Below, in pieces: positions 1 to 64,000 of a stretch of DNA of 64,000 nucleotides. Made by a program: the position numbers and the translations under genes. The first letter of the stretch is position 1. Each line of letters starts with the position of its first letter. The DNA is taken from assembly GCA_019359375.1 (NCBI GenBank), contig JAHHHL010000010.1, positions 1 to 64,000 of the forward strand. The letters are read 5' to 3'. Source of the DNA: Lyngbya sp. HA4199-MV5 (GTDB taxonomy: Bacteria > Cyanobacteriota > Cyanobacteriia > Leptolyngbyales > Leptolyngbyaceae). The notes beneath the pieces were generated by a model, which made no database searches, was not told where the DNA came from, and saw only the letters and a list, made by a program, of their open reading frames with translations.

Positions 1-125
1 ATCCGGGTTCGACTGCCTGTCAGGCTCTTGGCACTATTGAGGATCAACCTCTTTGGTTAGCCTTATTGAGAAGCCTACGCCATTTTCATGCTTGGGGGTG
101 AGCGCAGATCATGGAATACTGCCTT

Positions 126-167
126 CTCACCCCTCTCTCCTCACCCCTCACCCCTCTCCTCCTTACC
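126..167. repeat. STRR heptamer tract
   Basis: Six consecutive 7-bp units of the type CTCACCC / CTCTCTC / CTCTCCT. It belongs to the heptamer repeat family seen at many other places in the window. The stop codon of the minus-strand gene beginning at 2103 lies inside this tract, so the repeat has set, or drifted into, the 3' end of that gene. Confidence 0.85.
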
Positions 168-2103
168 CCTTCGGATTGAACGACCCAATCAACTCGCTCC
201 CATCTGCGCTGTAGACTTCGAGCGGCATACCTGCGTTATCCGCGATCGCTTGCAGGGCGGTTTGCAGCGTTTCGATGTGGTTGATGACTCCGCCTAAGGT
301 GCCTCGATCGCCCGACTGTCCCAGCACATAGGCTGTGCGTAGCTTGCGTTCGTATGCACCTGTGAATTGCACGCGAACAACGTCGTTGGCGATCGTGTAC
401 GTGCACATGCGGGGCGACCCGGCACAAATGCGGTTCAGGTCAGCACGCGTTCGTTGCATGGCGCTGGCAACCTGAAGCTGTGCTTCTGCCTGCTTTAGCG
501 AGGTGCCATAGGATGCCAGCAGGGGTTGAGCGGGTTCTGTATATGCCGTGTTCTTAGGCACTTGCTTGACCGTAGCGAGTGCGTCTCGCCAGTTCGCCAC
601 TGCCTGCGACCATTGATTTTGTCGCTGAGCCGTTTCAGCCCGTTGAGCGAGAGAAAGTGCCTGCGTGAAAGCTTTTTGGGCAACCTGCTCTTGCGTGGCA
701 CGATCGCGGGCGGCAGTGAGCTTCGGCTGATAGTCGGTCAGAAGTTTCTGTGCTTCGGCATAGCTGGTTGTGGTGTTGGAAATCTGCTGTAAGGTGTTGA
801 TCACGACCTGCCAGGTGGTTTGGGCAAGCTGCCAGTTTTCGGGCGTTTGGGCAATGCCCTGTCTGGCTTCTGCGACTTTGGCGGTTTCCCTCGCCGTTGT
901 CAGCTTTTTCTGCGCCTGCTGTTCTGACTTGATGAGGGTGTCGATCGCGCTCAAGCGGTCGGTATAGCGGGTCAAGCGCTCCTGAGCAAACGCATGGAGA
1001 GGATTGTCTTGGGGAATGGTTTGCAGTTGGGCGATCGCCTCTCGCCAGAGTGACTGTGCCGACTGCAAGCCAGCAACAGGCTGGGGCAAGGTCTGACTGA
1101 TCTGCGCGGCAGTATTGGCTTTGGTCTCGGCGGCTAACACCTGATCGAGCGTTTGGGACTGCGATCGGTAGGCTTGCTGCAACGTCTCTGCTTCTCCGTG
1201 ATGGCTTGACCAGGCTGGAATGCTTTGCAATAAGCGGGTTGCCTCTGCAAGCTGCTGCTGTGCCTGCTGCAATTCCTGCCCCGTTTTGGCGGTCTGCATA
1301 GTCTGGGCAGATTTCTGACTGAGGATTTGCGCTGCCTGCAATGGTTCACAGACTCCCAAAACGCAAGGGCGCGACATCACCCACAGCCCCGCCGCAAACC
1401 CAGCTATGCTTACCCCAATGCCTGCCAGAAGCCACGGGAGTAAGGACGATCGCGCTGGACGGGTGGACGCTTCAACTGGCGGCTCTAACGCTGGATCTAA
1501 AGGCGCGAGATCAGAAGGCTCGACATACGCTGAGTCATAGATGGAATCTGTCGTGCCCAAGCTCTCCTGGCTAAAGATCGGGTCTGTATCCGAATGCCCC
1601 TGATGCTCGTCTGGCTCACTGTCATCGGCGCGATCGTCCGTTTCCTCCAACTCGTCGGCAGGACTCTCTAGCACATCCTCAGCCGTTTCTGCCTCAGAGA
1701 ATGGCTCTAGCGTTGACAGCCGCAAGGGAAGACTCTGAGAGGCATAAGGCTGCCGTTGTCCCAATACTCTCAAATAAAGCTTTGCCTGTGCGGTTTCTCC
1801 TAACGCCAACTCATCCTTAAATGCGGGCAGTGCGGTTTGAATGGCTTCCTCTAGCGCGTCAAAAATAGCCTTGGGATGAGGAAGGTCGTCTGGCGGATGT
1901 TGACCCAGCACCATCAAAGTTCCTTGCTTGACCACACACTGAATCTGGATGGGTGTGTCAGCAGGCAACGATCGCATCCCTAGCTGCAACTGGTGAGCCA
2001 AGCGCTGTAGCGATTGCTGATGTGTCGTGGCTTCCATAGAGGCATGCAATGAATCAGAGGAATGTAACGAATCGGTTCCTATCATCCTACTCTCCAGCTT
2101 CAA
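163..2103 (-). CDS. Membrane-anchored helical-repeat protein of unknown function
   Basis: A 646-residue protein that I do not recognise beyond a cyanobacterial conserved-hypothetical look. Residues about 45-130 form a small globular region. Residues 133-205 are a strongly acidic linker. One transmembrane helix lies near 221-243 and is followed by CVLGVC, two Cys that could pair. Residues about 256-560 are Gln/Ala-rich helical repeats typical of coiled coils or TPR-like arrays. A compact C-terminal domain (about 565-646) ends in GSFNPKG. No N-terminal signal peptide is seen, so the internal helix should place the N-terminal part in the cytoplasm and the helical part outside or in the lumen (inference). 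The first Met is used; Met7 or Met23 are alternatives. The gene stands alone and its stop codon sits in a heptamer repeat. Confidence 0.85.
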   Translation of the reverse strand: MKLESRMIGTDSLHSSDSLHASMEATTHQQSLQRLAHQLQLGMRSLPADTPIQIQCVVKQGTLMVLGQHPPDDLPHPKAIFDALEEAIQTALPAFKDELALGETAQAKLYLRVLGQRQPYASQSLPLRLSTLEPFSEAETAEDVLESPADELEETDDRADDSEPDEHQGHSDTDPIFSQESLGTTDSIYDSAYVEPSDLAPLDPALEPPVEASTRPARSSLLPWLLAGIGVSIAGFAAGLWVMSRPCVLGVCEPLQAAQILSQKSAQTMQTAKTGQELQQAQQQLAEATRLLQSIPAWSSHHGEAETLQQAYRSQSQTLDQVLAAETKANTAAQISQTLPQPVAGLQSAQSLWREAIAQLQTIPQDNPLHAFAQERLTRYTDRLSAIDTLIKSEQQAQKKLTTARETAKVAEARQGIAQTPENWQLAQTTWQVVINTLQQISNTTTSYAEAQKLLTDYQPKLTAARDRATQEQVAQKAFTQALSLAQRAETAQRQNQWSQAVANWRDALATVKQVPKNTAYTEPAQPLLASYGTSLKQAEAQLQVASAMQRTRADLNRICAGSPRMCTYTIANDVVRVQFTGAYERKLRTAYVLGQSGDRGTLGGVINHIETLQTALQAIADNAGMPLEVYSADGSELIGSFNPKG

Positions 2104-2329
2104 GGCGATCGCGTTTCCTCTTCTGCCTTGAGGTCATTACGTTTTACCTCAGAATGCCCGGACTGCGATCGCAACTATTCACCCGTCTGCTGTGAACATC
2201 CATCTGTCACAAAACAGTCAAACGGTTGTGATAAAAACACTGGCACGGTAGCACAGAATGGATAAGCGATACTGTTGACTCTTGACCGCTTACTGCTGAC
2301 CGACGACCGCTCACCCCAAGGCAACTCAC

Positions 2330-3040
2330 ATGGAAATTCTCATTGTGGAAGATGAAGCTGAGATTGCTCAACTCATCCAGCTTTACCTCGAAAAAGAGGG
2401 CTTTGCGTGTCGCCATTGTCGGGATGGCATCAACGCGCTTCAGATCTTTCAGGAGCAAAAGCCAGATTTGATCATTCTTGATTTGATGATTCCAGGTCTG
2501 GATGGTTTGGAAGTCTGCGCTAGAATTCGCCAGAAAGCGGGTATCAAAGATCCCTACATTCTGATGTTGACGGCTAAAGGGGAAGAGATCGATCGCATCA
2601 TCGGCTTGTCTACGGGTGCCGATGACTACATGGTGAAGCCGTTCAGTCCTAAAGAATTGGTGGCGCGGGTGCGTGCCCTGTTACGTCGAACGCTTCGTCA
2701 AGGTGGTGAGAGTCAAACCTATCGGACACAGCACTTTCTGGTAGATGTGGATCAGCGATCGGCACAGCGCGTTGTCAACGCTGACCAGCTTGAGCCGCTG
2801 GAACTCACCACCCTGGAATTTGATCTGCTCTCCACCTTCATGAGCTACCCAGGGCGCGTCTGGAACCGGACGCAACTGATCGACAAACTCTGGGGCAGCA
2901 ATTTCTTTGGCGATGAGCGGGTCGTGGATACCCATATTGCCCGTCTCCGCAAAAAGATTGAACCTGATCCCACCAGCCCCACCTTTGTCAAAACGGTGAT
3001 TGGCGTTGGCTACAAGTTTGAAGATCCCGCTATGTCTTGA
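2330..3040 (+). CDS. OmpR/PhoB-family response regulator
   Basis: A 236-residue two-component transcription regulator. The receiver domain (1-120) has the acidic pocket E7-D8-E9, phosphoacceptor D51 in the LDLMIPG context, T81 and K103 in VKPF. A winged-helix DNA-binding domain spans about 140-232, with the recognition region near RVVDTHIARLRKKI and the usual IGVGYKF wing. All residues needed for phosphorylation are present. No histidine kinase is adjacent, so its partner is encoded elsewhere. The ATG start places the receiver at the very N-terminus as usual; only a weak AAGG lies upstream. The family is certain, the regulon cannot be read from the sequence. Confidence 0.95.
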   Translation: MEILIVEDEAEIAQLIQLYLEKEGFACRHCRDGINALQIFQEQKPDLIILDLMIPGLDGLEVCARIRQKAGIKDPYILMLTAKGEEIDRIIGLSTGADDYMVKPFSPKELVARVRALLRRTLRQGGESQTYRTQHFLVDVDQRSAQRVVNADQLEPLELTTLEFDLLSTFMSYPGRVWNRTQLIDKLWGSNFFGDERVVDTHIARLRKKIEPDPTSPTFVKTVIGVGYKFEDPAMS

Positions 3041-3090
3041 TGGATGACAGCTCTGGAGCAAATTTTAGGGAGCCAGCAAGTTTGTGGGTT

Positions 3091-3118
3091 GGGGTGTGGG
3101 GTGTAGGGTGTAGGGTTT
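3091..3118. repeat. STRR heptamer tract
   Basis: Four 7-bp units (GGGGTGT twice, AGGGTGT, AGGGTTT) in the short gap between the response regulator and ycf20. It is the complement class of the CACACCC units found inside glcF. Confidence 0.8.
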
Positions 3119-3158
3119 GGGGAATACCACTGAGCATACAAAGCTTGAAGGCTGGAAG

Positions 3159-3491
3159 TTAGGAGCCGAGCTTAAATGCGTCTACAAATAAGCTGTAGAT
3201 CAGACCCACTTTGATGGCGTTGAGGCAATCCAGCAGGAGCGATCGCGCCGTGTCTGAGTGCCGACGATACACAACGGCACTGATCAATTCGGTCAGGGCT
3301 ACCAAAAGCGCCGCAATGACGATATCCAACTGCCCTTGTTGCCCTGCGACAAGAGAGATGGCGGGTCCTAAATAATTGCCAAACAGCAGGCTGATGATCA
3401 GCATCGAAATGCGTCGCCATGGATTCTGTAGCCAACTGGTGAGACGATCGCCCGTCACATCGACCAACCGATTCAGCCGAGTATTTTGCAT
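3159..3491 (-). CDS. ycf20: Ycf20 / DUF565 family membrane protein
   Basis: A 110-residue protein matching the Ycf20 (DUF565) family found in cyanobacteria and plastids. The family hallmark is visible near residues 22-50: NPWRRISMLIISLLFGNYLG followed by an AGQ motif. Two or three hydrophobic helices lie around 30-50, 58-75 and 92-106, so it is an integral membrane protein. In plants, Ycf20-like proteins have been linked to non-photochemical quenching; the cyanobacterial role is not settled. It is a single gene with no clear operon partner; a fully conserved start ATG precedes the TRLNRLVD segment. Confidence 0.88.
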   Translation of the reverse strand: MQNTRLNRLVDVTGDRLTSWLQNPWRRISMLIISLLFGNYLGPAISLVAGQQGQLDIVIAALLVALTELISAVVYRRHSDTARSLLLDCLNAIKVGLIYSLFVDAFKLGS

Positions 3492-3640
3492 CGCTTTCTT
3501 GCCCTTCTACCTCGTTAGCGCTTCCTCTCGCCAACCCACGCACTCGCGCAGGCAGTTCTGCTTAACTTTAGAATGTTTCTCTCCCCAATGGACTGAAAGA
3601 CTGCTATCACTAGGGTAGGGCTGTAGATGGCAAGTAGGCG

Positions 3641-4264
3641 ATGACGGGCAAACAGGCGAGGCAGATCAGGTCACGATGGCAGTTTGGCATCGGCGTGACC
3701 GTAGCAGCACTGATATGTGTGCTGAGTGGATGGGTTGTGTTACAGCGCTTTACAGCCAGCCCGATCGACCCTTCCAGCATTGATCCCCTTACTCCCAACA
3801 ATGACCTGAAAGCGACCGATCGACCAACGCCTGCTCCCAGCACACCAACGATTCCCACGCCGACAGCGACCCAGCGAGTCCCCTCCCTAGCCAGCAAGCA
3901 ACCGACTGAGACACCCTCGTCTGGCAAAGTGGCTTTACGGCAAGGAATGTTTAGGGTTGGCAACCCAACCAGCTACCCCGTGCGAGTGGCGCTGTTGTCG
4001 CAGAAGACGGTAGCCACTGCTCAAACAGGGGCGGCTCGTTACGAACTCCCAGCCCATTGGGATTTTTCCCCTGAAGAAGGTGGAGCAGAAGGGTTGCTGG
4101 TTTCCTTACCCGATCGCACCCTCAAACTCAAAAAAGGCGATATCCTGGTTGCGTTTGCCCAGGATGGGTCTGGACGGTATTGGGGACCCTATGTCGTCGA
4201 TGAAACCGCCCTGCCGACCTGGAATGCTAAAGCCGTTGAATGGCAGTTGATCCTACCCCCCTAA
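3641..4264 (+). CDS. Predicted membrane-anchored protein of unknown function
   Basis: A 207-residue protein with one N-terminal transmembrane anchor (about 14-35) preceded by basic residues, so most of the protein is expected outside the cytoplasm. Residues 40-90 are a Pro/Thr/Ser-rich low-complexity linker. Residues about 95-207 look like a single folded beta-rich domain with conserved-looking motifs (RQGMFRVGNPTSYPVRVALL split over 97-116, GDILVAFAQDG). I do not recognise the family. It converges on the molybdopterin oxidoreductase gene and their stop codons overlap by four bases (CTAA). Confidence 0.8.
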   Translation: MTGKQARQIRSRWQFGIGVTVAALICVLSGWVVLQRFTASPIDPSSIDPLTPNNDLKATDRPTPAPSTPTIPTPTATQRVPSLASKQPTETPSSGKVALRQGMFRVGNPTSYPVRVALLSQKTVATAQTGAARYELPAHWDFSPEEGGAEGLLVSLPDRTLKLKKGDILVAFAQDGSGRYWGPYVVDETALPTWNAKAVEWQLILPP

Positions 4265-4983
4265 AGTCCTGCAAACCATTCATAACCCTGATCTTTCCAG
4301 TAGCCCGTTTGTTGAGATAGGTCGCTGACGAGCGTAATGCCTGTCACCCACTTACTCTGCTTATAGCCCAGCTTAATCGGTGATGCCAATCGCAAGGGCG
4401 CACCGTTTTTGGCAGGAAGGGGCGCACCATTCATCTGGTATGCCAGCAGCGTTTGAGGATGCAGCACTGATGCGAGATCCCAGCTTTCGTAGTAGCCATC
4501 CGCTGATTGAAAATAGACGTAGCGCACAGCAGCTTTGGGTTGCGCCAGTTGAATCAAGTCGTGCAGCCTGACTCCACCCCACTGCACGATCGCCGCCCAC
4601 CCTTCCACACACACATGGCGAATCACCATTGAGGTCAGCGGCATCTGCTGAAGGCTGTTCAGGTCAAGGCTAAGTGGATTGTTAACTTCACCATCAATGG
4701 TCAGCCGAAACGCCGCGCGATCGATGCGGGGCACAAACCGAAACGTATTTTCAATCAACGCCGCTGGCTCGATCGCGCTGACGGGAAACTCTGGCACGAG
4801 CTTTTGTGGATTCAGCAGCAGGGCATCCAGCCGATCGTTCACAGGCATAAATAGCTTGCCTGCCACGCTTTCTACCAGCGTCAACCCGGCTGTACCAACA
4901 ATCCAGCCAGCACCCGTGAGTCCGGCAATTCTAAGAAAACTGCGGCGAGGGAGAGAGTCGGGAGTATCGTCGGTGGGGGGCAT
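4261..4983 (-). CDS. Tat-exported molybdopterin-dependent oxidoreductase (sulfite oxidase/MsrP-like fold)
   Basis: A 240-residue protein of the oxidoreductase molybdopterin-binding family. It begins with a twin-arginine signal (RRSFLRIAG, residues 13-21) and a hydrophobic stretch to about residue 35, so it is exported folded with its cofactor. The molybdenum-ligand Cys is C125 in HVCVEGWA, and the typical YVYFQSADGYYES and LPAKNGAPLRLASP segments follow. I chose the ATG at 4983; a longer frame to 5034 adds only Pro/Leu residues encoded by heptamer repeats. The cytochrome b561-like gene lies upstream on the same strand and is a likely electron partner, as in MsrPQ and similar pairs. The physiological substrate is not evident. 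Confidence 0.9.
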   Translation of the reverse strand: MPPTDDTPDSLPRRSFLRIAGLTGAGWIVGTAGLTLVESVAGKLFMPVNDRLDALLLNPQKLVPEFPVSAIEPAALIENTFRFVPRIDRAAFRLTIDGEVNNPLSLDLNSLQQMPLTSMVIRHVCVEGWAAIVQWGGVRLHDLIQLAQPKAAVRYVYFQSADGYYESWDLASVLHPQTLLAYQMNGAPLPAKNGAPLRLASPIKLGYKQSKWVTGITLVSDLSQQTGYWKDQGYEWFAGL

Positions 4984-5070
4984 GGGTGGGGAGTGGGGAG
5001 TAGGGAGTGGGAGCAGAGGAGGCAAGGGGGGCATTAGGGGGCAGAGGGAGCGGAGGGAGCGGAGGGCGAT
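4977..5070. repeat. G-rich STRR tract
   Basis: A G-rich tract at the start of the molybdopterin oxidoreductase gene, containing heptamers GGGGAGT at 4988-5001 and AGGGAGT at 5002-5008, then GGAGCG-type units. Four or more G-runs lie close together on the plus strand, so a G-quadruplex is possible. Confidence 0.7.
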
Positions 5071-5134
5071 GGGGTATTAGGAAGAATGGAGAAAGGGCGA
5101 GACAGGGTTGCAGCTTTAGCACTGAGGTGGTGGA

Positions 5135-5197
5135 CTTCCCTTGCTTCCCTTGCTTCCCCTGCCTCCCCTGCCTCCCTTGCCTCCCTCGCCTCCCCCT
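5135..5197. repeat. Seven tandem 9-bp CT-rich repeats
   Basis: Seven consecutive 9-bp units of the type CTTCCCTTG / CCTCCCCTG / CCTCCCTCG. They end exactly at the stop codon of the cytochrome b561-like gene (5198). The gap between that gene and the molybdopterin oxidoreductase is filled by this and the G-rich tract. Confidence 0.85.
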
Positions 5198-5800
5198 TCA
5201 TTTGTCCAAAAACATGGAATCAACCAACCGATCGCCCCCTGCTTTGAATGCCAGCCAGGAATGGACGATCGCAAACCCAAGGACGATCGGCACGGTGAGA
5301 AAGTGAACGACTCGGAGCGCAAACCAATCGCCAAACAAGTCCACAATCCAGTGAAACTGAGCGGGTTTGTACATGCCGATGCCGCTCAGCAGTGCCAGCA
5401 ACAGGATAGGAATAATTGACGTGTAGGCGATGCGGTGCCATGCGTAGATGCGTCGTTTGGGGTTTTTGCTCTGCTGCAAGGCTTGGATGTCGTTACCACC
5501 CACATAACGATGCTGCCAGCGTTGGGTGAACAGAACGTAGATACCATACCAGAGCAAATTCAGCGAGAAAAACCACATCGCGGCAAAATGCCAGTGCCGT
5601 CCGCCTGCCAGCCAACCACCCAGCAAACCAATGAACGGAAAGTGAAACCCTTCTCGCCCACCAAACACCGGATTGGCGTTGTAGATCTGCAAACCACTCG
5701 TCAGCAGGAGAAACAGGCTGATGATGTTGATCCAATGGAACAGCGTGGCGGGAGGTGCCTGGAGCGATCGACGGGGTTTGGCGACGGGCGATGAAGTCAC
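5198..5800 (-). CDS. Cytochrome b561-like membrane subunit, probable partner of the Mo oxidoreductase
   Basis: A 200-residue four-helix membrane protein of the b561 / Ni-Fe hydrogenase b-type cytochrome superfamily. Hydrophobic helices lie near 22-40, 66-91, 122-143 and 163-184. Candidate heme-ligating histidines are placed in or near them: H22, H69, H71, H122, H166 and H180. It is transcribed toward the Tat-exported molybdopterin oxidoreductase gene, which starts about 215 bases downstream, so the two probably form a membrane electron-transfer pair between the quinone pool and the exported enzyme (inference from family pairing). The low-complexity spacer between the two genes is unusual. Confidence 0.88.
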   Translation of the reverse strand: MTSSPVAKPRRSLQAPPATLFHWINIISLFLLLTSGLQIYNANPVFGGREGFHFPFIGLLGGWLAGGRHWHFAAMWFFSLNLLWYGIYVLFTQRWQHRYVGGNDIQALQQSKNPKRRIYAWHRIAYTSIIPILLLALLSGIGMYKPAQFHWIVDLFGDWFALRVVHFLTVPIVLGFAIVHSWLAFKAGGDRLVDSMFLDK

Positions 5801-6013
5801 TGTTTCGGTTTGTAACGGCTACTCATTCCACTGTAACGCGTTGGGCGCGATCGATGCTCGGTGGGTTCAAATGCGTCATTTATGTTGTTATCAGGGCAAA
5901 TCCATCATGCTGGAGATGATTCTGCTGGCTTGCCGCCTGTGGTTTCTGGAGCGCGATGGAACTCTTGCATACCGAGTGGGTCTATCTTCCTAGTAGATTG
6001 ATACGAGGTTAGG

Positions 6014-6556
6014 TTGATGATGTTGACAACGTTTAAGGTCGGTATGCTGAGTGTTGTGGCGATCGCCAGCAGTCTGGCATGGTCTCACACAGCCGTGGGC
6101 GCACTATTTGCCCCAACGCAGCCCATAACGGTAAAGCAGCAGCGACTGGCACAGGCAACTTCTACCATTCCAGCGTTAGAGCAAGCTGTTCTAACCCAAA
6201 TCAATCAGTATCGTGCCAGCCGCAAACTACCACCACTGACGTTAGATTCGCGCATTAGTGTTCAAGCACGAGCACATAGTCAGGCAATGGCAAGTGGGCG
6301 CACCCCGTTTAGCCACAATGGGTTTCAGCAACGAGTGCAGGCGATCGCCCGTGCCATTCCCTATAGCAGTGCCGCCGAAAACGTAGCGTACAATCAGGGC
6401 TACAGCGATCCGGTGCGTCAAGCTGTGCAGGGCTGGCTGCAAAGTACGGGGCATCGCCAAAACATTGAAGGCTCATTTGATCTAACGGGGGTTGGCATCG
6501 CGCAAAATGCCAAAGGCGAATATTACTTCACGCAGATTTTTATTCGTCGTCGCTAG
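6014..6556 (+). CDS. Secreted CAP-domain (SCP/PR1-like, YkwD type) protein
   Basis: A 180-residue protein with an N-terminal signal sequence (hydrophobic core 10-24) and a CAP domain from about 55 to 178. Family signatures are clear: LEQAVLTQINQYRASRKLPP at 55-74, H88, FSHNGF at 99-104, AENVAY at 121-126, the GHRQNIEG block at 146-153, and a C-terminal YYFTQIF strand. CAP proteins are extracellular; bacterial members have few defined functions. The three consecutive Met codons leave the exact start open by two residues. It is followed 46 bases later by the RNase D-like gene on the same strand. Confidence 0.93.
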   Translation: MMMLTTFKVGMLSVVAIASSLAWSHTAVGALFAPTQPITVKQQRLAQATSTIPALEQAVLTQINQYRASRKLPPLTLDSRISVQARAHSQAMASGRTPFSHNGFQQRVQAIARAIPYSSAAENVAYNQGYSDPVRQAVQGWLQSTGHRQNIEGSFDLTGVGIAQNAKGEYYFTQIFIRRR

Positions 6557-6602
6557 CCGTTACCCGGTACTCTATACTCTGTAACCCTAGCCCCTAATTC
6601 AG

Positions 6603-7232
6603 ATGGTCTTGGCAGATTTCCAGATTTGCGATCGCGATTTGTCTGACGCACAGCTTGCCGAGTATTTGCAGGCAGACGCGATCGCGGTTGATACAGAGAC
6701 GATGGGATTGTTACCCCAGCGCGATCGCCTCTGTTTAGTGCAACTCTGCGACCCGAATGATCACGTTTCTGTCGTGCGAATCGCCCGTGGGCAGACCGAT
6801 GCTCCAAACCTCAAACGCTTACTAGAGGCAGAGAATAGCGTCAAGGTCTTCCACTTTGCCCGCTTTGATGTGGCGACGTTGCACCACCATTTGCAGATCA
6901 ATGTCCAGCCGCTTTTTTGTACTAAAGTTGCTAGCAAACTGGCTCGTACCTACACCCCCAAACACGGGCTGAAAGATCTGGTGCAGGAACTGGAACACGT
7001 CGAACTTGACAAGAGTGCCCAAAGCTCAGACTGGGGCAATGCAGCAAACCTGTCGCCAGAACAACTCCGTTACGCCGCTAATGATGTGCGTTACCTCTTA
7101 AGCGCTCGTCAAAAGTTGATCGATATGCTGAAGCGCGAAGAACGGTGGGAACTGGCGCAGCAGTGCTTTCGGTGCATCCCCACGATCGCTCAGCTAGATC
7201 TTTTACAATACCAGGGCTTGTTTGAGCATTGA
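6603..7232 (+). CDS. RNase D-like 3'-5' exonuclease, short form
   Basis: A 209-residue DEDDy-type exonuclease. Motif I is D30-T-E32, motif II is in HFARFD89, and motif III is Y157-A-A-N-D161, so all four metal-binding acids and the catalytic Tyr are present. It is only the nuclease domain: the HRDC domains of classical RNase D (about 375 residues) are missing, as is usual for the cyanobacterial short form. It should act in tRNA or other RNA 3'-end trimming (family inference). The ATG start lies close behind the CAP-domain gene. Confidence 0.93.
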   Translation: MVLADFQICDRDLSDAQLAEYLQADAIAVDTETMGLLPQRDRLCLVQLCDPNDHVSVVRIARGQTDAPNLKRLLEAENSVKVFHFARFDVATLHHHLQINVQPLFCTKVASKLARTYTPKHGLKDLVQELEHVELDKSAQSSDWGNAANLSPEQLRYAANDVRYLLSARQKLIDMLKREERWELAQQCFRCIPTIAQLDLLQYQGLFEH

Positions 7233-7505
7233 TGCTTCAGAATTGAATCCAGCAATTCTCGTTTTGAAACATGATTACAAGGCAGTGAATCTGCATCAAC
7301 GCTGTGTGAGTGCGTTTTTTCAAGACAATGCCAGATTAGTGAACTGAGTCAACGCCCAACTCTTGAAGCTATCCGGCACGCAATGAGAAAGGGGCACTGT
7401 TCCCCAGGTACTCAAGCAACGCACTGCCTACCTCAATGGGCAATTCTCAAAATAAGTCTTGCAAAACTGAGATGCTCTCGATCCGGTCGGTGTGCAACGG
7501 GATTG

Positions 7506-8042
7506 TTATGTGCTGCAATCTACCGTTTTGTCTCTTCTCTTCTTTCGCTTGAATGATGAAAGAAAGATAGAGAGATATTTTTTCACCCAATAAATCGGAT
7601 TGGGAATTTGCCAATAACGTTGGTACCGATCGAGATGGTTGCTATGGAATGGAGGGAAATCCCAAATATCTGCTGGCGGTGATCCAAAATAACTTTGATA
7701 GAGTTCGATCGTGTAATCATATCGCTGACTGGCTCCGCTATCGCCGGGATAATGATGGAGCGATTTTTTCAAAATCTTGCCGCACAACTCTTCCCAATAA
7801 GAATGGGTGTAGAGTAAATGATAGTGCCAGACGCAATCGATCGCACTCGATGGCGATACCATACCTTCAGCGATCGCGGCTAGAAAAATGTACTTTTTAT
7901 ATTCGCACATCGCTCGCAAGGTATAAATTTCACTCCAATGATATTCCCATGCTAATTTAGCCGACATGGGATAGGGAGCAGTGGGATCGTCTAGCTTAAA
8001 TTCGTAAAGCTTAGCGTAGAGTTCGGCTTCTATTTCATTCAT
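7506..8042 (-). CDS. GRDP-like (glycine-rich-domain-containing-protein-like, DUF1399 type) protein
   Basis: A 178-residue cytosolic protein carrying the hallmark of the GRDP/DUF1399 family: a WHYHLLYTHSYW motif at residues 72-83, preceded by an alpha-helical segment (EYKKYIFLAAIAEG). A second conserved aromatic block (YQSYFGSPPADIWD) follows at 115-128. The C-terminal tail is hydrophobic then strongly basic (KRKKRRDK). Function is unknown in bacteria. I start it at the ATG at 8042 rather than 8060, because this ATG shares its A with the TGA stop of the upstream kinase gene (TGATG) and has a GGAGG Shine-Dalgarno six bases away. It is thus translationally coupled to the kinase. Confidence 0.87.
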   Translation of the reverse strand: MNEIEAELYAKLYEFKLDDPTAPYPMSAKLAWEYHWSEIYTLRAMCEYKKYIFLAAIAEGMVSPSSAIDCVWHYHLLYTHSYWEELCGKILKKSLHHYPGDSGASQRYDYTIELYQSYFGSPPADIWDFPPFHSNHLDRYQRYWQIPNPIYWVKKYLSIFLSSFKRKKRRDKTVDCST

Positions 8043-9565
8043 CAGCAACCTCCTCCACAAGAGGGCGCGGGAGGCACTTTAGGAGTAGGATAAATGACTT
8101 GGAGTTCAAGATTGAGAAAGTCACTTAATTCCTGACCCAACCACCACAATTCTGCCTGGGAAAACTTGGCAGAGGAAAATTGAGCAGGAAAGGAGTATTC
8201 AAAACTTCCGCAATATAAATATAATTTTGGCGGGATGGTAATGGTACTACCTTGAACAAGGTTGCCATTTGTATCTAAACATTTGTCGAATGTATAGCCA
8301 GGATTGTACGCCAAGATTTTGATTTGCGATCGCAAATGCTCTGATAATTTGACAGATTTACGCTCGTTTCTATGATTTCTAGAATTGTAAATATAGTGAT
8401 TATCTACGACTAAACTATAGCTTTCTTTGGGAATTATTTTGTAAATTTGCTGATACCAGCTCCACAATTTTCCCAGAATTACTGCTGAAAGCAGAAATGA
8501 GCAAATAAATGCTGGAAAGATCATCAATGAAAATATACCTGATAGTGTTGCAATGAATATCTGCAAGCTACCTAAAATAGAGAGGAATGCCACGAAGAAT
8601 AGCAAGGTTCCTAGAAGGCAACCAGTAAGGTTAAGAACATGACTAACGACTCCATTTGCTTCCTGCCAGGTAATTTTTAATTGCTTGCGATCGCGCTCCA
8701 ACCGAATTTGAGTATGGGCGGGCTTTAATCGATCGAAATCCCCGTAGCTGCCATCTTCAGATTTCAGCGCACGTTGTGCAACTTTGGCACTATCGAATCG
8801 TTTATCAAGATGGGGATGGGTCATTTTTTCTAGCCATCGCTCAAACTGCTTGCTAATCTCGGCATTAAATTTCACTCGTCCATCGACTTGGGGTAGCTCT
8901 GCGGGGTGTGTGCCCGTCAGTAGATAAATTAACGTCATCCCCAAACTATATAAATCCGAAGCGGTTGTCGTTTGTCCGCCAAATTGTTCGAGAGGAATAT
9001 AGCCATAGCTGCCAACGATTGTAATGGTTCCTTCTTCTTTTTTTGCAACCGTTTGCACTGAGCCAAAATCAACGAGATAGACATCACCAATACTATTGCC
9101 AGAGCGATTTCCAAGCAGAATATTACTAGGCTTAATATCTCGATGAATCACAGGGGGATGTTGCTGGTGGAGATAGGTCAGGAGATCTAATAAGCGATCG
9201 GCTAGTTCGATCATTTCAGCTTCAGAAAATTTGCGCCCGCTAGTGATGAGAGTTGCGAGTGAAGGTGCCTCAATATAAGATTGCACCAAAGCAAAACCAG
9301 GAGTATCGACTTCATTAACCTCAAAGTAGTCGAGATATTTAGGGATTTCAGGATGATCGAGATTTTTAAGCGTGGCAGCTTCGCGCTCGAATAATTTTAG
9401 ATCGTCCCATTCAAAGCCATCTCCAAATCGCAGCAGTTTAATGATGACTGGCACTTGAGCTTGGAGATCTTTCGCCAAAAACGTTCGCCGTCCAGCTTTT
9501 TGGCTCAATAATTCTTCGATTTGATAACGATCGATAAGAACGATATCAGTTGTCATTACAGTCAT
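8042..9565 (-). CDS. Ser/Thr protein kinase with C-terminal membrane domain and Cys-Gly3-Cys tail
   Basis: A 507-residue Hanks-type kinase. The catalytic domain (about 14-285) has K43 in VIIKLL, the HRDIKPSNIL loop with HRD at 141-143, and DFG at 166-168, so it should be active. Residues about 305-370 hold two or more hydrophobic helices, and a second folded region (about 375-495) follows. The protein ends in Pro-rich sequence and Cys-Gly-Gly-Gly-Cys. Those glycine codons are GGAGGAGG, which is also the ribosome-binding site of the next gene. The gene is first in a two-gene unit with the GRDP-like protein. It is AT-richer than neighbouring housekeeping genes, which may indicate acquisition. 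Confidence 0.93.
   Translation of the reverse strand: MTVMTTDIVLIDRYQIEELLSQKAGRRTFLAKDLQAQVPVIIKLLRFGDGFEWDDLKLFEREAATLKNLDHPEIPKYLDYFEVNEVDTPGFALVQSYIEAPSLATLITSGRKFSEAEMIELADRLLDLLTYLHQQHPPVIHRDIKPSNILLGNRSGNSIGDVYLVDFGSVQTVAKKEEGTITIVGSYGYIPLEQFGGQTTTASDLYSLGMTLIYLLTGTHPAELPQVDGRVKFNAEISKQFERWLEKMTHPHLDKRFDSAKVAQRALKSEDGSYGDFDRLKPAHTQIRLERDRKQLKITWQEANGVVSHVLNLTGCLLGTLLFFVAFLSILGSLQIFIATLSGIFSLMIFPAFICSFLLSAVILGKLWSWYQQIYKIIPKESYSLVVDNHYIYNSRNHRNERKSVKLSEHLRSQIKILAYNPGYTFDKCLDTNGNLVQGSTITIPPKLYLYCGSFEYSFPAQFSSAKFSQAELWWLGQELSDFLNLELQVIYPTPKVPPAPSCGGGC
8049..8053 (-). promoter_or_regulatory. Shine-Dalgarno site of the GRDP-like gene, inside the kinase gene
   Basis: On the minus strand GGAGG ends six bases before the ATG at 8042. 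It lies in the last codons of the kinase gene and encodes part of its Gly-Gly-Gly tail. It supports the 8042 start. Confidence 0.75.
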
Positions 9566-9622
9566 CCTTTTTCACTAGCGAGTGTTACAGCATTTCTAGA
9601 GAGGTACTCCAGCGGGAGCGTG

Positions 9623-9651
9623 TAGGCACTGAAGGTTCTAAACGGTATAAT
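9623..9651 (+). promoter_or_regulatory. Putative sigma-70 promoter for the 9771 gene
   Basis: TATAAT at 9646-9651 is preceded by TAGGCA (4 of 6 matches to TTGACA) with a 17-bp spacer. It points toward the gene beginning at 9771 and lies in the 205-bp divergent region shared with the kinase gene. Confidence 0.5.
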
Positions 9652-9770
9652 CATCATTGGCTGCATCCATAGATGCGTCAATATTGGGGAACTGTAGTGA
9701 AGTGTAATCAGGTGTAAGGGAGCTACAGAATGCTGTTGTCGTTTTGTCCGTTACCAAGTAGTGACTGATT

Positions 9771-10673
9771 ATGAGCTGGGATTCTTTTTTAGAAACGCTT
9801 TCCAATCATCCAGAGTACGGCTTGACCTCTCTTGAAGCTGAGGTCGTGATGTGTCTTCAAGAAGCTCAATGTCCAACTAAAAGTGAATTGCTAGAAGCAT
9901 ATATCAAGTCTTACTCAATAATTGAAGAAGAAGCTTTCACCCAAAGGCTGAAGAATATCTATAGAAAATTTCAAATTGTAGGCAAAGGTCATAAACTCCC
10001 ACAACTCCATAAACGTTTAAATGAACAGTATCTTCAATATCAGAATAACGATATATTCTTTTCGGAGATCGGTTTGAGTTACATTTATCCAAATTTTCCT
10101 AGAGATGGCTTTGGAAAAGCCATTGATCATTTGATCGATTTGGACAATTCAGAACATAAGCAAGTAGATATCCTTCAAACCTTTGCGCCCAATTTGAATG
10201 ACTATTTTGAACATCTTATTCGATGCCTCCAAAATGACGTTCAGGTCAGAATATTACTAGCTTGGCCGTATTCCGAAGCAGCAAAGCTGCGAGAAGAGGT
10301 TTTGAGGAGGTATGCCAATAGCAGCATCGAGGATGAGATTAATATTCAGGATTGTGTGATTGCTAATCTGGAAACGTTAGAAAAAATCATCAGAGTTTCA
10401 GACACCTCTAAGCTTATTGAGATTAAGCTCTATGATACGCTTCCTTCTCTCGCAATTTATCGAGCTGGTCGTTATATGTTGGCAGCACCTTTTCTACACG
10501 GATCGCTTGCTATTAATACATTCCAGCTAGAGTTAACGCTAAACTCTGCCAATCAATTGATCACGCAGACTTTACAAAAAGACTTTGAGTTAATGTGGCA
10601 AGTCGCTCGTTGCTTTCATCCAGACCCAAATCAAAATTGGAGAAATGATCTAAAAATCTTATTCACGAGTTAA
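9771..10673 (+). CDS. Two-domain protein resembling cyanobacterial conflict/signalling proteins
   Basis: A 300-residue soluble protein with no signal or membrane segment. Residues about 15-88 look like the helical N-terminal domain that precedes NTPase/WD40 or effector modules in cyanobacterial signalling proteins; the closing KNIYRKFQIVGKGHKLPQLH segment is the recognisable part. Residues about 120-290 look like an alpha/beta domain: ILQTFAPNLNDYFEHLI, then VRILLAWPYSEAAKLREE, a pattern I associate with PLD-like or related effector domains. No HKD motif of an active PLD enzyme is seen. Domain naming is from memory and tentative. The next gene starts six bases after its stop, so the two form an operon. 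The gene is AT-rich compared with its surroundings. Confidence 0.8.
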   Translation: MSWDSFLETLSNHPEYGLTSLEAEVVMCLQEAQCPTKSELLEAYIKSYSIIEEEAFTQRLKNIYRKFQIVGKGHKLPQLHKRLNEQYLQYQNNDIFFSEIGLSYIYPNFPRDGFGKAIDHLIDLDNSEHKQVDILQTFAPNLNDYFEHLIRCLQNDVQVRILLAWPYSEAAKLREEVLRRYANSSIEDEINIQDCVIANLETLEKIIRVSDTSKLIEIKLYDTLPSLAIYRAGRYMLAAPFLHGSLAINTFQLELTLNSANQLITQTLQKDFELMWQVARCFHPDPNQNWRNDLKILFTS

Positions 10674-10678
10674 AAATT

Positions 10679-11449
10679 ATGATTGAAACCCTCAACGATT
10701 GCGAGACTTCCTTGATTACGAAGTTTAGATCTCATCCATTGTTTAACCAGATTGATGCGATCGCCTGGGATGACTTGCTGAACATTCTCATCCAGCGCCG
10801 CTTTCTCTCGCTCTCTATTGTCAATTTTTATGAGTTCGTCATTGATGCGCTGACCGATCAGCAGATTAAGCAGACTGTCAGAGGCATTTTGAATGAGGAA
10901 TACCCCCGCAATACTAAGGGCATTCCACTTCCTTCTCATCGAGAGTTGCTTTTCCAGGATCTCCTCAATCTTGGTGCTACCTCTGAGCTGATTTTAACCA
11001 CTCCCGAAACGTCTGTAACTCAAGTGGTGAGAGATGAAAGCTATAAGCTGATGGTCAGTTGCCTGAGTGAACCGTATGGGCAGGTCGGACTTGTCGCGTT
11101 TCTTCGTTTTTGGGCAGAGGTACTTGTTTCAGTTGAATATGCCTGCCTGTGGTCACGAATTTCTGAACGCTTGTCTAATGGACAGTCAAATCACAAAGCC
11201 AGATCAGAGTTTTACTACTTTCACATGATCCACGACAGCAGAAACTCTGACGTTGGCAAAGAAAGTTTTCTAGGCGGACTCACTCATGCTCAAGAGCTAG
11301 CCATTCATCTACAAAAACTAATTTCATCTGAAGAAATATTAACTCACTGCATCGATTTGGAACAGAGTGCCTATCAGCTCAAATGTCGCTTTTACGATCA
11401 GTTCATCCGTGAGAATCTCAGATCCACATCACAACGGTATCTCACGTAG
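10679..11449 (+). CDS. Heme-oxygenase-like (iron-containing redox enzyme, TenA/HDO-type) protein
   Basis: A 256-residue all-helical protein resembling the heme-oxygenase-like diiron oxidase/oxygenase superfamily. A first Glu/His ligand set is plausible in NEEYPRNTKGIPLPSHREL and an acidic site in AEVLVSVEYACLW. The third site reads FHMIHDSRNSD. In active diiron members this is H-x3-D-x2-H; here the last His position is Asn, so metal binding may be incomplete or different. It directly follows the effector-like gene and probably shares its promoter. Substrate and role are unknown. The ATG start is supported by the tight spacing. Confidence 0.78.
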   Translation: MIETLNDCETSLITKFRSHPLFNQIDAIAWDDLLNILIQRRFLSLSIVNFYEFVIDALTDQQIKQTVRGILNEEYPRNTKGIPLPSHRELLFQDLLNLGATSELILTTPETSVTQVVRDESYKLMVSCLSEPYGQVGLVAFLRFWAEVLVSVEYACLWSRISERLSNGQSNHKARSEFYYFHMIHDSRNSDVGKESFLGGLTHAQELAIHLQKLISSEEILTHCIDLEQSAYQLKCRFYDQFIRENLRSTSQRYLT

Positions 11450-11482
11450 AACGAGTATCAGGTCTATGGTTAGAATAGCCCT

Positions 11483-11977
11483 ATGAGCCAACAACGTATT
11501 GAACCACAGCCCGGACAGGAATCCGTTTGGGATTACCCGCGCCCACCTCGCCTGGAAGACACCAGCAAGCACATTCAGATCATTCTTAATGGGGTGACGA
11601 TCGCCGATACCCACCAAGCAAAGCGCGTTCTGGAAACCAGCCATCCTCCGGTCTACTACATCCCATTAGAGGATATCAAGCAGGAATATTTACTCAAAAG
11701 CGCTCGATCGACCTTCTGCGAATGGAAAGGTCATGGCGCTTATTACAGCCTTGTCGTGGGCGATAAGCGAGTAGATGACGTTGCCTGGTACTACCCAGAA
11801 CCCACTCCTGCGTTTGCATCGATCGCCAACTACGTCGCGTTCTACCCTGCACCAATGGATGCTTGCTACGTGGATGGTGAAAAAGTAACCCCTCAGCCCG
11901 GAAACTTCTACGGTGGCTGGATTACGAGTGATATTGTGGGACCCTTCAAAGGAGCGTTGGGCACTTGGGGCTGGTAG
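11483..11977 (+). CDS. DUF427 family protein
   Basis: A 164-residue protein of the DUF427 family, a small beta-rich fold of unknown function common in cyanobacteria and actinobacteria. Characteristic pieces are HIQIILNGVTIADT, the YYIPLEDIKQEYL segment, CEWKGHGAYYSL at about 79-90, and WYYPEPTP with a downstream YVAFYPAPMDACYVDGE block. It is 33 bases behind the heme-oxygenase-like gene on the same strand. It may be co-transcribed, but its housekeeping-like composition suggests it is separate from that pair. Confidence 0.9.
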   Translation: MSQQRIEPQPGQESVWDYPRPPRLEDTSKHIQIILNGVTIADTHQAKRVLETSHPPVYYIPLEDIKQEYLLKSARSTFCEWKGHGAYYSLVVGDKRVDDVAWYYPEPTPAFASIANYVAFYPAPMDACYVDGEKVTPQPGNFYGGWITSDIVGPFKGALGTWGW

Positions 11978-12029
11978 ATAAAGCTGTGGCTTGCTTCTGA
12001 ACAACTTTTCTTGCAAAGGCGATTGCCCG

Positions 12030-12566
12030 CTAGAGGCGCTTTTCCAGATATTGACCAATCATCATCTGTTCGCCTGCACGCGAGATAATCGTCTGGCGCG
12101 TGCGGTAGTTACGCCCCACCAGCTTCAGTTCTTCCTCAAACACAGAGCCTTTATATTCAGTGCGTAGGCAAAGGGTGGTGGGATGAGAAAAGTGGAACTC
12201 TGCTGAAACTGGCTTGGTCGTCGCAAAGCCCCGATCGCGGTACAGCGTAGTACCAGACGCACCAAAGAGCGTGGAGCCTGCCGATTGGGGCTTCTCAGTT
12301 TCCGAGTCATGACTATCCCAAAGCACTTCGGCTCCGCAACTCAGCAGAGTGCCATCAATGCCATGCAGTTCTGCCAGGTGACTTAGCTCAGAACTGTTTG
12401 GCTCTAAAAAGCGAATGGTAATCAAACTAACGACCTCTTTCGTCTCGCCATCAGGCAGCGTGTAGTAGCGTCGTTCTGATTTCCAACGCCCTGCTGATTG
12501 TTGAAAAAACTCAGCGATTAAAGACGTTTCTTCGGCAGTAGTGGTCAGATTTAGTAGAGAAGTCAC
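12030..12566 (-). CDS. cpcS: Phycobiliprotein chromophore lyase, CpcS/CpeS family
   Basis: A 178-residue beta-barrel lyase that attaches phycocyanobilin to cysteines of phycobiliproteins. Family hallmarks are FFQQSAGRWKSERRYYTL near the N-terminus and NYRTRQTIISRAGEQM near the C-terminus, both forming the bilin pocket. Length agrees with the family (about 170-200). It shows that the organism builds phycobilisomes. CpcS and CpcU paralogs are hard to separate by eye, so the exact symbol is less certain than the family. Confidence 0.92.
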   Translation of the reverse strand: MTSLLNLTTTAEETSLIAEFFQQSAGRWKSERRYYTLPDGETKEVVSLITIRFLEPNSSELSHLAELHGIDGTLLSCGAEVLWDSHDSETEKPQSAGSTLFGASGTTLYRDRGFATTKPVSAEFHFSHPTTLCLRTEYKGSVFEEELKLVGRNYRTRQTIISRAGEQMMIGQYLEKRL

Positions 12567-12978
12567 TTCGTACAGTCCTCACTCAAAGCAGAAACAATGA
12601 TTTACAGCATTCTCAAGCGAGTTACACGCCTTGTGGCTACCGCTAGTTTGTTACTTTTCTTAATATAGCACTGGTACCAAAAGGGGTTATGCAAGCAGCC
12701 GCTCTATCCTCTTGTAATGAAACAGTACCGTCTGCTATTTAAAAGACACTTCCTGCGAATCGATACGGAGACGGCGTTGAGCGCAGAAGCTTTCCACTCT
12801 GTATTTGCCTCTCGTCCCTATGCTCGCTGTTTTAGCAATTCGTATAGTCAACCGCACCCTCCAAAGGGTACTTGTCGCCTCCACCTGCATCTCAAGTAAC
12901 TCCTTCTGATTGAGTAGCGTTTTAGCAACCGCTCTCTACCTTTAAGGGTCGGTTTCTTTTATCGATCGATTTCTTTCG
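12567..12978. other. Intergenic region, no supported gene
   Basis: About 410 bases between cpcS and the next minus-strand gene. It should hold the cpcS promoter. A 60-codon frame on the plus strand (12717-12899) has no family resemblance or good ribosome-binding site and is not called. Confidence 0.6.
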
Positions 12979-13863
12979 CTACTGGTTAACTGCACGACCT
13001 TCGCGGTAGCCATTGAGATTGAGCGGTTTTTGTCGCTCACTGGTTCGCATTCCGTCCTCCAGCCGATACTTTAGATCGCTACCTTCCACTACAAGCTCTC
13101 CTAGTGCCGTTTTCACATACAGTTTCCCGTGGCGTACCCGCACCACCTGCCTTAACTCAGGTTGAGAGACAGCCGAATCCAGCGCTTCAGGTTTGTTCAG
13201 AAAATCGGGTGAAGCAGGAATACTGGGGCGTTCTGGGACAGTGCTGGTTAATGGTGCTGTTTTGTTAAACGGCTGGAGCGATCGGGCGAGTGTTGGTGCT
13301 GTCGTTGGTGGGGTTTTCTCGATGGTTTGTGGCTCAGGCGATCGGCGGAGCCAGGTAAGTGAGTCATTGCCTGTAAACGCAACTTCGCTCACCAGCGTAG
13401 TGATAAAGAGAGTACCCTGGCTGCAAACAATATTACGAATGGGATACCAGGTATCGCGGGCAAAGATCAAAAGATCCATGTGAATGCCGTGCGTGCTGGT
13501 GTGACGGGCTGTTCGCCACCATTCCTTCCATAGCTCTTTGACGGTTGCATGAACCACTTCATAGCCTGCTGGGATGTCGTCTGCTCGATACTCTGTAAAA
13601 CCAGATGGATCACCACCAGGAGTTGGCACAAAATGGCGGGCAAGCAAAAGCTGGTGCATCAGGACGCTGTAGTCCGATGGTTGCCGCATCACGATCGTCT
13701 GACGACTACCAACGCGCTTGAGGGAAGCGATGAGACCACCACGTTTTGCCAACAATTGCACGCTGTCGAAGGCGGGTTCAATCCGCAGGTTTTGGTTTGC
13801 TGCCAACGTTACTTCACCGCTGATAAATTGCTGAATTAACGTCGTGTCATCAAGGATAGGCAT
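12979..13863 (-). CDS. Conserved hypothetical protein
   Basis: A 294-residue soluble protein of unknown family. Residues 1-165 form a folded domain with motifs such as TYHMDLL-like MDLLIFARDTWYP and SVLMHQLLLARHFVP. Residues about 170-235 are a Pro/Thr-rich linker. A short C-terminal beta segment (VVRVRHGKLYVKTALGELVV) and a polar tail follow. No signal peptide or membrane helix is seen. It stands alone, divergent from a 700-base gene-free gap. The start Met precedes PILDDTTLIQQF and is the only sensible one. Confidence 0.8.
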   Translation of the reverse strand: MPILDDTTLIQQFISGEVTLAANQNLRIEPAFDSVQLLAKRGGLIASLKRVGSRQTIVMRQPSDYSVLMHQLLLARHFVPTPGGDPSGFTEYRADDIPAGYEVVHATVKELWKEWWRTARHTSTHGIHMDLLIFARDTWYPIRNIVCSQGTLFITTLVSEVAFTGNDSLTWLRRSPEPQTIEKTPPTTAPTLARSLQPFNKTAPLTSTVPERPSIPASPDFLNKPEALDSAVSQPELRQVVRVRHGKLYVKTALGELVVEGSDLKYRLEDGMRTSERQKPLNLNGYREGRAVNQ

Positions 13864-14574
13864 GGCTCAAACGCTGTGAATGTGAGATGCGGTTTGGGTT
13901 GCTTTAGCCGTGTAAGGGACGCAAGCAAGCCGTTTAAGAGCAGAAAAAAGGCAGGAAGCAAGATCCAATCAGCAAACCAGGATGGCATTCTGAGGCGTGA
14001 TTATGCGAAGCAGCGAAGTAGAGAAAAAGTACGCAATAGGCGCAGAGCAATGGAACGCAAAGCAACGCAGCGAATATGCTGGTAAGAACGGTTGAGGCGA
14101 CACCGCATTGGTCAGAAGGCAGACAATCGTACAGTACCCCTGCCAAGTCAGGTCTCTGGGGCTGCTACCTTTAGAAATGGCTTAAGGACGATCAGCGGCT
14201 TTGGGGGCAGCCACGATCGTCTTACAGTGCATGTCGTTTTAGGAAGTCGCTTTAGGAAACGGTCAAACGTTTTTGCTGGTCGCCAAGTGGGGGTACTTAG
14301 CTTGTTGTGTTGCGCTTGTTGTGTTGCGCTTGTTGTGTTGCGAAGGAATGGTTCGGCAAAAATTGCCGGAGCCAAAAATTGCTCGATCGTAGATGCAGCT
14401 TTACACCGCTTCGGGTGCCTTTTGTGTCCGCTATTTTGTGCGCACACCTAAGATCATAGAGGTTGCCAAACGCCGCAATAGTGTCTTTATAGAGTCTTTG
14501 AAGAAACCACTGGCTTTCTAAGCATGGTATGAAGCTAAGCTGTAACGTCTCCGTATTTATCCTTGCTCAGCTTG
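13864..14574. other. Gene-poor intergenic region with tandem repeats
   Basis: About 710 bases without a convincing gene. Several overlapping open frames exist on both strands, but they are basic/cysteine-rich and mutually antisense, without family resemblance. The only clear structure is the 14-bp triple repeat at 14301-14342. Confidence 0.6.
14301..14342. repeat. Three perfect tandem 14-bp repeats
   Basis: CTTGTTGTGTTGCG is repeated three times without mismatch (14301-14314, 14315-14328, 14329-14342). The unit is two heptamers long, so it may be a diverged member of the STRR family. Confidence 0.9.
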
Positions 14575-15288
14575 TTATCCCAGGTAGGCTTTTTTGACCT
14601 GATCATCGTTGAGCAGATCGCTGGCAGCACCGCTGAGGGTGATGTGTCCAGCTTCCAACACATAGCCGCGATCGGCGTATTGCAGCGCTAACGTGGCATT
14701 TTGCTCGACCAGCAGAATCGTTACGCCCGTTGTGTGGAGGGTTTGCATGATGCCAAAAATCTCGCGGACGATCGCGGGTGCCAGTCCTAAGCTGGGTTCG
14801 TCGAGGAGGAGCAACTTGGGGCGGCTCATGAGGGCGCGGGCGATCGCGAGCATTTGCTGTTCGCCACCGCTGAGGGTGCCTGCAAGCTGATGGCGACGTT
14901 CTGCCAGACGAGGAAAGGTGAGAAACTGCTGTTCGATATCCGCTTTGATGCCGAGGCGATCGAAGCGGGTGTATGCGCCCAGTTGCAGGTTATCCAACAC
15001 CGTTTGTCGTGCTAGGATTCTGCGTCCTTCAGGGCTGTGAGCAATGCCAAGTTTGACAATCTTGTGGGCTGGCTGACGCGTGATGTTTTGCCCGTTGTAG
15101 AGAATGCACCCGTCTCGAATATTGATGATGCGTGAAATGGCTCTCAGTGTAGTCGTTTTGCCCGCGCCGTTGGCTCCAATGAGCGTGACGATCTCGCCTG
15201 CGTTGATGTCAAGATCGATCGCCTGCAACGCTTGAATGCCGCCATAGTTGACGCTGAGTTTTTGAAGGGTAAGCAGGGGAGAGGGCAT
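14575..15288 (-). CDS. livF: Branched-chain amino acid ABC transporter ATPase LivF
   Basis: A 237-residue ABC ATPase of the LivF type. Walker A is GANGAGKT at 38-45, signature LSGGEQQ begins at 139, and Walker B LLLLDEP with D163-E164 is followed by the family's LGLAPAIV. It powers uptake of branched-chain or neutral amino acids with LivG, LivM, LivH and a periplasmic binding protein. I start at the ATG at 15288; an upstream extension to 15456 is Arg/Ser-rich and partly encoded by heptamer repeats. It lies 59 bases behind livG and should be co-transcribed with it. Confidence 0.95.
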   Translation of the reverse strand: MPSPLLTLQKLSVNYGGIQALQAIDLDINAGEIVTLIGANGAGKTTTLRAISRIINIRDGCILYNGQNITRQPAHKIVKLGIAHSPEGRRILARQTVLDNLQLGAYTRFDRLGIKADIEQQFLTFPRLAERRHQLAGTLSGGEQQMLAIARALMSRPKLLLLDEPSLGLAPAIVREIFGIMQTLHTTGVTILLVEQNATLALQYADRGYVLEAGHITLSGAASDLLNDDQVKKAYLG

Positions 15289-15305
15289 GGAGAAGAATGA
15301 GGAAG

Positions 15306-15333
15306 GGGAGTAGGGAGTGGGGAGTAGGGAATG
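15306..15333. repeat. STRR heptamer tract between livG and livF
   Basis: Four 7-bp units (GGGAGTA, GGGAGTG, GGGAGTA, GGGAATG) in the 59-bp livG-livF spacer, just upstream of the livF start. Confidence 0.8.
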
Positions 15334-15347
15334 GGGTAGAAGGAGGG

Positions 15348-16154
15348 TTATTCGGCTCCGAGGTAGGCTTCGATGACGGCGGGATCGTTTTTGACTACGG
15401 CGGGTTCGCCGAGGGCGATGAGTTGCCCAAAGTCCAGCACGGCAATGCGATCGCACAAGCCCATGACCAGCGGGACATGATGTTCGATGAGTAGTACGGT
15501 TAAGTTGAACTGGTTACGAATTTGCCGGATAAAGTCGCTCAGTTGATGTTTTTCGTTGGGATTCATCCCTGCGGCGGGTTCGTCTAGGAGCAATACCTGC
15601 GGTTTTAGGGCGAGGGCACGGGCGATCTCTAAGCGGCGCTGGTTGCCATAGGCAAAGTTTTGCGCCTGTTCATCGGCGCGATCGCTTAGTCCAACGAGAT
15701 CTAAGAGTTCCATTGCGGTCTGTCGGATTTGCTGTTCTTCTTGAGGTGCAGGTGGCAACCCCAATACGCCTGTGAAGACTCCGCTGTGATTGTGTACGTG
15801 CTGAGCAATCATGACATTCTCCAGTGCCGAGAGATTGCCAAACAGCCGAATGTTTTGAAAGGTACGAGCAATGCCTTTGGTTGCGATTTGATGGGGACGC
15901 AAGCGAGAAATGTCTGCTCCCCCATAGAGCATTTGTCCGCTGGACGGTGGGATTAGCCCGGTGACGAGATTAAAGAGAGTTGTCTTGCCTGCACCGTTGG
16001 GACCAATCAGCCCGAAAATTTCTCCCTGTTTGACGGCAAAGGAGACGTTGTTGACGGCAATCAGCCCTCCAAAGCGGCGGGTCAGCCCTTTTGCCTCTAG
16101 CGTCGAGCCACGATCGAATTCTGGGCTAGCATAGGCAGGTTCCACTGGAGGCAT
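15348..16154 (-). CDS. livG: Branched-chain amino acid ABC transporter ATPase LivG
   Basis: A 268-residue ABC ATPase of the LivG type. Walker A is GPNGAGKT at 51-58; FAYGNQRRLEIARAL replaces the standard signature as is typical for LivG; Walker B is LLLDEPAAGMNP, and the switch His lies in LLIEHHVPLVMGLCDRI. It pairs with LivF to drive a Liv-type importer. Upstream on the opposite strand is an acyltransferase gene; the permease livM lies beyond it at 17936-18862, so the cluster is interrupted. No livH or livJ is present in the window. Confidence 0.95.
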   Translation of the reverse strand: MPPVEPAYASPEFDRGSTLEAKGLTRRFGGLIAVNNVSFAVKQGEIFGLIGPNGAGKTTLFNLVTGLIPPSSGQMLYGGADISRLRPHQIATKGIARTFQNIRLFGNLSALENVMIAQHVHNHSGVFTGVLGLPPAPQEEQQIRQTAMELLDLVGLSDRADEQAQNFAYGNQRRLEIARALALKPQVLLLDEPAAGMNPNEKHQLSDFIRQIRNQFNLTVLLIEHHVPLVMGLCDRIAVLDFGQLIALGEPAVVKNDPAVIEAYLGAE

Positions 16155-16280
16155 GGAGGCGTTGGCAAAAAAGCGAGCGGTGAATGCTCTTATTGTCTCC
16201 GATCTGGTGTCCTTGATCGTGCCCAGTTTTCGATGGCTAATGTTTGATCTTGAACTGAAAATCGCTTACGACTCTTCGTT

Positions 16281-17516
16281 ATGACTATTACCAGCATCTT
16301 CCCCGCGATCGGTCTTGGCATCCTGCTCTTTTGGGGGGCAAGTGTCATCGTCGATCGTTCTGCTTTTTATCAAACCGCGATCCAATCTGCTAGTAAAGCT
16401 CAGTACAAAACGTTAGATGGCTTGAGGGGTTTTCTGGCATTAGGAGTGTTCTTCCATCATGCCGTAATCAGTTATCAATATTTTCAAATTGGCATCTGGA
16501 AAACAACGCCCTCTAGCGTTTATGCCTTCCTGGGGCAAGGTGCAGTTGCCTTCTTTTTTATGATTACTGGGTTTTTATTTTGGTCGAAAATGATCGTTAA
16601 ACCCAGCTTTAATCTGAAGCAGTTTTACCTCAAACGTGCCTTGAGAGTGTTGCCAGCCTATTGGTTTTCACTGGCGCTAATCGTGCTGATTGTACTGATC
16701 GTCTCTCAATTTTCACTCAAAGTGAGCCTGCCGAGATTTCTCATCCAACTGAGTAGCTGGATCGTGTGTGGTATTTATGGCTTTTCTAATGTCAATACAG
16801 AGCAACTATTCCCTGATCTTAATTACAGTTCAGTCGGATTAATCAATGCATCCGTGCAATGGACGCTCACCTATGAACTACAGTTCTATCTTTTACTACC
16901 GCTGCTGGTCTGGTTGGTGAAACCGTGGAGATTTTTGGCGTTATTTCTGGGTCTGCTGACGTGCAGTTTACTCATCCCTTATGTGCCGCTACTCACAGTA
17001 AGAGGCTTTCTGTTTGGGATGGCAGCAGCTTATCTCGTGAAAAAGTTTGAGCCAAAAAACTGGCTTTCTAAGCGATGGGTTTCGTTAGGCATCCTGTTGC
17101 TCTTAGCAGCGATTCCTCTCTTGATTACACCGCCTTATATTGAGAGTATGAAGGCGATCGTGCTGATCTTTATTGCCTTCGTTTGTATTGCTAGTGGGAA
17201 TGATCTTTTTGGCTTGTTAACGGCATCTGCTTCTAAATATCTTGGCACCATTAGCTATAGCGTTTATTTGCTGCATGGTATTGTGCTATTTTGCGTTTTG
17301 CGGCTGGTTAATTTGATCTATCCGATTCAGGGTATGAATCCACTTAATTTCTGGATATTGGCGGGTGTATGTGGGTTGCTTACGATCGGTTTGTCAGGGA
17401 TCACCTATCGCTATATTGAGTATCCATTCTTGCGACTGAAGCCATCAACGGGTGTCGTGGAAAAACCAGAGCTAGCCCAAACAAGCCCCATTCCAGTTAA
17501 TACTAAAGGTCGCTAG
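16281..17516 (+). CDS. Acyltransferase 3 family (OafA/YrhL-like) membrane protein
   Basis: A 411-residue polytopic membrane protein with about ten hydrophobic helices. The family motif LDGLRGFLALGVFFHH at 45-60 holds the catalytic-site His, and FFMITGFLFW follows. Such enzymes transfer acetyl or other acyl groups to polysaccharides or lipids at the membrane. It sits on the plus strand between livG and livM, both on the minus strand, so it looks inserted into the Liv cluster. Its last four bases overlap the end of the convergent GNAT gene. Substrate unknown. Confidence 0.92.
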   Translation: MTITSIFPAIGLGILLFWGASVIVDRSAFYQTAIQSASKAQYKTLDGLRGFLALGVFFHHAVISYQYFQIGIWKTTPSSVYAFLGQGAVAFFFMITGFLFWSKMIVKPSFNLKQFYLKRALRVLPAYWFSLALIVLIVLIVSQFSLKVSLPRFLIQLSSWIVCGIYGFSNVNTEQLFPDLNYSSVGLINASVQWTLTYELQFYLLLPLLVWLVKPWRFLALFLGLLTCSLLIPYVPLLTVRGFLFGMAAAYLVKKFEPKNWLSKRWVSLGILLLLAAIPLLITPPYIESMKAIVLIFIAFVCIASGNDLFGLLTASASKYLGTISYSVYLLHGIVLFCVLRLVNLIYPIQGMNPLNFWILAGVCGLLTIGLSGITYRYIEYPFLRLKPSTGVVEKPELAQTSPIPVNTKGR

Positions 17517-17935
17517 AGTTTGAGTGCAAAATGATGGCTGGTTATGTCCATGCGCTGTCGCAAATAGAAGCGATGGGCAGCAAACCGTTGTACACCAGAA
17601 TCGAGGCTTAATTGTTGGCAATCATGGGCTTTGGCATAGTCAATGAGCCAATGAAAGAGTGCTTCGCCATAGCCGTGGGAGCGATCGCCCGATCGCGTCA
17701 CCAAATCATCGACATACAAAAACTTGCCCGTCGCAAGGCATTCTGACAGTCGGAACCCTGCCACTGCTCTGATGCTGCCGTCTGCTTCGAGATACGCAAG
17801 CTGATAACCGTGCTGTTGCTGTCGCTGCACTTGTTGAACAAACGTTGATTGCACCAGATGAGGGCGTAGTTCAAGCATGACGGGGAAACAGCGGGTGATC
17901 GTTCCCTCTGACACGGCAAGGGCAATCTGGTGCAT
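17513..17935 (-). CDS. GNAT family N-acetyltransferase
   Basis: A 140-residue GNAT protein. The acetyl-CoA binding region is recognisable as FLYVDDLVTRSGDRSHGYGE with the usual R/Q-x-x-G-x-G/A-like loop, and the C-terminal LSLDSGVQRFAAHRFYLRQ segment is typical. Its ATG follows the livM stop codon with no intervening base, so it is co-transcribed and probably coupled to livM. Its 3' end overlaps the acyltransferase gene by four bases in convergent orientation. Substrate unknown. Confidence 0.9.
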   Translation of the reverse strand: MHQIALAVSEGTITRCFPVMLELRPHLVQSTFVQQVQRQQQHGYQLAYLEADGSIRAVAGFRLSECLATGKFLYVDDLVTRSGDRSHGYGEALFHWLIDYAKAHDCQQLSLDSGVQRFAAHRFYLRQRMDITSHHFALKL

Positions 17936-18862
17936 TTAGGCTCTCTGTCGTGGTTTGCGCGGCTTGAACAGGTTGGGTGTCACCAGTCCTTGTGGAAAGA
18001 AAACAGAACCAACCACAATCAGCAAGCCAAACAGAATCAGGCGACCATCGCGGAGAAATTGCGCCAGCCAGAGGGGAAGCCCTGGTGTATCGGCAGCCGC
18101 ACGGAGAACTTCTGGTAAGGCAGTGAAGATCATGCCTCCAATTACAGGACCGACTACTGTTCTGGAGCCACCAATCAGCACAAAGGTAAGGTAAATAATG
18201 CTGGCATCAAACGTTCCCTGACGGGCATTCCAGGTGTTGAGAAAGTGAGCGCTGACAGCACCAACCACGCCTGCCAGCATAGCTCCCAAAGCAAAAGCCA
18301 GCACTTTATAGTAGGTCGGGTTAATGCCCATCGCATCGGCAGCGAGCTCATCTTCACGAATGGCGATGAAGGCGCGACCAACGCGGATATTTTCGAGGCG
18401 ATACACAAACGCGATGCTGATTGCCAGTAAAGGGAGGACAATCCATAGGTAGTCGATCGCTGCACGAAACGGTTGTGGAATGCCAAAAATGCCGACGGCT
18501 CCGCCTGTAATCTCCAGGTTGAGCGCGAGAATGCGAAGAATTTCGACGAAGGCAATGGTGGCGATCGCCAGATAAATCCCTCGTAAGCGCAGGGCGGGAA
18601 TGCCAACCAAAACCCCTAGCAGTCCTGACACAAGCCCAGCTACCAGCATCTCTAACAGCAGCAGCGGGATGGGAAAATCGCCTTCTGGTTTAAATACTTG
18701 CGTCGATAGAATCGCAGCAATGTAGCCTCCCAACGCATAAAAGCCAGGACTTGCCAGGGATAGTTGTCCTGCCATGAGCGGAAGATACAGCGATAGTCCC
18801 AGCATGGCTCCCAGGAGCATAGAGACCAGGAGGAAGCCGTAGGTGGAGAGAAAATCAGACAT
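17936..18862 (-). CDS. livM: Branched-chain amino acid ABC transporter permease LivM
   Basis: A 308-residue permease with eight or more hydrophobic helices. LivM features are the LRLRGIYLAIATIAFVEILR segment, the EAA-like loop FIAIREDELAADAMGIN at about 184-200, and GGSRTVVGPVIGG. It forms the membrane channel with LivH. It is the first gene of a unit whose second gene is the GNAT protein. The ATPases livG and livF lie 1.8 kb away on the same strand, separated by an acyltransferase on the other strand. Confidence 0.94.
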   Translation of the reverse strand: MSDFLSTYGFLLVSMLLGAMLGLSLYLPLMAGQLSLASPGFYALGGYIAAILSTQVFKPEGDFPIPLLLLEMLVAGLVSGLLGVLVGIPALRLRGIYLAIATIAFVEILRILALNLEITGGAVGIFGIPQPFRAAIDYLWIVLPLLAISIAFVYRLENIRVGRAFIAIREDELAADAMGINPTYYKVLAFALGAMLAGVVGAVSAHFLNTWNARQGTFDASIIYLTFVLIGGSRTVVGPVIGGMIFTALPEVLRAAADTPGLPLWLAQFLRDGRLILFGLLIVVGSVFFPQGLVTPNLFKPRKPRQRA

Positions 18863-19117
18863 GGGAGCCGTGTCGCATAGTAGAGTCGTTGATTTTGTTA
18901 AGCTAAATCAACTATATTCCTCTAGCATTGCTCCTGATTAGGCAATTGCAATCCTGTTGCCCAATACAACGCTAAACCAAAGGTACTCACAACAGTCTTC
19001 ACGGTCTGAAGCACGGTACGAAAATGGGCTGGCTCAATAATTCGGAGGAAAATTGGTTCTGGTTTACAGTCACTCACAGCATTCACAATGTGGCTTCTGC
19101 CTTCTAAACCGCTTCAT

Positions 19118-19558
19118 CTAGCGCTGAAAGTTGCCTAGAAACAGTTCCAGATCTGCGCTGAACGTATGCGTCCAACCACCAGCTTCGCGTTCCTGCTGTT
19201 GTGCCCATGCAGTTTCCAAGACCAAAGCACTGTCTGCATCCATTGACTGAAACGAGAGAAATTTTCCTAAGGCAGCCGCACGCTGAAGACCCGCGACCAG
19301 TGCAGCGATGCCGTAAGAGTCGATCGCCTCAACCCACAAAAAATCTACCATGACCGTTTCAGTGACTTGCTCTAGCGCTTCTTCTAACGCCTGTTGAAAG
19401 TTGCGGCTGGTCGCTTCATTCAGCGCACCTTCGGGTTGAAGGGCGAGAATCGTGGGCTTGATGTCTGGCACCACGGTCAGCCGTCTTGGGGCATCAGCGT
19501 AAGCAAGTACCATTGGCGAAACTCTCCTTGGCGCGATCGCTGCGATCGGTGTTTTCAT
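19118..19558 (-). CDS. STAS-domain protein (anti-sigma factor antagonist-like)
   Basis: A 146-residue protein with one STAS-like domain at about 35-145: ILALQPEGALNEATSRNFQQ, then VMVDFLWVEAIDSYGIAALV, and a helix GLQRAAALGKFLSF. The position of the phosphorylatable Ser in SpoIIAA-like proteins is matched by the ISYG-like IDSYGIAAL segment. It could take part in partner-switching regulation or be a small polysaccharide-related STAS protein; no anti-sigma kinase is nearby. I use the ATG at 19558 because an upstream extension has no SD and poor composition. Confidence 0.8.
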   Translation of the reverse strand: MKTPIAAIAPRRVSPMVLAYADAPRRLTVVPDIKPTILALQPEGALNEATSRNFQQALEEALEQVTETVMVDFLWVEAIDSYGIAALVAGLQRAAALGKFLSFQSMDADSALVLETAWAQQQEREAGGWTHTFSADLELFLGNFQR

Positions 19559-19812
19559 AGCGCTCCCCAATTGCCGTAGGGGGTAACAGCGGCTAGCTGT
19601 ATCAGCAAAAAAAAGATACACTCATCTATCTACACAGTGACTGAAGACGTTTCCCTAAACGCTGTGATTGATCACTGGCTGCCTGTGTTCTTTATCAGGC
19701 AAGTCATTGCTGTACATCACCGATCGCGTGTGTTGCCTATCATCCGTAACGGTGATTTAAATTACTGTCCTGCTCTTCTCCACCGCGTATCAATTTGCCT
19801 GTAGCCCCCTCT

Positions 19813-20934
19813 ATGCCCTCCCATTCGCCTCGTGCTGGCTACACGCTGCCCGTTTTTGCCTGTGCCGCCGCGATCGCTGCCTTGCGCTGGTTACGGCAAC
19901 CCCAGACGATCGACGCTGTAGCCGTAGACCTACTTGACCCCGCCGAAACCGTGACGATCGCCATTGAGCAGGTAGCGGGCTTACAGTCTGGTGCCGCGCT
20001 AGCGATTACCCGCAGCGATCCAGGCGATAATCTGGATTTAACACGCCACACACCGCTTTGGGCGATGGTTGCATGGGGCGATCAAACCCAAGCGGAGTCG
20101 ATCGTGCTGCGTGGTGGGGAAGGGCTGGGACGACAGGCAGACGGGCAAGCTGCGATCTATACCTATGCCAAACGCTTGCTGGTTGAGAACTTACAGAAGT
20201 GGCTTGAGCCAGGTGAAACGATTCAAGTCACGTTGATTTTGCCGGAGGGACGCGCCCTCGCCAAACGAACCTCCAATGAAGCATTTGGCGTCGTAGAGGG
20301 ACTGTCGCTGCTGGGTACAACGGGCATTTCTCAACCTCTGAGCGCACCGGGGCAACTCGAAGTGTTTCGGGACGATCTGCGGCAGAAAAAAGACTGGTTT
20401 GACTGTCTGGTTTTTTGCATCGGCGAGAATGGGCTAGACCTGGCACGTCAGATGGGAGTGAACCCGTCTCGTCTGGTGAAAACCGCCAACTGGCTGGGTC
20501 CGCTTTTAGTCGAAGCAGGGATGCAGGGAGTCCAGTCTGTTTTGCTGTTTGGCTATCATGGCAAGCTGATGAAGCTGGCAAGCGGCATTTTCCATACCCA
20601 TCATCATGTGGCGGATGGTCGGCAAGAAACCCTGACGGCTCATGGCGCGATCGCAGGACTTTCCACCGCAGCGCTGCAAGACTTGTTTGCCTGTGCCAGC
20701 GCAGAAGACGCTTTACAGTATCTTAAAACGCTCGCGACAACGACCGGGCAACCCTGGATCGAGCGAGTGTATCACCCAATCGTGCAAGCCATTGACACCC
20801 GATCGCAGACCTACATCCAGACGCACAGTGAACGATCGGTGCAGGTGGGAACGGTGTTGTTTGATCGCGCTCGTCAGATTCTGGTGAAGAGTCAAACAGG
20901 TGCCACTTTACTTGAGCAAGTTTTGTTAGTCTAG
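19813..20934 (+). CDS. cbiD: Cobalt-precorrin-5B (C1)-methyltransferase CbiD
   Basis: A 373-residue enzyme of the anaerobic corrin pathway, methylating C1 of cobalt-precorrin-5B during cobalamin synthesis. CbiD motifs are clear: RAGYTLPVFACAAAIAAL at the N-terminus, LPEGRALAKRTSNEAFGV, VVEGLSLLGTTGI, and the VLLFGYHGKLMKLASGIFHTHHHVADGR region split near the C-terminal third. I start at ATG 19813; a TTG at 19795 would add six residues. It stands alone; the CobA-like double-domain gene 9 kb away may serve the same pathway. Confidence 0.94.
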   Translation: MPSHSPRAGYTLPVFACAAAIAALRWLRQPQTIDAVAVDLLDPAETVTIAIEQVAGLQSGAALAITRSDPGDNLDLTRHTPLWAMVAWGDQTQAESIVLRGGEGLGRQADGQAAIYTYAKRLLVENLQKWLEPGETIQVTLILPEGRALAKRTSNEAFGVVEGLSLLGTTGISQPLSAPGQLEVFRDDLRQKKDWFDCLVFCIGENGLDLARQMGVNPSRLVKTANWLGPLLVEAGMQGVQSVLLFGYHGKLMKLASGIFHTHHHVADGRQETLTAHGAIAGLSTAALQDLFACASAEDALQYLKTLATTTGQPWIERVYHPIVQAIDTRSQTYIQTHSERSVQVGTVLFDRARQILVKSQTGATLLEQVLLV

Positions 20935-21124
20935 TTACAATACGCAAATTTACGCACTTTTATTTGAAAGCAACTGAATCTGGAAGCAACTGGTTTCTTG
21001 AAATTAACTGCTTCTTTGACTGATTCTTTGAAATTGACTGTTTGAAACTCACTGTTAGGGCAAGCGCTTTTAGAGCAACCTACCTGCTCTCATCGTCCAC
21101 CTTCGTAGCAATCAGGACACCTCG

Positions 21125-22738
21125 GTGACTCTACAGACAGAAACACACACTCAGACCGCATCGATCGAGCACAATCGGCTCGATCGCCAGATGATTGTCA
21201 TTCTCGATTTTGGCTCTCAATACTCCGAGCTCATTGCTCGCCGCATTCGGGAAACGCAAGTCTATTCCGAGGTACTCTCCTATCGGACAACTGCCGAACA
21301 ACTGCGACAGCTCAACCCCAAAGGCATCATCCTCTCAGGTGGTCCCAGTTCGGTGTATGACACAGGCGCACCCCACTGCGATCGCGCCATTTGGGACTTG
21401 GGCGTACCCATCCTGGGTGTTTGCTACGGGATGCAGTTAATGGTGCAGCAGCTTGGCGGTGGTGTTGAGCGGTCTGAATTAGCAGAATATGGCAAAGCCT
21501 CGCTGCTGATTGATGATCCCACCGATCTGCTGACCAATGTGGAAGACGGCACGACGATGTGGATGAGTCATGGGGATTCTGTCACCCAGCTCCCCGACGG
21601 CTTTGAACTTCTGGCGCATACCGTGAATACAGCTTGTGCCGCGATCGCAGACCACGATCGCAAGCTCTATGGGGTGCAGTTTCATCCAGAGGTGGTGCAT
21701 TCCATCGGCGGCTTGGCGCTCATTCGGAATTTTGTTTACCACATTTGTGACTGCGAGCCAACATGGACAACCGATGCCTTTGTGGAAGAAGCGGTTCGTG
21801 AAATTCGCGCCAGAGTAGGCGATAAGCGAGTGCTGCTAGCCCTTTCGGGTGGAGTCGATTCGTCCACACTTGCGTTTTTGCTCTATCGGGCGATCGGCGA
21901 ACAACTGACCTGCATGTTTATCGACCAAGGCTTTATGCGGAAGCTAGAGCCAGAACGTCTGGTTAAATTGTTTCGAGAGCAATTTCATATTCCAGTGGCG
22001 TATGTGAATGCGCGCGATCGCTTTCTGGCACAGATCCAGGGCGTGACTGATCCCGAAGTGAAGCGGAAGCGCATTGGGCATGAGTTCATCCGCGTGTTTG
22101 AAGAAGAATCGCGACGGTTGGGACCCTTCGACTATCTCGCTCAAGGCACCCTCTATCCTGATGTCATCGAATCGGCTGATACCAACGTTGATCCCCAAAC
22201 GGGAGAACGGGTCGCCGTGAAGATCAAAAGCCATCACAACGTCGGCGGACTGCCCAAAGATTTGCAGTTTAAGCTGATCGAGCCGCTGCGGAAACTATTC
22301 AAAGATGAAGTCCGCAAGGTTGGGCGATCGATCGGTTTGCCCGAAGAGATTGTCCAGCGTCAACCGTTTCCGGGTCCCGGCTTAGCCATTCGGATTCTGG
22401 GCGAAGTGACGGAAGATCGGCTCGATATCTTACGGGATGCCGATCTGATTGTGCGGCAAGAAATTAATCGATCGGGACTCTACAACAAGCTATGGCAAGC
22501 CTTTGCCGTCTTGCTCCCCATCCGCAGCGTGGGGGTCATGGGCGATCAACGGACGTATGCCTATCCGATCGTCTTACGCTTTGTGTCTAGCGAAGATGGC
22601 ATGACTGCTGATTGGTCGCGGGTGCCTTACGATCTGCTTGAAACAATCTCAAACCGGATTGTGAATGAGGTCAGAGGCGTAAATCGCGTGGTTTACGATA
22701 TCACCTCCAAGCCACCCGGCACGATCGAGTGGGAATAA
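21125..22738 (+). CDS. guaA: GMP synthase (glutamine-hydrolysing)
   Basis: A 537-residue two-domain enzyme converting XMP to GMP with glutamine and ATP. The glutamine amidotransferase domain has C100 in GVCYGMQ and H187/E189 in QFHPEV. The ATP-pyrophosphatase domain has the PP-loop SGGVDSS at 241-247, followed by the dimerisation domain ending [11 protein letters not shown], the universal GuaA C-terminus. The start is GTG at 21125, with AGGA a few bases upstream; this gives the usual N-terminal extension of cyanobacterial GuaA before [11 protein letters not shown]. Confidence 0.97.
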
Positions 22739-22747
22739 TACCTACCT

Positions 22748-22794
22748 GTAGTGCGAGCGTCTCGCTTTCGTCACGGGTAAGATGCCCGCTCTAC
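22748..22794. repeat. Imperfect palindromic repeat after guaA (possible terminator)
   Basis: GTAGTGCGAGCGTCTCGC and the downstream GGTAAGATGCCCGCTCTAC form an imperfect long hairpin. This is a widespread cyanobacterial intergenic palindrome type (GTAGTGCGAGC...GCCCGCACTAC). It begins ten bases after the guaA stop and could terminate or protect the transcript, though no T-run follows. Confidence 0.6.
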
Positions 22795-22852
22795 CAGGGT
22801 CATTTCATCGCTGGAAATCTTCTTAACTCCATAAACGGTTGCAGTCTCTATC

Positions 22853-22913
22853 TGTGGAAAACTCGCGAAAGTCTGTGGAAAACCTACGCAAAAGCACCAA
22901 TATCTGTGGAAAA
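22853..22913 (+). other. Cluster of three DnaA-box-like sites
   Basis: TGTGGAAAA occurs at 22853-22861, 22874-22882 and 22905-22913, all in one orientation and start-to-start at 21 and 31 bp, that is two and three helical turns. The complement TTTTCCACA is the DnaA box described for cyanobacteria. The region is a gene-free 320-base gap between guaA and a minus-strand gene. It may be a replication origin part or a DnaA-titration/regulatory site. Confidence 0.55.
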
Positions 22914-23062
22914 CCTTGCGTTTTCAGAAGCCTTGTGATTGCAAATTAATCACACAATCTGAGCTTATGCCATGAGCGCGATGAGCGTGAGGGTCACTGT
23001 AGCAGATTTGCCCTCAGGTGTCATCGCTAATCACACGATCGCCCTTTAAGTCAGGTACAGCG

Positions 23063-23707
23063 CTACGAATAGGGCTCTTCGGTGCTCTTCATCTTGGCTT
23101 TTGCCTTTGCCGCGCTCTTCTTCAATGCGTCTAGGCGGGCTTCGTACTTAGACCGCAACCGTTTTTTGGGGGATTGCTCAATCAACACTTTCAAAGCGCT
23201 ACCAAGACTTTTGTAAGCATTGGGTAGCGTATAGCCGAAGCGGGTTGCCAGGGCGATCGCCTTCTCGTCTGCATCCAGCACCTCTTTCATCGTCTTCTCG
23301 GTGCTGTTCTTTTGCCATAGCCGCCAGCCCGAAACGCCGCATAGCCCTAATGCCAACAGCAGCAATAACCCATCCTGCACCCAAAGTTCGCCCACTGCGC
23401 CACCTAAACCGATCGCCAACGCTGCCATTTCCCAACCGTCTCTGGGGATCGTATCGTTTTGGATGCGTGCGACTTCGTGCCAGAACAGCAGATTGCGCTG
23501 ATCCGTCGCCAACTGCTCCCACTTCACCATGTCAATCTGAATTTCGACTTCATCCTTGCCAATTTCTTCGCAGGTAACCAGGGGTGGATTCACGGCAGTG
23601 GTGCCTTCAACGGAAACCCAACTCTGAAGTTCTGGCGGCAGTAAGGTTCTGAGCCGCCGTAGCTCACTCATTTCAGCTTTAGCCGAGGTGGTTGCGTATG
23701 ATGTCAT
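23063..23707 (-). CDS. DUF3318 family membrane protein
   Basis: A 214-residue cyanobacterial protein of the DUF3318 family. It has a soluble N-terminal part with SELRRLRTLLPPELQSWV (14-31) and the LLFWHEVARIQNDTIPRDGWE segment, then two hydrophobic helices near 94-120, then a long charged helical tail rich in Lys/Ala (188-208). Function is unknown. The HEVARIQ segment resembles the metallopeptidase HExxx motif only loosely, so no activity is assigned. Single gene. Confidence 0.88.
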   Translation of the reverse strand: MTSYATTSAKAEMSELRRLRTLLPPELQSWVSVEGTTAVNPPLVTCEEIGKDEVEIQIDMVKWEQLATDQRNLLFWHEVARIQNDTIPRDGWEMAALAIGLGGAVGELWVQDGLLLLLALGLCGVSGWRLWQKNSTEKTMKEVLDADEKAIALATRFGYTLPNAYKSLGSALKVLIEQSPKKRLRSKYEARLDALKKSAAKAKAKMKSTEEPYS

Positions 23708-23847
23708 GGTTCCGCCCAGAAAATCTCGAATTACAAAGACGCTTCACTTAGATCATAGCGATCCCAGGAAACCTTTGCCGTTCCGTTTATTCTGCAAGAT
23801 CTTGCTACTCTCACGCAAGTGCGATCGCAAAAAGATTGTATTCCCTA

Positions 23848-24030
23848 TCAGCCTTTCGCTGGCGATCGGACAAACCCCGATGGCTGGAGCGGCTCTGAGT
23901 CGCCTGAATAGTGAGCAATGACTGCTAGAGGCACAATGAGAGTGAGAAGGGCAATGATCACCCCGATCATGTCTGCTGTCCGACTGGTCGATCGTTCAGA
24001 CGAACTGACAGAGTGACTACCTGGTTCCAT
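23848..24030 (-). CDS. Small single-helix membrane protein
   Basis: A 60-residue frame with a polar N-terminus, one strong transmembrane helix (about 20-41, MIGVIIALLTLIVPLAVIAH) and a polar tail. The composition is that of a real small membrane protein, and no better gene competes on either strand. I do not recognise the family. Ribosome-binding site is weak (AAGAGAC). Moderately confident it is translated. Confidence 0.5.
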   Translation of the reverse strand: MEPGSHSVSSSERSTSRTADMIGVIIALLTLIVPLAVIAHYSGDSEPLQPSGFVRSPAKG

Positions 24031-24252
24031 AATGTCTCTTATGCACTGACGATTGAGTGTCGTGAAGCCAAATCACGGGTTAATGAACCCTGGTTCTTAA
24101 CGATCATCTTAGCGAGGATACTGTAAGCGTGAACCTTCAGCAACCAAACTCAACGTTAACATCGCCCCGGCGGTTGCGTTGGGGGGTGAAAGCCTCGACA
24201 AGCAAAACCGCTAAGCTCTTCAGGGTACTCTTGACCCCCTTAGACCACTCTT

Positions 24253-24600
24253 CTACGATCGCTCCTTCAACAACGCATGAATATGCCGTAGCTCTGCCAG
24301 AATCTCCTGCAAAAGCTCTTGCGTTGGTGTAGGAGGAGCTTCGCGCACTTCAACGGTGACGTGCTTGATCTTCAACACGTCCCTGGCAAAGCGGGCAACC
24401 TCATTAGGGTGAAACCGCAAAAGATCATCCTTGTGCAGGCGTAATTCGGGGTTTAGAAGGGCGGGCTCATAGGGTGGGTTCAAAACATTGCCATCCGTGT
24501 TGGCATAGCGGTAGATAGAAGCTCTGGAACGATTGAGCGTTTTTTGTACCGCTTCAATGTCCATCAAACCGTTCCATTCAACCTCAGCTTCAGTATCCAT
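24253..24600 (-). CDS. Small helix-turn-helix protein
   Basis: A 115-residue protein with a MerR/excisionase-like helix-turn-helix at about 12-40 (MDIEAVQKTLNRSRASIYRY) and a C-terminal amphipathic helix (ELLQEILAELRHIHALLKER) suited to dimerisation. It is probably a DNA-binding regulator. Similar short proteins occur widely in cyanobacteria, often annotated only as resolvase-like or hypothetical. No partner gene is adjacent. Confidence 0.82.
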   Translation of the reverse strand: MDTEAEVEWNGLMDIEAVQKTLNRSRASIYRYANTDGNVLNPPYEPALLNPELRLHKDDLLRFHPNEVARFARDVLKIKHVTVEVREAPPTPTQELLQEILAELRHIHALLKERS

Positions 24601-24736
24601 AGACCTTCCACGCGATCGCGCTAAACCCTGTGAATCTTATCACGAGATTCAAGTCTTGAGCGTCAAGATTGCTGAAGGAGCATACCACCACCGATGCCGC
24701 AGCCCGATCGCTTGTTTCCTCACAATCTCACCGCTT

Positions 24737-24898
24737 TTAGAGAGCATTCGCTATTAAAAGTATCGCTAGCGTTGCCGTTACTAAAAACCCAATGCTACAC
24801 AAAGGATTTGTTTGTAAAGACACGATAAGTAATAAGCACATCAGAGCGGTCAGTAAAAAAATCACCCCCAGTTGCAATAGGGGTTTGAAAAATGCCAT
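24737..24898 (-). CDS. Very small two-helix membrane protein (53 residues)
   Basis: An ATG at 24898 opens a 53-codon frame ending at the TAA at 24737. It encodes MAFFKPLLQL followed by two hydrophobic segments (about 9-29 and 35-52) joined by LQTNPLC. The density of Leu/Ile/Ala codons over the whole frame and the absence of any competing gene support a real product. No family is recognised and the SD is weak (TTAGG). It fills what would otherwise be a 420-base gap. Confidence 0.5.
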   Translation of the reverse strand: MAFFKPLLQLGVIFLLTALMCLLLIVSLQTNPLCSIGFLVTATLAILLIANAL

Positions 24899-25019
24899 CA
24901 CTAAAACCTAACGAGCTATGCAGCAGTCAAACGATGTTAACGTTTGCACAGACATAATTCAGCAACCTTCCCGCTTTGGCACCAACCTTGAGCCTCAAAC
25001 TGAAGGCGTGCTACAAGGA

Positions 25020-25787
25020 TCAGCTAAAGGAAGCGAGTGGATCGAGCCAGCGCAAGACGGCGCGTTCTAGCTGATGGAGTTCTCGATAAACACCCTGGCG
25101 TACCCACTGCCCGATCGCGTCGAAGGGCGTAAAAACGTCACCTGTTTGCCAACTCACATCTGGACCAAGCGGTGTGAGATGGTTGCCAGACAGAGTTTGA
25201 GTGGCAGTCATGCCCGGAAAGCGGGTTTGCAGGACATCGGCTAAGGCAACCGTCTGGTCGATCGTGTCGTTTGTAAATTTCACCAGTAAATTTCGGCGTA
25301 CCTGATAGCTTTGAGCCACCAGTTGATTAGTTTCCAGCGGTGATGGCGTAAACTCCACGGCAAAGACAGGTGAAAATTGCTCGACCAGGGGAACAGCGTT
25401 GCGAGCCGAAAAATTGTTGAAGGCAATCAAGATATTGCCCGATCGCTCCACAGGAAACAAGCTGCCAATCAGCAAGTGCAGTTTGCAGCCCATGCTATGT
25501 CCTACCCCATAAATCGGCAGGTAGCGCTTGCGAAGCACCTTTTCGTAGAGCATCTCCAAGGTTCGCTCAAACTCTTTAAGCACGCTTTGGGCGATCGCGG
25601 CGTGGTCAAACGTATTGACAAACGGTGTCGCAACAATGACGTACCCTTTCGCGGCTAACTGCTCTAAAAAGCGGCGATAGGTGACATGCGGTGCTGTTGC
25701 CACAAACGCACCACCCAAAAAATGGACGATCGCGGTGGGTCGTGGTGGCACTAAAACCCAGTTACCAAAAATTTCCTGCCAATCCAT
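25020..25787 (-). CDS. DUF1350 family alpha/beta hydrolase-like protein
   Basis: A 255-residue protein of the DUF1350 family, present in cyanobacteria and plants. The N-terminus (MDWQEIFGNWVLVPPRP) and VHFLGGAFVATAPHVTYR are family hallmarks, and GVGHSMGCK at 94-102 is a nucleophile-elbow GxSxG motif with S98. The catalytic acid and His are less obvious, possibly D/H in the C-terminal NHLTPLGPD region. I chose the ATG at 25787; the 20 residues upstream to 25847 lack family resemblance. Soluble; substrate unknown. Confidence 0.9.
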   Translation of the reverse strand: MDWQEIFGNWVLVPPRPTAIVHFLGGAFVATAPHVTYRRFLEQLAAKGYVIVATPFVNTFDHAAIAQSVLKEFERTLEMLYEKVLRKRYLPIYGVGHSMGCKLHLLIGSLFPVERSGNILIAFNNFSARNAVPLVEQFSPVFAVEFTPSPLETNQLVAQSYQVRRNLLVKFTNDTIDQTVALADVLQTRFPGMTATQTLSGNHLTPLGPDVSWQTGDVFTPFDAIGQWVRQGVYRELHQLERAVLRWLDPLASFS

Positions 25788-25963
25788 TGTGTCAAAAGAG
25801 AAAAGAATCAGCAGTCTCGTTTGACTGCTAGTTTCATTTTGCCGCACGAAACTGGCTTCCTACTCAGATTCACAGGTTGCCTTTGCTGCGCGATCGCCTC
25901 TTTCTCGGAATTAGCTTGCAATTGGTTACGTAGGTTTGCTAAGTTGTTAAAGCACTACATCCC

Positions 25964-26036
<73 letters not shown>

Positions 26037-26553
26037 TCCCTTTCAGACGACACACTTCTGAGAAAGAAATAAAGCTGTAGCCGTTTTATAACTCAGGCAC
26101 TTGTAAAGGACGGTTGCGGTCCTAATGTTTGTAGATGATGTCTGGAGTGTTGCCTACCAAATGGGCAACAGTCCTCACTGGCAGGTGATAGAGTGCCAGT
26201 GTGATGAAAGTATGGCGGCGATCGCACTTACAGTTAAGATTCACAACTCCTTGCATCATACGGGTTTTCTAAACTCCGTGTGCCCAAGCGATGAACGGCT
26301 CGATGTCCAATGCGAATGATTCAGGGTTGGGCATCCGGGAGTCGCTCAAACAAGTGATCGGTTGCGGTCAAGCTTTCGTCGGCAACCTCAAAGGCTCCGG
26401 TTTCAATGTCGTTCACGCAGTGTTGCGCTAGCAAATCGCTACAATTTCGCCATGACTGTCTGCTTCGACTTGAGGGCGCACCTGACCCTACAAGAGCAGC
26501 GACCCTAATCCCAACTACAATAGCAAGTTGAAACATCCACTGAGAAGACGAAG
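26037..26553. other. Intergenic region after tRNA-Phe
   Basis: About 515 bases between tRNA-Phe and the toxin-like gene. Two short antiparallel frames (26125-26319 plus, 26321-26536 minus) lack recognisable domains and good start signals and are not called. The position downstream of a tRNA, followed by a toxin-antitoxin pair and repeats, is compatible with an old integration site, but no direct repeat of the tRNA 3' end was found by eye. Confidence 0.5.
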
Positions 26554-26946
26554 TTAAGGGATGTAGACTCGACCCACTCTCATATAATTGTCAACATCAA
26601 ACAGAATTTCAACTAAACGATTGGGGCATCGTTCACGATAGATTTGCTCGTCAAGTTTCTCTTTGTTGCTGATCGTCACAATAGGAAATGATTGCAAGGT
26701 ATTCTCTTCTCGAATTACTTGCTCCAGCGAATCATCCCCCTTCATATTCCGATTTGCAGTCAGAACGATCATCTGATTGGCTTGAGCAACCTGCCACACT
26801 AAACGATCGCTACTGTTTTCGAGTAAGCCAACCTCCTCAAAGCCAATGAAGCGAATTGGCAACAATTCAAGCCATCCCTCAGCCGCGATCGTGCCCCAGA
26901 GTAAGACTGCCTGTCCTCTCAAGTTGTAATCGATCAGAAAATTCAT
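26554..26946 (-). CDS. DUF5615-like PIN-type toxin-like protein
   Basis: A 130-residue protein starting MNFLIDYNLRGQ, like the DUF5615/PIN-like family whose N-terminus carries an Asp in a LxDxxL context (D6 here). A second acidic region around SSDRLVWQVAQANQMIVLTANRNMKGDD fits the PIN-like fold (D47, N/D at 65-72). It is second in a pair with a DUF433 gene; the genes overlap by four bases (ATGA). DUF433-DUF5615 pairs are regarded as toxin-antitoxin-like modules, with this as the presumed RNase toxin. Confidence 0.85.
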   Translation of the reverse strand: MNFLIDYNLRGQAVLLWGTIAAEGWLELLPIRFIGFEEVGLLENSSDRLVWQVAQANQMIVLTANRNMKGDDSLEQVIREENTLQSFPIVTISNKEKLDEQIYRERCPNRLVEILFDVDNYMRVGRVYIP

Positions 26947-27323
26947 GCCTTGGACTCAAGCCTGTCTTTCCAGGTTTGAAGTTTAGCGCGGATAGCCTCC
27001 TGTCCTGGTTTTGAAGGTGTTGCAGCAAGATGGGCAAAGTGTTCTCGATTGCGTTCTTCCCAATATCGCCGATTGTTTTCTGCAAGCTGCAAAACGTGTT
27101 GATACTCAGCTTCAACTTCAGATCGATGAGCTTCGATGTAGGAAAGCGCAGCATCAATCTGAGCATCTGTGACACAGAGCTTTTCGCGAATAAGCTTTGC
27201 CGGGTAGCCAGCCGTGAAGTAGTCCATCACGTCATAAAGCGTGATGCGAGTTTCTGCGATCGTCAATCCACGCTCTGTACGGATAATCGCTGATTGCCCA
27301 TTGGGTGTCAGAGTCATACGCAT
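26943..27323 (-). CDS. DUF433 family antitoxin-like protein
   Basis: A 126-residue DUF433 protein. The family helix-turn-helix-like region is GLTIAETRITLYDVMDYF, then GYPAKLIREKLCVTDAQIDAAL (about 38-60). A charged helical C-terminal extension to residue 126 is longer than the minimal DUF433 (about 75 residues) and may contact the toxin. It is the first gene of a coupled pair with the DUF5615-like protein; ATGA overlap. It probably binds its own promoter and the toxin (family inference). Confidence 0.88.
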   Translation of the reverse strand: MRMTLTPNGQSAIIRTERGLTIAETRITLYDVMDYFTAGYPAKLIREKLCVTDAQIDAALSYIEAHRSEVEAEYQHVLQLAENNRRYWEERNREHFAHLAATPSKPGQEAIRAKLQTWKDRLESKA

Positions 27324-27360
27324 AACCTCTCATGGTTTACTTTGATCGTATCTCACTACA

Positions 27361-27431
27361 CAAACCTCGGAGGGCTTAACCAGGCATGAAGCATCGTGAC
27401 CAACCTTGTGGCTTAAACTTCCGAGGTTTTA
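27361..27431 (-). repeat. Palindromic ~70-bp element, copy 1
   Basis: Begins AAACCTCGGAGGGCTTAACC and ends CTTAAACTTCCGAGGTTTT, so its ends are inverted repeats of each other. Its reverse complement aligns over its whole length with the copy at 28695-28764, with matching ends and a similar centre (ACGATGC). It is a MITE- or REP-like element. Confidence 0.75.
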
Positions 27432-27601
27432 GTCAAATGGTAAATCAGAAGTAGTTGGGTTTTATGCTTTAAGCCAACCGACAAGACGGGCGATCGCCCG
27501 CTGAACAATGCAGTTAGCGATCGCTGAAGCAACGGAGGTGAGCAAACAAGAAGTTATTGGACTTCTCAACCTAATCTGCAAGATCAGCGATCGTACTCAC
27601 T

Positions 27602-27992
27602 TTAAGGTGGGATTACACCCTCTAAATTATTAACAATTTTTTGAAGATCCTTCCAGTTATCAACTTTTGCACTGAGTTTTGTATTCTTATTACCGCCATC
27701 TGAAAGTTCTATTAATATTGGGCGAAGTTCATCTGCTTTGGTCTCACGAAATACAAGACTTGAATAAGAATCAACATAGTTTGGCGACTCTGAATAGGCA
27801 TTTGCTACTCTTGACCACTCCTTTGATCAAATAAATAGGTTTTTTATCTTCCTTGCTACTAAGATAAACATTATATGCGCTTGCTCTTTTTGATTTTGGA
27901 TCGATCAAGCATGTAACAATGTACCACTTTCCATCCTGATAAGGTAACCCAGCCCACCAAGTACTACGGTTCCCACTAATATTGGAAGCCAT
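27602..27992 (-). pseudogene. Frameshifted hypothetical gene
   Basis: The frame from the ATG at 27992 (MASNISGNRSTWWAGLPYQD...) breaks off near 27771 after drifting into unrelated sequence. The adjacent frame, from about 27824 to the TAA at 27602, carries a natural-looking continuation: EWSRVANAYSESPNYVDSY then KVDNWKDLQKIVNNLEGV. Removing one base in AAAGGAG near 27826 joins the two into one protein of about 130 residues. The gene is AT-rich and unrecognised. It is either a one-base-insertion pseudogene, a sequencing error, or a programmed shift; the first two are likelier. Confidence 0.6.
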
Positions 27993-28071
27993 AAATCCCT
28001 ACTACCCATTACCATATGTAATCCTTTTAACTAAAGTTTTTTCAAGAGTGAACTGAAGTCTAACTATTGGT

Positions 28072-28325
28072 TAAACAGACTGCGAATGTCTATCTACCCT
28101 AGATAAAGGATATAGACAGACATTTGCAGTCTATCTACCTTCATTTGGGTAGTTAGACACACACCTCGCAATCTAACTTGTTATTAGACAGATTTTGTTC
28201 GTCTGCCTTAATTAGGGTATTTAGACAGACGCTTGCAGTCTAAGATCCTTGATTTAGAGTGATTAGGCTGAAACCTTGCAGTCTAAAAGCCCGACTGAGG
28301 TAATTAGGCAGATTGTATATATATT
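28072..28325. repeat. Seven-unit palindromic tandem array (~41-bp period)
   Basis: Seven degenerate copies of a 21-bp palindromic core of the type TAGACAGACnnTTGCAGTCTA start at 28072, 28113, 28154, 28185, 28222, 28264 and 28305 (spacings 41, 41, 31, 37, 42, 41). The intervals also resemble each other (CCTTnATTTAGGGTA-like), so the true unit is about 41 bp. It resembles long tandemly repeated (LTRR-like) cyanobacterial repeats or an operator array. No gene lies within it. Confidence 0.8.
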
Positions 28326-28694
28326 AACCTCTCACGAAGGGCAAACATGAAAACTTTAGACTATCTTTTGGAACAGCGAGGTCTTTAGTCCCTCTCGTAC
28401 TCGTTGAGTAGCTGCAAGCCTATCACCCTCTCACAACCAAACCAAGCGATCGCAGCCTAAAAACTCCTACAACCTATACCCATTTCTCGATCTTCCATAA
28501 GCATTGATTGATTTTAGGTTTGCATTTCTTAAATTTGTATAACTATTGCTTAATTTAAGTTTGCGTTTCTTGCTTTCAGGGTTGTGTTCTTTCGTTTCAA
28601 GTTTGAGTTTGTTGATGTTGGGTCTGCGATCGCTGATTTTCAGCGACTCCAGGCTACTGCTAGAGCAAGGGGCTTATGACTAACGCATTTGACC
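28326..28694. other. AT-rich gene-free spacer
   Basis: No supported gene. Around 28505-28610 there are loose ~30-bp repeats built on TTTAAGTTTGCGTTTCTT-like sequence. A 13-codon frame at 28347 is too short to call. Confidence 0.5.
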
Positions 28695-28764
28695 AAAACC
28701 TCGGAGGTTTAAGCCACCATGTGAGCTACGATGCCCGATGCTTGGTTAAAACCTCCGAGGTTTG
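28695..28764 (+). repeat. Palindromic ~70-bp element, copy 2
   Basis: Begins AAAACCTCGGAGGTTTAAGC and ends TTAAAACCTCCGAGGTTTG, an inverted repeat. It is the opposite-orientation partner of the copy at 27361-27431, and the pair encloses the frameshifted gene and the 41-bp array. It lies just beyond the 3' end of the C39-like peptidase gene. Confidence 0.75.
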
Positions 28765-28778
28765 CGAAAGTCCTGGTG

Positions 28779-29597
28779 CTAGAGCTTGGACAACCGATGC
28801 AGCCAAATGTAATCGGAGCCTTCAGGACTGCATTTGCTTTGGATCAGGCTGTTGGAATAGAAGAGGTTTTGCCCAGAGCGATCGGTGAGGTAGCCTGAAG
28901 CCGTCCATTCGCCGTAGGGATCATTCACATAGAAACCGCTCTGGTTATAGCCACGAACGACCACAATATGCCCAAAGCTGGTGAAATAGCCGTGGACGAT
29001 GCAGGGACGACCTTCCGCGATCGCCTTACGAATATCCGCCAAACTTCCTCGCAGCGTGAGATTGTCCTGCAAACCGTATGCTTTTGCCATTTTTGCAAGG
29101 TCATCGGGGTCATGCCGACTCAAGCCGCTGCCATCCAGATAGCGATACAACTCGTCTTCAAACTGAGCCGCACTGGTGCGCTGTTTAATCCGAAAATACG
29201 CCATCACCATTGAAAAGCTGGTGACGTTGCAGGCTCCCGTCGGGTTGAGAGCGTTATCGAGCTGGCTTTTATAGGGAATGTTAAGACTTTTGCTGGCTGG
29301 TAGTTTCCCTGGTGGTGGAGTTGGGGGTGGCATTGGCTTGCTGTAGACAACCTTTCCCTTACTGTCAATCAACTGTACATGATAGCCATAGACAAACCAG
29401 GTATTTCTGGGTGGATCGCCCAGAAACGCCCCTAAAATAGCAACTTTAAGATGATCCTTTTCAACAAATTTCCAGGAGCTTAGCTCAAAAACCTTCTCTG
29501 CCGCAACCGCGACTTTATCCTGGGCAGGTAGCTTTGCCGAATCGCCCGCCGATCGCTTGAACACCGTGCTTTGCACAACTTTGAGTCTCATCAACAA
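28779..29597 (-). CDS. C39-like papain-fold cysteine peptidase
   Basis: A 272-residue protein. Residues about 3-85 form an N-terminal beta-rich domain (LKVVQSTVFKRS...LPAQDK), seen with such peptidases in cyanobacteria. A Pro-rich linker (88-100) leads to a peptidase_C39-like domain: Q112 oxyanion residue, nucleophile C123 in GACNVTS, H210 in FGHIVVVRGY and N225/D226 in VNDPYGEW. All catalytic residues are present. There is no signal peptide or ABC transporter nearby, so it is not a bacteriocin-export C39; its substrate is unknown. Its 3' end abuts a palindromic repeat. Confidence 0.9.
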   Translation of the reverse strand: MLMRLKVVQSTVFKRSAGDSAKLPAQDKVAVAAEKVFELSSWKFVEKDHLKVAILGAFLGDPPRNTWFVYGYHVQLIDSKGKVVYSKPMPPPTPPPGKLPASKSLNIPYKSQLDNALNPTGACNVTSFSMVMAYFRIKQRTSAAQFEDELYRYLDGSGLSRHDPDDLAKMAKAYGLQDNLTLRGSLADIRKAIAEGRPCIVHGYFTSFGHIVVVRGYNQSGFYVNDPYGEWTASGYLTDRSGQNLFYSNSLIQSKCSPEGSDYIWLHRLSKL

Positions 29598-29956
29598 TGC
29601 CCCCTCAACAACATGAAAGCATCGAACGGTCTACGGTATCAGCGGTATCGCTAGCTGCATACTAGCCCGTCAGCCTACGTCAGATCTAAACCATTGCAAT
29701 GGCATCGATCGCCTCAACTGTGATCGTTTTCTTACCGCTACCAATCTTACCGCCACTAAACAGCGCTGCCTCATCATACAACTCAAGGGAAAGGCGAGGG
29801 GCACGGTAAAAACTGCCTTGATCGCTGCCATCTGATCCAGCATTGAACACCAGAAGACCGAAAGCTAACCAAAAATTCATGAATGGCACAGCTTAAACCG
29901 CTATATGTAGCGTAAACTCACAATCGGACGCACTAAAGCAGGCAAAATTCGATATC
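29598..29956. other. Intergenic region with a doubtful small frame
   Basis: About 360 bases between two divergent genes. A 67-codon frame at 29686-29889 (minus) starts MPFMNFWLAFGLLVF and continues with a polar beta-like segment; it could be a small exported protein, but neither SD nor family supports it, so it is not called as a gene. Confidence 0.4.
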
Positions 29957-31117
29957 ATGAAGCTACAGCAAGCGTTGAAGCCTATGACACGCGTAGGAAT
30001 TGGGATTCGGACAGCCAATGCACGCTCCGAGCGGCTCACAGGACAAATCCATGTTTATGATGGAGCCGGAAAAGGAAAGTCTCAAGCCGCGCTAGGAGTC
30101 GTGCTACGTTCCATCGGATTAGGCATCCACTCCGATTGGCAAACGCGGGTACTGTTGCTGCGCTTCTTGAAGGGTCCAGGACGGACGTATGACGAAGATG
30201 GCGCGATCGAAGCACTACAGCGAGGCTTTCCCCATCTCATCGATCAGGTACGCACCGGACGAGCGGAGTTTTTTGGTCCCGACGATATCACTCGCTTCGA
30301 TCAGCTAGAAGCACAGCGCGGCTGGGATGTGGCAAAGGGCGCGATCGCCTCTGGACTCTATTCCGTCGTGGTGCTGGATGAACTGAATCCCGTGCTCGAT
30401 CTGGGCTTGCTGCCGATCGATGAAGTCGTGAGCGCCCTCAAGCGCAAGCCCGATCACATGGAAGTGATTGCCACCGGACGAGGAGCGCCCCAGCCGTTGC
30501 TGGATGTCGCTGACCTGCATTCCGAAATGCAACCGCACTACCATGCAGGCGCAAAAGAACAGGGCATTGCAGGCATCGAAATCTATACTGGGGCAGGCAA
30601 AGGAAAGTCCACCAGTGCCTTAGGTAAAGCCTTACAGGCGATCGGCAAAGGCATCAGCCAGGACAAATCGCATCGCGTGCTGATCATGCAGTGGCTTAAA
30701 GGTGGCAGCGGCTATACCGAAGATGCGGCGATCGCTGCGCTCAACCAGAGCTATCCTAACCTGGTCGATCATCAGCGCTGTGGACGCGACGCGATCGTCT
30801 GGCGGGGGCAGCAGCAGGAACTCGATTATGTTGAAGCAGAACGCGGATGGGAAATTGCCAGAGCCGCGATCGCCTCTGGACTCTACAAAACCATCATTTT
30901 GGACGAACTGAATCCCACTGTAGACTTAGAGCTATTGCCAGAAGAACCGATCGTCCAGGCACTGCTTCGCAAACCACGCGACACCGAAGTCATCATCACG
31001 GGACGGTGCAAAAATCCACCTGCCTACTTTGACCTTGCCAGCATCCATTCCGAAATGATTTGCCACAAGCACTACGCCGAAAAAGGCATCGACCTCAAAC
31101 GCGGTGTCGATTTCTAA
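29957..31117 (+). CDS. Tandem CobA/BtuR-type P-loop protein (cob(I)alamin adenosyltransferase-like, two domains)
   Basis: A 386-residue protein built of two homologous domains (about 28-195 and 205-380). Each has a P-loop (GAGKGKS at 36-42 and 212-218), an RWLKG/RFLKGPG-like strand and a DELNP Walker B-like motif (141-145 and the equivalent in domain 2), as in CobA/CobO/BtuR corrinoid adenosyltransferases, which are normally about 200 residues and act as dimers. Here the dimer seems fused into one chain. It is probably cobalamin-related, like cbiD in this window, but the corrinoid-binding N-terminal segment is short, so another NTPase role is possible. Confidence 0.85.
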   Translation: MKLQQALKPMTRVGIGIRTANARSERLTGQIHVYDGAGKGKSQAALGVVLRSIGLGIHSDWQTRVLLLRFLKGPGRTYDEDGAIEALQRGFPHLIDQVRTGRAEFFGPDDITRFDQLEAQRGWDVAKGAIASGLYSVVVLDELNPVLDLGLLPIDEVVSALKRKPDHMEVIATGRGAPQPLLDVADLHSEMQPHYHAGAKEQGIAGIEIYTGAGKGKSTSALGKALQAIGKGISQDKSHRVLIMQWLKGGSGYTEDAAIAALNQSYPNLVDHQRCGRDAIVWRGQQQELDYVEAERGWEIARAAIASGLYKTIILDELNPTVDLELLPEEPIVQALLRKPRDTEVIITGRCKNPPAYFDLASIHSEMICHKHYAEKGIDLKRGVDF

Positions 31118-31129
31118 TGTGCAGAGGTT

Positions 31130-31303
31130 AGCTATCAGCGGTCAGTTATCAGCGGTCAGCTTTCAGCGGTCAGCTTTTTAGCCTTTAGCCTTCATCCTTT
31201 AGCCTTCATCCCTCTGCCCCCTGCCTTCTGCTAACAACTAACAACCAACAACTAACAACCTGCCTTCTGCCTCCTGCCTTCTGCCTCCTGCCTTCTGCCT
31301 TTA
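31130..31303. repeat. Low-complexity STRR-rich spacer
   Basis: A mosaic of short repeats: CAGCGGTCAGTTAT-type 14-mers (31137-31172), CCTTCATCCTTTAG units, AACAACT/AACAACC heptamers (about 31235-31261) and TGCCTTC/TGCCTCC heptamers (about 31262-31302). It ends at the stop codon of the response regulator at 31305. Confidence 0.85.
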
Positions 31304-31304
31304 T

Positions 31305-31982
31305 CTACTCAACCTGCTTCATCCGATAGCCCAATCCATGTACCGTCTCAATGAGATCATCGGGCGAACCCGCAACGCGGAGTTTTTGGCGGAGCGCTCT
31401 GATATGCGTTTTAACCGCTTCCTCCGTGGGGGATTCGTCCAGCGACCACAGCCGTTCAATGATGCCGGGTCTGCTTAATACTCGTCGCCCATTCGTCACC
31501 AAAAGTTCTAGCAGCGCATACTCCTTGGGGGTCAACGACAAGGGGTAATCGCCATAGGTCACTTCATAAGTGCTGGAATCGAGACACAGGGTGCCCCAAC
31601 ACATTTTTTGTCTAAGCGTCGCACCACCACGCCGTAACAGCGCTCGAATTTGTGCCATTAGCTCTTCCAGGTCGAAGGGCTTCACAATGTAGACATCGGC
31701 TCCAGCATCCAGCCCCACAATTTTGTCTGAAACGGTATCGCGGGCAGTTAGCATCAGGACAGGAGTAGAAATGTTGTATTCACGTAGTTTCTGACACAGT
31801 TCAATACCGCCCAGCTTTGGGAGCGTCAAATCCAAAACAACCAGGTCATACTCTAGTGCCTCCAACCATTGCCATCCTGCCAATCCATCATGTGCCGTAT
31901 CGACCAGATATTGACGGTTGGTCAATGCCTCCGTGAGCAGATCAGCAATCTGCATATCATCTTCAACAACGAGAATCCGCAT
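31305..31982 (-). CDS. OmpR-family response regulator
   Basis: A 225-residue regulator. The receiver has E7-D8-D9, phosphoacceptor D51 in LDLTLP, T79 and K101 in VKPF; the winged-helix domain follows from about 125, with EAVKTHIRALRQKL and HGLGYRM at the end. It is complete. A histidine kinase gene begins 405 bases away in the opposite direction, so the two are a plausible divergent two-component pair sharing a control region. It resembles cyanobacterial metal- or redox-sensing regulators (RppA/ManR type) only in general. Confidence 0.94.
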   Translation of the reverse strand: MRILVVEDDMQIADLLTEALTNRQYLVDTAHDGLAGWQWLEALEYDLVVLDLTLPKLGGIELCQKLREYNISTPVLMLTARDTVSDKIVGLDAGADVYIVKPFDLEELMAQIRALLRRGGATLRQKMCWGTLCLDSSTYEVTYGDYPLSLTPKEYALLELLVTNGRRVLSRPGIIERLWSLDESPTEEAVKTHIRALRQKLRVAGSPDDLIETVHGLGYRMKQVE

Positions 31983-32042
31983 TAAACGCTTGCTATGAAA
32001 ACTTTTAAGCTTTAGACCAGTTCTCTTTAAAGATGCACAGAA

Positions 32043-32120
32043 TGTAGGTTGGGTAGAACAGCGTGAAACCCAACAATGGCTGGGTTTTGTTGGGTTTCGT
32101 TAGACTCAACCCAACCTACA
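32043..32120. repeat. 78-bp palindromic intergenic repeat
   Basis: TGTAGGTTGGGT at one end and ACCCAACCTACA at the other, with inner GAAACCCAACA / TGTTGGGTTTC arms. This is a common cyanobacterial MITE-like palindrome. It lies between the divergent response regulator and histidine kinase. Confidence 0.85.
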
Positions 32121-32386
32121 GTTAGATGCAAGTTCACATAGAATTGGTATCAGACCTTTAGGATTAGAGGCGTTTAGCCTCAAAAGCAGGGAGACAGCAA
32201 GAATCAACGTTGCGGCTCATCCACCATTTTTACCCACACATCTCGTCCCATCCACGAAAATGCTACTGACGCACAGATTATAACAATTTTCCCTTGACAA
32301 AGGTTTGAAAGCGGCTTTCAGCTTGTGATCCAATCCTTCAAAATGACGTTCAAGCGCGTGTTCGCTGACCCGATGAGATCAACCGT

Positions 32387-33832
32387 ATGAGATGGCGATC
32401 GAAAAGCGTTACCTCGTTCTTAAAGCGACTCAAGCGATCGCTCAAGCGATTCTCCCAGCGATCGCGATCGACGCTAAAGGGAAAGTGGATTCCATTAGGA
32501 TTTTGTTTAGCCTTAATCTTTGTCGCTAGCATTAGTGCAATCTCCTACCGCAATGCGAAGCGCTTAACGCTCAATGCCGTTCAACTTCGAGAGAGCAACG
32601 AGAGGCTACAAATGCTTTCTGGTTTAGCAACAGCTCTTGCTTATACTGAGTTTAGAGACATTGACGATAGGCAATTTATTCGCCTCAGTGCATTAAAAGA
32701 GTCTGAAATTTACATTCAAAGCTTTAAAGTTCAGCTCAACCAACTCAAGCAGCTTTCGCCTAGTTTAACCAAGCAACAGCGATGGCTTGTGGCGCTAAGT
32801 GCCTTAATCGATCGACGAGAAGCCCTCTTTGAACAGTTGGTTGTACAGCAACAGAAGCAGCGATCGAACCTCGCAGCACAAGCGAAACTGGTAACAGAAA
32901 TCAAACAAAATCAAAACAGTGTTCGCCAAGTCATCCTTACGCTAGGAGCCAATGAAGAAGGTTTCTTAAAGAGCCATGCTGACTACTTTCAGACAGGCTT
33001 TGAAAATAGAATGGTGCTTGAATTAGTCGGTGCGCTTTCAACCTTCATCCTACTCTTTGGTATTTATGGTTTAGTGTCGTACCAGAAGACCAAGCGACAA
33101 CAAGCAGAAGCGCGACAGCAATCCCTTGTGCAGGCAAAAGCGTTGAGTGAACTGAAGTTACAGTTTTTTTCGATGGTGTCACACGAATTCCGCACGCCCC
33201 TCAGCCACATTCTCGGCTCAGCTCAACTGTTAGAAGAAACCCTCAAGCCCTTAGTTGAACCCATCAAGCTCAAGAATCTGTATCGTATTCAAGCGTCGGC
33301 TAAGCTCGTCACTCAGTTGCTGAATGATGTGCTCATGCTGGCACGAGCAGACGCAGGCAAATTAGAGTACAACCCAAAGCAGGTAGAAATTCAAACCTTT
33401 TGCCTGAATCTCATCGAAGATTTTCATTTGTTTAACGAGTCTCAGCACACGATCCAATTTTCTCGGCAGGGCGATCGTACTCATGCCTGGGTAGACGAAA
33501 AACTACTGTACTCGATTCTAAGCAATCTGCTTTCTAACGCGATCAAGTATTCGCCCCCTTTAAGTACGATCGCCTTCACGCTGATTAGCAAAACAGACTC
33601 GATCGCGTTTCAAATTAAGGATCAAGGCATTGGCATTGCTAGAGAAGATCTTGGAGAACTGTATCATCCCTTTGTGCGGGGCAAGAACGCCCAGAAAATT
33701 ATTGGTACAGGCTTAGGGTTAACTGTCGTGAAGAAGTGCTTAGATTTGCACGAAGGTCATGTTTCAGTGGAAAGTGAAGTAGGGGTTGGGACAACTTTCA
33801 CAGTAAATATGCCCCAAAGCTGCGATCGCTGA
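32387..33832 (+). CDS. Membrane sensor histidine kinase
   Basis: A 481-residue kinase. Two transmembrane helices (about 34-54 and 212-231) enclose a 155-residue helical periplasmic sensor of CHASE3-like character. The dimerisation domain has the phospho-acceptor H266 in FSMVSHEFRTPL; the ATPase domain has NLLSNAIKYSP (N box), DQGIGI (G1) and GTGLGL (G2). All catalytic motifs are present. The very basic N-terminus (first 33 residues) precedes the first helix. The response regulator at 31305-31982 is divergent and is its likely partner. The signal sensed is unknown. Confidence 0.94.
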   Translation: MRWRSKSVTSFLKRLKRSLKRFSQRSRSTLKGKWIPLGFCLALIFVASISAISYRNAKRLTLNAVQLRESNERLQMLSGLATALAYTEFRDIDDRQFIRLSALKESEIYIQSFKVQLNQLKQLSPSLTKQQRWLVALSALIDRREALFEQLVVQQQKQRSNLAAQAKLVTEIKQNQNSVRQVILTLGANEEGFLKSHADYFQTGFENRMVLELVGALSTFILLFGIYGLVSYQKTKRQQAEARQQSLVQAKALSELKLQFFSMVSHEFRTPLSHILGSAQLLEETLKPLVEPIKLKNLYRIQASAKLVTQLLNDVLMLARADAGKLEYNPKQVEIQTFCLNLIEDFHLFNESQHTIQFSRQGDRTHAWVDEKLLYSILSNLLSNAIKYSPPLSTIAFTLISKTDSIAFQIKDQGIGIAREDLGELYHPFVRGKNAQKIIGTGLGLTVVKKCLDLHEGHVSVESEVGVGTTFTVNMPQSCDR

Positions 33833-35045
33833 GATAGTGTGACAACGATCGTCGTATCAGTCACTTCTAAAGCAGTTTTGGCATACACTTCAAACGTTTA
33901 ATGTTGCATCCCCCCGAAATCCCCCCGAAATCCCCCTCAATTCCCATTGCTTTGTACAGTAGGTTGTGTAGTAGAAACGCATCTAAAGCCTGCAAACGTC
34001 ACTGAATCTCGCTCTCACTATTCGCTGCCTACCAATTGATGCACCTCTATGCACTAGGGCGTGTCATCAATTAGCTCCGAAACCTTGTAATATCAGCAGT
34101 GTCACGCCCGTCCCCACACACCAAGCTAGGGGCTGGAACCCTTGCTGAAAGCACTGTGTAGTAGTAATTGATGACAGCCCCTAGCACCACAGGTAAATCT
34201 CGGCGGCTGATCGGGTTGAGCGTCCGGTTGCTAGCAGCGATCGACAGGCTGCTTTTAGCTCAACGCAGGTGCAGGGATCTACCGTCTTCTTTAGGCTTAA
34301 ATTTCGTAACTTAATTTCGTAAATGGTTGTGTCGTAAGGCAGGCGAATGACGATATGACGCGCGAAAGGAACCGACAGGAAGAATTTCGGCACAGCAACC
34401 GTGGCTGCATATACTTGTTTGCACCCATGATTGACTTCAACATCATGTCCGAAGTTGGAGATACTCCACCGTAGGAGCAAAGCCAGGACATACGTTGCGA
34501 TCGCCTTACATGAGTAGACTGCTCATAGTGATTCCACCGTGTTGCTGGAACGTCATGCGATCGTCGAGCCCGTTTGACTGGGACACATTGCGCTACAGAG
34601 GCACTGAGCGGGCTTCCAGAGCAACTTGCTTGAATTCTCTTGAAGCTAGCGCCTGCATGACGATTCGCTCTTGGGTTTGATGGTTTCAACTGGATGCTTT
34701 TTAGCACATAAGTTTCTCTGGAAATTTGTTTGTCTTCACAGGATTCAGTAGCGCAACCTCTTCATGCATTCAATCATGTTTGAGTACTGAAAGGCATGGG
34801 TCAATGCAGCCAACCCCTCAAATCTGTGTGGTTAGGCTTTTCGTGCCATTGAAGTTCAAAAATTGCGACGGTTGGAGTCTTTCCAATTCTTGAGCGTGTT
34901 GATCGAATAGTTGAGGCTTCGGCACATTTTTAAGACAACAGCTGGTTGAGCGATCGTCTTTTTAATCTCGACTCCAACTCACTGCCGAAATAAGCGATTA
35001 CGTGTCTACCCCTGCTGACGAAACTAACCTTACGCTGATCAATCT
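33833..35045. other. 1.2-kb gene-poor region containing a MITE
   Basis: No well-supported gene. It holds the MITE at 34054-34184 and short CCCCCGAAAT direct repeats near 33909-33935. A 99-codon minus-strand frame (34480 to 34181, TTG start) contains VPKFFLSVPFARHIVIRLPY and its stop codon lies in the terminal CTAG of the MITE, so it might be a gene remnant cut by the insertion. Overlapping frames in other phases are not convincing. Confidence 0.5.
34054..34184 (-). mobile_element. MITE family member A (131 bp)
   Basis: Starts CTAGGGCGTGTCATCAATTA and ends TAATTGATGACAGCCCCTAG: ~20-bp terminal inverted repeats with CTAG at both ends. Its reverse complement matches the copy at 43521-43651 over the full and equal length of 131 bp with roughly 85% identity by eye. 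It encodes nothing and must be mobilised by a transposase located elsewhere. Confidence 0.88.
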
Positions 35046-36296
35046 ATGTTTAAACAAGCCAAATTATTTGTTTTACCTGTGCTGTCGCTAAAGCTTTCAG
35101 CCAATGGAGAGTATCTGCTGCCTCAGAAATTTGTGGATGGCATGATTAAATATGCCGAGCTTTGGTCGGGTTCAGTCAAAGCATTCATGCAAGTTGCTTC
35201 GCCATCCAAGAAGTACGCAGTACTTGATGAAAAAGCGTTTCAAGCTAGCGAACTACCATTCGAGATTGAAATTGTTTCCTACAACACGCTGACAGCACAA
35301 ATCCTCAGTCCGGCTTCGGTTGTGTTGGCATCAGCCGACTATCAGCAAAACCACATCAGTCAACTGTGCCGTTCTGCCAATGTTCCGTGTGTTTATATCG
35401 CTGAATATAGTTTGAAAACTCGAAAACAGACCGTTGCAGCGACCGTAAAAAATCCGCTATTACGCCTTCGTCGCACCTGGTGGGAAATTAGCCAGGAACG
35501 CAAACAGCGGCGGGCGATCGCGCTGGCAGAAGGCGTGCAATGTAACGGGACACCAACGTATAGGGCATATCAAGCCATCAACTCAAAGCCTTTACTTTTT
35601 TTCGATACACGCATGTCACAAGATCTATTGGCAAACGAGGCAGACATTGAGCAGCGCTATCAGCATTTATTGAATCTCAACAACCCCTTACGGCTAGCTT
35701 TTTCAGGGCGCTTCGTAGCCGAAAAAGGGGTTGATCAGGTGCTCGATGTGGCGGTCGAGTTGAAACGACTGGGTGTAGCGTTCCAACTGTTTCTCTGCGG
35801 TGATGGTGAACTCAAACATGTCTTGCAGCAACGCATTCAGCGCGAGGGCTTGCACGATCGAGTGACGCTCATAGGCGTGCTGGCTTTTCAGCAAGAACTG
35901 GTGCCATTTATGAAGCAACAGGTAGATTTATTTGTTTGTTGCCATCGCCAGGGAGACCCCTCTTGCACCTATCTAGAGACGTTAGCGTGCGGGGTTCCCA
36001 TTGTGAGTTACAGCAATGAAGCCTTCGTTGGCATTGAGCGGCAGTCTCAAACGGGATGGGTTGTGCCCATGAATCAGCCGACATTGCTCGCTCAGAAGAT
36101 TGCTCAACTTGATGGCGATCGCGCTGCACTGCAAGCAATGGCATTACGATCGCTTGCGTTTGCCCGATCGCACACGTTTGAAAAAACTTTTGCTCATCGG
36201 GTTGAGCATTTAGAAAAAGTTGCTTTAGCAGGAACAGGAGCAACCCCTTTGGATTCCTCTAAATTAGGCATCACGATCATGGGTTCAATGCAGTGA
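35046..36296 (+). CDS. Glycosyltransferase family 4 (GT-B)
   Basis: A 416-residue GT-B enzyme. The C-terminal nucleotide-sugar domain is clear: LAFSGRFVAEKGVDQVLDVA (about 218-237), LCGDGELK, and the donor-site EX7E-like motif in PSCTYLETLACGVPIVSYS with E at about 312. The N-terminal domain is divergent. It probably builds a surface polysaccharide or glycolipid. A second glycosyltransferase (GT25) follows 90 bases later, suggesting a small glycan operon. Sugar and acceptor are not readable. Confidence 0.9.
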   Translation: MFKQAKLFVLPVLSLKLSANGEYLLPQKFVDGMIKYAELWSGSVKAFMQVASPSKKYAVLDEKAFQASELPFEIEIVSYNTLTAQILSPASVVLASADYQQNHISQLCRSANVPCVYIAEYSLKTRKQTVAATVKNPLLRLRRTWWEISQERKQRRAIALAEGVQCNGTPTYRAYQAINSKPLLFFDTRMSQDLLANEADIEQRYQHLLNLNNPLRLAFSGRFVAEKGVDQVLDVAVELKRLGVAFQLFLCGDGELKHVLQQRIQREGLHDRVTLIGVLAFQQELVPFMKQQVDLFVCCHRQGDPSCTYLETLACGVPIVSYSNEAFVGIERQSQTGWVVPMNQPTLLAQKIAQLDGDRAALQAMALRSLAFARSHTFEKTFAHRVEHLEKVALAGTGATPLDSSKLGITIMGSMQ

Positions 36297-36376
36297 TTCT
36301 GCCACCGCACAATTACCACACGTTCCGATATCGTCTCTTTGCACTCCACCAGCTTGCAGCCAGAACGCGAAATCCT

Positions 36377-36382
36377 AAGGAG
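36377..36382 (+). promoter_or_regulatory. Shine-Dalgarno site deciding the GT25 start
   Basis: A perfect AAGGAG lies four bases before the ATG at 36387, which selects this start over the one at 36339. Confidence 0.8.
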
Positions 36383-36386
36383 AACC

Positions 36387-37145
36387 ATGAGATTTAGTGA
36401 GTTTTTTGATTGTGCCTACGTGATCAATCTGCCAGCAAGAACCGATCGCCGCCGAGAGATGGCAAAAGAACTGAACCAGATGGGTATGCCATTCAAGCCA
36501 GGTAAGGTTGAACTTTTTGCAGCCATCAGACCTGATAGTCCCGGTCCCTTTCAATCGATCGGCTATCGAGGCGCGTTTCTCAGCCATTTGAATGTGCTCA
36601 AGCAAGCGAAGGCAAGAGGGTTAAAAAATGTCCTGGTCATGGAAGACGATCTCCAGCTACGTCAAGATTTCCATCAGTATGAGGAGGTGCTTTTGAGAGA
36701 ACTTCTTAAAACAGATTGGGATCTGGCGCACTTTGGCTACGGGTGCGATGAACGCTTTGATACTCAAAAGGTTGATGCGCCCATTCTTCAACCATTCTCT
36801 GGCGAAATCATCGGTGCTCAATTTTATGCGGTCAATGGGAAGGCATTGGATTGCTTAATTCATTTCTTTGAAGCAGTACTTCAGCGTCCAGCGGGGCATC
36901 CAGAAGGGAGTCCGATGTCACCCGATGGTGTTTTCAACATTTTTAAGTGGCAATACCCGACGATCGTCCGGTTAATTGCTGTGCCCAGTTTTGGTAATCA
37001 GCGGAGTTCACGCAGCGATATTTCCACGCAATGGTTTGATCAGCTTCCGGTTTTAGGCTCTTTTGCAGGGCTAGCACGGAAGTTGGGTGTCGCCAGAAGC
37101 ATCAAAAGCCTCCTGCGATCGCTCATCCCAGGTATTGCGAGTTAA
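36387..37145 (+). CDS. Glycosyltransferase family 25 (LPS-type) protein
   Basis: A 252-residue GT25 protein. The family start FDCAYVINLPARTDRRREM at about 7-25, the GAFLSHLNVLKQA block, and the VMEDD motif (E86-D87-D88, metal binding) are all present; a later ADG-like SPDGVFNIFKW also fits. GT25 enzymes add galactose or glucose to lipooligosaccharide or protein. The start at 36387 is supported by the SD site; a longer frame to 36339 has no homology. Downstream of the GT4 gene on the same strand. Confidence 0.9.
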   Translation: MRFSEFFDCAYVINLPARTDRRREMAKELNQMGMPFKPGKVELFAAIRPDSPGPFQSIGYRGAFLSHLNVLKQAKARGLKNVLVMEDDLQLRQDFHQYEEVLLRELLKTDWDLAHFGYGCDERFDTQKVDAPILQPFSGEIIGAQFYAVNGKALDCLIHFFEAVLQRPAGHPEGSPMSPDGVFNIFKWQYPTIVRLIAVPSFGNQRSSRSDISTQWFDQLPVLGSFAGLARKLGVARSIKSLLRSLIPGIAS

Positions 37146-37243
37146 AGCGTGTGTTAACAGCATCTGAATGCATTCAACAGAACATAGAGGCGGAACCATC
37201 GATCGCCCATCACCAACTTGCATTTACCTTGCTTTGTAAAGTT

Positions 37244-37291
37244 CATGTTTCTTTTTACACATGTTTCTTTCTACACATGTTTCTTTCTACA
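37244..37291. repeat. Three tandem 16-bp repeats
   Basis: CATGTTTCTTTTTACA, then CATGTTTCTTTCTACA twice, in the gap upstream of the DCC-family gene. Confidence 0.88.
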
Positions 37292-37346
37292 CTAAAAGGG
37301 GTGTGGTTCAACCCACCTTAAAGATGCTGTTGACAGACGCTGCTTG

Positions 37347-37841
37347 ATGCCTTCAAACACTGACTTAACCACTACTTTTAGAGAAACTGTCTCTCAGACA
37401 CCTGGGGCAGTTTCCACCTGGAAGATCGAACTGCTGTATGACGGTGAATGTCCCTTGTGCTTACGGGAAGTCAACTTTTTGCGTCAGCGAGATGCAGGAC
37501 GTGGACTGGTGAACTTTGTCGATATTGCAGACCCCCAGTACACACCCGCTTTGCATGGTGGGGTTGACTTTGAAACGGCAATGGGGCGCATTCATGCTGT
37601 GCTGCCCGATGGTACGGTGATGCAAAATGTCGCTGTTTTCCGTCGCGTTTACGAAATTTTGGGCATGGGGTGGGTCTACGCCGCGACGAAGCTACCCATC
37701 ATTGGCGCGATCGTCGATTTCGTCTACGGTCTCTGGGCTGATCGACGGTTAGCGCTCACCGGGCGGGCAGATTTAGCCACGATCGTCGCGGCACGGCAGC
37801 AACGGCTCGACTGCGATGCAACAGAACGCTGTCGGCTTTAA
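37347..37841 (+). CDS. DCC-family thiol-disulfide oxidoreductase-like protein (DUF393)
   Basis: A 164-residue DUF393/DCC protein. The motif YDGECPLCLREV at about 31-42 carries a thioredoxin-like CxxC (C35, C38), and RIHAVLPDGTVMQNVAVFRR follows as is typical. A hydrophobic segment lies near 108-130. A role in thiol redox chemistry is assumed for the family. The ATG at 37347 is preferred over a TTG one codon earlier. Confidence 0.92.
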   Translation: MPSNTDLTTTFRETVSQTPGAVSTWKIELLYDGECPLCLREVNFLRQRDAGRGLVNFVDIADPQYTPALHGGVDFETAMGRIHAVLPDGTVMQNVAVFRRVYEILGMGWVYAATKLPIIGAIVDFVYGLWADRRLALTGRADLATIVAARQQRLDCDATERCRL

Positions 37842-37932
37842 GCGATCGCCTTCTAGTATCAACACGTTCACCGTTCCCGGAAAACGGCTCCGGTTTGCTG
37901 TAGGTAGAAATCTGTAGCAAAAGGTGATTTGG

Positions 37933-38433
37933 ATGGGAAGGCTGACGCGATCGCTGACTGGATTGGGTATCACGGCACTGGCACTGTTGACCACGCTGCC
38001 AGCACAAGCAGGTTCCCTTGAGATGCAGGTTTATCCCGCGATCGATACCCAAACAGCGCGTTGCCCCGAAAGCGTCACGGTTAACGAAAAGCCACAGCCC
38101 TATCGGGAAGGTGGATACACGATCGACGGTAGTGCGAATTTGAGTCAGCTTGCCGATCGCTTTACCGTTGCCAGCGCCGATGAGTTTAGCGTGACGTGGG
38201 TTGGTACCCTCAAGCCTGCTTACCGACAATGCAAGGCGACCGCTCGTATTGTAAAGAATGATGACGAAGCCTATCTCAGCAACTCTTACCTGCGTCTTAG
38301 ATTTACAGGTGGCAAGGTCTATCTCATCCTTGATATGACGGGTATGAGCGATGCCAATGGGTTAACCACCGCCATCCTCCGCAAAGGGGTTCGCAATGGG
38401 AATCCGATCTGGAGTTGGGGCGGCACAGATTAG
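37933..38433 (+). CDS. Predicted secreted protein of unknown function
   Basis: A 166-residue protein with a signal peptide (MGRLTRSLTGLGITALALLT, cleavage after AQA near residue 26). The mature part is beta-rich with two Cys (in ARCPES and YRQCKA) that may form a disulfide. Family unknown. I use ATG 37933 with AAGGTG upstream rather than GTG 37924. It is followed on the same strand by a second exported protein gene, perhaps co-transcribed. Confidence 0.82.
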   Translation: MGRLTRSLTGLGITALALLTTLPAQAGSLEMQVYPAIDTQTARCPESVTVNEKPQPYREGGYTIDGSANLSQLADRFTVASADEFSVTWVGTLKPAYRQCKATARIVKNDDEAYLSNSYLRLRFTGGKVYLILDMTGMSDANGLTTAILRKGVRNGNPIWSWGGTD

Positions 38434-38519
38434 TCCTTGCAGATTCGTTCTCGTTAGACACCGATCGCCCACCGTGCGCCTGTCTGCTCAAAGCACTCAT
38501 CCTTTTGCTCTCGCGTGCC

Positions 38520-39140
38520 ATGTTTTATTTGTCTCAAAAGCTCGTTGGGTATAGCTTGTCCATTCTGGCTAGCAGTGGCTTTGGGCTAGCGTTGGCGGCT
38601 CAATCATCGCCATCTGTGCCACCGTCTAGCGCGATCGCGATCGCGGTGCAACCAGCCGCAGACATTCCGTTTGACATCTGTGGGGAAGCGCAAAACTGGG
38701 TACGTCCGACGAAGGCAGACCAGCTTAAAAAGCTTCAGAGTTTGCCACGCTATGCCAATGATCAAGTGAACCAGCCTATACAAAGCCTGTCGCAGCGGTT
38801 TTGGCAGCAGGATGTCTTTTCGTTTACCCAGTATGGGCTGAGCTTGCGGATGGAGCCGATCTATTTATCAGGGCTATGGACAGTCCAGGACACGCTCTGG
38901 CAGTGCTACAACGCTACTAGCATTCCTCAGCTCAATGCGGGCAAAACGGCTGAGGTATGGGTGCTGTCGCATCGGGTCACGCGGATTCAATGGACAGGTG
39001 AACAATATGTGATGACCGTGCAGCCTGCGCGTACTGGGGTACAGTTCATTCAATTTCCCCGCCGCGAGTCGCGATCGACCCTACCGCTCAAAGTCGTCAC
39101 CCAACAGGGCGCAAAACTAACCGTGGTTGCTGGCAATTAA
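38520..39140 (+). CDS. Predicted exported protein of unknown function
   Basis: A 206-residue protein with an N-terminal hydrophobic signal (MFYLSQKLVGYSLSILASSG, processing after LAAQ is plausible). The mature domain has two Cys (FDICGEA and LWQCYNA), aromatic-rich strands and a C-terminal basic patch (FPRRESRS). The family is not recognised. The ATG at 38520 gives a clean signal peptide; the upstream extension to 38415 overlaps the preceding gene and is not typical. Confidence 0.78.
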   Translation: MFYLSQKLVGYSLSILASSGFGLALAAQSSPSVPPSSAIAIAVQPAADIPFDICGEAQNWVRPTKADQLKKLQSLPRYANDQVNQPIQSLSQRFWQQDVFSFTQYGLSLRMEPIYLSGLWTVQDTLWQCYNATSIPQLNAGKTAEVWVLSHRVTRIQWTGEQYVMTVQPARTGVQFIQFPRRESRSTLPLKVVTQQGAKLTVVAGN

Positions 39141-39251
39141 CAAGGCCTTAGACCACTGCGCCCAAATTTGATTACTCTGGAGAAGATAAGCAATTGCTCT
39201 GTATCGTGTTCGATATACTGCAACCATCGACTGCCAGAAGGATGATTTGCG

Positions 39252-42044
39252 ATGAAGCGCCAGCACCCAAAACTCGCTTTCCGATCCCAACGTGGGATGA
39301 CGCTCTCGGTTTTGCTGCTATCGCTTGGTGCTGTGGTGTCTCCAGCACGATCGTTCACCCCTGCGGACACAGACTACAACAGCCAAAGGCATTTACTGGC
39401 GCAACTCCAAACATCCTCAACCACAGCGCAGCAGACCGAGAGCGATCGCGCTCTGGCACGCATGACAACCCTCTTTAACCTTCTGCTGGGCGTTTTGATT
39501 GTGCTGCTGGGTGCGTCGATCGCCGCGCTCTGGTTGCTCCGTCGTGCCGTCATTCAAGAAATTGCCACCCGTGCGAAAGAGCAGCTAGAGGGCTTGCAAG
39601 ATCTCGAAAGCCAGATTGCCAAGACCCGCGAAAGCGCCAAGCTCATTCTGGAAGAAGTCGAAGCGATCGCCGATGATACTGCCGATGAAGCCGAACAGTT
39701 TCAGCAGGACGTGTCCAAAGAACGCGCGGCACTGTCTGGATTAGCCGCAGAACTGGCGGAAGCTAAAGCGCGCATGATTGCCGAGCTTGAGGTTGAGCTT
39801 CACGCCTCCAAGCAAACCCTGGAAGAGTTGGGTGAAGCACTCATCGCGCAGCTTTCTGGCTCACAGTCCAACATCAACCAGCAGCAAACTGACGCACTCG
39901 AAAAGCTGGCAGCCGCCGAGCAAGCTTTTGCCGCCAACCTTGCCAAGCTCCAAGCCGCTGCTGTTGCCCAGCAAACCTTGATGATTGGACATCTGGAACA
40001 GCTTAAAGCAGATGTAGAGCCTCATTTGGGAGTTGTGCGAGCAGAGGTACGTCAGCAAAAAGAGCAGACACTCCAGAGCCTCGCAGCGTCCGAGCAAGCT
40101 TTTACCGAGCAATTAGCCGCGTTGCAGTTGACCGTCAAACAACAGCGCGATCGCAGCCTCGAAAGTTTAGAAACGCTCAAAGCCGACTTCGTACCCCAAC
40201 TGTCTCGACTGCAAACCGATGCCCAACAGCGACAGGAAGCGGTACTGCAAAAGCTCACCACCTCAGAGCGAGACTTTGCCGGACAATTGCTGGATTTGCA
40301 CATCTCTGCCCGTCAACAGCGCGATCGCATTCTGGAGCAGTTAGAGAGCCTGAAAACAGACTTTGCCCCGCAGCTCTCTCACCTTCAGACCGAGGCACAG
40401 CAGCGACAAGCCGCACTACTAGAGCGCCTGGAAACCTCTGAGCGTGACTTTACCACACAGTTAGTCGAGCTACAGACGATCGCCGAACAGCAAAAAGATC
40501 GCATTCTCGACCATCTCGATCAACTGAAAGCGGACGTGACTCCTCAATTGTCTGACTTTCATCTAGATGTGCAAGAACGCCAGCGCCAGGTTTTAGAACG
40601 TCTGGAAACCACCGAGCGCGACTTTACGGCTCAATTAGTCGATCTCCAGGCGATCGCACAACAGCAAAAAGATCGCATTCTCGATCAACTTGAACAGCTT
40701 CAGGCTGATTTTTCGCCCCAGCTTTCAGACTTAAGAACGGGCGTAGAAGAGCAGCGCGATCGCCTGTTGCAAACGTTAGAAGCCGCCGATCGCGAGTTTA
40801 CAGAAGCTTTGACGACGCTGCAAACAGATGCTCAGAAGCAACAGCAAACTATTTTGAGTGAGTTAGACCAAATCAAGGCTGAACTGGCTCCTCAAATTAC
40901 AAGTTTTCAACTGGATGCTCAACAGCAAACCGAGGCAAAGCGCGATCGTGTGTTGGCAACCTTAGAGCAGTTGGAAACCGAATTCTCCACGCAAATTACA
41001 GAGTTGCAGACAACCGTTTCTGGTCAAAAAGAGGATACTCTGCACACGATCGAAACCCTCCAGTCTGACCTCATCACCCAACTGACGACACTACAATCAA
41101 CGGCTCAAACTCAGAAAGAAGACATTCTCAAGCAGCTTGCAGAAGCCTCTCCTGTTTCCGAAGAAGCTGTGGGCAAATTGCAGCAAAACTTGCAAGAGTT
41201 GGTGGCTCAGCTTGAATTGCTCAAAGCCAACCGTCCAGAGCTATTTATTGATGTGAACAAATACATTACTCAGGGGCACGAACTGTTTGCTGAAGAGAAC
41301 TATGAAGCTGCCATTTTACGCTACGACAAAGTGGTTGAACTTCAGCCAGAAAATGCCGAGATCTGGTATCAACGGGGATTAGTATTGCAAAAAACACAGC
41401 GACATGAACCCGCGATCGACTCCTTCGATCACATGCTGAAACTTAAACCCAAAGATGACAAAGGCTGGTTTAGTCGAGGCATTAGTCTGGCACGGTTGAA
41501 ACGTTACGAACACGCGATCGAATCCTACGATCACGCGCTAGACAGCAAGCCAGACTATCACGAAGCATTGGTCAACAAAGGGGCAGCGCTAGGCATTTTA
41601 CGGCGACATCAGGATGCGTTTAATGTGTTCGATCGCGCCGTGCAGTTCAAACCGGACGATGCCGTTGCCTGGATGAATCGTGGTTTAGCACTCGAAGCAC
41701 TGGGACGCTTCAAAGATGCCATTACCTCATTTGATGAAGTGATTCATTTCAATCCCGACTCTTACAAAGCGTTAGACAAACGGGGCTATGCCCTGGCTCA
41801 ACTCGGTCGTCACAAAGACGCGATCGCCAGCTTTAACAAGGCTTTGGATTTGAAACCCGATTACGCCAGCGCCTACTATAACCGTGCTACCAGCCATGCC
41901 TTTTTAGGGGAAGCCGATTTTGCATTGGAGAGTTTAGAAAAGGCGATCGGGTTCAACCCTAACTATCGCGTTGAAGCGAAAACAGATGTCGCCTTTGATG
42001 AGCTCTGGAATGATGACTGGTTCCAGAAACTTATCGGGACTTAG
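39252..42044 (+). CDS. Membrane-anchored coiled-coil protein with seven 58-residue repeats and C-terminal TPRs
   Basis: A 930-residue protein. A hydrophobic signal-like segment (about 16-34) is followed by a transmembrane helix at 74-97 and a long coiled coil. Residues 223-632 are seven tandem repeats of 58 residues (one is 62) that begin E-x-x-F-x-x-Q-L and contain K-A-D-x-x-P-Q-L and Q-Q-x-x-R-x-L. About seven 34-residue TPRs (roughly 662-905) close the protein. The repeat pattern resembles apolipoprotein-like helical rods. It is probably a scaffold in or on a membrane; its partner proteins are unknown. Single gene with its own promoter region. Confidence 0.9.
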   Translation: MKRQHPKLAFRSQRGMTLSVLLLSLGAVVSPARSFTPADTDYNSQRHLLAQLQTSSTTAQQTESDRALARMTTLFNLLLGVLIVLLGASIAALWLLRRAVIQEIATRAKEQLEGLQDLESQIAKTRESAKLILEEVEAIADDTADEAEQFQQDVSKERAALSGLAAELAEAKARMIAELEVELHASKQTLEELGEALIAQLSGSQSNINQQQTDALEKLAAAEQAFAANLAKLQAAAVAQQTLMIGHLEQLKADVEPHLGVVRAEVRQQKEQTLQSLAASEQAFTEQLAALQLTVKQQRDRSLESLETLKADFVPQLSRLQTDAQQRQEAVLQKLTTSERDFAGQLLDLHISARQQRDRILEQLESLKTDFAPQLSHLQTEAQQRQAALLERLETSERDFTTQLVELQTIAEQQKDRILDHLDQLKADVTPQLSDFHLDVQERQRQVLERLETTERDFTAQLVDLQAIAQQQKDRILDQLEQLQADFSPQLSDLRTGVEEQRDRLLQTLEAADREFTEALTTLQTDAQKQQQTILSELDQIKAELAPQITSFQLDAQQQTEAKRDRVLATLEQLETEFSTQITELQTTVSGQKEDTLHTIETLQSDLITQLTTLQSTAQTQKEDILKQLAEASPVSEEAVGKLQQNLQELVAQLELLKANRPELFIDVNKYITQGHELFAEENYEAAILRYDKVVELQPENAEIWYQRGLVLQKTQRHEPAIDSFDHMLKLKPKDDKGWFSRGISLARLKRYEHAIESYDHALDSKPDYHEALVNKGAALGILRRHQDAFNVFDRAVQFKPDDAVAWMNRGLALEALGRFKDAITSFDEVIHFNPDSYKALDKRGYALAQLGRHKDAIASFNKALDLKPDYASAYYNRATSHAFLGEADFALESLEKAIGFNPNYRVEAKTDVAFDELWNDDWFQKLIGT

Positions 42045-42182
42045 GAAGAAAAAAAGTTTTTGGTTTTTGGTGGTTAGTTGTTAGCTGTTCAAGCCATTCT
42101 ATAGACTATTTGAACTGCTTTTTGCACTTTGTCAGCTAAACACGCTCTCATGGACTCAGTTTAAGCCTTGAAGATTTGTAGA

Positions 42183-42203
42183 CCAACAACCAACAACCAA
42201 CAA
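42183..42203. repeat. STRR heptamer tract
   Basis: Three perfect CCAACAA heptamers. They sit just downstream of the histidine kinase stop codon (42217). Confidence 0.85.
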
Positions 42204-42216
42204 CCCTTTAAGTTGT

Positions 42217-43317
42217 TCAGCCTTCGCTGCTTGGAAGAGTGACTTCTACCGTTGTGTATTGTCCAGGCACGCTGTCGATCGCCAAGGTACCCTCATGCAA
42301 TTCCACCAGACGTTTGGCGATCGCCAACCCTAAACCAGACCCTTGCTGTTCGTAAAATGTGCGCTCAAACTGCATGTAGGCTCCCAAGTTGGCAAGTTGC
42401 TCAGCCGTCATGCCACGCCCACGATCGCGAATGACGAGCAGCATCCCTTTATCGATAGCCTTTGTTTCCACAGTCACGAAGGTTCCTGTCGGTGAAAACT
42501 TGAAGGCATTGCCCACTAGCTCCTCCACAATCTTCTTTAACTTCAGATCAGAAATTTGCATGGTTCCGTTTTGTAGATCTAACTGCAAATCAGCTTCACG
42601 TCCTTCCTGCTGAGCGATCGCGGTTGCTACATTCTGAATCAAAATTTCTGGCAGGCGCGTTTCATCACTGCGAAGCACCAACAGGCGATCGGGATCTCGT
42701 GCTGTAATCTCCAACTCTGCATAGAGCAAAAAGTTTTGGATCAGCCTGGAAAGTCGTTCAGCCGCATTGTGAATGCCTTGGGCAAGCTCCAACATCTCGT
42801 GCCGATCGATGTTTTGAAAATCATCCATGAGCACTTCAGTCAGACCCAAAATGCCATTCAGCGGCGTGCGTAACTCGTGCGGCAACGATAAGGCAATGCT
42901 GCTGCGTAACGCATCCAGTTGTTTTTGTGATTGTCTGTCTACGGCTGCTTGTTTATAAAAGCGGCTAGCGATCGCACTCAACAATTCATCGGCTGTGCAA
43001 GGTTTTGCCAGAAAATCATCCGCTCCCAAGTCCATACCCTGCCGAAAATCTTCTTTCGCCCCCCGCGCCGTGAGAAAAATGAACGGAATGGCAGATGTGT
43101 CGGCGTGTTGGCGTAATTGCGCCAGTACCTGGTAGCCATCCAACCAAGGCATCGTGACATCGCACAAAATCAAATCAGGAATATGCTGCTGCGCTAACTG
43201 CACGCCTAAAAGACCGTTTTCTGCACCCAAAACGCTAAACCCTTCCACTGCTAGCAGATCCAACAGCGATTCACGGATGGACTTTTCGTCTTCAACCACC
43301 AAAATTTTCTTCATCAT
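42217..43317 (-). CDS. Response regulator-histidine kinase hybrid (REC-HisKA-HATPase)
   Basis: A 366-residue cytosolic protein with the receiver domain first. Receiver: D10-E11 region, phosphoacceptor D53 in LCDVTMP, T83, K105. Kinase: H148 in LSLPHELRTPLNG, then an ATPase domain with VGNAFKFSP, RDRGRGM and GSGLGLAIAK. There is no membrane segment or sensor domain, so input comes by phosphorylation of the receiver. This REC-first architecture is common in cyanobacterial phosphorelays. A second Met one codon in could be the start. No adjacent partner gene. Confidence 0.93.
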   Translation of the reverse strand: MMKKILVVEDEKSIRESLLDLLAVEGFSVLGAENGLLGVQLAQQHIPDLILCDVTMPWLDGYQVLAQLRQHADTSAIPFIFLTARGAKEDFRQGMDLGADDFLAKPCTADELLSAIASRFYKQAAVDRQSQKQLDALRSSIALSLPHELRTPLNGILGLTEVLMDDFQNIDRHEMLELAQGIHNAAERLSRLIQNFLLYAELEITARDPDRLLVLRSDETRLPEILIQNVATAIAQQEGREADLQLDLQNGTMQISDLKLKKIVEELVGNAFKFSPTGTFVTVETKAIDKGMLLVIRDRGRGMTAEQLANLGAYMQFERTFYEQQGSGLGLAIAKRLVELHEGTLAIDSVPGQYTTVEVTLPSSEG

Positions 43318-43904
43318 CCGTTCGACCTAGCGCCGCGTTGTCATTACTGTGTAAATTTCAAAGGGCTTTGTCGCCAACATCCCAAGAGAGCACGCTTGAA
43401 GCACTCATCATCTGTCATTTCATCTGCATTGCAGTCTGCTGTTTCTTGATGAATCTCTGTAGGTAGCACTCTGCATATGGACTCTTAACAGGAACTCTTA
43501 ATAAGTATGCCTGCAATTAGCTAGGGGCTGTCATCAATTAATACTACACATTGATTGCAGCAAGGGTTTCAGCCCCTAGCCTTGTTCGTTGGGACGGGCG
43601 CGACAATGCTGATACCGCAAGGTTTCGAGCTGAGTTGATGATGCGCCCTAGGGCTGATTATTATCGATCGTCCACTTTTTTATGAGCAGCTCATAACGCC
43701 TTGTAGAGTTATCCCTTACCAGGCACTCAATTGTTGCTTGCTTGAAGGCTCCATGCTTGTTAAAAGACTTGACATCGTTTTTACTCGCTAGCGCTTATCC
43801 TTAAAAGACGATTACTTTGAGGATTAGTGCCGTTCTCGTCAGATCTGCAAACCGACCCCCTCACGGCTGTTAGAGTAAGCATTAGTCTTCAGTTGATACG
43901 CAGC
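43318..43904. other. Intergenic region with a MITE
   Basis: About 590 bases between the divergent hybrid kinase and glcE. It contains the MITE at 43521-43651 and otherwise no supported gene. It should hold the promoters of both flanking genes. Confidence 0.6.
43521..43651 (+). mobile_element. MITE family member B (131 bp)
   Basis: Starts CTAGGGGCTGTCATCAATTA and ends TTGATGATGCGCCCTAG. It has the same 131-bp length as copy A (34054-34184), which is in the opposite orientation. Internal blocks such as CAGCAAGGGTTTCAGCCCC and ACCGCAAGGTTTCGAGCT are shared. Confidence 0.88.
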
Positions 43905-45245
43905 ATGGGAACCAGTTCCGCAGACCCCCCCGCCGATCGCTCACCGTTCATCTCCTCCCCTGAGGCAACTGATTTTCAGGACTGGAAGCATTTATCCTCT
44001 GCAAAACAGGGGTTGATTGAACAGGCGCTAATCCCTGGAACCTGTGTGAGTGGTATCGCCTATCCGAAGACTCCAGAAGCCTTAGCCGCTGTGGTCAAGA
44101 CGCGCGATCGCCAGAGCATTCTACCCTGTGGCGCTGGTAGCAAGCTTACCTGGGGAGGCATGGTTCAGACGCAGACGGGCGAATCGCTACTGCTGGTGAG
44201 TACCGAGCGCTTAAATCGGCTCATCGACCATGCTGTGGGTGATTTGACCGTCACAGTTGAAGCGGGCATGCGGTTTGCAGACGTACAGGCAACCCTGGCA
44301 AAAGCAGGGCAGTTTCTGGCGATCGACCCAGCCTATCCAGATTACGCGACGATCGGGGGCATCGTTGCCACAGCCGACACAGGTTCCCTACGGCAACGCT
44401 ACAACAGCGTGCGCGATATGCTGCTGGGGCTATCCTTCGTCCGTGCCGATGGTCAGGTTGCCAAAGCAGGCGGGCGAGTGGTCAAAAATGTCGCAGGCTA
44501 TGACCTGATGAAGCTGTTCACCGGCTCCTACGGAACGCTGGGTATCCTCACACAGCTAACCTTTCGAGTCTATCCTCTGCCCGCAGCGTCTGAAACGGTG
44601 GTGCTGAGTGGAGATGCGGCTGCGATCGCTCAAGCGGTTCAAACGTTACTCAGTTCAGCGCTCACCCCTGCCAGTGCCGATCTGTGTTCTGCGGGTTTAG
44701 TGGCAGCGCTCGGCATCGGGCAAGGAATAGGGTTTGCAATCCGTCTGCAAAGCATTCTGCCCAGCGTGCAAGAGCAAGCCAAGCGCCTGATTGAAGTGGG
44801 TCAAGCCCTTGGGTTAGCCACTGCTCATCTCATGGAACAGGATGATGTCAGTCTATGGCAGCGCTTGCAAGAACGCATGACAGCGGCGCACCAGTCAGAG
44901 GTCATTACCTGCAAAATAGGGATACGCCCCTCTGAAGCAGTGGCACTGTTGACCACGATCGAGCCTCTGTTCACCACACCCTGGTATGGACAAATCCACG
45001 CGGCTAGCGGATTGGGCAGACTGGCGTTCGATGCCGCTACTCCACCAGAAACCCTTCTGAAGCTTCGCTCATTCTGTCAGGCTCACGACGGGTTTCTATC
45101 GGTGCTTCAGGCTCCGGTCGCGCTCAAACAGGCGATCGATGTGTGGGGCTACGCTGGCAATGCGCTGCCCCTCATGCGCCAATTAAAACAGCAGTTTGAC
45201 CCCCACCAGCGTTTAAGCCCTCACCGCTTTATCGGCGGCATTTAA
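43905..45245 (+). CDS. glcE: Glycolate dehydrogenase FAD-binding subunit GlcE-like
   Basis: A 446-residue FAD-binding oxidoreductase. The FAD-binding domain has LPCGAGSKLTWGG, VTVEAGMRFADVQATLA, GGIVATADTGSLRQRY and GGRVVKNVAGYDLMKLFTGS, as in GlcD/GlcE. It works with GlcF (next gene, 21 bases on) in oxidising photorespiratory glycolate to glyoxylate, feeding electrons to quinones. I use the ATG at 43905; a GTG at 43827 would add 26 unconserved residues. A separate GlcD-type subunit is not in the window. Confidence 0.9.
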   Translation: MGTSSADPPADRSPFISSPEATDFQDWKHLSSAKQGLIEQALIPGTCVSGIAYPKTPEALAAVVKTRDRQSILPCGAGSKLTWGGMVQTQTGESLLLVSTERLNRLIDHAVGDLTVTVEAGMRFADVQATLAKAGQFLAIDPAYPDYATIGGIVATADTGSLRQRYNSVRDMLLGLSFVRADGQVAKAGGRVVKNVAGYDLMKLFTGSYGTLGILTQLTFRVYPLPAASETVVLSGDAAAIAQAVQTLLSSALTPASADLCSAGLVAALGIGQGIGFAIRLQSILPSVQEQAKRLIEVGQALGLATAHLMEQDDVSLWQRLQERMTAAHQSEVITCKIGIRPSEAVALLTTIEPLFTTPWYGQIHAASGLGRLAFDAATPPETLLKLRSFCQAHDGFLSVLQAPVALKQAIDVWGYAGNALPLMRQLKQQFDPHQRLSPHRFIGGI

Positions 45246-45266
45246 GTTGTAAGCAAAATTTAAACC

Positions 45267-46724
45267 ATGAGTACCGAGTCTCGCAGTCAAGACCGTTATG
45301 AGTTATCAGGGTTGAATGTTGAGCTACCAGCTTCCACACCCCACACCCCACACCCCACACCCCACACCCCATTCCCTTCCTTCGATACCCACACCCCTCC
45401 CGATGCCAAGCTGATTGATGCCTGCGTTCACTGTGGCTTTTGCCTGTCTACCTGTCCCAGCTATCGCGTCCTGGGCAAAGAGATGGATTCGCCAAGGGGG
45501 CGCATCTACCTAATGGATGGGGTAAATGAGGGGAAAATACCGCTTTCTCCCGCAACCGTAGAGCATTTTGATTCATGTCTGGGCTGCCTTGCCTGCGTCA
45601 CCACCTGCCCATCGGGAGTACGGTACGACAAGCTCATTGAAGCCACTCGTCCCCAATTGGAGCGCAACCATACCCGATCACTCCCCGAAAAGCTGTTGCG
45701 TCGTCTCATTTTCTCAACCTTTCCCTATCCCGATCGCCTGCGTTTGCTGCTGCGACCGTTGGGACTGTATCAAAAATCGGGGTTACAGAAATTGGTGCGA
45801 TCGATCGGCGTACTCAAGCAACTGTCGCCACAACTGGCGGCGATGGAATCCATGCTGCCCAAGATTTCACCCCAGGCGTTTCAAGATCCGTTACCTGCCG
45901 TGATTCCAGCTCAAGGGAAACAGCGCTATCGGGTTGGTTTACTGCTGGGTTGCGTGCAGCGGTTGTTCAATCCTGAAGTCAACAACGCGACAGTGCGGGT
46001 GCTAACCGCTAATGGCTGCGAAGTAGTCATCCCACAATCCCAAGGGTGCTGTGGTGCGCTTACCCATCATCAGGGGCAAGAGGCGCAAACTCAGGCACTC
46101 GCACGTCAACTCATCGACAGCTTTGCGGAGACAGAACTGGATGCCATCATCGTCAATGCCTCTGGCTGCGGACATTCTCTCAAGGAATATGGCAGCATCC
46201 TGCAAGATGACCCGCACTATCGAGAAAACGCGATCGCCTTTGCCAGCAAAGTCAAAGACGTACAGGAATTTCTAGCAGATGTCGGGCTGACAGCTAAGCT
46301 ATCTCCCTTGCAGGCAGAACCGTTAACACTGGTATACCAGGATGCCTGCCACATGCTGCACGGACAGAAAATTAGCGTGCAGCCGCGCCAACTCCTCAAG
46401 CAAATTCCAGGTGTGCGGCTACGGGAACCTGTAGATGCTGCCCTGTGCTGCGGCAGTGCTGGGGTCTACAACATCTTGCAGCCCGACGTTGCGGCGGAAC
46501 TAGGGCAACAAAAGGTGGAAAACCTACTGAATACAGGAGCTTCGCTCATTGCATCGGCGAATATTGGCTGCTTTGTGCAGATTAGCAAGCACCTGGAGCT
46601 TCAGGGGAAACCCATCCCCGTGCTGCATCCCATGCAACTGCTCGATTACTCCATTCAAGGCATTACTCTAAACGAGGCGCTTGCTGACAGCACGATCGCC
46701 ATCCCTACCGCCACAGCCAACTAA
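45267..46724 (+). CDS. glcF: Glycolate dehydrogenase iron-sulfur subunit GlcF
   Basis: A 485-residue iron-sulfur protein. Two 4Fe-4S motifs are seen: C53-x2-C56-x2-C59-x3-C63 in CVHCGFCLSTCPSYRV, and C104-x2-C107-x2-C110-x3-C114 in CLGCLACVTTCPSG. Two CCG domains follow (SQGCCGALTHH and ALCCGSAGVY). It passes electrons from the FAD subunit to the membrane. Residues about 23-37 are His/Pro/Thr repeats encoded by heptamers, an insertion relative to normal GlcF and placed before the first cluster. Directly downstream of glcE in one operon. Confidence 0.95.
   Translation: MSTESRSQDRYELSGLNVELPASTPHTPHPTPHTPFPSFDTHTPPDAKLIDACVHCGFCLSTCPSYRVLGKEMDSPRGRIYLMDGVNEGKIPLSPATVEHFDSCLGCLACVTTCPSGVRYDKLIEATRPQLERNHTRSLPEKLLRRLIFSTFPYPDRLRLLLRPLGLYQKSGLQKLVRSIGVLKQLSPQLAAMESMLPKISPQAFQDPLPAVIPAQGKQRYRVGLLLGCVQRLFNPEVNNATVRVLTANGCEVVIPQSQGCCGALTHHQGQEAQTQALARQLIDSFAETELDAIIVNASGCGHSLKEYGSILQDDPHYRENAIAFASKVKDVQEFLADVGLTAKLSPLQAEPLTLVYQDACHMLHGQKISVQPRQLLKQIPGVRLREPVDAALCCGSAGVYNILQPDVAAELGQQKVENLLNTGASLIASANIGCFVQISKHLELQGKPIPVLHPMQLLDYSIQGITLNEALADSTIAIPTATAN
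45334..45375. repeat. In-frame STRR heptamers inside glcF
   Basis: Five perfect CCACACC heptamers plus CCATTCC, in the 5' part of glcF. Three heptamers equal seven codons, so the reading frame is kept and a TPHTPHP peptide is produced. Confidence 0.9.
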
Positions 46725-46985
46725 TGCTACATACAGCGGTTTGCAGCTAAATGAAGTACAGACCATCCGTCTGAAAGCTAGATGGGAAGCTCTTTTCACG
46801 TCTGACTTCTGGCTTCTGCCTTCTGCCCCCTTAACGTCTGACTTTTGCCCCCTGCTGTAAGGACCTCTAACACCTGAGAGAACTGCCTTGCGCTGAAAAT
46901 TACTCCCAACGAAGGAGCACATGGCAAAGACGCAATCCTACAATGCGATCGTACTGACTCAAACAAGCTTTACAGAGGTCCATAG

Positions 46986-47549
46986 ATGAGTACTGGAATT
47001 TCGACGAATAACGACATCAAGAGCAGTTTGAATGGATCGATCGTCGTCAGCGTACTGATGGTTTTGTTGGGAATCGCTGCGATCGCCTTCCCGTATTTCA
47101 GCACGCTTGCTGCTGAAACCTGGATTGCCTGGATCATTCTCTTTGGTGGCATTTCCAAGCTTGTCTATACGTTTCAAACGCGAGAGCAGGGTGGTTTTGT
47201 ATGGCAGCTTTTGCTCAGCCTGCTTTATATCGGTACTGCCGTGCTGCTGCTAGTGTATCCACTGCAAGGCATTCTCACCCTGACCCTGGCTTTGGGTGCG
47301 TTTTTGCTAACAGAAGGTGTGTTTGAAATCGTGTACGCGTTTCAACGGCGGGATCAGCCAAACTGGGTCTGGTCATTGGCAAACGGTATTACCACGCTGG
47401 TTTTGGGTGGTTTGATCTGGTTTGAATGGCCGTTCAATGGTCCGTTTGCGATCGGTCTGCTGGTTGGCATCAGCATTATTTTCACCGGCGTATCCAGAAT
47501 TTTGCTGGCGATCGCAGTGCGTTCCAAGCTCAATGAATCTTCAGTGTAA
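46986..47549 (+). CDS. HdeD family membrane protein
   Basis: A 187-residue protein with six hydrophobic helices in three pairs, typical of the HdeD (DUF308) family. Characteristic pieces are VLMVLLGIAAIAFPYFSTLA (about 23-42), IILFGGISKLVYTFQ, YPLQGILTLTLALGAFLLTEG and GVSIIF-like LVGISIIFTGVSRI near the end. HdeD is linked to acid resistance in enterobacteria, but cyanobacterial homologs are stress-associated only by inference. A hairpin lies right after the stop codon. Confidence 0.93.
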   Translation: MSTGISTNNDIKSSLNGSIVVSVLMVLLGIAAIAFPYFSTLAAETWIAWIILFGGISKLVYTFQTREQGGFVWQLLLSLLYIGTAVLLLVYPLQGILTLTLALGAFLLTEGVFEIVYAFQRRDQPNWVWSLANGITTLVLGGLIWFEWPFNGPFAIGLLVGISIIFTGVSRILLAIAVRSKLNESSV

Positions 47550-47555
47550 TTCTCT

Positions 47556-47587
47556 CCGTAGGGGCGTTTCATGGAGCGTCCCTACGG
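47556..47587 (+). terminator. Hairpin after the HdeD gene
   Basis: CCGTAGGGGCG and CGTCCCTACGG form an 11-bp stem with one G-T pair and a ten-base loop, seven bases after the stop codon. This GTAGGGGCG/CGTCCCTAC palindrome is a common cyanobacterial intergenic repeat. It may terminate or stabilise the transcript; no clear T-run follows. Confidence 0.55.
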
Positions 47588-47664
47588 AAGGGAAATGGCT
47601 CAGCTTAATTAATCCACAATCCTAAGCACCCAGAATCGATCGCTGATAGCTATCAATTTTCTGG

Positions 47665-48621
47665 TTAAGGATTCACAGTCCCGTTTGGCATCGTTGCTTC
47701 CTTCAGGTAAGCGCCTGCAAGATTTGTTTCACGTACATTTGCTCCCGTCAAGTTGGCTCGATGCAGGTTAGCATCTTGAAAATTTGCCAGCGTCAAATTC
47801 GCTCTACTCAAGTTTGCCCCTTGTAAATTTGCCATCGTCAAATTCGCGCCGTGAAGGCTGGCATCACTCAGGTTGGTCATACTAAGCGTTGATTCTCGCA
47901 AATCAGCCTCGCGCAGATTAGCGCCTATCAATTGCGCTTTATACAGGTTTATCCCAATGAGGGTTGCGCCTACCATGTTGGCTCTATGTAACGTGGCACC
48001 AATCATATTAGCCATACACAGATTGGCTAAACTCAGGTTTGCCTGCTTGAGATTGCCCTCGTAAAGCGTTGCTCCTACCAGATTCGCCATACTCAGATTC
48101 GCCATACTCAGATTCGCCATACTTAAGTTGGCTTCACGCAAATTAGCCATACTAAAGTCGGCTTCACGCAAGTCTGCCTTGTAAAGGCTAGCTTCACGCA
48201 GGTTGGCTTTATAGAGCAGCGCTGTGTAAAGCGTAGCGCCTTCAAGAATGGTGGTGCTGAGGTTGGCTTCGCGCAGGTTTGCCATGCTGAGATCGACTTG
48301 GCTCAGGTCTGCCTCGCGTAAATCCGCTCGATACAGGTTGGCTTCACGCAGGTTGGCTTTGTAAAGAATGGCAGTGTAAAGGGTGGCTCCTTCAAGCATG
48401 GCAATCCCAAGGTCTGCCCCCTCAAGGTTTGCCATGCTGAGATCGACCTGCTGGAAGCCCACTTCTCGAAGGTCAGCTTTGTAAAAATTGGCTTCGCGCA
48501 GATTCGTATCCCGTAAATTTGCACCTTCTAGATTGGGAATCTTCTTCGGATTGCGCTCCCACCAGGTATTCCAGGCTATTACACCCTGCTTGAGCAAAGC
48601 AAGGTGCCCCTCGTTTGCCAT
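47665..48621 (-). CDS. Pentapeptide-repeat protein
   Basis: A 318-residue protein made almost wholly of A(N/D)LXX pentapeptide repeats (roughly residues 28-310, more than 50 units), giving a right-handed quadrilateral beta-helix. The N-terminal 25 residues (HLALLKQGVIAWNTWWERNP) form the cap commonly seen in cyanobacterial members. Some blocks are near-identical (AMLEGATLYTAILYK and TILEGATLYTALLYK), showing recent internal duplication. No signal peptide or membrane helix. Function unknown; some homologs inhibit DNA gyrase, others are luminal. Confidence 0.95.
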   Translation of the reverse strand: MANEGHLALLKQGVIAWNTWWERNPKKIPNLEGANLRDTNLREANFYKADLREVGFQQVDLSMANLEGADLGIAMLEGATLYTAILYKANLREANLYRADLREADLSQVDLSMANLREANLSTTILEGATLYTALLYKANLREASLYKADLREADFSMANLREANLSMANLSMANLSMANLVGATLYEGNLKQANLSLANLCMANMIGATLHRANMVGATLIGINLYKAQLIGANLREADLRESTLSMTNLSDASLHGANLTMANLQGANLSRANLTLANFQDANLHRANLTGANVRETNLAGAYLKEATMPNGTVNP

Positions 48622-48937
48622 TTGGTCATTCCTCTAAGTGTGGAAAAAAGAAAAAAGTAAGTGTAGAAAAGCGGGTCGTCGTAAAATCTACTGAGTTTAG
48701 TGTGCCCAGTTCTCTTCAGGTCAGTAGCAGCTTTGTCATAATGCGATCGTCCAGCGATGCAACAGAACCACACCCCACAAAACAGCTAGCAAAGCTCTAG
48801 GGGCTGTCATCAATGACGACTACACATCGCTTACAGCGGGCGCAACAATGCTGATACCAAAGGTTTCGAGCTGAATTGATGACGCGCCCTAAGGCAATTG
48901 CCATGTGGAGAGTTTGTGCCCATACCGGAAGCGGCGG
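48622..48937. other. Intergenic region with a truncated MITE
   Basis: About 315 bases. Holds the MITE deletion copy at 48797-48892 and one isolated DnaA-box-like TGTGGAAAA at 48639-48647 next to an A-rich tract. No gene. Confidence 0.6.
48797..48892 (+). mobile_element. MITE family member C (96 bp, internally deleted)
   Basis: Starts CTAGGGGCTGTCATCAAT and ends AATTGATGACGCGCCCTAA. Compared with copies A and B it keeps both ends and CAATGCTGATACC...AAGGTTTCGAGCTG but lacks about 35 internal bases. One terminal CTAG has become CTAA. Confidence 0.85.
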
Positions 48938-49888
48938 CTAAAGCAATTGACGTGCCGCGTCGCAATCTGCCTGAATCTGCGCTTTTAGAGCATCTAAAGA
49001 GGGGAATTTCTGCTCCGATCGCAAAAACGCTACAAGGCTAACAACGAGAGTCTGGTCGTACAAATCGTCTGACCAGTCGAACAGATGAACCTCGATCGTC
49101 TGCATAGTGCCATCAACCGTCGGACGGTAGCCAAGATTCATCACGCCCTGCAACGCTGGCACAGCAGATAGATCCACCTCACTGCCGCGATCGCAGCGAT
49201 GTACCCTCACCGCATAGGAGCCAGAGCAGGGTAAGAATTTGTCGGGCGGCAGTTGCAGGTTCGCCGTTGGAAACCCAATTGTGCGTCCAAGCTGCTGTCC
49301 TTGAACGACCTTACCAATGAGCTGATATGGGCGACCCAAAAGCTGATTCGCGTGCTTGATATCCCCTTGCTGCAAAGCTTGGCGAATGGCAGAACTACTG
49401 ATGCGATCGTGGTCTACATTTTTGAGTGGGGCAATGCTGACCGCAATTCCATGTTTCGCTGCGATCGCCTGTAAAACCTCTGCGTTGCCTGATCGCTGCC
49501 GACCAAAGCAAAAGTCAGCACCAATGCTCACCTTAATGGCTTTGAGCTGTCGCACAAGAATTTTTTCAACAAACTCCTCTGGACTCAAATTGGCAAGAGA
49601 TTCGTTGAACGGCAACAAAACAAGCTGTTTGACCCCCAGTACATTAAGCTGTGCAGCTTTCTCAATCAAGGGAGTCAGCAAAAGGCGTGGCTGCCCCGTA
49701 AAAAATTCTTGAGGGTGGGGATGAAAGGTGACGACCGTAGCATGAATGCGATCGCTTCGCTGAACCGCCTCCGAAAATAACAAGACAGGTTGAATTACCT
49801 GCTGATGCCCTTGATGGATGCCATCAAAGTTTCCTAGAGCAACAGCAGTGGGAGTCAGAACAGTCGTTGGTGATGAAGTAACCCACAC
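48938..49888 (-). CDS. ribF: Bifunctional riboflavin kinase / FMN adenylyltransferase
   Basis: A 316-residue two-domain enzyme making FMN and FAD. The adenylyltransferase domain has GNFDGIHQGHQ at 19-29 and the ISSSAIRQAL region (SSSAIR); the kinase domain has GRTIGFPTANLQLP and GVMNLGYRPT with the C-terminal VVSLVAFLRSEQKF helix. Length is normal for bacterial RibF. The start before WVTSSPTTV is not strongly supported; an internal start nearer TPTAVALGNFDG is impossible without an ATG, so it is kept. Confidence 0.95.
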   Translation of the reverse strand: MWVTSSPTTVLTPTAVALGNFDGIHQGHQQVIQPVLLFSEAVQRSDRIHATVVTFHPHPQEFFTGQPRLLLTPLIEKAAQLNVLGVKQLVLLPFNESLANLSPEEFVEKILVRQLKAIKVSIGADFCFGRQRSGNAEVLQAIAAKHGIAVSIAPLKNVDHDRISSSAIRQALQQGDIKHANQLLGRPYQLIGKVVQGQQLGRTIGFPTANLQLPPDKFLPCSGSYAVRVHRCDRGSEVDLSAVPALQGVMNLGYRPTVDGTMQTIEVHLFDWSDDLYDQTLVVSLVAFLRSEQKFPSLDALKAQIQADCDAARQLL

Positions 49889-49939
49889 GCTTTACATTTT
49901 GACACATAAAGGGAAGGACGATCGGGAGGATGGGAAAGA

Positions 49940-50108
49940 GTTGTTGGTTGTTGGTTGTTGGTTGTTAGAGAAGAGTGGAAAGGCGGAGGGATGAGGGATG
50001 AAGGATGAAGGCTAAAAAGCTGACTTCTGACTCCTGACTCCTGCTAAAAACTAAAAACCAACAACCAAAAACTCCCTTGACTCCTGCTAAAAACTAAAAA
50101 CTAACAAC
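49940..50108. repeat. STRR-rich spacer between ribF and the MBL gene
   Basis: Four GTTGTTG-type heptamers at 49940-49967, GGATGAGGGATGAAGGATGAAG units at about 49988-50011 (split here), and AAAAACTAAAAACCAACAACC-like stretches in two copies. It occupies nearly the whole gap upstream of ribF. Confidence 0.8.
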
Positions 50109-50125
50109 CTCTCACTCCTCACTCC

Positions 50126-51043
50126 TCACACCGAAACTTCCATCTCAGCCTCGATCGCTGCCTCGATCGCCACCGGGTCTGGGCTGGGAACAGATGGCGC
50201 AATTTGAATCACTAGACCTTCTCGCGCCATCAAGCTGCTGGGAAAAGCTGCCGCAACGTCAGCCCCCACCTGATCGAGAAAGTCATCGCTGTGCAGTGGG
50301 TCGTGATGGAAAATTACCAGCGTCTTCACGTTTGCGGCTTTCGCAATTTTGACCGCTTCTTGCCAGGTTGAGTGTCCCCAACCGACTTTACTGGACTGCT
50401 CGGAGTGATACTCTTCATCGGTATAGGTCGCGTCGTAGATCAGCAGATCCGCTTGATCAGCTAAAAATAGGACGTTTTCATCCAGGCGATCGGGGAAATG
50501 CTCTGTATCGGTCACATAGGCGGCAGCATAACCACGCCAGCTCACGCGATACCCTACCGCTTGCCCAGGATGGTTCAGCAGAGCATTTTCGACCAAAACA
50601 TCGTTGATGCGGACGGCTTGCCCCACTTCAATATCATTAAACTTCAGGTCTGCACCCATAATTTGGAGCGGCACCGGAAAGTTTGGGTGCAGCATTTGAT
50701 CGTTTAGCCGCTGCTCCATTGTGGAACCGTTGGGCGCGATCGCCCCATAGATATTAAACCGATTTCCTTTGGCAAACGCTGGCACAAAAAAGGGAAAGCC
50801 CTGGATATGATCCCAATGGGAGTGGGTGAAAAACATATGTGCCTCAAGGGGCATCTGGGAGAGCAATGATTGCCCTAAAACGCGAATGCCCGTGCCGCCG
50901 TCAAAAATCAGGCGATTGCCACCAGCTCTCATTTCCACACAAGGTGTATTGCCACCGTAGCGCACTGTGGCAGACCCTGGGCTGGCAATACTTCCCCGAA
51001 CGCCCCAAAAGGTGGCTGTAAACTGATTTTCCGTGTTGGACAT
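50126..51043 (-). CDS. MBL-fold metallo-hydrolase (RNase Z / phosphodiesterase-like)
   Basis: A 305-residue metallo-beta-lactamase-fold protein. The N-terminal FWGVRGSIASPG and RYGGNTPCVEM are typical of this branch; the zinc motif is THSHWDHIQG, with further ligands in TDTEHFPD-like YVTDTEHF, GHSTWQEAV and IFHHDPLHSDD. All metal-binding residues are present. Such proteins hydrolyse phosphoesters or nucleic acids; the substrate is not clear. I use the ATG at 51043; a start at 51085 adds 14 unconserved residues. Confidence 0.9.
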   Translation of the reverse strand: MSNTENQFTATFWGVRGSIASPGSATVRYGGNTPCVEMRAGGNRLIFDGGTGIRVLGQSLLSQMPLEAHMFFTHSHWDHIQGFPFFVPAFAKGNRFNIYGAIAPNGSTMEQRLNDQMLHPNFPVPLQIMGADLKFNDIEVGQAVRINDVLVENALLNHPGQAVGYRVSWRGYAAAYVTDTEHFPDRLDENVLFLADQADLLIYDATYTDEEYHSEQSSKVGWGHSTWQEAVKIAKAANVKTLVIFHHDPLHSDDFLDQVGADVAAAFPSSLMAREGLVIQIAPSVPSPDPVAIEAAIEAEMEVSV

Positions 51044-51482
51044 GGGTATTTTTTGCAAGATTCGATCAAGCTTCCAGATGTTCACGGTTTTCAGCAGCTA
51101 AAACAGCAACCGTGGACGGACGATAACGTTAAACGGATACTCAATTTGCCCCTTCAAGGCAGCTTTATAAAAATCGCCTGTTGTGTCAGTGATCGCGATC
51201 GCATGACTCAGTGATCTCATCGTAGAGGATGTAGCGTTTGATTAGATCAAACCCTTTAACGCTGGTAGATGCTCCATTTTTATCCAGCTTTGACTTAAGG
51301 TGCCCATTCAGTTGCACACACGCACAACGTTGGCACATGATTTTTGCTTTCTGTAAGTTTACGTGACTCAACGCTGGTCAAAAAGTAACCGCTCCTTTCA
51401 CCCTCTCTACACCGCTCCTCTACTACTCTACAGAGGACAGGCACCGCCTTTCGGAAACGGCAAACACGACAAGAGATTCACG
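51044..51482. other. Intergenic region, doubtful small frame only
   Basis: About 440 bases between two minus-strand genes. A 61-codon minus-strand frame (51371 to 51186) with a CQRCAC motif could encode a tiny Cys-containing protein, but no SD or family supports it. It should contain the promoter of the MBL-fold gene. Confidence 0.45.
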
Positions 51483-52289
51483 TTACGTTCCCTTGAAAAG
51501 CGGTACATCAAACGTCCAGTGTTTCAAACTGGCTAATCCGGTTGCTGCCGTCAAGTTGTATTGCAAGGGAGTCACGGTGATGTAGTGAGCGCGAATAGCC
51601 TCCACATCTGTCGGAGCCTGATCAGCTAACGCCGACGTTTCAGCAACCTCTTCCAGCAGTTCACCCGCTAACCAGTAGTAGGTTTTGCCACGCGGATCAA
51701 GGCGCTTTTCAAAGACATCAATGTAGCGGCGGATACCTTGACGGGTGATTTTTACGCCCGCGATCGCCTCTGCATTCACCGCTGGTACGTTCACATTTAA
51801 CAACAGCAGTTCTGGCAAAGGCTGTTTGGCAAGTTGGGCAACCAGTGATTCCGCAAACGCAGCAGCGGGCTGGAACTCAGATGACGCAAAGCTCGCAAGA
51901 CTAAACGCAATGCTGGGAATACCCTCAATCACGCCTTCCATCGCCGCTGAAACGGTGCCAGAGTACAGCACATCGGTACCCAGGTTTGACCCATGATTGA
52001 TGCCCGACAGTACCAAATCTGGAGGACTATCCAGTAGTGCCCACAGCGCTAGCTTCACACAGTCTGAAGGGGTGCCAGAGCAAGCCCAGGCTTTCACGCT
52101 GGGATGAAACACTGATTCAACCACATCGGCACGAATGGGTTGATGGAGCGTGAGACCATGCCCGGTTGCCGATCGCTCACGATCGGGGCACACCACGGTT
52201 ACCTGATGACCCGCTTCCGCAAGGCGGTTTGCCAAGGCGCGAATACCCAGAGCGAAAATGCCATCGTCGTTGCTAATGAGTAGTTTCAT
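51483..52289 (-). CDS. surE: 5'/3'-nucleotidase SurE
   Basis: A 268-residue survival protein SurE. The metal site is D8-D9 in ISNDDG, Ser in RERSATGHG, and Asn in [20 protein letters not shown] (N in GSN). It dephosphorylates nucleoside monophosphates and possibly other phosphate esters. Length is normal. The leader immediately upstream of the ATG is CCCCACT heptamers with no Shine-Dalgarno, so initiation must use another mode. It diverges from pheS, 230 bases away. Confidence 0.96.
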
Positions 52290-52298
52290 GGATTGGTC

Positions 52299-52326
52299 GG
52301 GGAGTGGGGAGTGGGGAGTGGGGAGT
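52299..52326. repeat. STRR heptamers in the surE leader
   Basis: Four perfect GGGGAGT heptamers (plus strand), starting nine bases upstream of the surE ATG. Four G4 runs spaced by AGT on the plus strand could form a G-quadruplex. Confidence 0.92.
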
Positions 52327-52482
52327 GGGGAACTTTGGGGAGCGATCGCCGATGCCCTCGCTCAGCGACTAGACTGAAGGATGAGTGATGTGTACCGATA
52401 GAACAAGATTGGCGTTCCCGACCCTGATCTTACTCAACCTGTTGCCTTCGATCGTTTGATCAGCCAGCAGATCGACCACCCC

Positions 52483-52510
52483 CTAACAACTAACAACCAA
52501 CAACCAACAA
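52483..52510. repeat. STRR heptamers in the pheS leader
   Basis: CTAACAA twice and CCAACAA twice, ending ten bases before the pheS ATG, where the ribosome-binding site would be expected. Confidence 0.92.
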
Positions 52511-52520
52511 CTTCACCAGT

Positions 52521-53522
52521 ATGACTGTTCAGCTTCAAGAACTCGCAGCACAATTAGAATCCATACGGCAAGAAGCGCAACAAGCACTGGCAGCAACCGA
52601 TTCGCTAGAGCAACTGGAACAGCTTCGAGTGAAGTATTTGGGCAAGAAAGGACCCATTCCTCAAGTGTTAGGTGGCATGGCGAAGCTGGATGCAGGCGAT
52701 CGTCCCCGCATTGGCGCGTTGGCAAACGAGGTGAAGGAGGCGATTCAAACAGACCTCGATCGTCGTCGCACAGCTCTACAGGCGGCTCAAATTCAGGCAC
52801 AGCTTGAGGCAGAAACGTTGGATATCACCATGTCTGGGGTTTATCGTCCCCAGGGGCGCATTCACCCCATTAACGGCATGATGGATCGCGTCACCGATAT
52901 TTTCGTTGGGTTGGGCTATACCGTTGCCGAAGGTCCCGAAATGGAGACGGACTACTACAACTTTGAGGCGTTAAACTTCTTGCCGGATCACCCTGCGCGA
53001 GACATGCAAGATACGCTGTACTTGCCGGACGGCAACATCATGCGAACTCACACGTCGTCTGTGCAGATCCGCTACATGGAAACGAATGATCCGCCTGTAC
53101 GGATTGTGATGCCGGGACGCTGCTATCGACGCGATACGGTCGATGCGACCCACTCGGCGGTGTTTCACCAGGTCGAAATTTTGGCAGTTGATGAAGGGTT
53201 GACGTTTACTGATCTGAAAGGAACCATCAAAGTCTTTCTAGAACAGCTTTTTGGCGAAGTGCCGATTCGCTTTCGTCCCAGCTTCTTTCCCTTCACCGAG
53301 CCGTCGGCTGAAGTGGATGTGCAGTGGAAAGGGCGCTGGCTAGAAATTATGGGCTGTGGGATGGTAGACCCCAATGTGCTGAAAGCGGTGGGGTATGATC
53401 CCGAAGTTTACACAGGGTTTGCCGCTGGTATGGGCGTTGAACGCTTAGCAATGGTGCTACACCAAATTGATGACATTCGCCGCCTTTATACCAGCGATTT
53501 GCGCTTTTTACAGCAGTTTTAG
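52521..53522 (+). CDS. pheS: Phenylalanyl-tRNA synthetase alpha subunit
   Basis: A 333-residue class II synthetase subunit that charges tRNA-Phe together with PheT. The N-terminal coiled coil (1-85) contacts tRNA. Class II signatures are seen as [52 protein letters not shown], and the C-terminal [18 protein letters not shown]. It is complete. pheT is not in the window, a common split in cyanobacteria. No Shine-Dalgarno precedes the ATG; heptamer repeats fill that place. Confidence 0.97.
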
Positions 53523-53734
53523 CTAGCGGCTTTCGGGCGAATCTGCTGGCGATCGACCATTGCTTGCAAGCGTTCCAGCGGGTAATCGGAGATAAAGCTA
53601 TCCCACGGTACTTTGTGCCCAGTGGCGTTATAGACGTACAACACCCCGTTAATCATGCGGCTCGACACAATCAGGTCCAGTGCCTTAGCCAAATTTAGAC
53701 ACTGCGTCAACTCAAGCTGGTTCATAGTGTTCAA
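53519..53734 (-). CDS. Small conserved-looking hypothetical protein
   Basis: A 71-residue soluble frame ([20 protein letters not shown]...) converging on pheS with a four-base overlap of stop codons. Composition is protein-like, with a helix-strand-strand layout ([21 protein letters not shown] split over 22-42). The family is not recognised. The second Met (53725) is an equally good start. Moderately likely to be real. Confidence 0.6.
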
Positions 53735-54123
53735 TCAGGAAGCAATCGTTGCTCAGGGGAGTTTTCATTACTGCAATCATCCTAAGCAGATGTGATGATA
53801 AACACTTGTGATTTCGCACCAAGCGATATGAAATTTATCAAACGCTGGGGTAGTAGAAACCAGGGCTAATTTCACGCTGTCGAACAGTGGGTGAGCAGCG
53901 GATGAGAACGGATGAACCAGATGACTTTCTCCACCCTTCGCAAGCAACTCACTTTGTGAAGCGGGTTAAGTGGGCTTTATTCTGCGCGATCGGGTGTGCT
54001 TGTCTTGCAAAACGCATTGGCTTCAAACGCCTGCTGCTTTCAAGCGGGCACCCTAAAACGATGAGAGTGTCCGCTGTGGTTCGTTCTCGTCACCCAGTCA
54101 CCGCTGTTAGCCGAGCCAAGCTT
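53735..54123. other. Intergenic region, no supported gene
   Basis: About 390 bases between two minus-strand genes. A 94-codon plus-strand frame from 53887 overlaps the htpX 3' end and has no recognisable domain; it is not called. Confidence 0.5.
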
Positions 54124-55020
54124 TTAAGCAAACGCCGGATCAGCTTGCTGTTGCTGTGCCAACTCAGTTAAGCGTCGAATGCGTTCTTCTGTTGTCGGAT
54201 GGGTGCGGAAGAGTGCCTGTAGTCCCTGAGCCGACAGTGGATTCACAATCAGCAGCGGCGACATGGCTGGGTTGCCGTGCATGGGAATTTCATGACCAAC
54301 GGCTTCCAGTTTTTCAAGGGCATGAGCCAGCGCGATCGGGTTGCCTGTGATGGCAGCAGAACCCTGATCAGCCGAAAATTCACGCGTCCGAGAAATGGCA
54401 AGCTGAATCAGCATCGCAGACAGGGGAGCCAGCACAATGAGAAAGAGCAAGCCGAAGGGATTTGCACCCCGGCGATCGTCACGGGTAACGGGACCATACA
54501 GCGCACCCAGACTCAGTATTCGTCCTAAATAAGTAATCGCTCCTGCAACCGTACCCGCTACAGCCTGGGTGAGCGTATCACGGTTCTTGACGTGAGTGAG
54601 TTCGTGGGCAAGCACGCCTTCCAGTTCTTCAGCGCTCAGCAATTCAGTAATGCCTTGTGTAACCGCGATCGCGGCGTGCTGAGGATCGCGCCCTGTGGCA
54701 AACGCATTGGGAGATTTGGTCGGCACAACAAACAGCGTTGGCATGGGAATACCCGCACGATCGCTGAGACGAGCCACCATATCGTAGAGTTCGGGAGCCT
54801 GTTCACGGGCGATCGGTTGCGCTTGATAGGCTGCCAAGGCTGCTTTGTCTGAATAAAACCAGGAGCTAAAGCTCGTGATTGCGGCAATTCCTAAGCCCAA
54901 CAAAAGACCCGATTCATCACCAACCAGGTAATACCCAGCGAGAACAAAAATCCCACTCAGCAAACCCAGTAGCCCTACCGTTTTAATCTCATTGATGCCG
55001 ACCATAAGCTTTCCTATCAA
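54124..55020 (-). CDS. htpX: Membrane zinc metalloprotease HtpX-like
   Basis: A 298-residue M48 peptidase that degrades misfolded membrane proteins. Two N-terminal helices (about 12-33 and 38-57) and two more near 155-175 and 185-210 surround the zinc site: HELTH at 139-143, with the third ligand Glu in SRTREFSAD. It is complete and of normal length. The start at 55020 or the Met six residues in (55005) are both possible. Single gene. Confidence 0.95.
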   Translation of the reverse strand: MIGKLMVGINEIKTVGLLGLLSGIFVLAGYYLVGDESGLLLGLGIAAITSFSSWFYSDKAALAAYQAQPIAREQAPELYDMVARLSDRAGIPMPTLFVVPTKSPNAFATGRDPQHAAIAVTQGITELLSAEELEGVLAHELTHVKNRDTLTQAVAGTVAGAITYLGRILSLGALYGPVTRDDRRGANPFGLLFLIVLAPLSAMLIQLAISRTREFSADQGSAAITGNPIALAHALEKLEAVGHEIPMHGNPAMSPLLIVNPLSAQGLQALFRTHPTTEERIRRLTELAQQQQADPAFA

Positions 55021-55329
55021 GAACGAATCACTAACTCAAGGTATTAGCGTTCCACTTAGAGTCTCAAATTAAGGGCTGTTTTATCTCTATCCCGTGAATG
55101 AATTTTGCTCTGCGATGAGTTTGAGTCCGTAATATCGTGATTCGCTAAACTTGAGGCTTCAGATCATTTCCCAACGGTAGTAAGCTTTAGCTTGAGACGG
55201 TGAGGTAGCGGCTCACAATGAGCTACTGCTATACTACACGCATACTACAAGCAGCTTTGGCTCCATGAAGCTAATTGCTGATTCCCTAAGCTTCGTGAAT
55301 CCGTTCCTAATCCCCTAGCGCTCAACTCC
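55021..55329. other. Intergenic region between htpX and ileS
   Basis: About 310 bases between divergent genes. It should carry both promoters. I see no T-box or other riboswitch-like structure for ileS and no gene. Confidence 0.5.
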
Positions 55330-58278
55330 ATGACTGTGACAGAACCCGGCTCCTACAAGGACACTGTGAATCTTCCCAAAACCAGCTTTGACATGCGCGC
55401 CAACGCCGTCAAGCGGGAACCAGAGCTACAGGCATTCTGGGAAGCGGAACAGCTTTATCAGCAGCTCTCGCAGGAGAATCCGGGCGAGTTGTTTGTGCTG
55501 CACGATGGTCCGCCCTATGCCAACGGGACGCTGCATATGGGGCACGCGCTCAATAAGGTGCTAAAGGATGTCATCAACAAGTACCAACTGCTGCAAGGGC
55601 GGAAGGTGCGCTATGTGCCCGGTTGGGATTGTCACGGGCTGCCGATCGAGCTAAAAGTGCTGCAAACCCTGAAATCCGACGAACGTAAAGCACTCACACC
55701 GCTAAAACTACGGCAAAAAGCCAACGAATTCGCCCTCAAAACTGTCGAGCAGCAGCGCCAGAATTTTAAGCGGTACGGCGTGTGGGGCGACTGGGAGCAT
55801 CCCTACCTGACCCTCAAGCCCGCATATGAAGCGGCGCAAATCGGCGTGTTTGGGCAGATGGTGCTGAAAGGCTATATCTACCGAGGCTTAAAGCCTGTGC
55901 ATTGGAGTCCCAGTTCTAAAACGGCACTGGCAGAAGCGGAACTGGAATATCCCGAAGGGCACACCTCGCGCAGCCTTTACGCCGCCTTTGAAGTCAAGCA
56001 GTTGTCACTAGCCCTGATGATGGCGCTCGATTCCTTTATGGGTACGGGCGAACTGGGCGTGGCGATCTGGACAACGACTCCCTGGACAATTCCCGCCAAC
56101 TTAGCTGTCAGCGTCAACCCCGATTTAATTTACGCTGTCGTGGAAGTGGGTGAAAATGCACCTGATCGATTCAAATATTTGATTGTGGCAAAGGATCTGG
56201 TCGATCGCCTCTCAGAAGTTCTGGGCACCACTCTCACCATACAGGCAACCCTGGTCGGCAGAACGCTGGAGCACACAACCTATCAGCATCCTCTCTTTGA
56301 CCGTCGCAGCGAAATCGTCATCGGTGGCGATTATGTCACCACAGAGGCAGGTACGGGCTTAGTCCACACGGCTCCTGGTCACGGTCAGGATGACTACCTG
56401 GTTGGTCAACGCTACGGTTTGCCCATCCTTGCACCCGTGGATGATGACGGCAACTTCACCGAAGAAGCGGGGCAGTTTGCGGGGTTGAATGTGCTGGGTG
56501 ACGGCAATACAGCAGTCATCGCCGCACTGCAAGAGGCTCATTCCTTACTGAAGGAAGAACCCTACGTCCACAAATATCCTTACGACTGGCGCACCCAAAA
56601 ACCCACCATCTTTCGCGCTACGGAGCAATGGTTTGCCTCCGTTGAAGGGTTCCGCGATGAAGCCGTGAAGGCGATCGCCAATGTCCGCTGGATTCCTGCC
56701 CAAGGCGAAAACCGCATCACGCCAATGGTTGCCGAGCGATCGGATTGGTGCATTTCTCGTCAGCGCAGTTGGGGCGTACCCATCCCTGTGTTTTATGACG
56801 AAGCGACTGGAGAGCCATTGTTAACTCAGGAGACGATCGCGTTTGTGCAGGCGATCGTCGCCGAAAAAGGTTCCGATGCCTGGTGGGAGTTGCCCGTAGA
56901 GGAACTGCTCCCAGAATCCTACCGAAACAACGGACACACGTACCGCAAAGGCACCGACACAATGGACGTGTGGTTCGACTCTGGTTCCTCGTGGGCAGCG
57001 GTGTTGGTAGGCAGAGGGCAGGAGGCAGAGGGCAGAAGGCAAGAGGCTACACCCCTCACTCCTTACTCCTCTCTCCTCACCTACCCCGCCGACATGTATC
57101 TGGAAGGCTCGGATCAACATCGCGGTTGGTTTCAGTCCAGTTTGCTGACGAGTGTGGCAGTGAATGATTGCGCGCCGTATAAAATCGTGTTGACGCATGG
57201 CTTTGTGCTGGATGAGCAGGGCTACAAGATGAGTAAGTCCCTCGGTAACGTGGTCGATCCGATGGTCATCATCAACGGGGGCAAAAACCAGAAGGAAGAA
57301 CCGCCTTACGGTGCCGATGTGCTGCGGCTGTGGGTGTCTTCGGTCGATTACACCTCAGACATGCGGCTGGGCAAAACGGTCTTGAAGCAGATGGCAGATG
57401 TCTATCGCAAGATCCGCAACACCGCACGGTTTTTGCTGGGAAACCTGCATGATTTTGATCCCGCAAAAAATACGGTTCCCTATGACCAATTGCCAGAACT
57501 CGATCGCTACCTTCTCCATCGCATCACCGAAGTTTTCAGCGAAGTAACCGATGCCTTCGACAGCTTCCAATTTTTCCGCTTCTTCCAAACCGTATTAAAT
57601 TTCTGCGTCGTGGATCTCTCCAACTTCTATCTGGACAGTGCCAAAGATCGGCTCTACATCAGTGCAGAAGATTCGCCCCGTCGTCGCAGTTGCCAAACCA
57701 TTTTGGCGATCGCCCTCGAAAATCTGGCAAAAGCGATCGCGCCTGTCCTTTCGCACATGGCAGAAGACATCTGGCAAGCGCTGCCCTATGCCACGCCGCA
57801 CAAATCAGTCTTCCAGGCAGGTTGGGTGACGCTGGAGGATCAGTGGCGCGCACCAGAACTGGCAACCAAATGGCAAACCCTCACCCAAAACCGCGATGAG
57901 GTCAACAAGGTGCTGGAAAAAGCCCGCGCCGACAAGGCGATCGGCTCTTCTCTAGAAGCCAAACTGCTGCTGTACACCACGGATGCTCAACTCAAAGCAA
58001 CACTACAAGCACTCAATCCTGCCGACAGTTTGAGCGGCAATGGTGTGGATGAGCTGCGCTACCTGTTTCTCACGTCTCAAGTGGAACTCTTAGATTCCCC
58101 TGAACGTTTGAACGGTTTGAAATACAGCGCTCAAGCGAATGCGCTTCAAATTGGTGTCGTGGATGCGGATGGTGAGAAATGCGATCGCTGCTGGAACTAC
58201 TCCACCCACGTTGGCGAATCGGCGGAACATCCGCTGCTGTGCGAACGCTGCATTCCTGCGTTGGAAGGAAAATTCTAA
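55330..58278 (+). CDS. ileS: Isoleucyl-tRNA synthetase with an in-frame repeat insertion
   Basis: A 982-residue class I synthetase. The HIGH motif is HMGH at 69-72, the KMSKS motif is at 633-637, the editing domain lies between about 190 and 410 (TTTPWTIPANLAVSV, GTGLVHTAPGHGQDDY), and a C-terminal zinc ribbon has CDRCW and CERC near 950-973. All key motifs are present. Between SWAAVL and YPADMYLEGSDQHRGW there are about 25 extra residues (roughly 560-584, GRGQEAEGRRQEATPL...) encoded by heptamer repeats. The insert sits in a surface loop just before a catalytic-core helix, and the enzyme is presumably still active, since it is essential. Confidence 0.97.
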   Translation: MTVTEPGSYKDTVNLPKTSFDMRANAVKREPELQAFWEAEQLYQQLSQENPGELFVLHDGPPYANGTLHMGHALNKVLKDVINKYQLLQGRKVRYVPGWDCHGLPIELKVLQTLKSDERKALTPLKLRQKANEFALKTVEQQRQNFKRYGVWGDWEHPYLTLKPAYEAAQIGVFGQMVLKGYIYRGLKPVHWSPSSKTALAEAELEYPEGHTSRSLYAAFEVKQLSLALMMALDSFMGTGELGVAIWTTTPWTIPANLAVSVNPDLIYAVVEVGENAPDRFKYLIVAKDLVDRLSEVLGTTLTIQATLVGRTLEHTTYQHPLFDRRSEIVIGGDYVTTEAGTGLVHTAPGHGQDDYLVGQRYGLPILAPVDDDGNFTEEAGQFAGLNVLGDGNTAVIAALQEAHSLLKEEPYVHKYPYDWRTQKPTIFRATEQWFASVEGFRDEAVKAIANVRWIPAQGENRITPMVAERSDWCISRQRSWGVPIPVFYDEATGEPLLTQETIAFVQAIVAEKGSDAWWELPVEELLPESYRNNGHTYRKGTDTMDVWFDSGSSWAAVLVGRGQEAEGRRQEATPLTPYSSLLTYPADMYLEGSDQHRGWFQSSLLTSVAVNDCAPYKIVLTHGFVLDEQGYKMSKSLGNVVDPMVIINGGKNQKEEPPYGADVLRLWVSSVDYTSDMRLGKTVLKQMADVYRKIRNTARFLLGNLHDFDPAKNTVPYDQLPELDRYLLHRITEVFSEVTDAFDSFQFFRFFQTVLNFCVVDLSNFYLDSAKDRLYISAEDSPRRRSCQTILAIALENLAKAIAPVLSHMAEDIWQALPYATPHKSVFQAGWVTLEDQWRAPELATKWQTLTQNRDEVNKVLEKARADKAIGSSLEAKLLLYTTDAQLKATLQALNPADSLSGNGVDELRYLFLTSQVELLDSPERLNGLKYSAQANALQIGVVDADGEKCDRCWNYSTHVGESAEHPLLCERCIPALEGKF
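57010..57081. repeat. In-frame STRR heptamers inside ileS
   Basis: Five GGCAGAG-type heptamers (57010-57044) followed by four CCTCACT-type heptamers (57054-57081). The same units fill intergenic spacers at 31262-31302 and 126-167. The reading frame of ileS is kept. Confidence 0.92.
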
Positions 58279-58323
58279 AAGAACCGTAATGAATCGCTTC
58301 AATACGTAAAAGGCAGGGACAAA

Positions 58324-58698
58324 ATGCCAAAATCCACCATCACCTATTGGAATTCATTAAGACCAGAAAACCAAGAACAATGGCAACCCGTTAAGGGGTT
58401 AGAACAAGTTGCGGAAGCACTCACGCTTAGCATTGATGAAGAAACGGGCGAATATACTCGTCTCACTCGTTTTCATCCGGGTGCAGATACAACTCCCGTT
58501 GGTGGACTCAGCCACAATTACCCAGAGGAAATTTTTGTGGTGAGCGGTCACCTTTATGACCAGGCATTTGATCTTTGGTTAGAGAGTGGTCACTATGCTA
58601 GTAGACCCCCTGGCGAAATTCACGGTCCTTTCAAAACGGATATTGGATGCGTTGTGCTTGAAGTCTCTTTCCCTCATCGCATCAACGAAACGCTTTAA
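58324..58698 (+). CDS. Cupin-domain protein (ChrR/anti-sigma cupin-like)
   Basis: A 124-residue single-domain cupin. The pattern YTRLTRFHPGADTTPVGGLSH (about 40-60, quoted in part), YPEEIFVVSGHLYDQ and GHYASRPPGEIHGP places the two cupin motifs with candidate metal ligands H49, E69/E70 and H98. It resembles the cupin of ChrR-type anti-sigma factors but lacks the zinc anti-sigma domain. Role unknown. It follows ileS by 45 bases on the same strand, with a separate start. Confidence 0.88.
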   Translation: MPKSTITYWNSLRPENQEQWQPVKGLEQVAEALTLSIDEETGEYTRLTRFHPGADTTPVGGLSHNYPEEIFVVSGHLYDQAFDLWLESGHYASRPPGEIHGPFKTDIGCVVLEVSFPHRINETL

Positions 58699-58846
58699 GG
58701 CAAGGACTATCTCGATCGATCATCAGCCGTATGTGTAAAATCTCATCGTTGCCATGAAAAAACTACAAGCGAAAGAAATCTGTTTCAGTCTCCTGTGAGC
58801 TAATAGAGTGATGATAAGCTGAAATAAGTAGCTGGGTGGAATCAAA

Positions 58847-58879
58847 TGTAGGATGTGTTAGGCATAGCCGTAACGCATC
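58847..58879. repeat. Short palindromic intergenic repeat
   Basis: GATGTGTTAGGC and GCCGTAACGCATC form an imperfect hairpin. This GTAGGATGTGTTA...TAACGCATC type is common in cyanobacterial intergenic DNA. It lies just upstream of the MNT/HepT pair. Confidence 0.7.
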
Positions 58880-58915
58880 AAAACCTTTGGCTGAAATAGG
58901 CAAACGACTTTGTTA

Positions 58916-59233
58916 ATGATGTTTGTACAAACAAAAGCGCAAGTGCTAGCTCTTCTTCAGGAATATCGACAAGAACTACGACAGTTTGGTGTTAGCCGTT
59001 GTGGTCTTTTTGGGTCGTTTGTTCGTGATACTAATGTGTATGAACAAAGCGATGTTGATATTCTGGTTGCGTTTGAGCCAGACCAGAAGACTTTTGATAA
59101 CTTTATGCACTTATCGTTTTTCTTAGAAGAGCTTTTTGGTCGAAGCGTTGACCTCGTTACGATCGAATCACTTAGCCCTTATATCGGTCCGCGCATCTTG
59201 GACGAGGTAGAGTATGTCTCCATCAGCTCGTGA
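58916..59233 (+). CDS. mntA: MNT-type nucleotidyltransferase (antitoxin of MNT/HepT pair)
   Basis: A 105-residue minimal nucleotidyltransferase. The catalytic motif GSFVRDTN (GS at 33-34) with D47 and D49 in QSDVDILV is intact. In MNT/HepT systems MntA adds AMP residues to the toxin HepT and so neutralises it (family knowledge). The hepT gene overlaps its last 20 bases, a strong sign of a coupled pair. I start at ATG 58916; a TTG two codons earlier and the next ATG are alternatives. Confidence 0.92.
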   Translation: MMFVQTKAQVLALLQEYRQELRQFGVSRCGLFGSFVRDTNVYEQSDVDILVAFEPDQKTFDNFMHLSFFLEELFGRSVDLVTIESLSPYIGPRILDEVEYVSISS

Positions 59234-59555
59234 ATACTTGCAACACATTCTCGATGAAACGGCTTACCTCACTGCTAATTCTGCCAATCTCAATAAACTA
59301 ACTTTCCTACAAGATGAAACTCTCAAACGCGCATTTGTTCGCAGCATTGAAGTCATCGGTGAGGCAGTGAACCAACTTCCTGATGAGTTGCGGCAAAAAC
59401 ACGTTGCGATTGAATGGCGTGCGCTGGCAGGAATGCGCGATCAATTAATCCACAGCTACTTCGGTGTTGATTACGATATTGTGTGGGACGTAGTGATCAA
59501 CAAAATCCCCACACTCAATGTAGAAGTCATGAAAATACTTGAGCAGGAGTATTAG
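59214..59555 (+). CDS. hepT: HepT-type (DUF86) RNase toxin
   Basis: A 113-residue all-helical HEPN protein of the DUF86/HepT type. The R-x4-H-x-Y signature is R75-DQLI-H80-S-Y82; this is both the RNase site and the region where Tyr is AMPylated by MntA. The pair MntA-HepT is a type VII toxin-antitoxin system. Its start lies inside the mntA gene, 20 bases before its stop, so it depends on mntA translation. Typical length; complete. Confidence 0.92.
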   Translation: MSPSAREYLQHILDETAYLTANSANLNKLTFLQDETLKRAFVRSIEVIGEAVNQLPDELRQKHVAIEWRALAGMRDQLIHSYFGVDYDIVWDVVINKIPTLNVEVMKILEQEY

Positions 59556-59668
59556 TAAGCTTTTCACGTATCGATTACTACGGCATAGAGAACGGAATTC
59601 CATCACATTCAACGGCAGCAGAGGAACCGACTCATCTAGCGCTCAAGTGCAATCCTTCAAATAGCAAT

Positions 59669-59709
59669 CAGGCACTTCTTCTGAGAAAATTTAGACGGAA
59701 AAGTGCCTG
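59669..59709 (-). terminator. Hairpin downstream of the ferredoxin gene
   Basis: CAGGCACTT and AAGTGCCTG form a perfect 9-bp stem with a 23-base AT-rich loop, 14 bases beyond the ferredoxin stop codon. The T-run after it is weak, so it may stabilise rather than terminate the mRNA. Confidence 0.55.
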
Positions 59710-59722
59710 TAATGTTCATTAG

Positions 59723-60025
59723 CTAGACCAACTCTTCCTCTTTGTGGGTTTCGATCGTGCAGTCAGACGTAGGATGTGCCACACAAATCAATACGTAACC
59801 TGCCGCAACCTGATCTTCATTCAGATAAGACTGTTCTGATTGATCAACTGTTCCTTCAACGAGTTTGCCAGTGCAGGTGGAACATACGCCCTGACGGCAA
59901 GAAAACGGTAATTCCATCCCTTCAGTTTCAGCCGTTTCTAGAATATACGCATCATCGGGAACATCTACGGTCTGGTCAATGCCTTCTGCTTCGTTCTTGA
60001 GTCTAATCTTGTAAGCGGTTGCCAT
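59723..60025 (-). CDS. petF: Plant-type [2Fe-2S] ferredoxin
   Basis: A 100-residue ferredoxin. Cluster ligands are C43, C48, C51 (CRQGVCSTC) and C81, and the C-terminus ends ETHKEEELV as in photosynthetic PetF ferredoxins. It carries electrons from photosystem I to FNR and other acceptors. The loop reads RQGV instead of the usual RAGA, so it may be a secondary ferredoxin rather than the main PetF. Monocistronic, with a hairpin at its end. Confidence 0.93.
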
Positions 60026-60276
60026 AGCGTTAAACCTTCTAACTGTGTGTTGAATGAGAGAAAGGAACGTACTAATTCACTGCTAAATCGATTAACAGAC
60101 AGGCGAACATCAAAACACAGCGGCGAAGCAAGTTTATTTTGATGCACTGTGTATTCACAGCAAAGATTAGCTCAACTGCACCTGCCGCTTCTCTACCAAG
60201 AGGTAGCCCTCTATAAATAAAGCGATCTACTAGAAGATGGATTTTCGTGCGATCGCGTGAAGTGCGCCGTTTGCAT

Positions 60277-60338
60277 AAAAAAGCCCTCACCGCTTGCAGT
60301 GCTTTTCTCGGCAGAAGAAGCAACAGCGGGTGAAGGCT
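60277..60338 (-). terminator. Rho-independent terminator of pgk
   Basis: On the minus strand AGCCTTCACCCGCT is followed by a 30-base loop and AGCGGTGAGGGCT, then six T. The stem is about 13 bp with one bulge. It lies 80 bases beyond the pgk stop codon. The rest of the gap 60026-60418 holds the ferredoxin promoter and no gene. Confidence 0.8.
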
Positions 60339-60418
60339 ACAGGTAGAAGAAATCCATTAAGCAATACACGTTAGCGATCGGTTAGAAGACCCGATCGCCC
60401 CTTTCACGCGATCAAAAC

Positions 60419-61639
60419 TCAGGCATCATCCAGTGCTGCAATACCGGGCAGTTCTTTGCCTTCTAGCAGTTCCAGGCTGGCACCGCCACCTGTGGAAATG
60501 TGGCTCATTTGCTCAGCAACACCGACTTTCTCAACGGCTGCAACGGAATCGCCACCCCCGATGATGGTTGTCGTGCCCGTTTTAGTAAGATCTGCCAGGG
60601 TGCGGGCGATCGCTTCGGTGCCCACGGCAAACTTATCAAACTCAAACACGCCCATTGGACCATTCCAGATCACCGATTTGCAGGTCGAAAGCGCATCCTG
60701 AAAGACTTTTACCGAGTCGGGACCAATATCCAAGCCCATCCAGCCATCAGGGATCGATTCAACGCTGACGGTTTGAGCGTTGGCATCAGCCGCAAAATTA
60801 TCCGCAACGACCACATCGGTGGGTAGGAGCAGATCCACACCTTTCTCCTTTGCCTTCGCTTCGAGTGCTTTTGCCAATTCCAGCTTGTCTTCCTCCACAA
60901 GGGATTTGCCGACGCTCAAACCACGCGCCTTGTAGAAGGTGAAGATCATGCCGCCGCCGATCAGCAATTTGTCTACTTTATCGAGCAGGGTTTCGATGAC
61001 GGTAATTTTGCTGGATACTTTCGAGCCGCCGACGATCGCCGCTAAAGGACGCTGGGGGTTTTCGATCGCATCTTGCAAAAATTGCAGTTCTTTCTCAATC
61101 AAGAAGCCTGCCACAGACGGACGGAGGTAATGCGTCACGCCTTCGGTAGACGCATGGGCGCGGTGCGCGGTGCCAAACGCATCATTCACATACAGATCTG
61201 CCACGGATGCCAGTTGTTTCGCAAAGTCGGGATCGTTTTTCTCTTCACCGGGATGGAAGCGGACGTTCTCTAGCAGCAGCACATCGCCATTGCTCAACGC
61301 GGCGACTTTGGCGTTAACGTCGTCACCGATCGAGTCGTCTGTTTTCACGACAGGCTTACCCAATAGGTCAGACAGGCGCTTGGCAACCGGAGTCAGGCGA
61401 AATTTGTCGGTGACACGAGCCGCGTAATCGTCTCCTTTGGGTCGTCCAAAGTGACTCGCCAGAATAACCTTTGCGCCTTTGGAGGTGAGGTCTTGAATCG
61501 TTGGCAAGGCAGCACGAATGCGCGTATCGTCGGTGATGTTGCCCTGGTCGTCTAAAGGAACGTTAAAATCTACCCGCACGAGGACGCGCTTACTGGACAG
61601 ATCAGAGGATGATAAACTGGCTAGAGTCTTCTTAGGCAC
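60419..61639 (-). CDS. pgk: Phosphoglycerate kinase
   Basis: A 406-residue glycolytic and Calvin-cycle enzyme (3-phosphoglycerate + ATP to 1,3-bisphosphoglycerate). The signature [17 protein letters not shown] is at about 18-34; substrate-binding HFGRPKGD, the hinge VGGSKVSSK and the nucleotide-binding [10 protein letters not shown] are all intact. Length is normal. A canonical rho-independent terminator follows, and it diverges from the universal stress protein gene. Confidence 0.98.
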
Positions 61640-61708
61640 CGAAAAAATCTCCTAAATGAGTCTTTTTACCTAATTGTACCGAAGTACGTACCTCCGGTCT
61701 CCCTTACT

Positions 61709-62113
61709 ATGTTTAAGACTGTACTTTTTCCGATCGACCGTAGCCGCGAATCTCAACAGGCGGCTGAAACCGTAGCTGGCGTGGTCAAAATCCACAGCAG
61801 CCGCTTGATCCTGCTGTCGGTAGTCGAACCGCCTGCTGAGGATGGCACTAATGATGCCATGTCATCGCCTGAAGCGATCGCCGAGCTGTTGAGCACTGCC
61901 AAAGCTGTCTTTTTGCAGCAGGGTATTGAAACAGACGCGATCGAGCGCGAAGGCAAGCCTGCCTTTACCATCTGCGATGTGGCGGATGAAGTGGATGCCG
62001 ATCTCATCGTGATGGGCTGTCGGGGTTTGGGGCTTACCGATGAAGGCGTATCTGATAGCGTTACTAATCGCGTCATCAATTTGTCGCCTTGCCCCGTGCT
62101 GATTGTGCCGTAA
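61709..62113 (+). CDS. Universal stress protein (UspA family), altered nucleotide motif
   Basis: A 134-residue single Usp domain (MFKTVLFPIDRSRESQQA at the N-terminus). The ATP-binding motif in ATP-type Usp proteins is G-x2-G-x9-G-S/T; here it reads GCRG, nine residues, then D-S, so the second Gly is replaced by Asp. ATP binding may be weakened. It is the first gene of a three-gene unit with the cyclase-like protein (25 bases on) and the RbgA GTPase. Confidence 0.93.
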   Translation: MFKTVLFPIDRSRESQQAAETVAGVVKIHSSRLILLSVVEPPAEDGTNDAMSSPEAIAELLSTAKAVFLQQGIETDAIEREGKPAFTICDVADEVDADLIVMGCRGLGLTDEGVSDSVTNRVINLSPCPVLIVP

Positions 62114-62138
62114 AGAATGTCTGCAACGTCCTGCCTCC

Positions 62139-62822
62139 ATGACTGATACCAATGCAGATGATGACGCGATGCTGCGGCAAACAATGTATCGCTATATGAC
62201 ACAAGAATTGGCGGAGCAGTTGTTGGCAGACTCTGAAGCTAGCACTCCGCGTATTGCGGTCAAAGAAGTTTCTATCTTGTATGCCAATATTTGTGGCTAT
62301 GAAACCTTTACAGAAGGCATGGAGCCAGAAGCCGTCGTGAACCTGCTCAATCAATATTTTGAAACGATGGTAGATGCCATCTTTGAGCATAAGGGCACAC
62401 TCGATAAGTACATCGGCGCAGCGATTATGGTGGTTTTTGGTTCGCCTGTACCGCTTGACAATCATGCCTGGAAAGCGGTGGAGACAGCGATTGCTATGCG
62501 TGATCGCCTCATTCACTTAAATGCTCAATTAACGACTGCCCAACAGCCAACACTTCAAATCGGCATTGGCATTCACACTGCTAGAGTGGGGGTTGGTAAT
62601 ATTGGCTCGAGCAAGCGGATGGAATATACAGTAGTGGGTGATGGCGTTAATCTAACTGTTGCTTTGGAAAAAGCGACTCAAGAGTATCAGTGTGACATTC
62701 TGCTTAGCGAGACGACTTATCAATACTGCGTTGATCGAGTTCAGGTAGAAGCTTTGGGTCCAAAGCTCTTTAGTGGCAGAAAGCAGCCGATCACCCTCTA
62801 TAAGTTGATTGAACTGTCATGA
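62139..62822 (+). CDS. Degenerate class III adenylate/guanylate cyclase-like protein (pseudo-cyclase)
   Basis: A 227-residue protein that is one cyclase homology domain (about 40-225) with a short N-terminal helix. The fold is clear: VSILYANICGYETFTE, DKYIGAAIMVVFGSPVP, GIGIHTARVGVGNIGSSKRM and YTVVGDGVNL. But the two metal-binding Asp are Asn50 and Ala94, and the transition-state Arg (four residues after N171) is Ala175. It should therefore lack cyclase activity and act as a regulator or ligand-binding domain. The ATG at 62139 is used. Its stop overlaps the rbgA start (ATGA). Confidence 0.88.
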   Translation: MTDTNADDDAMLRQTMYRYMTQELAEQLLADSEASTPRIAVKEVSILYANICGYETFTEGMEPEAVVNLLNQYFETMVDAIFEHKGTLDKYIGAAIMVVFGSPVPLDNHAWKAVETAIAMRDRLIHLNAQLTTAQQPTLQIGIGIHTARVGVGNIGSSKRMEYTVVGDGVNLTVALEKATQEYQCDILLSETTYQYCVDRVQVEALGPKLFSGRKQPITLYKLIELS

Positions 62823-63661
62823 CAACGCCTTCCATTCAGTGGTATCCCGGTCACATTGCTAAAGCCGAAAAAGCGCTGATGGAGCAGCTTAAGCGGGTGG
62901 ATGTCGTGCTGGAAGTGCGGGATGCGCGGATTCCCCTTTCTACAGAACATCCCCAAGTGCGCCAGTGGTTGGGCACCAAAGGGCGCGTGCTGGTGCTGAA
63001 CCGCATTGACATGATCTCCACGCAAGCGCGTCAGCGGTGGATTGAGTGGTTTCGATCGCAGGGCGAAGAACCCTACTTTACCGATGCCCAGCATGGGAAA
63101 GGCATTGAAACCGTGTTGCAAGCTGCCCAAAAAGCTGGGGAACAGATGAATCAACGCAGGCGCGATCGGGGCATGTTGCCTCGTCCGGTTCGTGCCGTTG
63201 TCATTGGGTTTCCAAACGTGGGAAAATCGGCGCTCATCAATCGGTTGCTGAATCGGCGCGTGGTGGATAGTGCCCGACGTGCTGGAGTCACCAAGCAATT
63301 GCGCTGGGTCAGAATTTCGGAGGAAATCGAACTGCTCGATGCACCTGGCGTATTGCCATCCCGACTGACGGATCAGGAGGCTGCACTCAAGCTGGCAATC
63401 TGTGATGACATTGGGGAAGCGGCGTATGACAATCAACGGGTTGCAGCGGCACTGGTGGAGATGCTCAAGGATCTGGCGATCGAGTCTGTCTTGCAAACAC
63501 GCTACAGCCTGGATGCTCAACCGCTTACGGGTGAAAGCTACCTGCATGAACTCGCAGCCCAGCGTCATCGGGGTGACGTTGAACGCACGGCACGGCAATT
63601 GTTGAACGATTTTCGCACTGGGGTGTTAGGTGCGATCGCGTTGGAGTATCCGCCGCTGTAA
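62819..63661 (+). CDS. ylqF: Ribosome biogenesis GTPase RbgA/YlqF
   Basis: A 280-residue circularly permuted GTPase: the G4 motif NRID (about 61-64) comes before the G1 P-loop FPNVGKSALINRL (about 130-142) and G3 DAPGVLPS. It begins IQWYPGHIAKAEK, the family hallmark. It assists late assembly of the large ribosomal subunit. It is the last gene of the unit with the Usp and cyclase-like genes, and its ATG overlaps the cyclase-like stop codon, so the two are translationally coupled. Confidence 0.95.
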   Translation: MTTPSIQWYPGHIAKAEKALMEQLKRVDVVLEVRDARIPLSTEHPQVRQWLGTKGRVLVLNRIDMISTQARQRWIEWFRSQGEEPYFTDAQHGKGIETVLQAAQKAGEQMNQRRRDRGMLPRPVRAVVIGFPNVGKSALINRLLNRRVVDSARRAGVTKQLRWVRISEEIELLDAPGVLPSRLTDQEAALKLAICDDIGEAAYDNQRVAAALVEMLKDLAIESVLQTRYSLDAQPLTGESYLHELAAQRHRGDVERTARQLLNDFRTGVLGAIALEYPPL

Positions 63662-64000
63662 CAAGCAGGTATAACCGAGAACAGCACCTGAAGACTTGAA
63701 GCTTATCGTTATCGGCAGTTTAAGCGTCAAAACCTCATCGCTTGGATTGGCTGACGACGACTCCAAGGCTGACAGATATACTTCTTAACAATTGGTAAGT
63801 TTACAGATACTCAAGCGATGTTCATTCGCTCTTTACCAACAAAAGATTTGGCTTAAGTATGATTACGCAAACAGCTCTTTGCGTTGCTAACATTCTTTCC
63901 ACCAGTACTCAATAAGATTTCCAACCTTTGCATAGGTATCCACACCTATGGGGTTTTGAGCATTCACAGCATCTAGATCAGAACGAATCGTGTTTCCAGG
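63662..64000. other. Terminal 340 bases, no supported gene
   Basis: I see no gene, RNA or clear repeat here. The window ends before the next gene can be judged. Confidence 0.5.

Follow-up and report, generated by a model that had tools for sequence, protein, structure and literature searches.

The active site of class III nucleotide cyclases is formed between two protomers, one of which supplies the metal-binding aspartates while the other supplies a lysine, a threonine, an asparagine and an arginine. In these enzymes, ATP binding requires a metal held by the two aspartates together with the phosphate loop. The C1 and C2 halves of mammalian adenylyl cyclase are each incomplete and work only in pairs. 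Regulation by pseudokinases is well documented, but there is hardly any description of bacterial pseudo-cyclases that stand alone; a search of the open literature under direct terms returned none, many subscription papers lying outside its scope. Among the described systems closest to the present one, Anabaena CyaB2 is arranged as GAF-GAF-PAS-adenylyl cyclase (PMC4411481), and ODR-1/DAF-11 is an obligate heterodimer of incomplete cyclase subunits (PMC5225109).

The window analysed here, a stretch of 64,000 nucleotides from Lyngbya sp. HA4199-MV5 (genome G000), carries on its forward strand a stand-alone pseudo-cyclase of 227 amino acids, composed of a class III cyclase domain and an N-terminal helix. 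The open reading frame runs from an ATG at 62139 to a TGA ending at 62822. This ATG is the likely start, since the ortholog in the congener G003 (P0002) has the same ATG and the same following bases while the DNA upstream differs. A profile search matched the protein to Guanylate_cyc (PF00211) over nearly the whole core, scoring 76.9 bits (cut-off 21.9). The AlphaFold2 model (pLDDT 80.6, with residues 1–37 poorly modelled) matched the Cya2 guanylyl cyclase (2w01; Z 24.1 over 189 aligned residues, 3.2 Å, 37% identity). It also resembled Spirulina CyaC (1wc0–1wc6; Z 23.4) and other dimeric class III cyclases. The profile score and the fold place the protein within the class III family, although, unlike Cya2 and CyaC, which are enzymes with full catalytic sets, this relative (27–37% identical to them) has lost its catalytic set.

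The nearest relatives were CyaB2-type cyclase domains, with which the pseudo-cyclase groups at 52–57% identity, a likeness to Anabaena CyaB2 and CyaB1 (PMC4411481) that includes the helix just before the core. In contrast to those proteins, PF00211 is its sole domain, without tandem GAF or PAS; it stands alone, its Asp/Asp/Arg set is lost and its phosphate loop is changed. An active-looking relative in the same genome (C93:45213), 908 amino acids long and 54% identical, has the GAF-GAF-PAS-cyclase layout of Anabaena CyaB2. The N-terminal helix region (residues 8–29; 62160–62225, forward strand) was modelled with low confidence, yet its stretch T15–L29 is almost identical to that of active CyaB2-type cyclases, R18C in the G003 copy being the sole difference. 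The C-terminal strands (residues 201–227) are just 22–33% identical to CyaB2.

Residues were assigned by aligning the pseudo-cyclase with about 110 relatives, of which 35 were CyaB2-type. At the three catalytic columns, occupied by D, D and R in 35/35 of the CyaB2-type sequences, the pseudo-cyclase has N50 and A94 (codons 62286–62288 and 62418–62420, forward strand) in place of the two metal-binding aspartates and A175 (62661–62663, forward strand) in place of the transition-state arginine. The partner asparagine (N171) and the base-recognition pair K90 and T164 are retained in both the G000 and G003 copies. These observations bear out the earlier note, made from the letters alone, which had described a cyclase domain that lacks both metal aspartates and the catalytic arginine and keeps its base-recognition residues and fold. 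Further active-site changes had escaped that reading: S49A, R52C and T55E flank N50, and S174V accompanies A175. When 131 almost invariant positions were defined across the 35 CyaB2-type relatives, 88/131 were retained, while 43/131 differed in one or both pseudo-cyclases. The changed positions include S49A, D50N, R52C, T55E, D94A, S174V and R175A, so that all three phosphate and metal sites are touched, whereas nearly all of T15–L29, K90, T164, N171 and most of the core are unchanged. Given that the metal and phosphate sites are altered, and that T55E brings a negative charge into the phosphate loop, it is close to certain from the residues that the protein would be without catalysis, and its ATP binding appears doubtful. 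The nucleotide sensing proposed in the earlier note is disfavoured on the same grounds, as the loss of the metal ligands and the changes R52C and T55E should weaken ATP binding. A residual activity, such as weak cyclase function or another nucleotide reaction through other ligands, could draw on the substrate contacts K90, T164 and N171; nevertheless, it is highly improbable, with both metal ligands and the arginine lost without visible replacement and an acidic residue in the phosphate loop.

The ortholog search covered 42 genomes of the family (a search of the order gave the same 42) and 388 genomes of the class. A close copy was present only in G003 (L010 1498–2181, reverse strand), 80% identical, which shares the N/A/A residues and the ATGA overlap into rbgA; five other congeners had no pseudo-cyclase. 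Because these three residues recur in the only ortholog next to rbgA, the losses are fixed rather than peculiar to one strain, and a single-strain loss or a sequencing error was rejected; the outcome that the earlier note had named as its refutation, a full catalytic set in orthologs of the operon, did not arise. A pattern designed for the lost second aspartate, DK[YF][IV]G[AS]A.M, and searched in the DNA matched 3/388 class genomes (G000, G003 and G023), and its reversed control matched none of the 388. The G023 copy (L203), from another genus, is more degraded: it is a stand-alone protein of 280 amino acids whose three catalytic positions read N, S and H, and rbgA lies on a different contig. 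The L203 locus (G023:C55, 59–901) also showed a longer N-terminus and trypsin-like protease genes alongside. With the catalytic columns removed, one tree grouped this copy with the G000/G003 pair at 99/84, although the branches of both are long and the placement of each changes when the other is omitted. Carriage by plasmids or viruses was rejected, the plasmid and viral matches being distant cyclases only (30–37% identical). A degenerate CyaB2-like cyclase was also observed in L205 (G009:C10, 2616–5678), within a 1020-residue fusion of Caspase (C14), nSTAND1 NTPase and the cyclase part; in the latter the two metal positions are occupied by S and G, the Asn position by S and the Arg position by T, and K90 is replaced by R. 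As read from its residues, this is a separate predicted loss of catalysis in an immunity-like architecture.

Downstream, the pseudo-cyclase runs into rbgA/ylqF (62819–63661, forward strand), which encodes a ribosome biogenesis GTPase of 280 amino acids identified by the equivalog TIGR03596 (319.9 bits against a cut-off of 208.2). The stop codon of the one and the start codon of the other overlap as ATGA at 62819–62822 (forward strand), in the context TC-ATGA-CA. The coupling to rbgA suggested in the earlier note is borne out by the conservation of this overlap in G003, and the identical junction in the two genomes points to a single origin. Upstream lies a Usp-family protein of 134 amino acids (61709–62113, forward strand; PF00582), whose gene ancestrally preceded rbgA in this family; 25 nt separate its end from the pseudo-cyclase ATG, and a divergent pgk lies further upstream. 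The corresponding pgk/usp-rbgA loci of relatives contain the same rbgA gene, and in several of them it follows usp directly, with gaps of roughly 5 to 160 nt. Unlike these loci, those of G000 and G003 alone carry a pseudo-cyclase inserted with an ATGA overlap upstream of rbgA; in G000 it occupies the slot between usp and rbgA and extends into the rbgA start codon, leaving no spacer. The congeners G002 and G005 have a Uma2-type gene between usp and rbgA, ending ∼120 nt before the latter. Across the loci compared (61709–63661; L119–L148), the slot just upstream of rbgA was highly variable, holding a direct usp-rbgA junction, Uma2, NERD-like, pseudo-cyclase or unrelated genes. Promoter and terminator scans gave nothing above chance.

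The proposed operon with Usp as a unit was not supported, as the G003 pair adjoins a divergent der and usp lies on a separate contig. The der gene encodes another ribosome-assembly GTPase, and ∼350 nt separate it from the pair (L202 4649–7962). The earlier note had also remarked on a changed nucleotide-binding motif in Usp. The change itself is real, the ATP-binding loop reading GxxG-9x-D-S and not GxxG-9x-G(S/T), but D/E-S occurs at this position in 16/16 orthologs examined. It is therefore family-wide and not specific to the locus, and a special Usp variant was rejected. Elsewhere in the window, at 58910–59555, we observed a likely HepT/MntA toxin-antitoxin pair, an MNT nucleotidyltransferase (PF01909) followed by a HepT-like gene (PF01934) with overlapping frames.

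Comparison of the G000 and G003 pseudo-cyclases gave dN 0.116 and dS 0.43 (dN/dS 0.27), a departure from the equal rates of neutrality (chi-square p 6e-11), and both reading frames are free of stops and indels. These values show that purifying selection continues to act on the protein, and a decaying pseudogene as the main explanation was rejected on them. Since the catalytic losses are shared, the simplest view is that they arose before the two copies split, in which case the constraint acted on an already dead protein. The dN/dS pairs of the neighbouring genes and the active relative were 0.048/0.96 for rbgA, 0.055/1.08 for usp and 0.034/1.04 for the CyaB2 3' region; the ratio of the pseudo-cyclase is 5 to 13 times theirs, which shows that its constraint is loose. 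This looseness bears on the possibility that a cyclase fragment replaced the native rbgA leader and is kept because ribosomes translating it are passed on to rbgA, with the protein product of little consequence. The place taken in G002 and G005 by the Uma2 gene and a leader of ∼120 nt, set beside the missing spacer in G000, would also agree with such a role. However, the amino-acid sequence is clearly constrained, in a pattern that preserves the fold, and we consider this explanation unlikely.

Synonymous sites of the pseudo-cyclase have diverged less than half as much as those of usp, rbgA and the CyaB2 domain (dS; Fisher p 6e-7, against the thin background of three pooled genes). Its GC3 is 0.46 compared with 0.54–0.65, and the sister species G006 (species tree 100/99) has no pseudo-cyclase. 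Taken together, the low dS, the low GC3 and the absence from G006 suggest that lineages exchanged the gene after they had become separate species; alternatively, the low dS could come from constraint on synonymous sites. Joint transfer with the 5' end of rbgA, where third-position identity is high, is not supported by that identity, since codons 1–40 show the same degree of conservation in every congener. The tree places the pair away from the genus's own CyaB2 copy, and a recent duplication of that gene is not favoured, although the AU test did not reject an origin from it (p 0.19). The same signs of lateral exchange (dS of 0.43 where about 1 is seen, GC3 and absence from G006), as well as a slot that changes hands between Uma2, NERD-like and pseudo-cyclase genes or is closed by a direct junction, could describe a mobile or recently exchanged gene heading for loss without stable function. 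We regard this outcome as decidedly unlikely, given that both copies are intact and have been under purifying selection ever since they diverged.

The partnership with rbgA allows for another role, a tuning of ribosome assembly through RbgA as the earlier note proposed; the dead domain, nucleotide-bound or not, would bind RbgA or else the pre-50S particle. The overlapping pair is common to two species with differing upstream neighbours, so that the pseudo-cyclase remains linked to rbgA where usp is not. In S. aureus, RbgA is itself regulated by (p)ppGpp (PMC8579695), and nucleotide control of this step is thus plausible, though it would be so even without the pseudo-cyclase. Against such a regulator, the protein of G023, the third of the 388 class genomes to have one, lies apart from rbgA; the phosphate-loop changes oppose nucleotide binding; five other congeners manage without the gene; and a junction of single origin could have been retained for no other reason than the loss of rbgA's own leader. 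An action on RbgA, for or against which the sequence does not speak, is possible but rather doubtful. The ATGA overlap ties the expression of the two genes and does not imply contact between the proteins.

Our leading explanation, which we hold tentatively and which draws on residues and gene order, is that a dead CyaB2-type domain, cut from its GAF-GAF-PAS context, may act as a binding protomer upstream of rbgA, most likely by pairing with an active CyaB2-type cyclase. The locus combines the loss of three catalytic residues, the retention of the fold and of a dimerisation-type helix, and an rbgA that starts inside the stop-codon overlap. A binding role would agree with the retained helix and core and with the purifying selection; as to the partner, we infer the active-looking 908-residue CyaB2-type cyclase of the same genome as the most likely one, or the pseudo-cyclase itself. 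A homodimer would have a complete site in neither interface. In a mixed dimer with the CyaB2-type cyclase, one site would be without metal ligands and the other without the arginine, and cAMP synthesis would thereby be damped. Translational coupling would tie the amount of the pseudo-cyclase to RbgA synthesis. Such a protomer resembles ODR-1/DAF-11 and C1/C2 in lacking the residues for a complete site of its own; those partners, however, complement each other into one complete site, whereas with both the metal set and the arginine missing neither composite site would be complete.

In favour of a binding protomer we count N/A/A in both orthologs against D/D/R in the relatives, the dN/dS with intact frames, the 88 retained positions, the match to the Cya2 fold, the active-looking relative in the same genome and the shared ATGA. 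Against it stand the loose constraint, the existence of only two known close copies, the diverged C-terminal strands, which may reflect an altered interface, and the fact that nothing ties RbgA to cAMP. In a wider proposal, a sensor cyclase would have become, in a small cyanobacterial set, a dedicated protein without catalysis through which cAMP signalling or nucleotide state is coupled to ribosome assembly; translated in lockstep with RbgA, it would bind RbgA or an active cyclase and set one by the amount of the other. We see this as quite improbable.

The pseudo-cyclase is a narrowly distributed form, new within the known class III cyclase fold. Being small and under selection, and with active-looking relatives in the same genome, it offers a clear case in which to study the role of a cyclase fold once catalysis is gone. 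Should it lower the activity of a CyaB2-type cyclase, or act on RbgA, cAMP signalling would be tied to ribosome assembly in cyanobacteria.
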